21,668 nt of DNA, from positions 1 through 21,668 of IMG/VR virus record IMGVR_UViG_3300031566_000429; one strand, given 5' to 3'. This document shows, piece by piece, positions 1 through 21,668 of the stretch. A program made the translations under genes and the position numbers. The stretch is from a virus. Position 1 is the first letter of the stretch; each line of letters starts with the position of its first letter. The notes under the pieces were generated by a model. The model had not been told where the DNA came from and made no database searches. It saw only the letters and a list, made by a program, of their open reading frames with translations.

Positions 1-1404
1 GAAAGCAGTTAGGTCGGCGTTGTCGAACGTACGGGGCGATCCCGTGGCAGGGCCCAAGTCCTGACAGATACGGCCCGTGCATGCTTCTTGGCACGTCGAG
101 TTGATCTGCTCGAGAGCGAAGACCGAGTCGCCAGTCTTCTTGTTGTAGAGCCCGTTGTAGTCCCACGTGACGTTAGCCGGCTGGAGCTCGGTGGAGCGGG
201 TGTCCCAGAAGACACACTCATTGGTGCCATCCAGGTTGTCGCAGAAGATGCCGTTGTTCAGGAACACGCTCTCCTGCAGAGCCTGGAACGCCTCTACGTT
301 GCGGGTGCTCCCATCAGATACGAACGTGTTGTTGATGGTCTCGACGTTCTCAGAGCACTGCCCGTAGCCGAGCTTGCCGCCCAGGAAGTAGTTGTTCGTG
401 ACCGCCAGCCACTTCAGGCCACCCGAGGTCTTCATCCCGCGGACCGAGGTCGAGTCCCTCAGGTCATTCGAGTCGACCCAGTTGTACTCGGAGCATCCGT
501 CGTTCCAGTGCCCGCCTATGTCGATATCGTCCTCGCCGTTGTCGAGACAGCGATTGCTCTGGATCCATCCGTAGTGCCCGCACCATGACTTGATGCCGTC
601 CTCGTCGTTGGATGAGCCGTTATTCTCAACCAGGTTGTTGCGGATGATGTAGTCCTCGACGCAGCTGACCGAGATGCCACCGAAGCCAGGCGAGGAGGGG
701 TTGTCCTTGATCCGCGAGTTCTCGATCGTCAGATCGGTCACATCCCACCCTGCGGTACAGTCATCGTTCGTGAACCCGGAGTTGTTCGAGACTGAGATTC
801 CGCCCCGGCCCATGCCCTCGACCACCACGTTCGTGACAGTGACCGGCGTCGGGGTGTGCGGGGACCCTGGCTGGAGCCAGATCCCAGTCCCACGCCCGCC
901 CGAGCCGCCAGCGGCCGGGATGTTCCGAATCGCCAAATCCCGGACCACCAAACCAGTGAAATCGACGCCCTGAGCAAGGACCCCCGCCCCCTGGCACACG
1001 CCAGTGCCGTCTCCTGCCCCCTGGTGATCGATCAGGGAGGTCGAGACGACCGTATTCCACGGTCCCTGTGCAGAGGGCGTCCCGTCCGCTAAGGCCGTGT
1101 CGTCCGCCGCACGGCCCTCTACCGTGATCCCCGTATCCTCGATGACGACACAGTTGCCGTTCGCACTGGTGCCAGTGTGGGTACCGATGATGCGGATGGT
1201 GTCGCCGTTGACGACGTTGGACCGCTCGTTGGTCGTGAAATACTGGAGCGTCGCGCAGGCGTTCGTGATCGGGGTTCCGCACCCAGCTTCATTGTCACAG
1301 CCACCGGCGCAGGCGTTCCAGCCCGTGCCGATGTAGTAAATGACCGCCTCTGCCCTACCCGCAAAAAGGGTAAGCGCCAGCGCCAAAGGTAGTATTTTCC
1401 TCAT
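1..1404 (-). CDS. Secreted right-handed parallel beta-helix protein (partial, C-terminus beyond window)
   Basis: The frame is open for 468 codons from an ATG at 1404 to the left edge with no stop, so the C-terminus is missing. A GAGG ribosome binding site lies 7 bases before the ATG, and the previous gene ends 12 bases upstream. Residues 1-20 form a Sec signal peptide: MRK, a Leu/Ala-rich core, then an A-E-A cleavage site. Residues 21-75 resemble the DUF1565 opening of secreted beta-helix proteins (YYIGT, then ATLQYF, then NGDTIRI). After that come many short Asn/Gly/Asp-rich, beta-strand-like turns such as NNLVENN and NRCLDNGEDDIDIGG at 257-298, typical of PbH1 coils. There are 17 cysteines in the visible part, which fits export and disulfide bonding. 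Beta-helix phage proteins are often tailspikes or polysaccharide lyases. The export signal is odd for a virion part, so a secreted enzyme or surface modifier is an alternative. No catalytic residue can be assigned with confidence. Confidence 0.85.
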   Translation of the reverse strand, partial: MRKILPLALALTLFAGRAEAVIYYIGTGWNACAGGCDNEAGCGTPITNACATLQYFTTNERSNVVNGDTIRIIGTHTGTSANGNCVVIEDTGITVEGRAADDTALADGTPSAQGPWNTVVSTSLIDHQGAGDGTGVCQGAGVLAQGVDFTGLVVRDLAIRNIPAAGGSGGRGTGIWLQPGSPHTPTPVTVTNVVVEGMGRGGISVSNNSGFTNDDCTAGWDVTDLTIENSRIKDNPSSPGFGGISVSCVEDYIIRNNLVENNGSSNDEDGIKSWCGHYGWIQSNRCLDNGEDDIDIGGHWNDGCSEYNWVDSNDLRDSTSVRGMKTSGGLKWLAVTNNYFLGGKLGYGQCSENVETINNTFVSDGSTRNVEAFQALQESVFLNNGIFCDNLDGTNECVFWDTRSTELQPANVTWDYNGLYNKKTGDSVFALEQINSTCQEACTGRICQDLGPATGSPRTFDNADLTAF

Positions 1405-1416
1405 CAAACTGCCTCG

Positions 1417-1839
1417 TTATGGAATGAATGACCGGACGCAGGCCTGGAAAACGCCATTGTCCTCGAGCGTGACGACTTTGCCGATATCGCCATCATCCGC
1501 GCATGGCACGATAGCTGCCTCAGGGTGCTTGTCGCTAACCGAGCCACCTGCGCTACCAGCACCGCATGATCCCTTTTGCCACGAGCCATCACAGAACCAG
1601 CACGTGACCGTCATGGTCCCGCCGCCGGTGGCACAATCCGACGCAGTCACGCCATCGGTGATGGTACAGAACGTACCGTCCGTCGCAGTCGTGCCCAGAA
1701 ACCCGAGAACTCCGACTGTTGTGGGGCTCGGACAGCCCGATCCACCGGATTGGGTCTTTACCTGCGCCCATGCAGGGCTCAGGAATGCGCTCACAACGCT
1801 CAGGAACGCCGCTAGGGCGAGTTTCTTCATCAATGCCAT
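1417..1839 (-). CDS. Small exported cysteine-rich protein of unknown function
   Basis: This 140-residue protein has a clear Sec signal peptide: M-A-L-M-K-K, a hydrophobic stretch to about residue 20, then SPAWA|Q with cleavage after Ala25. There is no lipobox cysteine. The mature part is Gly/Thr/Ser-rich with 8 cysteines, including a C-W-F-C motif near residue 80. An even count is compatible with disulfides in the periplasm or outside the cell. AGGAGG lies 6 bases before the first ATG and overlaps the TAG stop of the upstream tip gene, so the first ATG is preferred over the one three codons later and translation is probably coupled to the tip gene. The following gene also has a signal peptide. 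I do not recognise a family. The C-terminal piece (GDIGKVVTLEDNGVFQACV) vaguely recalls end segments of phage fibre proteins, but this is weak. Confidence 0.75.
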   Translation of the reverse strand: MALMKKLALAAFLSVVSAFLSPAWAQVKTQSGGSGCPSPTTVGVLGFLGTTATDGTFCTITDGVTASDCATGGGTMTVTCWFCDGSWQKGSCGAGSAGGSVSDKHPEAAIVPCADDGDIGKVVTLEDNGVFQACVRSFIP

Positions 1840-1849
1840 CTTGGGCCTC

Positions 1850-4800
1850 CTAGACCGTCTCGAACAGCGTGAGGTTGGCCCTGGTGATCTCGAAGCGGAC
1901 GGTCAAGAACGTAGCGGCAGGCACATTGACCACCGTGACGCGCAGCCTTTGGTCCGAATTGAACCCCGTCGAGTCCCCTATGCCCGGACCTTTGCCGGCG
2001 ACCAGCGGGGGGCCCACTTGCCCGAGGATGCTGTTCAAGTCGATGCGGGTTGAACCTTCGTCTTCGTCCAGGCCTGAAGTGATGATCCCGAACGCGTCAT
2101 CGTCAAAGGTATGACCAAACCTGACGTGGGCCCCTGCGCCCACTGCGCCCCCGTTCGATGACACTGCGAGCTCGACGGCCGTCACCATGTAGGCGCCGGT
2201 GGTGAACAGGTCTACGGGGAACTCCCACGTCTTCGTCGTGGAGGTGGTATCGCCATTGACTGTCTGCGCGATCGAGAACTGGCCGGTAATGCCGTCTTGC
2301 TCAGGGAGCCCTGCGGGGCCCTGCGTCGAGGCCGTGCTGATACCGAGTAGAGCGTCGAGGGACAATGGGAAGTAGCCCCGCACCGAGTCGTTCTCGCTGC
2401 CGTTGGTCACCGAGTACACCGGGTCCGCTCGTAGTCGTGACTCAGACGATCGCGCCAGCGTGTACTTCCACGGACCAGACGTTCTGCCATTACCGCGTAC
2501 CCTGACGCGCATGATCTCTCGGTCCTCACCGTTCGGGATATTCCCGTCGGGTGTCGAGAACACGATTCGTCCAGTGACCGACAGGTTCGACGTATTGTCA
2601 GCCAGCGTAATCCAGAAGTTCACGTTGTACGGGTCCACTTGCAGGATAAACGCACTGATACTTTGAACCACGCCATCCACCGTCAACGGTATAGACGTCG
2701 CCCCCTCGATGTTCACTACCTGCTGACCACGCGCAGGAATGGGCCCGATCAATTGTGTTCCATCGGAGTCGTACGTATTCTCCCCGTGCGCCCAAGACAC
2801 GTTGCGCGGCGGAGTAACGGGAACATCACGTGGGAATATGAACCCGATGAACCCCGTATCTTTCGCCCACATCGCTGTGGTCGGGAGTAGTTTTACCTGA
2901 ACCCTGTCGCAGTCCGACGCGACCGTAAACGTAACCTCAGTGTCTGGATTGATCCCGTCCTGCGTGACTTGGAAGTATCCCTCGATGTCGCGAGGATCGT
3001 CCAGCCCAGTCATGTCCGGCATGCCCTCCAAAGAAATCCAGTCGCCCGTCTTCAATCCATGCACGCCCGTAGCCCACGCCAGCCGGATCGTAGCCGGATT
3101 TCCTACGTCGGACACGGTCTGTACATAGACATCCTCGCCGAACGGAGCCGTAACCGGGAAGCACCGGAGCTCGTCCCTGTACACGTACGTGCCGCCGCCG
3201 ACCACCTTGGGGCAATTGAATACCTCGTGAGCACCTGAGGCGTACTCCACGTCGTAGGTATCAGCACCATCCGCGGCGCCCCATGAGACCTCGAGTGTTC
3301 GCTGATTGCGCGGGCGGCTCAAGGTCGTGGCAATCCAATTCATGATCGGAGTGCCCGGGACGGTCTCTAGGATTTCTTCATCGGTGGGCGGAATCGCGCC
3401 GGTCTGATCCGCTGAGTGGACCTCGGGGGCGTCTATCACGCAGTCGAGATCGATCTTGTCGAAACCACGCGGCACGCCAGAGACAACCAAACACTTGCGC
3501 CGGAACGTGTCCTGACGGCCGAACAAGAACTGCGTGCGCTCACGGCCCTCGCCGGTAATGTTCATGGTCAGGTTTGGATCGGTACCGGTAGGATCGCCAG
3601 TCATCATGAACTGGTTGTCTGCGCCGACCACACGCAGGACGTTGTCCCCGGGCTCTGGGTGCGACACGCCAAGATCGTCCTTGAACGTAACGGCGTGGTT
3701 CCCGCCGAGCTTGTACAACTGCACCGAGTCAATCAGGATCTCGTCCGCGCCGACCGTACCGAGTGCAGTAACCCCCACTAGGAGGTCCGTCACGCCCGCA
3801 CTGAGACCATCGAAAATGACGCTCACCGGCGCCCAGTAGCCTTGGCTCAAGACCGCAGCATCGCCAAGGATCAATCCCCCGATCGGCTGCGGGAAGATGC
3901 TCGCCTTCACCTCCTTTCCGACCGCACTCGCGTTGTTCGCCTTCACCCACGCGACGAGCTCATACCCCTCGAGGTTCGATTGCGCGATATCGGGTATGTC
4001 GACTAGCTGCGTGATCCCCATCGTCGTTTCAGCACTCGGGTTGGTGAGCTTCATTGCCCCCTCTCCGATGTGCGTTTTGCCCACACCCGACTCCAGTGCT
4101 CGTACGATCGATGCCGGGCTCGAGACCCACGCAGAGATCTCAGTCGTGGTCTCCATGTCCCCGCTGATGGCCGTGGGGATGTCGCGCCAGTTCAGCTGCT
4201 CGGTCACCGTGAACAACCAGTAGGTATCGAATTGACCGCCGGAGATCTGCGAGAATCCGGTGACGTCCCCACCTTGGCTCTGCGCAATGATCGGGTGGTT
4301 CACGGAAACCATCTGGGTCGGGAGCACTAGTGTCCCTTCGTACTCAGTGGCGAACTTCACCTGCATACGTCGGTATCGTAGGTCCGCCGTGTGCCACCGG
4401 GCCTCCCTCCACGCGTGGGCTCGGTTCGTAATGCCGGGCATACGAACGGTCTCGAACTCCTGACTTTCCGCATCCTGATCGACGAAGTATCCGCCGACCG
4501 TGTCCATCTGCCACGTGTCCCCGTTGAAGAACTCGACCTCTATCCATTCAGGCGCGTTCGGCTGCAGAAAAGAGAATCCCTGGTCGAATGAGTTCTTCAC
4601 GATGTTGCGCGGGCTGAACGTCGCGACTGCGAGAGACTGCGCCTCATCCTTAACCAGAGTCCATTCGTTGTAGACCCATATCAGCTTGCATCGGTGTACC
4701 GACAACATCTGATTAACCGCGTCCATCCATGCACCGCGCTGATCGAAGTAGAACGCGTAGGAGTCATCCGGCTGCGGAACGGGGTCTCCACCACCGTCCG

Positions 4801-7800
4801 GGATCAGGACCTTGCCCGAGGTCTCGCTAGCGCGACGGGCAAAGGAATCCAGATCGATCTGGTCGTCAGTGAGACCACCTCCGTAGAACTTGTCCCGCAT
4901 CGCATCGAGTGCACAGAAGATCCCGTTGGTCACTGGCTGCATGCGCGACGGGTCCACCTGATACTGGTCGGTGATAGTGTTGCCACGAGAGAGCACGCCG
5001 CCCGAGTCTCCGCTCACGCCGTTAGAGTTATCGACATATAGCCTGTCGGCGTTGACGACCTTCTTGACCTCGAATGTGCCGTTGTTGTTGGAATCGCTGA
5101 ACGCGGTCAGGGTGACAGAGTCGCCAGGTGCGAGTCCCTTGGCTATGTCGGTACTGTTGATGGCGATCCGGTTCGGCTTCTTATTGCTGGTCGTACAGCC
5201 GGTCGTGTCCGGGAACGTGAAGTACCCCGGGTTCCACCGCTTGCCGGGCTCGGAGGCCGGGATGAGCACGGGCACGGTGGCACCAGGGTCATACCCAAGG
5301 GAGGTGATCTGGGCACTTGCCCCGCCAAAGTCCCCGAGCGCGCCAACGTCCAGTGAGTCCGAATCTTCAGTATGTAACGCCGCGCTAGTATGCATGAACG
5401 AGATCGTGTCCGGCCCCAATACCTCGAAGACGGCCCAGTCTCCGTCTAGGTCGAACGGACCGCCACCGGCGACCGGGGGCTTTGCGCCGCTTGCGACGTT
5501 CTCGGTGCCTGAGAGCCTGAACATCTGGCTCTGACACATGCTGTGGTCAGGGAAGTTGATCACGAACCTCATCGAGCCCGCTTGGGACTTGAACGCGTCT
5601 GTCGGGAGCCCCGTGAGCGGTACGGCGGAGCCGTATACCGGGATCAGCCGTGTGCCGATGTAGGCGACTTCTCGAGCAGTTTGTGTGTTCAGGTTGGCGT
5701 TGGCCCTGGCCTTCAGTGTCGAGACGGTGCCGTGTTTGTACTGCCGGTCCGCGACGTTACCGTCTCCGTTGATCGCGAATCTCAATCCTGTCCAGCTAAC
5801 GCGATCGTCTCCGACCTTATCCTCTTCCGAGAAGAGCCGGTTGTACGGGTCGACACCGCTTCCGGTACACCTCTGGACCCTGATTTCCCAAACCCCGTCC
5901 TCGTCATCGAAAGCCTTGCCAGCAGGCAGCCCAGTAAACCCATCGATGTCACGATTAGGATCAAGCGGGACAAGTTTCATGTCGAAGCTGAGCGTTACCG
6001 CCAAGGGATTCACCTCGTCGGCAGGTCCCCAGAATGGAACCGTGGTAAAGAACGCCGCGGAAGCGAACTTCGCGTCTCCGTAGATGATGCCTTGGTTCGC
6101 CTGAATAGATGGGGTCGGCTCCCCTGTTGGGCCACGAGCCGACACTTTCGAGGTCGTTATCTGCCAATCGCCCTCTTCCGATCCGTGTGTATCGGTCACG
6201 TCGTACCATGGGGACGCTGGCGCCCCAGTGACGTCGTTCACCTCACGGACTTGAACACGTAAACCAAGCGGGAACCTCTGTGGGTCACCGCTCACCGTGG
6301 CCCCCAGAAACAGCCCTCCAGTCAGGTCGACGAAGACCTTGCTCGAGGTGCCGGTCGTGCGCGTCATCTTGATGCCCGCAGTCCAGTCGATGCGGATGTG
6401 GCCACGGCTGTTCCCGGTAGGACTCCCCGATGGGCCATGAGTTCCGCCAGTACCCAAATCTCGGGGGACGACGTTATTCTGACCGTTCACCGTGCCGTCG
6501 GTGCCAAACGGTGGGCTCACCTTCACCCAATTCCGGTTATCGTTCGTGTGCCCGCTGGCTACAATGTGGCGTCGGCGAGCAGGGTGGAATATCCGCCACG
6601 TGAGCGTCGATGTGAACGCATGGGTCCAGTTACGGATCGTGGTCCCGACGTCGTCAGACCAATCGTTCCACGTCATCTGAGTCTTGAACGTGAGTGGCCA
6701 GACCATGAAGCCAGCACGGTTTGAATGAAACCTGTGACTCAGGTACTTGGTTTTAAAGTCCTTGTTGTCCTTGTCCGCATCGCCGTCGTATCTGGGATCC
6801 TGCATCCCGCATCCGTCGACCACATCGCCATTCGACGCGAATCGATTCGAGGCGACATCATCTCCGATGTCACCGAGCCAGAAAGTCTGACCGATGAAGT
6901 CCTGCCCCGCACCGGCCGCTCCGCCATTGAAGTTTCCGTACGTCGTGATCGAGACATCGCTCGTGACGGTCGGGTCCCACAAGAGCGTCATTGCGGGTTC
7001 GCCAACCAAGCCGTCCTCGCCCGACTCAACCGTATCGGAACTGATGGAGGTTCCAGGGATGTTTCCAGCCCCAGTTGCCATCACCTCATCGATCGTGATC
7101 TCCGCCGCCTGGCAGCGCGGGTGTACCTGACCGCGACTGTTGTTGGGAAACGCGTCACCCGGGGATACCGTCGCGTCTTCCTCCGCATAGGCGATCAACT
7201 GATACTCGTTAGAGCCGGGCAGGGGCACGTTGCCAGTGTCGACCGCGTCCACGGTAAGCGGCACAATCTTGCCGATGCTCGTGTCACCCGGGGAATGAAT
7301 CTTCCAATCGATCTCCGTAAGACCAGCGACGTCTCGATTGCCGATCGAGATCCTCGCGTTCGCGGAGTCGTACCAGCCTTGAGTCAGGTAGAGAACCTGA
7401 TGGAGGTACTGGACCCCACGACCGATCCGTCCTTTCTTACCGTTCTCCGCACCCTCGACATCTCGATCTACGACATAGACCTTCTGCCCATCCCAGACCG
7501 TGTAAGGCTCCTCGATCAGATCCGGGATAATGCGGATCTTGCCGTACTGGACGGGTATCGGCGATCGGCGACGGACGATATTGCCCGTTGGCGCGAGGCT
7601 ATAGGTCGGGCTCGCGTCCTCCGGTCTTCGGATACCGCCGGGCTTGAATAGCTGAGAAAGCCCATAGAGCCCGCCTGCGATGATCAGGCCCTTGGTGAGG
7701 CCGAAGGCCGAGTAAGCCAGCGTACCCGCTGTAATGCCGCCCCCTGCGGCTGCAGCGCCCGCTGCGATGCCAGCACCGCCTGACACCCCCGCTGCTGTGC

Positions 7801-8149
7801 CAACGCCCGCAGCGCCCAAAATGCCTCCAGCAAGGTACGGTGCAATGATCACGAGGATCAGAGCCCCGATGATGAGGCCAGGGTGAGAGCCACCACGGCC
7901 ACCGCCCCCGCCCTGTGGGATCAGTCGGCAGTCGATGAAATGGACGATCTGGTCTTCGGTGATCTGAGAGACGTCCCAATCCGCGCGCAGGACAAATTCG
8001 CCGTCTACCATGCAAATTGTCGGTACGTCGAACTCTTCAACCCCGTGCCGGTCCAGAAAGTCGCGAATAGTGGTCCCGACAGGCACTTCGTAGTGCCCGG
8101 TGTTGATGTCGCCGGAGACGACTCCGCAAATCTCTACTATGCCGTTCAT
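1850..8149 (-). CDS. Tail tip / host specificity protein, gpI-gpJ-like fusion
   Basis: I place the start at the ATG at 8149, which overlaps the stop of the NlpC/P60 gene (ATGA) and gives 2099 residues. The longer frame to 8212 only adds a shadow of that gene. Residues 1-76 look like the ubiquitin/ThiS-like N-terminus of tip-assembly proteins. Residues 79-88 are a Gly-rich linker. Residues 90-165 are hydrophobic with Gly/Ala-rich segments, as in lambda gpI. The gpJ-type body begins near 175 with R-x-SPIPVQYGKIRI, a counterpart of the P-V-P-x-x-Y-G motif. A second conserved block at about 1063-1316 includes MPGITNRAHAWREARW and the following beta-rich stretch. Residues about 1335-1480 resemble a carbohydrate-binding beta-sandwich, and about 1595-1650 an FN3-like domain. 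The rest is beta-rich and Gly/Asp/Thr-rich. The protein is nearly twice the length of lambda gpJ (1132 aa). It should close the tail tip and contact the host receptor. Confidence 0.85.
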   Translation of the reverse strand: MNGIVEICGVVSGDINTGHYEVPVGTTIRDFLDRHGVEEFDVPTICMVDGEFVLRADWDVSQITEDQIVHFIDCRLIPQGGGGGRGGSHPGLIIGALILVIIAPYLAGGILGAAGVGTAAGVSGGAGIAAGAAAAGGGITAGTLAYSAFGLTKGLIIAGGLYGLSQLFKPGGIRRPEDASPTYSLAPTGNIVRRRSPIPVQYGKIRIIPDLIEEPYTVWDGQKVYVVDRDVEGAENGKKGRIGRGVQYLHQVLYLTQGWYDSANARISIGNRDVAGLTEIDWKIHSPGDTSIGKIVPLTVDAVDTGNVPLPGSNEYQLIAYAEEDATVSPGDAFPNNSRGQVHPRCQAAEITIDEVMATGAGNIPGTSISSDTVESGEDGLVGEPAMTLLWDPTVTSDVSITTYGNFNGGAAGAGQDFIGQTFWLGDIGDDVASNRFASNGDVVDGCGMQDPRYDGDADKDNKDFKTKYLSHRFHSNRAGFMVWPLTFKTQMTWNDWSDDVGTTIRNWTHAFTSTLTWRIFHPARRRHIVASGHTNDNRNWVKVSPPFGTDGTVNGQNNVVPRDLGTGGTHGPSGSPTGNSRGHIRIDWTAGIKMTRTTGTSSKVFVDLTGGLFLGATVSGDPQRFPLGLRVQVREVNDVTGAPASPWYDVTDTHGSEEGDWQITTSKVSARGPTGEPTPSIQANQGIIYGDAKFASAAFFTTVPFWGPADEVNPLAVTLSFDMKLVPLDPNRDIDGFTGLPAGKAFDDEDGVWEIRVQRCTGSGVDPYNRLFSEEDKVGDDRVSWTGLRFAINGDGNVADRQYKHGTVSTLKARANANLNTQTAREVAYIGTRLIPVYGSAVPLTGLPTDAFKSQAGSMRFVINFPDHSMCQSQMFRLSGTENVASGAKPPVAGGGPFDLDGDWAVFEVLGPDTISFMHTSAALHTEDSDSLDVGALGDFGGASAQITSLGYDPGATVPVLIPASEPGKRWNPGYFTFPDTTGCTTSNKKPNRIAINSTDIAKGLAPGDSVTLTAFSDSNNNGTFEVKKVVNADRLYVDNSNGVSGDSGGVLSRGNTITDQYQVDPSRMQPVTNGIFCALDAMRDKFYGGGLTDDQIDLDSFARRASETSGKVLIPDGGGDPVPQPDDSYAFYFDQRGAWMDAVNQMLSVHRCKLIWVYNEWTLVKDEAQSLAVATFSPRNIVKNSFDQGFSFLQPNAPEWIEVEFFNGDTWQMDTVGGYFVDQDAESQEFETVRMPGITNRAHAWREARWHTADLRYRRMQVKFATEYEGTLVLPTQMVSVNHPIIAQSQGGDVTGFSQISGGQFDTYWLFTVTEQLNWRDIPTAISGDMETTTEISAWVSSPASIVRALESGVGKTHIGEGAMKLTNPSAETTMGITQLVDIPDIAQSNLEGYELVAWVKANNASAVGKEVKASIFPQPIGGLILGDAAVLSQGYWAPVSVIFDGLSAGVTDLLVGVTALGTVGADEILIDSVQLYKLGGNHAVTFKDDLGVSHPEPGDNVLRVVGADNQFMMTGDPTGTDPNLTMNITGEGRERTQFLFGRQDTFRRKCLVVSGVPRGFDKIDLDCVIDAPEVHSADQTGAIPPTDEEILETVPGTPIMNWIATTLSRPRNQRTLEVSWGAADGADTYDVEYASGAHEVFNCPKVVGGGTYVYRDELRCFPVTAPFGEDVYVQTVSDVGNPATIRLAWATGVHGLKTGDWISLEGMPDMTGLDDPRDIEGYFQVTQDGINPDTEVTFTVASDCDRVQVKLLPTTAMWAKDTGFIGFIFPRDVPVTPPRNVSWAHGENTYDSDGTQLIGPIPARGQQVVNIEGATSIPLTVDGVVQSISAFILQVDPYNVNFWITLADNTSNLSVTGRIVFSTPDGNIPNGEDREIMRVRVRGNGRTSGPWKYTLARSSESRLRADPVYSVTNGSENDSVRGYFPLSLDALLGISTASTQGPAGLPEQDGITGQFSIAQTVNGDTTSTTKTWEFPVDLFTTGAYMVTAVELAVSSNGGAVGAGAHVRFGHTFDDDAFGIITSGLDEDEGSTRIDLNSILGQVGPPLVAGKGPGIGDSTGFNSDQRLRVTVVNVPAATFLTVRFEITRANLTLFETV
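3705..4140 (-). other. Carbohydrate-binding-module-like domain inside the tip protein
   Basis: This covers residues about 1335-1480 of the tip protein. The order of elements is typical of CBM4/9-like jelly rolls: an early H-I-G-E-G-A-M-K-L-T strand, a V-A-W-V-K-A strand, an aromatic G-Y-W-A-P-V strand, a long L-L-V-G-V strand, and a closing I-L-I-D-S-V-Q-L-Y-K strand. Family assignment is by pattern only. If correct, it would bind surface sugars during adsorption. Confidence 0.5.
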
Positions 8150-8559
8150 GCCTTGACCCGGTAAAAACGTAGTTTCCGCCAGACGCACTGCGCGATCGGA
8201 ACCGCGACGCATCCGGTGCCCCTCTCGGAGTGTATAATCCGCCCCCCATCAACCGCCACATACACGCCCAAATGCATCTCCCGACGCTCATTGCCCATGG
8301 TGACCACGCATCCATCACTCGGGCCCGAGATCTCCTCGCCGAGCGGATGCCCAAGCTGGAAGATCTTGTCGGAGATTTCCGCGTCATTATCGGAGTTCAC
8401 CACCAGATCGGGCAAGTCGATACCGTAGAACCGTTTCTGGATATGACGAACCATGCCATAGCAGTCGAACGCGTATGGCCCCCGGGCTCCGGGTTCCCAT
8501 GGTAAGCCGATGAGGTCGGCCAGCGCCGCCTTCCCCTCAACGGACCAAGACGTCGTCAT
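8146..8559 (-). CDS. NlpC/P60-like tail peptidase
   Basis: This 137-residue protein carries a DCYGMV motif with the presumed nucleophile Cys33, a MHLGVYV segment with His96, and IIH with His110. This matches the Cys-His-polar layout of NlpC/P60 cysteine peptidases. In lambdoid phages the equivalent activity is in gpK, which sits next to the tip genes and is thought to trim peptidoglycan or act in tip assembly. The length fits a single NlpC/P60 domain with no N-terminal Mov34/JAB-like domain, unlike lambda gpK. The start overlaps the stop of the DUF1833 gene by four bases (ATGA), and its stop overlaps the tip gene start in the same way. The identity of the third catalytic residue is my inference from spacing. 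Confidence 0.8.
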   Translation of the reverse strand: MTTSWSVEGKAALADLIGLPWEPGARGPYAFDCYGMVRHIQKRFYGIDLPDLVVNSDNDAEISDKIFQLGHPLGEEISGPSDGCVVTMGNERREMHLGVYVAVDGGRIIHSERGTGCVAVPIAQCVWRKLRFYRVKA

Positions 8560-9119
8560 AGACCCTCTGGCGGAGTTCTCGATGTCGTATTGAACAGGAA
8601 TGGCGCGGTAACGTGATTGTAGAACCGCTTCGGGAACGGACGGTTGAAATAGTCAGGAAGGGTGCAGGTTGCGCGAAGCTCGTTTTGACGCGTCGTCACC
8701 ACCGCGAGCGTCATCTCGAAGATGTAGTCCGGCTCCGTCAGTGCGTTACTACGGTACTGCCTGTACCTGACGAACACGGGTTCCTGAAGTTGCGTAGCTG
8801 CCTCGACGTACTCTCCGATCCAGGGCAACACGTTGTCCACCACGATCACGAGTTCGATGTTCTGGCCCGGGATACGTGCCGGTGGCTGTGATTCGAACCC
8901 GACCGGTAGGAACTGGATATTGGTGCCGCCTGGATCGACCGGAGCGTTGCTCTCAAGAGAGGCGCGGATCTCTTGGTAGTTACGGACAATGCGCAGTGGT
9001 GCCGGTCTGCCTTCTGGGGTCTTGAATGTAGAGTGACGCCATTCGAGTGTCGGGAGAAGGATGACGTCATCGGGTGCGGTGGCATACGCTTCTTTAAGCG
9101 CGTCGGTGAGATCAGCCAT
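8556..9119 (-). CDS. DUF1833-family minor tail protein
   Basis: This 187-residue protein has the pattern I know from DUF1833 tail proteins: an N-terminal helix ending in A-Y-A-T-A-P, then LLPTLEWRHSTF, a P-L-R-I-V-R strand, a central LPVGFESQPP segment, V-I-V-V-D-N-V, and a C-terminal D-Y-F-N-R-P-F-P-K-R-F-Y block. DUF1833 proteins lie between the tape measure and the tip genes in many siphoviruses of Gram-negative hosts and are probably the functional counterpart of lambda gpL in the distal tail. The start overlaps the stop of the upstream gene as TGATG. No cysteine cluster for an Fe-S site, as in lambda gpL, is seen. The biochemical role is inferred from position. Confidence 0.75.
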   Translation of the reverse strand: MADLTDALKEAYATAPDDVILLPTLEWRHSTFKTPEGRPAPLRIVRNYQEIRASLESNAPVDPGGTNIQFLPVGFESQPPARIPGQNIELVIVVDNVLPWIGEYVEAATQLQEPVFVRYRQYRSNALTEPDYIFEMTLAVVTTRQNELRATCTLPDYFNRPFPKRFYNHVTAPFLFNTTSRTPPEGL

Positions 9120-9499
9120 CAGGACACCTCGTCCAAGATCTCTACCTGACTACTGACCACCCATTCCTCGAACGACCGGTAGTTGTACGTCGGCGGCTCG
9201 ATAAACCGACAACGCTTCTGTACGTACGAATTGAACGTCCATACGTCCATCAAGAAGATCTTGGATCCACGGCGCGTGGTAGTCGTGTAGAACACATCCA
9301 TCTCACTGGCCTGCGTGGCGTTCATCTCCCACTGTAGGCGCTGGTTCACCGGCTGCTGGTCTGAGCTAGGTCGTACCCGTGGCGGTCCGCCCTCGACCTC
9401 GGTCCTGCGGTTGGCTCCGTCCGCTTCCTGACGAGCGTACCCGTCGGGACGTGGTAGTGGCGCCGTGGCGAATGCAGTCTCAAAAACCGGGAACGCCAT
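9119..9499 (-). CDS. Minor tail protein, possibly gpM-like
   Basis: This 126-residue protein lies directly after the tape measure, with a TAATG stop/start overlap. That is the slot of lambda gpM, which lies downstream of the tape measure and helps join the tip to the tube. The N-terminal third is Pro/Arg/Gly-rich and looks disordered. From about residue 48 it becomes beta-rich: Q-R-L-Q-W-E-M-N, a K-I-F-L-M-D strand, V-Q-K-R-C-R-F-I, and a closing E-W-V-V-S-S-Q-V-E-I-L. The order (duplex of strands, an R-C-R-F strand, a final hydrophobic strand) resembles the gpM fold, but sequence identity is too low to be sure by eye. Together with DUF1833 and NlpC/P60 it forms a standard distal-tail module. 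Confidence 0.6.
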   Translation of the reverse strand: MAFPVFETAFATAPLPRPDGYARQEADGANRRTEVEGGPPRVRPSSDQQPVNQRLQWEMNATQASEMDVFYTTTTRRGSKIFLMDVWTFNSYVQKRCRFIEPPTYNYRSFEEWVVSSQVEILDEVS

Positions 9500-12400
9500 T
9501 AGCTCAACCCCGTTGTTTTCGCGCGGCTCAAGATGGCATTGCTGTTCTGGCTTCTGCCGTTCGTCGTGCGTTTCGCCATTTCCGCATCGACCATGTCGAC
9601 GACAATGTCGAGTTCCATTCCACCGACACCCTGCTTACTCCTGGTGGTCGCATTCGCGCGCTTACCGTTCTCGGCACCATTGATAGTGACATTGGTGGTA
9701 ATCCCACCACCGATACCCTGTCGGCTAAACGGGCTCTTGAGGCCCGACATGACTGGCGTAGAGCCCCCCAGTCCCCCGCCAAATCCTCCTCCCTTAGGCA
9801 TACTACCGAGCAGTACGTCAGCAATGTTCCTCCCTAGTGACTTAAATGGGTCCCCTTTGAAGCCAGGGGTAACCGGCGTCTTGTCCTGCAGTCCGCCGTT
9901 GGGCTCTGTGTTCGCGCGGATGATGGGGGATAGTACGTCCGCAATGTCACTACCGAGCGGCTTGATAGCACCGTCGTTGAGATTCAGTAGAACAGGCGTC
10001 CCGTCCTGCAATCCCCTGTCCGATTCTCTACCAGTCGGAAGAACCCGGAGTAGCATGTCGGCAATGTCCTGACCCAGCGACTCAGATGGGTCGCCGATAC
10101 TCTGTCGACTGAGCGGGATATTGAGGCCGGGGGTGACGGGCGTGGAACCCCCCAATCCGGCACCGGGCCCTCCACCGGCAGGAACGCCACCTAGCGGTAC
10201 GCCAGCGATGCTCTGCCCCAGTAGATTGAAGAACCCCCCGATACCTCCACTGCCTCCGCCAAGAGATTCGATCAGCGGCAGGATCACCTGCAGCCGAAAG
10301 ATCATCTCCAGAAGGTTCGCAACGAACGACTTGGCGAAATTGTCAAAGTTGAGCTCGCCTTCCAGTAGCCCATTTGCCAACGTAGTCGTGAAGTCCTTGA
10401 CGCTCGAGGTGGCGATGTCCACCCCCTCGGCAATCGAGGGATTCTCTAGTAGTTCCTGAAGCCTCTTGTACTCCTCCGACGCGCGCATAATGCCCACGGC
10501 CGACTGCTCGAAGGCGGGGCCCATCTTGTCAATCGCGAGTAGCGTGTTTAGGGTCTTTTCGTTCAAGTCCTCGAGATCAATCGAGCCATCTTCGAGGGCA
10601 TCGAAAAACTCTTTGATCTCTAGCGTCGCTTGGCCGGTGAACGCGGCGCGAGTGCGTTCGCGGAACTCTAGCAGGTCTGCGTTACCGCGAACCAAGGACT
10701 CGTCCTCGAAATCGATCTTGATGCCCTGGAACTCCTTCTGCTTCTCCAGTAGCACCTCGATGTCTTCGAGATCGCCCAAGATACCCGGCTTGCTCGAGGC
10801 GCGGCTCGCAAGGGCCTCAATCCCCTTCTGGAAGCGTCCCTCGAAGCTACTCAGGAAAGCCTCCAGCTTCTCCTTGGCGCCCGTGAGGCTCGGGATCAAG
10901 TCATCGAATCGCCCGCCCGCCTGCGTAAGCGTGGCCACGAGTGCCATGTATCGCTGATTCAACTCGAATACGTCGACTTTGCCTTCGGCTATCGTGTTGT
11001 TGAACTCGGCGATCTGATCCTGAATGCGCTCTCCGAATGTGTTTTCGATGAGTCTGTTTAGCGTCTCGAGATTCGCCCCGCTAAGGCCCTTCTCGAGTGA
11101 TGCCTTAGATTGCGCCTCGGCAATGTTACGTGCCTTCTGGATCTGCGCAGCCAAGCCCGACGTGAGCGGCTCAAGCGAGAGATGGGCCTTGTCTTTGAGG
11201 AAGGACTCGAAGCCGTCTGAGAAGTCCTTAGCCATCTGCTCCGCCGTTTTCGTGACTCCAGCGACTATGGCCGGATCGCTGCCAGCCTGCTTCAACGCGG
11301 GAAGGATATCCTTACCGAAGATCGCTTCGAGAATACCTCGTGGGTCTCCACCGGGCTGGTTCTCGACAGCCTCACGAACCAAATCCAACGCCTCCATGGC
11401 CGTCCCGGGCAGTCTCCGTAGTTCCTGTCTGAAATCTCCAAAAACTGCCGTAAACGCCTTTTGCGTATCGAGACCCTCAATCCCGCTAGTCAGGGAACGA
11501 AATACCGAGAAGGCCTCAGAGGAGAAGTCATCAGCACGATCCCGCACGGCACCACTAGTCCGATCTAGGATGGCTTCAAGTTCCGCAGTCAGGGCCGCTG
11601 TGTTTCCTATGCCGAGCCCAAGTTTTATCTGAGGCCATAGGGCCAAGAACGAGAGTCCCAAGTCGTTAATGACATCAGTGAGTTCCACCGCGCGATTCGC
11701 CATGGACCTCATGAGCCCCAGCCCGGTATTACCAACCGTGACGAACGTCGATATGCCCCCTTCTGATTCGCGGAACGCTACGTTGAGCTGAACCAGTGTG
11801 TCGACGAGATCTATCATCGCGGGCGCGAGTTGCTGCCCGACTAGGGTTTTCGTCTTGAACCATTCGGCGCTTAGCAGCGCCTGCCTGGCCGTGAGTTCCT
11901 CAACCCTGCCCTCCGCGTCGATCAAGAGACGGGTGCCCTCGACGTAAGCCTTGTTAACGGTGTTCTGCGCCTGCGCGAGCTTCTCACCCTGCTTACCGAG
12001 GGATCCGAAGACGGTCAGGTTACGGACCGACTCCAGTCCGAGCTTCTCCATCAAGACGATGAGGTTGTCACCGTTCTTGATGGCATTGGCGAAGGCGGCA
12101 GCCGCGCGATCAACGAACTCGTCTGCGCTGAGGTTGTTCAGCTCTAGGGCACTGAGACTGAGAAGCTCTTTCCACGCAATCAACTGATCCGTCGACCCGC
12201 CCAACGCCTTCTCGAGCGATCCGAACAAGCGTAGGAACGCTGACCGTGTGAGCTCGGGGGCGACGCCGATGTCCTTCAACGTAGCTGCCAGAGCCAGGGC
12301 CTTGTTCGCCGTCAGACCGAACGCTGCACCTGCCTTGGTGAGTTCCAGCGTCATGCGCAGGATCTCGGCCTCACCAGCAGCTACCGTGGTCGCAACCTCA

Positions 12401-13092
12401 CGCAATGCCGATGCGAAGTTCCCGACCGACTCCGGGCCGATATCCGAGATAGCGATGATACGACCGAGGGACGTAGCTGCAATCGTACCCGTCAGGTCGG
12501 AAACGGTTGATAGAAGAGCGACGGTCTTGGTAAATTCCGAGACGTTCTTTGTGCCACGGATACCCAAGCGGGCAACTTCCTGCCCGATGTTCGCGAGCTC
12601 GGTCGCCGCCACCGGGATCTTCGTGGACATATCCAAAAACGCTTCACCGAGTTCTTGAGCCTCCTCATCAGTCGTTCCCATGACACGTTGGACTCTGCCT
12701 AGTGCCTCTTCGAACTCGCCGAATGACTTAATCGACGCCGATGAGAACTTCACGACGCCAATACTCGCGATCAGTGCAGCAGCGCCAATCCCGGAAAACC
12801 CTGCAATCGCCGTGATCGCCGAGTTAGTGAATCCCTGAGAGGCGAAGATCCCGGCACGCATCGCCGCGTTCCATCCACCCACGGACTGCGAAGCCGCCTT
12901 AGTGGTCTTCGTCGCCGTACGCTGTGCGGCAGTGACTCCAGTCGTCCCGCCTGCGAGCCCCTTGAGGGCTGCGTTCGCCTTGACGGTGTCGGACGCCATC
13001 TTGGCGAGAATGGCGCGATACGCGGCGGAGCCCTTTGCGGCAGCACGAACGTCAACCCCCATTTTCAGGGTGATTGTTCTACTTCTTGCCAC
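9499..13092 (-). CDS. Tail tape measure protein (TP901 type)
   Basis: This 1197-residue protein is translated from a GTG at 13092, with AAGGA 8 bases upstream, and overlaps the chaperone extension by 14 bases. Residues about 120-250 carry the TP901-type core (F-E-E-A-L-G-R-V-Q, then T-K-I-P-V-A-A-T-E-L and A-R-L-G-I-R-G-T). Hydrophobic segments occur near 80-115. The middle is long, helical and charged, as expected for a coiled rod. A typical tape-measure end block (FAKSFVANLLEMIFRLQVIL) precedes a Gly/Pro-rich C-terminus of tandem repeats at about 955-1130. The tape measure sets tail length. At roughly 0.15 nm per residue this predicts a tail of about 180 nm. It sits exactly between the tail-assembly chaperone and the distal tail module, as in lambda. 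Confidence 0.95.
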   Translation of the reverse strand: MARSRTITLKMGVDVRAAAKGSAAYRAILAKMASDTVKANAALKGLAGGTTGVTAAQRTATKTTKAASQSVGGWNAAMRAGIFASQGFTNSAITAIAGFSGIGAAALIASIGVVKFSSASIKSFGEFEEALGRVQRVMGTTDEEAQELGEAFLDMSTKIPVAATELANIGQEVARLGIRGTKNVSEFTKTVALLSTVSDLTGTIAATSLGRIIAISDIGPESVGNFASALREVATTVAAGEAEILRMTLELTKAGAAFGLTANKALALAATLKDIGVAPELTRSAFLRLFGSLEKALGGSTDQLIAWKELLSLSALELNNLSADEFVDRAAAAFANAIKNGDNLIVLMEKLGLESVRNLTVFGSLGKQGEKLAQAQNTVNKAYVEGTRLLIDAEGRVEELTARQALLSAEWFKTKTLVGQQLAPAMIDLVDTLVQLNVAFRESEGGISTFVTVGNTGLGLMRSMANRAVELTDVINDLGLSFLALWPQIKLGLGIGNTAALTAELEAILDRTSGAVRDRADDFSSEAFSVFRSLTSGIEGLDTQKAFTAVFGDFRQELRRLPGTAMEALDLVREAVENQPGGDPRGILEAIFGKDILPALKQAGSDPAIVAGVTKTAEQMAKDFSDGFESFLKDKAHLSLEPLTSGLAAQIQKARNIAEAQSKASLEKGLSGANLETLNRLIENTFGERIQDQIAEFNNTIAEGKVDVFELNQRYMALVATLTQAGGRFDDLIPSLTGAKEKLEAFLSSFEGRFQKGIEALASRASSKPGILGDLEDIEVLLEKQKEFQGIKIDFEDESLVRGNADLLEFRERTRAAFTGQATLEIKEFFDALEDGSIDLEDLNEKTLNTLLAIDKMGPAFEQSAVGIMRASEEYKRLQELLENPSIAEGVDIATSSVKDFTTTLANGLLEGELNFDNFAKSFVANLLEMIFRLQVILPLIESLGGGSGGIGGFFNLLGQSIAGVPLGGVPAGGGPGAGLGGSTPVTPGLNIPLSRQSIGDPSESLGQDIADMLLRVLPTGRESDRGLQDGTPVLLNLNDGAIKPLGSDIADVLSPIIRANTEPNGGLQDKTPVTPGFKGDPFKSLGRNIADVLLGSMPKGGGFGGGLGGSTPVMSGLKSPFSRQGIGGGITTNVTINGAENGKRANATTRSKQGVGGMELDIVVDMVDAEMAKRTTNGRSQNSNAILSRAKTTGLS
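9697..10235 (-). repeat. Tandem repeats encoding the tape measure C-terminus
   Basis: A motif of the form S-L-G-x-x-I-A-D-x-L, a Gly-rich run, then G-G-L-x-x-x-T-P-V recurs about four times in the protein. At the DNA level a box like tacgtcagcaatgt occurs at 9814, 9934, 10054 and, more diverged, 10198. The spacing is therefore 120, 120 and 144 bases. The 24-base surplus is an extra L-S-R-Q-S-I-G-D piece, which also appears in the incomplete last copy near 9720. All units keep the reading frame. Confidence 0.85.
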
Positions 13093-13432
13093 CAGTCGTG
13101 TCCTTGCCGTACTGCTCCGCCAGCCACTGCATGTCCAGCGCGGAGATCACCCTAAAATACACCTCTGCCAGCATCCCCTCGCACCCATGCAAGCGGAAGA
13201 AGGATTCGATCCTCTCGATCGGGATGGGGCCTGCCCCCGCGATTGTTATCGGACGCTGAACTTTCGACAGATAATCGAATGTAGCCCAGAGCCACTGCGC
13301 CTCCCCAGACGGGATTACGGGCTTGTCGGCACCGGCTGGGATCTTGTGGCTCCACCCTTCGTCGCGGAGCGCTTGGATCTTGTCTTCGCCGATTTTGCCG
13401 AACTCGATTTCCCATTTGAGGAGGCGACTGAG
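13079..13432 (-). CDS. Frameshift extension of the tail assembly chaperone (gpT-like part)
   Basis: This reading frame has no start of its own. It is in the -1 frame relative to the chaperone gene and is entered at the GGGAAAC heptamer. It adds 117 residues beginning LSRLLKWEIEFGKIGEDKIQ and ending DTTGGKK, giving a fusion of 267 residues over 13881-13079. The frame is open only after a TAG at 13477-13475, so the shift must fall between there and the zero-frame stop at 13315. The extension has normal protein composition, with conserved-looking L-L-K-W and W-L-W-A-T-F-D-Y blocks, while the zero-frame tail it replaces is Ser/Lys/Thr-rich and simple. It ends 14 bases inside the tape measure gene, the position of lambda T. 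The fusion protein should hold the tape measure during tail assembly. Confidence 0.88.
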   Translation of the reverse strand, partial: LSRLLKWEIEFGKIGEDKIQALRDEGWSHKIPAGADKPVIPSGEAQWLWATFDYLSKVQRPITIAGAGPIPIERIESFFRLHGCEGMLAEVYFRVISALDMQWLAEQYGKDTTGGKK

Positions 13433-13881
13433 TTTCCCACGAGAGCCATCGCTGCCGCGGGAACGTAGTTCTCCCTATCGAGGGTCTCTTGCAGCACCCA
13501 GTCGCGGAACTCTGACACTTGGGAGAGCACCAAGATGGCGTTCTCGAGGGTGCAGGGCAGAGGCTCGTCGTTGTCATCGTCGTCCGACCACTCGATGCCT
13601 TCCCATTCGCGCACCGCGAGCTCGGCAAGGCATTCAGCGTGGATCTCGTCGAACAGGGCACGGATCTTAGGCGGCAGTAACTCCAGTGAGTCACCTGCCG
13701 CCTTGATCGCATCCATGTCCTTGATGATATCGCTCGCCCGAGCGGCCAGCTTCTGCTGCTTGAGCATTTCATACGACACCATACTGACGCGGGCGATCCT
13801 GACGCGTACGCCAGGTGCCCACTGTTTCCAGACTCCGTCTCTCTCTGCCGACCTGTCAGTCCTCAGTTTCTTCAGGTTCAT
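13315..13881 (-). CDS. Tail assembly chaperone, short form (gpG-like)
   Basis: This 188-residue zero-frame product starts with ATG at 13881, overlapping the tail tube stop as TAATG. It is mostly helical, with an acidic central run (W-S-D-D-D-D-N-D-E) near residue 100. Position between the tail tube and the tape measure, size, and the downstream -1 extension all match lambda gpG/gpGT. Both forms are needed in lambda in a fixed ratio to chaperone the tape measure and recruit tube subunits, and neither stays in the virion. The last 38 residues after Asn150 are low-complexity (S, K, T, R), as expected for the part read only when no shift occurs. Homology to a named family is not obvious from the sequence alone. 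Confidence 0.85.
   Translation of the reverse strand: MNLKKLRTDRSAERDGVWKQWAPGVRVRIARVSMVSYEMLKQQKLAARASDIIKDMDAIKAAGDSLELLPPKIRALFDEIHAECLAELAVREWEGIEWSDDDDNDEPLPCTLENAILVLSQVSEFRDWVLQETLDRENYVPAAAMALVGNSVASSNGKSSSAKSAKTRSKRSATKGGATRSQPVPTSP
13432..13438 (-). promoter_or_regulatory. Programmed -1 ribosomal frameshift site
   Basis: Read on the minus strand the seven bases are G GGA AAC in the zero frame (codons GTG GGA AAC). They obey the X-XXY-YYZ rule and differ from the lambda G/T site (GGGAAAG) only in the last base. After slipping, the next codon is CTC at 13432. No strong downstream hairpin or upstream Shine-Dalgarno-like stimulator is evident. Confidence 0.88.
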
Positions 13882-15101
13882 TACGGCGTGCCTGCCGGGA
13901 TGTCCTGGTACAGGATGCCGTAGCCGAGCGTCGCGTCTCTCACGGCGATGAATCCCTTCGGCTCCTCCACATCCGCGTTCTCGCCAGCCGCCGTTGGTGA
14001 CCCCTCGGAGAACACTGCTCTCGGGAAGTACACCACGATCGTGTTCAGAGCCGCGTCGACGAGCACCAAGCGTATCGAGAAGTACGTGTGCGCCTCCATT
14101 AGGTTGAACACCTCTTCGTCCTGGAAGTAGAGGCTGAACGTGCCTGTCATGTCGATCGTGCCCTGACCGATGTCGATCGGGTACTTGTCGCCCACAGCTG
14201 GCTTGAGACGGTTGTTGCCGTTGATCGTGAGGTCCATGGCCTTTATTGGCGCTAGTCCTCCAGGCAAGGTCCCCGTATCGCCCTCGTCGATCAAGATAGA
14301 CGCCACGTTCGCACTAGCCGTCATCGGGTCGGTCTGGATGCTCGCCAGATTGTGTGTCGCGCCGTTCAACGCCAAGAACTGACCTCGACGGCCGTCGAAG
14401 CTCACCTGGTTCGTGATACGTGCTTGAGCATTCAGCGAGAGCGATGCCTGACCGGGTCGGAGGCCACCGAAGTACATGTACTTGGCGACATCGAGATCCG
14501 TAAAGGCTTTCTCGATCTCGAAGGCCTTGATCACCGTGCCGTTGATGATCGTGGAGCCCACGCTGGCGTTGCCTTGTTCCGCGTTGGTGAGGTTGGCCAC
14601 AACCTCGACGGTGTTCGCATCGGGTATCGATACGATGCGATACAAGCCGTCGTCGGCCGGCGTATCCGAGGAGGTGACTCGACACATCCCGCCGATCTGG
14701 GCCGCTGTACCGATGCCGCTGGCAGCCAAGGAGATGTCCGTGGTGACCGGGGTTCCACCGTTGTTGGTGTACGTAGCCCCAAGCGCCTCGGCAGCAGTGG
14801 TCAGATCGTTCCCGATCAGACCCTCGATGATGTTGATCCACCCCGGGTCCGTCGCTGAGATCTCGAAGTCGATCGTGCCCGCAGCCTGTGCCGCGAGCTC
14901 GGCCACCGCGTCCTTCATGCGATCGGATCGAATGACAGCAGAGGGCTCGGACTGCTTCTGGTGCTCGAGGGCCTCCCCCGTATACCTCAACTGCTGCCAT
15001 GCGGTTGTCGTATCCGCGCCAGGTTCCCTGTTGAACGGCTGCCCGGCGGGAACTTCCCGCAAGTAGAGGTCAACTCGATTTGTATCACCGGTTTTCGGCA
15101 T
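13881..15101 (-). CDS. Major tail tube protein
   Basis: This 406-residue protein lies directly before the chaperone pair, the usual place of the tail tube gene. It is beta-rich with strand/turn repeats (DLTINGNNRLKP, GTFSLYFQDEEVFNLMEA, and IVVYFPRAVFSEGSP near the end), typical of phage tail tube proteins of the phage_tube_2 type that polymerise as hexameric rings around the tape measure. It is longer than a minimal tube protein. Residues about 100-190 (T-D-I-S-L-A-A-S-G to N-A-S-V-G-S-T) look like an inserted beta domain, perhaps exposed on the tail surface. The start has a GGGAG element 8 bases before the ATG, 12 bases after the stop of the terminator gene. Stop and next start overlap as TAATG. 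Confidence 0.85.
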   Translation of the reverse strand: MPKTGDTNRVDLYLREVPAGQPFNREPGADTTTAWQQLRYTGEALEHQKQSEPSAVIRSDRMKDAVAELAAQAAGTIDFEISATDPGWINIIEGLIGNDLTTAAEALGATYTNNGGTPVTTDISLAASGIGTAAQIGGMCRVTSSDTPADDGLYRIVSIPDANTVEVVANLTNAEQGNASVGSTIINGTVIKAFEIEKAFTDLDVAKYMYFGGLRPGQASLSLNAQARITNQVSFDGRRGQFLALNGATHNLASIQTDPMTASANVASILIDEGDTGTLPGGLAPIKAMDLTINGNNRLKPAVGDKYPIDIGQGTIDMTGTFSLYFQDEEVFNLMEAHTYFSIRLVLVDAALNTIVVYFPRAVFSEGSPTAAGENADVEEPKGFIAVRDATLGYGILYQDIPAGTP

Positions 15102-15113
15102 TGCCTTTTCTCC

Positions 15114-15542
15114 CTAAGGAATAACTTCGTCGCGTTCGTATGGAACAACGATCTGTAGTCTGTAATATGACTCGTCCACCCCAATGGGCGCAACATCGGG
15201 GATTCTTGTGGTTACAGTACCGGCCTCGGCACTAGAGAACTGCTTGTTCCGCAGGATACTCACTACCTCGTCGGCGATCTCCCTCGCCTCGTTCGTCCCT
15301 TCCCCTTGGTTCACGTAAATATCGACCACGATCTCCGCGTCGTGCCTGACGATCTTGTTGTTCCCCAAACTGATGATGTCGGCGTCGTCCACGCCCAATC
15401 GAAAGGAGATCCATGCCTCGTTGTTGATGGGGGGGTTGAACTCGATGTTGGAATAGGACACCGGCACGAACACGAAGGCGCCATTGAGCCACGCATCATC
15501 AAACGCCATCTCCAGTAACTTGCGCTCAGCTGCTAAGCCCAT
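15114..15542 (-). CDS. Tail terminator-like protein (DUF4128-like)
   Basis: I choose the ATG at 15542 because AGGTGG lies 8 bases upstream. A GTG at 15554 would add four residues but has no good site. The product is 142 residues: an N-terminal helix (M-G-L-A-A-E-R-K-L-L-E-M), strands with W-I-S-F-R-L-G-V, then IVVDIYVNQGEG, a helix E-A-R-E-I-A-D-E-V, and a final strand. This helix-strand-helix order and its place just before the tail tube gene match tail terminator proteins (lambda gpU class), which cap the finished tube and join it to the head. The DUF4128 assignment is by pattern and uncertain. Confidence 0.65.
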   Translation of the reverse strand: MGLAAERKLLEMAFDDAWLNGAFVFVPVSYSNIEFNPPINNEAWISFRLGVDDADIISLGNNKIVRHDAEIVVDIYVNQGEGTNEAREIADEVVSILRNKQFSSAEAGTVTTRIPDVAPIGVDESYYRLQIVVPYERDEVIP

Positions 15543-15693
15543 GACTAGAACCACCTGAGGGGATTATCGCCCATGTTCGAAGCCATTCAACACAGCCCTC
15601 GGCTCAAAGCTCGCCCGGGTGAGATCATCGCGTAATCGCTGTCTATCACGCGACCTGTCAACGTACGCCATTCTGCGATGTATGCTTCTCGCA
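15543..15693 (-). other. Gap between neck genes; two tiny competing ORFs
   Basis: This is the only sizeable gap in an otherwise near-gapless neck and tail cluster. Two overlapping 35-codon frames fit in it. One starts with GTG at 15694 (TAGTG overlap with the upstream stop) and ends at 15587. The other starts with ATG at 15672 and ends at 15564; it is Arg/Asp-rich. AAGGGG lies 8 bases before the GTG. Neither has convincing codon bias, so I do not call a gene. No promoter or terminator is evident. Confidence 0.3.
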
Positions 15694-16362
15694 CTACGTC
15701 CACCCCTTCTGAACGATCTGTACGTCGAGTTCGATGAGGGCAAAGATGTCAACCTCCTCCAAAACCGGGTCCATTATTCCTGGGCCCGGTGCCTGTGAAC
15801 TGTATCCGCCACTGCTACTTGGATGCGGTATTCCACGCGCCTCTCGCTCTTCGATTTTCTTCTTCGCCGCCCAGAATCGCTTCGGCCCATACGTCTTCAT
15901 CACGCCAGTCTTGAAGAGCCCCTCGTCCGCGATAGCTACCCATTCCGCTTGGTTGATCCAGTTTGCCACCGTCTTGCTGGGGCTGAACGTGATGTTGCCC
16001 AATGTCGCCTCGAGCCCCTTGCGCGGGTTCACGGGAGTCAGATGCCCCTGGCTATCGGGCCCACCCCTCGGGGGAACGATGAGGGGCCTCGTGGGCTTGT
16101 CATCGTTGGACGCATGCCAATTCGCGGCGCCGTGACCGAGATCCTTCGGCGTAGCATTCACCAGCATGTCGCCCATCTGCTTGAACGTCGCCGCCGCGGT
16201 CTTGTAGAGGATGATCTCGGGATCGTCGAGGATTTTGGTAAACTCTCGCGTTACCTTGACGAGGTTAAGGATGTCCGCGCGAATGAACCCTAGAATCGCC
16301 GGTTGAGCCCCTGGAATCGATGGGACCGTGTGGCGAGGAACCTTGACGCCTGCTTGGGCCAT
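15694..16362 (-). CDS. HK97 gp10-like neck protein
   Basis: This 222-residue protein begins with ATG directly after the TAA of the previous gene. It has the layout of HK97 gp10-type proteins: an N-terminal helical part with a Phe-Lys-Gln helix (A-A-A-T-F-K-Q-M-G-D-M-L-V-N), the P-K-D-L-G-H-G-A-A-N-W-H motif that corresponds to the usual TGxxxxNW element, and a later segment I-N-Q-A-E-W-V-A-I-A-D-E-G-L like the Y-A-x-x-x-E-x-G motif. The C-terminus is Ser/Gly/Pro-rich before a last hydrophobic helix. Members of this family sit at the head-tail junction or tail completion step, which agrees with the neighbours. It is longer than typical members, which are about 110-150 residues. Confidence 0.65.
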   Translation of the reverse strand: MAQAGVKVPRHTVPSIPGAQPAILGFIRADILNLVKVTREFTKILDDPEIILYKTAAATFKQMGDMLVNATPKDLGHGAANWHASNDDKPTRPLIVPPRGGPDSQGHLTPVNPRKGLEATLGNITFSPSKTVANWINQAEWVAIADEGLFKTGVMKTYGPKRFWAAKKKIEEREARGIPHPSSSGGYSSQAPGPGIMDPVLEEVDIFALIELDVQIVQKGWT

Positions 16363-16716
16363 TTACTTATGAACCGAGAGCTTGCACAGAACCGTCAAGC
16401 AATCCGGCTTGACGATCTGAACCGACGAGATCGACATCTCGTCTTGGTCGATGATCACCTTGGCATCAGGGGTGGGGGCGGTGTCAAACCGACACAGGAT
16501 GGTCCTTACCCCGCTCTCCTGCAGCGAGTTGTCGCGCTGCGTATGGAAGAAGTTAGTGTTCAACCCCTTGAATACCGTATCGGTCACCGCCCGAGAGGGC
16601 AGTCCGGTGTCGGGATCGTACGTGGTCCCCGAGTATTCACGCAGGATCATATCGCGCCCAAACTTGGCGATCTGCTTGTCTGCCGTCGCTGCCATGCGGT
16701 CATAAAATGAAGCCAT
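16363..16716 (-). CDS. Head closure-like protein
   Basis: I start this at the ATG at 16716, one base after the upstream stop (TGATATG), giving 117 residues. The open frame to 16785 only adds shadow sequence. The protein is an N-terminal helix (residues about 4-20) followed by a small beta barrel: ILREYSGTTYDPDTG, D-T-V-F-K-G-L, V-R-T-I-L-C-R-F, a P-D-A-K-V-I-I-D turn, and a final strand V-L-C-K-L. This order is common to phage head closure proteins placed between the connector and the HK97 gp10-like gene, although the short motifs do not prove a family. It would seal the capsid after packaging and dock the tail. Confidence 0.6.
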   Translation of the reverse strand: MASFYDRMAATADKQIAKFGRDMILREYSGTTYDPDTGLPSRAVTDTVFKGLNTNFFHTQRDNSLQESGVRTILCRFDTAPTPDAKVIIDQDEMSISSVQIVKPDCLTVLCKLSVHK

Positions 16717-16717
16717 A

Positions 16718-17566
16718 TCAACAGGGTGCCACACTGTTCGATGCAGCAGAAAAATAAGTTGCTCGAGGAGGTGGATCGCCAGCACGAGGCTCGCTAAATG
16801 GGGCGAATGTGACTGTGCGTGCAGCGGGGTTGTTGATGTACTGGTTGAATGTCACCCCGGAATCAACGCGCTCGTATACGGTACCAGGGCGTCCGACCAC
16901 GAGCATGAACTGGTCGATATCGTCCGGGATTTTCGCATACGTCCAAACCAACGGATCGCCCGTGGCCACCAGCGATTCCTCGAACACCAGCCCCACCTGA
17001 TTCTGCTTCTCGTCGGTGAGATAGTTCGCGAACGGGAGGAACACTGGAGGCGTTCCGAACTCGATGGTGAAGTCCCCTGTCACCTGCGCCTGCATGGCCG
17101 CTGGTGCGCCCGTGACGAGCTCCAGGAGGGTCGCTGGGTTGCCATCCCACACCTGCACCCTCTCGGTGTCGGCAATCTTCTTCGTAAACGTGAACGTCGT
17201 GTTCACGGCGTCGGCAGCCTCGACGGGCCGTTCCATAAGCAGGTAGAACAAAGCCAAACCTCCAGGAATAGGTGTACCGCTGAACGGCGGGTCAGGAACA
17301 GGGAACACCACATCGTCAGTAAGGTACGAGAAATGCGGAGGCCCAAATGTGGGAGGTGGGGTACCGAACTCAATGGTGGTGGAATTGGGGACCTGGAACT
17401 CCCCCGCGGTCGGTGCTGGGACAACGGGGCCTGTCGCCTTGACCGAGGGATTCCCTGACCAGGCGCGTACCTTGGTTAGATCGGCGATCGATAGTGACAC
17501 GGTGAATGTCGTACGCACACCGTCCGATGCCTCAAGGGCTCGAACTTCGTACAGCAGCGTCGACAT
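16718..17566 (-). CDS. Structural protein with repeated beta-rich domain
   Basis: This 282-residue protein contains two clear copies of one domain at about 11-85 and 115-185. Each begins E-A-[SA]-D-x-V-x-T-T-F-T and has a W-[SD]-G-N-P strand, a T-I-E-F-G-T-P-P strand and a closing Y-L-T-D-[DE]. A third, diverged copy spans about 199-258 (D-P-L-V-W-T-Y, then M-L-V-V-G-R-P, then T-V-T-F-A-P-F). The fold is probably an all-beta sandwich. No known family is recognised. It sits between the DnaT-like connector and the head closure-like gene, three bases after the former's stop. Location suggests a virion component at the neck or a decoration on head or collar. No signal peptide is seen, and the protein ends in Cys. 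Confidence 0.7.
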   Translation of the reverse strand: MSTLLYEVRALEASDGVRTTFTVSLSIADLTKVRAWSGNPSVKATGPVVPAPTAGEFQVPNSTTIEFGTPPPTFGPPHFSYLTDDVVFPVPDPPFSGTPIPGGLALFYLLMERPVEAADAVNTTFTFTKKIADTERVQVWDGNPATLLELVTGAPAAMQAQVTGDFTIEFGTPPVFLPFANYLTDEKQNQVGLVFEESLVATGDPLVWTYAKIPDDIDQFMLVVGRPGTVYERVDSGVTFNQYINNPAARTVTFAPFSEPRAGDPPPRATYFSAASNSVAPC

Positions 17567-17569
17567 CGG

Positions 17570-18088
17570 TCACGTGCCGCGCAAGAGCTTGGTGCCGCCC
17601 TTACCGCCAGAAAGAAACGGACGCATCAGGTTGTCTACCTGCTGGTAGATCGTGGCAGCAGCCGCGCGGTCAAGGTACTCGACCTCGATCACATCGACGC
17701 GCTCACGCTTCACGTCCCCACCTCGCGCGAGATCCGGGTAAAGCTCGTCCCCGCTTGCCAGTCGGCGTGCGAACTCGACGTTCGCGTAGACCAGCCGGTT
17801 CGGAATGTCTGTGTCGGCAATGACCCGACCGTAAATGTCGGTGAACTCTACCTGCGGCCACAGCAGCGCCTGTGTATCGGAATTTGGGAGCGATATGAGC
17901 CGTGGCCCATACGCGTTATCGAGCTCCTGCGTCGCTAAACGAAGGAACTGCTCCTGATCGGCGGTGGCCGCTATGACGAAATCGTCAGTTGCCCCATACC
18001 GATCAGTCGCATAGGTGATCGCGTCAGCAACCGAGACGTACGACTCAGAGTCGACCTTCCCGGTTCCATCTTCGGTAATCAGGGCCAT
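17570..18088 (-). CDS. DnaT-like head-tail connector protein
   Basis: This 172-residue protein has the characteristic opening E-D-G-T-G-K-V-D-S-E-S-Y-V-S-V-A-D-A, a central Q-A-L-L-W-P-Q-V-E-F-T-D segment, then I-P-N-R-L-V-Y-A-N-V-E-F-A and G-D-V-K-R-E-R-V-D-V-I-E-V-E-Y. This is the pattern of proteins annotated as DnaT-like ssDNA-binding (DnaT_2), which occur right after the major capsid gene in many siphoviruses and act as portal-proximal head-tail adaptors; DNA binding by such proteins is not established. Its ATG follows the TAA of the previous small gene with no gap, so the two are probably translated together. Confidence 0.8.
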   Translation of the reverse strand: MALITEDGTGKVDSESYVSVADAITYATDRYGATDDFVIAATADQEQFLRLATQELDNAYGPRLISLPNSDTQALLWPQVEFTDIYGRVIADTDIPNRLVYANVEFARRLASGDELYPDLARGGDVKRERVDVIEVEYLDRAAAATIYQQVDNLMRPFLSGGKGGTKLLRGT

Positions 18089-18310
18089 TTACGGCCCCAG
18101 CACCTTGTTACCCGGCTCCGGTGTCGACCGGGCCTTGCTGTTGCGCATGCCGTCACTGGCCGATGAAGTGCCGATATTCGCGCTCGTCGTAACCGAGCCC
18201 GCTTGGCCTCCTCCACGCCCGTCGGCGACGTTGCTCTTGCTCTTGTCGGTCTTCGTTCCCCCGGCGACCTTGGTCCCCGAGAGCGTCTGTCCGCCTGATC
18301 CTGTTTCCAT
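18089..18310 (-). CDS. Small Gly/Ser/Thr-rich protein downstream of the capsid gene
   Basis: This 73-residue protein starts with ATG at 18310 with GGAGG 8 bases upstream. It is almost free of hydrophobic residues and rich in Gly, Ser, Thr, Lys and Asp, so it is probably unstructured. I do not recognise a family. Small genes in this slot are often of unknown function or encode capsid accessory proteins. The good ribosome binding site and the seamless junction with the connector gene argue that it is translated. A hairpin at 18333-18363 lies in the untranslated stretch between it and the capsid gene. Confidence 0.65.
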   Translation of the reverse strand: METGSGGQTLSGTKVAGGTKTDKSKSNVADGRGGGQAGSVTTSANIGTSSASDGMRNSKARSTPEPGNKVLGP

Positions 18311-18332
18311 CGTCTTGTCCTCCGACCTCTGT

Positions 18333-18363
18333 GCCCCCCGGGCTCGATATGAGCCCGAGGGGC
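18333..18363 (-). promoter_or_regulatory. Strong RNA hairpin after the major capsid gene
   Basis: Bases 18363-18351 pair with 18345-18333 on the minus-strand transcript: 13 pairs including one G-U, with a five-base loop (18350-18346). It lies 35 bases after the capsid stop. No U-run follows, so it is not a standard intrinsic terminator. It may stabilise or process the capsid message, which would favour high capsid output relative to downstream genes. Confidence 0.7.
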
Positions 18364-18397
18364 GTTTCAGTGACGTTCCATTGCCCGAGGGTGGGCC

Positions 18398-19435
18398 TTA
18401 GATCGTGTTGAGGATGACGCCGGCCGAGGACTTGACGTCCGAGGCCTTCGCGAACCAGCTTGCGACGGTGCCCAGCTGAGTGTCCTGCACCCCGCCGAGA
18501 TCCATTGCGCCGGTGAACGAGTAGCCCTTGCAACCGACCGTCTCCGCCCACTCCGACTGCGTACGCATGACGATGTTGTCGAGACCGGAGATCCTGTCGA
18601 GGATCGTACGGTTCGCCTCACTCTGATCGATGCGCGCGGCACCGACCGTGAGAAACAGCGTCAGATAGTTGTCCGGAGTGCCCGTCACGATCAGGTCCGC
18701 CGAATCCGTCACCAGCATCGGCCGCCCGAGGGTAGCCGTGATGCCGTTCTGGATTGCGAACGCCTGGGTCTCGAACGAGTTCGAGACGATCGCGTCACCA
18801 ACGAGATCGAACCAGACCTTCGAATGGCAGATGCCGAACTGCAGTGCATTCGCGCGATCACCGAGGAGTCGGAACACCTCGTTGATGTTGAAATGCGTCA
18901 GGCTCGGCTGGTTCTGGGGAGTCGTGCCGGCGCCAGCCGACACATCCAGAATCGTCGAGCCCACTCCGAAGCCGTTAGAGCCGGTGGCGAGGTTGCCCTT
19001 GCCGATCGCCGCGACGAGCGCCTTGATGACGCGATTGACCCGATCGACCTGAACGGCAGCACCCGCCTGCTCGCCCACCACTCGACCGAAAGTCGAGAGA
19101 GGGAGACCGGTCTTGATGAACGAGTCCTCCGTCTTGTCGAACTGGAGACGCTTGTTCAGCTTGACCGAACGAATGTCTTCCTGCGTCAAGTCGGACACGA
19201 GTCCGGTCTGCACGCTCGTCGGGTCTCTGTCCTGGACAATGCCAGTCTGCTCGAGGAAGAACGACTCGTCCCGGAAGTTTCCTCGATGCATCTCGTTTCC
19301 GAGCTGAATCGAGCCGTTCGACGCTGCGTTGAACGCGTTCGCGAACTGCATCTCGACCTCTGCGAAGGCCCCATTGAATTGAGCTTCGTACAGCTGGTAT
19401 TGCGCAACTGTTCCTGGATCATTTGTAAGTGCCAT
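18398..19435 (-). CDS. Major capsid protein (HK97 fold, gp13-like)
   Basis: This 345-residue protein follows the scaffold gene. AGGAG lies 9 bases before its ATG. The N-terminal helix with F-A-N-A-F-N-A-A-S-N-G-S-I-Q-L, then R-D-E-S-F-F-L-E, matches the N-terminus of gp13-like phage major capsid proteins. Later features include a helix of the spine type (V-N-R-V-I-K-A-L-V-A-A-I), an A-domain-like F-G-I-C-H-S-K-V-W-F-D-L, and a C-terminal P-domain-like strand pair around T-G-A-M-D-L-G-G-V. The length fits an HK97-fold capsid subunit without a delta domain, consistent with a separate scaffold gene upstream. No capsid protease is visible in the window. Confidence 0.9.
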   Translation of the reverse strand: MALTNDPGTVAQYQLYEAQFNGAFAEVEMQFANAFNAASNGSIQLGNEMHRGNFRDESFFLEQTGIVQDRDPTSVQTGLVSDLTQEDIRSVKLNKRLQFDKTEDSFIKTGLPLSTFGRVVGEQAGAAVQVDRVNRVIKALVAAIGKGNLATGSNGFGVGSTILDVSAGAGTTPQNQPSLTHFNINEVFRLLGDRANALQFGICHSKVWFDLVGDAIVSNSFETQAFAIQNGITATLGRPMLVTDSADLIVTGTPDNYLTLFLTVGAARIDQSEANRTILDRISGLDNIVMRTQSEWAETVGCKGYSFTGAMDLGGVQDTQLGTVASWFAKASDVKSSAGVILNTI

Positions 19436-19464
19436 AGTCGTAGTCTCCTGTTACCGGCAGGGCT

Positions 19465-20328
19465 TCATGTCCTGACATCGGTGTGTACTTTGAAATACTT
19501 GCCAAGTTGCCCGGTCGGCTGTTCGTTGTTCAGCTTCTCGAGCCATTTTGCCTCGCCGTGCTTCTCGATGAACGCGACTTTCTCTTCTCGCGTCATCTGA
19601 TCCACAGGCTTGGCTAGCAAGGATCCGGCACCACCGTTCCCGCCTGATGCGGAGGCTCCGCCTCCTGAACCGACGCGCGCATTGAACGCGGGCGTCCACT
19701 CATCTTTGGCCTTCAGGAGTTCGATGTACTCCTCGGCCTGCATGTAACTGTCGATACCCTGCTTGCGTGAGACGAGGGGCGTTCCCTTGTCGTCAACCAT
19801 GCGGTGGGTATATCGGTCGCCATCCTCGACGACCTCCATGTGCTCCAACACGTCGTGAAGCAGGAACTTCGGTCGCCCGTCTTGAGCCGCAATCGCATCG
19901 AGTGCTTCGGAGCGCTTGATGGTATTCTCGAGCTTGATGCTCATGGTCGAGAGGGCCGTGTCGCGAGCCTGTAGTTCCTTCTCGTACGCAGACTGGAGTT
20001 GTGTTTTCACCGAAGTGGTCGCGTCCTTAATCTTCTCGGAAACGTCACCTTGGCTGTCGACGAGTTGCTGCAACTCCGAGATCTTGTCTGGGGTGAAATC
20101 CCCGAACCCTTCGAGTTTGGACTTCAACGACTTGATGCTGTCGCGAGTCTGCCTGTGCTCGCCGCGCTCGTTCTCCAGACTCTGACGTAGCGTGACGATT
20201 GCCTCATCGTCACCGTCCACGTTGAGACGGAATCCCGCTTCCGCGTTCGATGGGTCGATCTGGACGTAGTGTCCGCGATCGTGCTCTTCGACAACATCGA
20301 GGCTCTCAACTTTTCGCTTCAACGACAT
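19465..20328 (-). CDS. Capsid scaffolding protein
   Basis: This 287-residue protein starts with ATG at 20328 with AGGAG 8 bases upstream. Residues about 40-140 are a long charged coiled coil. Residues about 140-215 carry a compact block (F-L-L-H-D-V-L-E-H-M-E, then D-D-K-G-T-P-L-V-S-R) followed by a helix and W-T-P-A-F. A Gly/Ser/Ala-rich linker at about 217-235 leads to a C-terminal charged helix region that could bind the capsid. This layout is usual for scaffold proteins encoded between portal and major capsid genes (GP20-like type). It should assemble inside the procapsid and leave before or during DNA packaging. No serine protease motif is seen, so a maturation protease, if any, lies elsewhere. 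Confidence 0.85.
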   Translation of the reverse strand: MSLKRKVESLDVVEEHDRGHYVQIDPSNAEAGFRLNVDGDDEAIVTLRQSLENERGEHRQTRDSIKSLKSKLEGFGDFTPDKISELQQLVDSQGDVSEKIKDATTSVKTQLQSAYEKELQARDTALSTMSIKLENTIKRSEALDAIAAQDGRPKFLLHDVLEHMEVVEDGDRYTHRMVDDKGTPLVSRKQGIDSYMQAEEYIELLKAKDEWTPAFNARVGSGGGASASGGNGGAGSLLAKPVDQMTREEKVAFIEKHGEAKWLEKLNNEQPTGQLGKYFKVHTDVRT

Positions 20329-20366
20329 ACAATTAACTCCTAGCCCGATATCAAATGGGCCGTCAA

Positions 20367-20385
20367 CACTGACTACTCGTCAGTG
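20367..20385 (-). promoter_or_regulatory. Small hairpin over the stop of the proline-rich gene
   Basis: Seven bases (20385-20379) are complementary to 20373-20367 around a five-base loop that contains most of the TAG stop codon. No U-run follows, so it is not an intrinsic terminator. It could affect coupling between the small gene and the scaffold gene. Confidence 0.4.
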
Positions 20386-20516
20386 CTTGGCTCTGGATCC
20401 TCAGGCGGAGTTATGATTGTGGCCACCGGGGGCGCCGGCGGAGGTGGGGGGACTGGCTTCGCGTGGTAGCGTGGCCAACCTCTCAACGTAGGTCGTTTCG
20501 TATATGTTCGCGCCAC
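20373..20516 (-). CDS. 47-residue proline-rich small protein
   Basis: A GTG at 20516 is preceded by a perfect AGGAGG 9 bases upstream and opens 47 codons to a TAG at 20373. The product has three parts: a basic, aromatic N-terminus (MARTYTKRPTLRGWPRYHAK), a Pro/Ala run at about 21-31, and an acidic tail ending P-E-P-S-T-D-E. It is too short for a length-filtered ORF search and lies in a 317-base stretch between portal and scaffold genes that otherwise holds no gene. The composition is protein-like but simple, so homology cannot be judged. A portal- or scaffold-associated accessory role is only a guess from location. Confidence 0.6.
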   Translation of the reverse strand: MARTYTKRPTLRGWPRYHAKPVPPPPPAPPVATIITPPEDPEPSTDE

Positions 20517-20645
20517 AGTTCAAGTCCTCCTGACTGAGTCTCGTTGGCGCGCACTGCTTTTCGATATCGCTACCTCGGCGTCTCCATTACCGAGGCCTGA
20601 AAGGATCAGGTTACCTCAAACTGATATTGGACTGCTAACACCTCT
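20517..20645 (-). other. Untranslated stretch between portal and proline-rich gene
   Basis: This is 129 bases after the portal stop. It holds only very short open frames without good ribosome binding sites, apart from the AGGAGG at 20531-20526 that serves the 47-residue gene. No clear sigma-70 promoter or terminator is seen. Confidence 0.5.
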
Positions 20646-21668
20646 TCATCCGTCACTCTTGGAAAGACCCTTCGGGTTGTCGTTGATCCCCTTGGTCGCC
20701 GCACCCTCATTGTTCGAGAGCCCAGGCTTCGAGCCGCGGGTCTCTGCCACCGCCAGAACACGCTCGCGAACAGGCGCCATCTCCGTGACCTCTTCGGCGA
20801 TATCGACGCTCTCGTCGATGATACCGCGCTTCTTGCACTCGCTGAGAAGCGTCTGCGGCGTGATGTAGTTGGCAATTCCGAGCTTCAAGAGCATCTCCAA
20901 CTCCGGCCGCTCGTCCAGGTTCACCCCGAAGTCCGAGAACACACGCGGGGTGCCCGCGAGCCCCAGCGCCTTCTCGGGATCGGTCGTGAGCCCGCCGTAC
21001 AGGGCCATGAGCGCGTACGCCTGCTTGAGCGCGTCCCCGTAGCCCAGTGCCCACGTACCGAGCTCGCTCATGGACTCGGCTGCGGCGATTGAGGCGTCAG
21101 TCGCGTTGCCCGCTGACGGGGCGTTGCGTCTCACCAACAGATCCGTGCCGAGGGAGGCGGACCGGCCCTCGATGTCCAAGAGGTGCACTCTGCCCTGCGG
21201 GATTGCTCCCTCGCCGCCCGAGGCGATCTCGATCCACTTCACGTCCGACTCGGGGTCAGGGTTCCAGATGGCCAGGGCGCTACTGTGCTCGTTGTTGACG
21301 TCCTCCTCGCGAAAGCCCTTGTAGAACTTCTGCGGGACGCGAGCGTAGTGCAGGATCGTGTTCTGCTCGCTCGAGGACTGCCAGTGCTCGACGTTGAGCC
21401 ACGCCAGCGCGAGCATCGGCGGGCTCGACTCCATGAACCGGATCTTGTTCGTGTAGAACGGCACGAGCGGGATCACGGGCATCTTGATCGTCTCGTACTG
21501 ATCTACCAGCTGCCACTGGCCCTTCGATACGTCGCGCGGAGAGATCGCGGAGACCGGAAGCGAGGGCGATAGCGAGTTGGTCGTGAACGTCGTCGAGAGG
21601 TGCGTGCCGGTATTCGTGTTCGAGCCAGTCAGCGATTGGAATACGGACACGCGCCCCGGCTCCAGCAC
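20646..21668 (-). CDS. Portal protein, DUF4055 type (partial, N-terminus beyond window)
   Basis: The frame is open to the right edge, so the 340 residues seen are the C-terminal part; the GTG at the very edge is not evidence of a start. The segment P-V-I-P-L-V-P-F-Y-T-N, then S-P-P-M-L-A-L-A-W-L-N-V-E-H-W-Q-S-S-S-E-Q, is the hallmark of DUF4055 portal proteins, followed by A-R-V-P-Q-K-F-Y-K-G and later the helical region S-M-S-E-L-G-T-W-A-L. DUF4055 members are portal proteins of roughly 450-520 residues, so about a quarter to a third is missing. The portal forms the dodecameric ring at one capsid vertex through which DNA enters and leaves. The C-terminus is Gly/Asn/Lys-rich and probably flexible. 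The terminase genes are expected further right. Confidence 0.85.
   Translation of the reverse strand: MLEPGRVSVFQSLTGSNTNTGTHLSTTFTTNSLSPSLPVSAISPRDVSKGQWQLVDQYETIKMPVIPLVPFYTNKIRFMESSPPMLALAWLNVEHWQSSSEQNTILHYARVPQKFYKGFREEDVNNEHSSALAIWNPDPESDVKWIEIASGGEGAIPQGRVHLLDIEGRSASLGTDLLVRRNAPSAGNATDASIAAAESMSELGTWALGYGDALKQAYALMALYGGLTTDPEKALGLAGTPRVFSDFGVNLDERPELEMLLKLGIANYITPQTLLSECKKRGIIDESVDIAEEVTEMAPVRERVLAVAETRGSKPGLSNNEGAATKGINDNPKGLSKSDG

Follow-up and report, generated by a model that had tools for sequence, protein, structure and literature searches.

It is generally assumed that the tail parts of tailed phages, fibres included, are folded and put together in the reducing cytoplasm of the host, and it would be unusual for a fibre to be exported from there ahead of assembly. 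Among described families, the closest to the proteins considered here are the collagen-like tail fibres (PF01391; PHROG 5073, 6320 and 1806) and the beta-helix proteins of PF13229, which include phage tailspikes and polysaccharide lyases. Host-exported phage proteins are known from lysis, as with the fOg44 endolysin Lys44, the SAR endolysins and T4 RI (PMC6116005), and from superinfection exclusion, where the lipoproteins Llp of T5 and Cor of T1-like phages act. T5 Llp is a lipoprotein located in the periplasm, holds a Cys11-Cys58 disulfide and is expressed early (PMC9586334). The literature searched, which covered few subscription journals and some sources in part, yielded no case of a cleavable export signal on a fibre of a tailed phage.

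Here we analyse a 21,668-base virus record, IMGVR_UViG_3300031566_000429 (the window, by which we mean this whole stretch of DNA), in which two consecutive genes behind the J-like tail tip gene, A and B, encode cysteine-rich proteins with predicted Sec signals, and we compare it with a distant relative that has a similar array in the same place. With the collagen-like tail fibres the locus shares its position behind the tip and, in the relative, a collagen stalk and CBM5/12; it differs in the Sec-type signals and many cysteines of the array, and the window's A has only the N-terminal domain. Tail fibres are normally cytoplasmic and free of export signals, and the fibre-like proteins of related prophages have no such signal either, whereas a signal-like segment opens A and B as well as three of the relative's proteins. 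B resembles the PF13229 proteins by a profile match above the curated cut-off, but differs by its signal peptide and dense cysteines. Like Llp and Cor, A and B would be phage-encoded proteins that the infected host exports; unlike them, they have no lipobox and lie in a late structural operon, and B is far larger and of another fold. They would share passage through the host Sec system with the exported endolysins, also tailed-phage proteins (PMC6116005), but have no muralytic domain and do not stand in a lysis cassette.

Genes A and B in the late operon

The window comes from an uncultured virus of bacteria, a siphophage, and is a 21.7 kb fragment of its late operon with every gene on the minus strand. 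The genes run from the portal (DUF4055), a scaffold-like gene, a Gp13-like major capsid protein (MCP) and small neck-region genes to a Phage_tube_2 tail tube, and onwards through a chaperone-like gene, the tape measure, DUF1833 and NlpC/P60 to the J-like tip, A and B; the scaffold, neck and chaperone names were assigned from gene order and not by profile. Between tail tube and tape measure (window 13152-13881), the ORFs 13315-13881 and 13152-13772 occupy the expected place of a frameshifted tail chaperone pair of the G/GT type. The tip protein (1850..8212, minus strand; 2120 aa) matches PHROG 31, 'central tail fiber J', at 1.8e-44, as well as PF13550. It is unusually long, since J measures about 730-1570 aa in most complete relatives, and one other J (locus L093) reaches 2205 aa.

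Directly downstream of J lies gene A (P0001; 1417..1839, minus strand), which encodes 140 aa with a small cysteine-rich domain, followed by gene B (P0002; 1..1404, minus strand), which encodes at least 468 aa and ends at the contig end. The J stop codon falls within the Shine-Dalgarno region of A (CTAGGAGGCCCAAG-ATG), the two overlapping, only 12 bases separate the A stop from the B start, and B has a GAGG 7 nt ahead of its ATG at 1404. A scan of window positions 1-4000 found no promoter-like site between J, A and B, and terminator-like sites separating the three showed no excess over the shuffled expectation. Both genes adjoin the tip gene within the structural operon, which is where tail fibres are encoded.

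The protein A begins MALMKKLALAAFLSVVSAFLSPAWA↓Q, with a signal peptide at 1765..1839 (minus strand) and predicted cleavage AWA↓Q; translation could also begin at a second ATG, at 1830, and the full signal would then remain. B begins MRKILPLALALTLFAGRAEA↓V, with its signal peptide at 1345..1404 (minus strand) and predicted cleavage AEA↓V. Both N-termini have the n/h/c layout of Sec signals and close with an AxA site, and on the basis of this pattern, the AxA sites and the conservation of the signal in one relative, each protein is predicted to carry a textbook Sec/signal peptidase I signal. The calls were made with a home-made signal-peptide heuristic, not SignalP. At the best start it flagged only A and B in the window; within the tape measure gene another possible start, an internal one, was flagged too, and among 409 genes that lie upstream of J in related phages 7 were flagged. 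Neither cleavage region has a lipobox (Cys at +1), so that no membrane anchor is apparent.

Mature A has 8 cysteines in 115 aa (7.0%), where 0.57 would be expected (Poisson P 2e-7), and mature B has 17 in 448 aa (3.8%), where 2.2 would be expected (P 3e-10), a count that is a lower limit since B is cut by the contig end. The background was set by the 15 other genes of the operon, which hold 31 cysteines in 6268 aa (average 0.5%). The earlier note, made from the letters alone, had reported two consecutive signal-bearing, cysteine-rich genes behind the tip, and this observation is confirmed, with its cleavage motifs and cysteine counts. The codon usage of B falls inside the operon range, which spans -0.96 to -1.16 per codon with the portal value not counted, and that of A, at -1.168, lies marginally outside the lower limit.

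Positions 322..843 (minus strand) of B hold beta-helix repeats that match Pfam Beta_helix (PF13229) at 32.3 bits against a curated cut-off of 25.9 in a one-genome search, and by this profile B is assigned to the right-handed beta-helix superfamily. Its matches to DUF4957 and NosD were below cut-off, and it matched no PHROG. The single-sequence AlphaFold model of B was uninformative (pLDDT 38), and although several of the top Foldseek rows obtained with it were pectate lyases, a polygalacturonase and mannuronan epimerases, none was significant. The suggestion that the pair might be secreted glycan-active proteins would suit the beta-helix fold of B, but no catalytic family was matched: over the at least 468 aa available, B hit no depolymerase family in PHROG, Pfam or NCBIfam, and no tailspike family, its 3' part lying beyond the contig. 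The same profile collections found no muralytic domain in A or B.

The distant relative and other J loci

Searching distant MCP relatives with J led to the IMG/VR contig IMGVR_UViG_3300031800_000005 (36,183 bases; region L155), whose J, about 1850 aa long, can be aligned with that of the window over its full length at 30% identity. Behind this J follow, in order, a 137-aa protein, a 1332-aa fibre (P0004), a protein of about 405 aa and one of 345 aa. The first of these, between J and the fibre array (L155:11571-11984, minus strand), matches eCIS_core (PF13699) and has a HELEH motif; it is possibly a small metallopeptidase, and it has no counterpart in the window.

By its profile matches, which comprise PF01391 Collagen at 8.5e-72, CBM_5_12 and many PHROG tail-fibre families, P0004 is plainly a collagen-stalked, CBM5/12-bearing tail fibre. 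Between its collagen stretches (L155:7576-11574, minus strand) stand repeated units of the form CWDLNANGxCxxxxEDxDGDTDCDVxDCQG, which by eye are possibly EF-hand or thrombospondin type 3-like and would then bind calcium. The C-termini of the relative's three array proteins give the impression, again by eye, of C1q/TNF-like heads.

P0004 starts (M/L)KIAATILALILATPAHA↓ALRTEQGGTGCSSPTTIG. The protein of about 405 aa starts IKVLVLALALILPVGNAWA↓TAGYN and has 26 cysteines, its likely start codon being the TTG ahead of IKVLVLALALILPVGNAWA, and the 345-aa protein starts MISLILALLLLATPAAA↓DHAG and has 22; two of the relative's genes have apparent TTG starts and poor Shine-Dalgarno sites. Every one of the five array proteins thus has a hydrophobic N-terminus ending in AxA, namely AWA and AEA in the window and AHA, AWA and AAA in the relative. 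Cysteine makes up 2.1, 6.4 and 6.7% of the relative's three proteins, as against 0.7 and 0.4% of the two J proteins, and in both phages the enrichment is confined to the signal-bearing array proteins.

The N-terminus of P0004 is also what connects the two arrays. A aligns with it at 44% identity over 63 residues that include the signal (BLASTP, E 3e-11), and the alignments define in A a conserved cysteine domain (GGSGCPSPTTVG...CTITDGVTASDC...C; 1582..1755, minus strand). A consists of this N-terminal domain alone, with no stalk or head of its own. Because the A-type cysteine domain forms the mature N-terminus of the relative's collagen-stalked fibre, A is most simply read as a minimal member of the same fibre class. 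It matched no PHROG and no database family, and its AlphaFold model was uninformative (pLDDT 33). No homologue of B could be detected among the array proteins of the relative, and the pair is not a fixed one: only the A domain is shared. Host export, which had been proposed from the window's two genes, is now well supported by sequence, the array recurring behind the relative's J with its signal conserved.

How widespread such arrays are was gauged in loci of IMG/VR and of cultured phages that have a related J gene, mostly 22-36% identical in the central domain. In none of these 70 other loci did the gene immediately behind J have a signal-like N-terminus; in 7 of the 70 one occurred within five ORFs behind J, several of these being short lipoprotein-like or endolysin-like ORFs of the lysis-cassette kind. 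Among the 2093 ORFs of at least 80 aa surveyed in the loci examined, a signal-bearing, cysteine-rich array behind the tip gene was found in the relative only. Fibre-like proteins do stand behind J in the related prophages L190 and L191, some of them beginning with a CBM5/12-like stretch by eye, and they have no signal. The A motif, run as a degenerate DNA pattern over all IMG/VR contigs, hit 11 stretches, with the domain in frame only in the known relative. These controls together identify the predicted exported array as a trait that is rare, seen in the window and the relative only, yet conserved between two far-apart phages.

Further homology searches returned little. Apart from the one relative, peptide patterns turned up nothing in IMG/VR that is closely related to A or B. 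With A, B and stretches of the relative's proteins as queries, tblastn against phages gave no match, and B matched neither plasmids by tblastn nor any of 50 records that comprised related phages and two bacterial genomes. No bacterial homologue of A or B was found in the collections searched. A profile search for the A domain through 398 genomes of the phylum of Lamprocystis gave two weak matches, both rejected on reading.

Possible roles of the array

We prefer to read A and B as exported, disulfide-stabilised accessory fibres or beta-helix binders that join J-tipped virions at lysis, and we give this whole chain a probability of roughly 0.42. The two would be members of a set, small and variable in content, of accessory proteins that bind surfaces and are encoded behind J. 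Their signal peptides would take each of them through the host Sec translocon, signal peptidase I would cut at AxA, and the cysteines would form disulfides outside the cytoplasm. B, with the fold suggested by its profile match, may bind or process polysaccharide. Once lysis mixes periplasm and cytoplasm, the exported proteins would meet J-tipped virions and attach to them as accessory adhesins, a last step that we favour because of the fibre architecture and the late-operon position. Counting for this reading are the five AxA N-termini with cysteines confined to the array, the homology of A to the fibre, signal included, in spite of J proteins only 30% identical, the signal-free proteins of L190 and L191 together with the 70 J relatives that lack a signal in the next gene, and the lack of a promoter-like site separating J, A and B. 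Counting against it are that a tailed-phage fibre of this kind would be unusual and has no precedent in the literature searched, that A has no stalk or head, that B is truncated and has no homologue in the relative's array, that the array is known from two phages only, that two starts in the relative seem to be TTG codons with poor Shine-Dalgarno sites, and that the signals were called by a heuristic. The wider proposal, of a siphophage lineage with a two-compartment adhesion apparatus in which capsid, tail and J are cytoplasmic and Sec-exported, disulfide-bonded fibres join at lysis, we consider somewhat unlikely. If the array is what it seems, virions of some tailed phages would be completed outside the cytoplasm, or else fibre parts would be re-used as secreted surface agents.

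The second of these outcomes is the main rival, a possibility that we take seriously while doubting it: A and B might be exported and never enter the virion, serving instead, in the host envelope or beyond it, to mask receptors, exclude other phages, trim surface polysaccharide or free progeny from debris, and this would then point to a class of phage-driven changes to the host surface. It draws on the same export evidence as the accessory-fibre reading, receptor-blocking exported phage proteins such as T5 Llp are established (PMC9586334), and B is beta-helical like many polysaccharide-active proteins. Yet the relative's protein, with its collagen stalk, is built like a tail fibre, A and B show no lipobox or apparent membrane anchor, and their place in a late structural operon with no separate promoter seen differs from the early expression of Llp (PMC9586334). 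A surface-modifying or receptor-masking module had been the first suggestion of the earlier note. The export it presupposed has held up, while masking as such is less favoured than a set of exported fibres or adhesins, since in the relative the A domain opens a collagen-stalked fibre that matches CBM5/12 and PHROG tail-fibre families.

That the hydrophobic N-termini do not serve export at all, and that A and B are cytoplasmic fibre parts whose segment binds the tail or inserts in the membrane at infection, seems improbable to us. Such a role would suit genes that adjoin the tip gene and the fibre architecture of the relative's protein, but it leaves aside the AxA sites in all five proteins and the cysteine enrichment found only where there is a signal, and related fibre-like proteins have no such segment.

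Least probable, in our view, is that A and B are mere passengers, genes for secreted proteins of bacteria that were picked up at a changeable site downstream of J and have no part in infection. In favour of this, B has no relative in the other phage, so that the contents of the site do turn over, and its beta-helix family is common in bacteria. Against it, the A domain and its signal are kept across two phages whose J proteins are 30% identical, the codon usage of both genes matches or comes close to that of the operon, the genes are closely spaced and have Shine-Dalgarno sites within one operon, and no bacterial homologue was found in the collections searched. Recent capture of bacterial genes, the rival view previously raised, is likewise unsupported, because the codon usage lies at or near the operon range and the homology to the relative implies an old arrangement downstream of J.

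Closer relatives of the window

For one contig, 99.9% identical to the window, the comparison reaches the NlpC gene, and the contigs with a 74% identical MCP (L006-L008) are fragments that end before the region downstream of J. Upstream of the terminase gene in one of them (L006:1-738, plus strand) is an ORF, missing its 5' side, with 21 cysteines in 245 aa, and it may encode another cysteine-rich exported protein.
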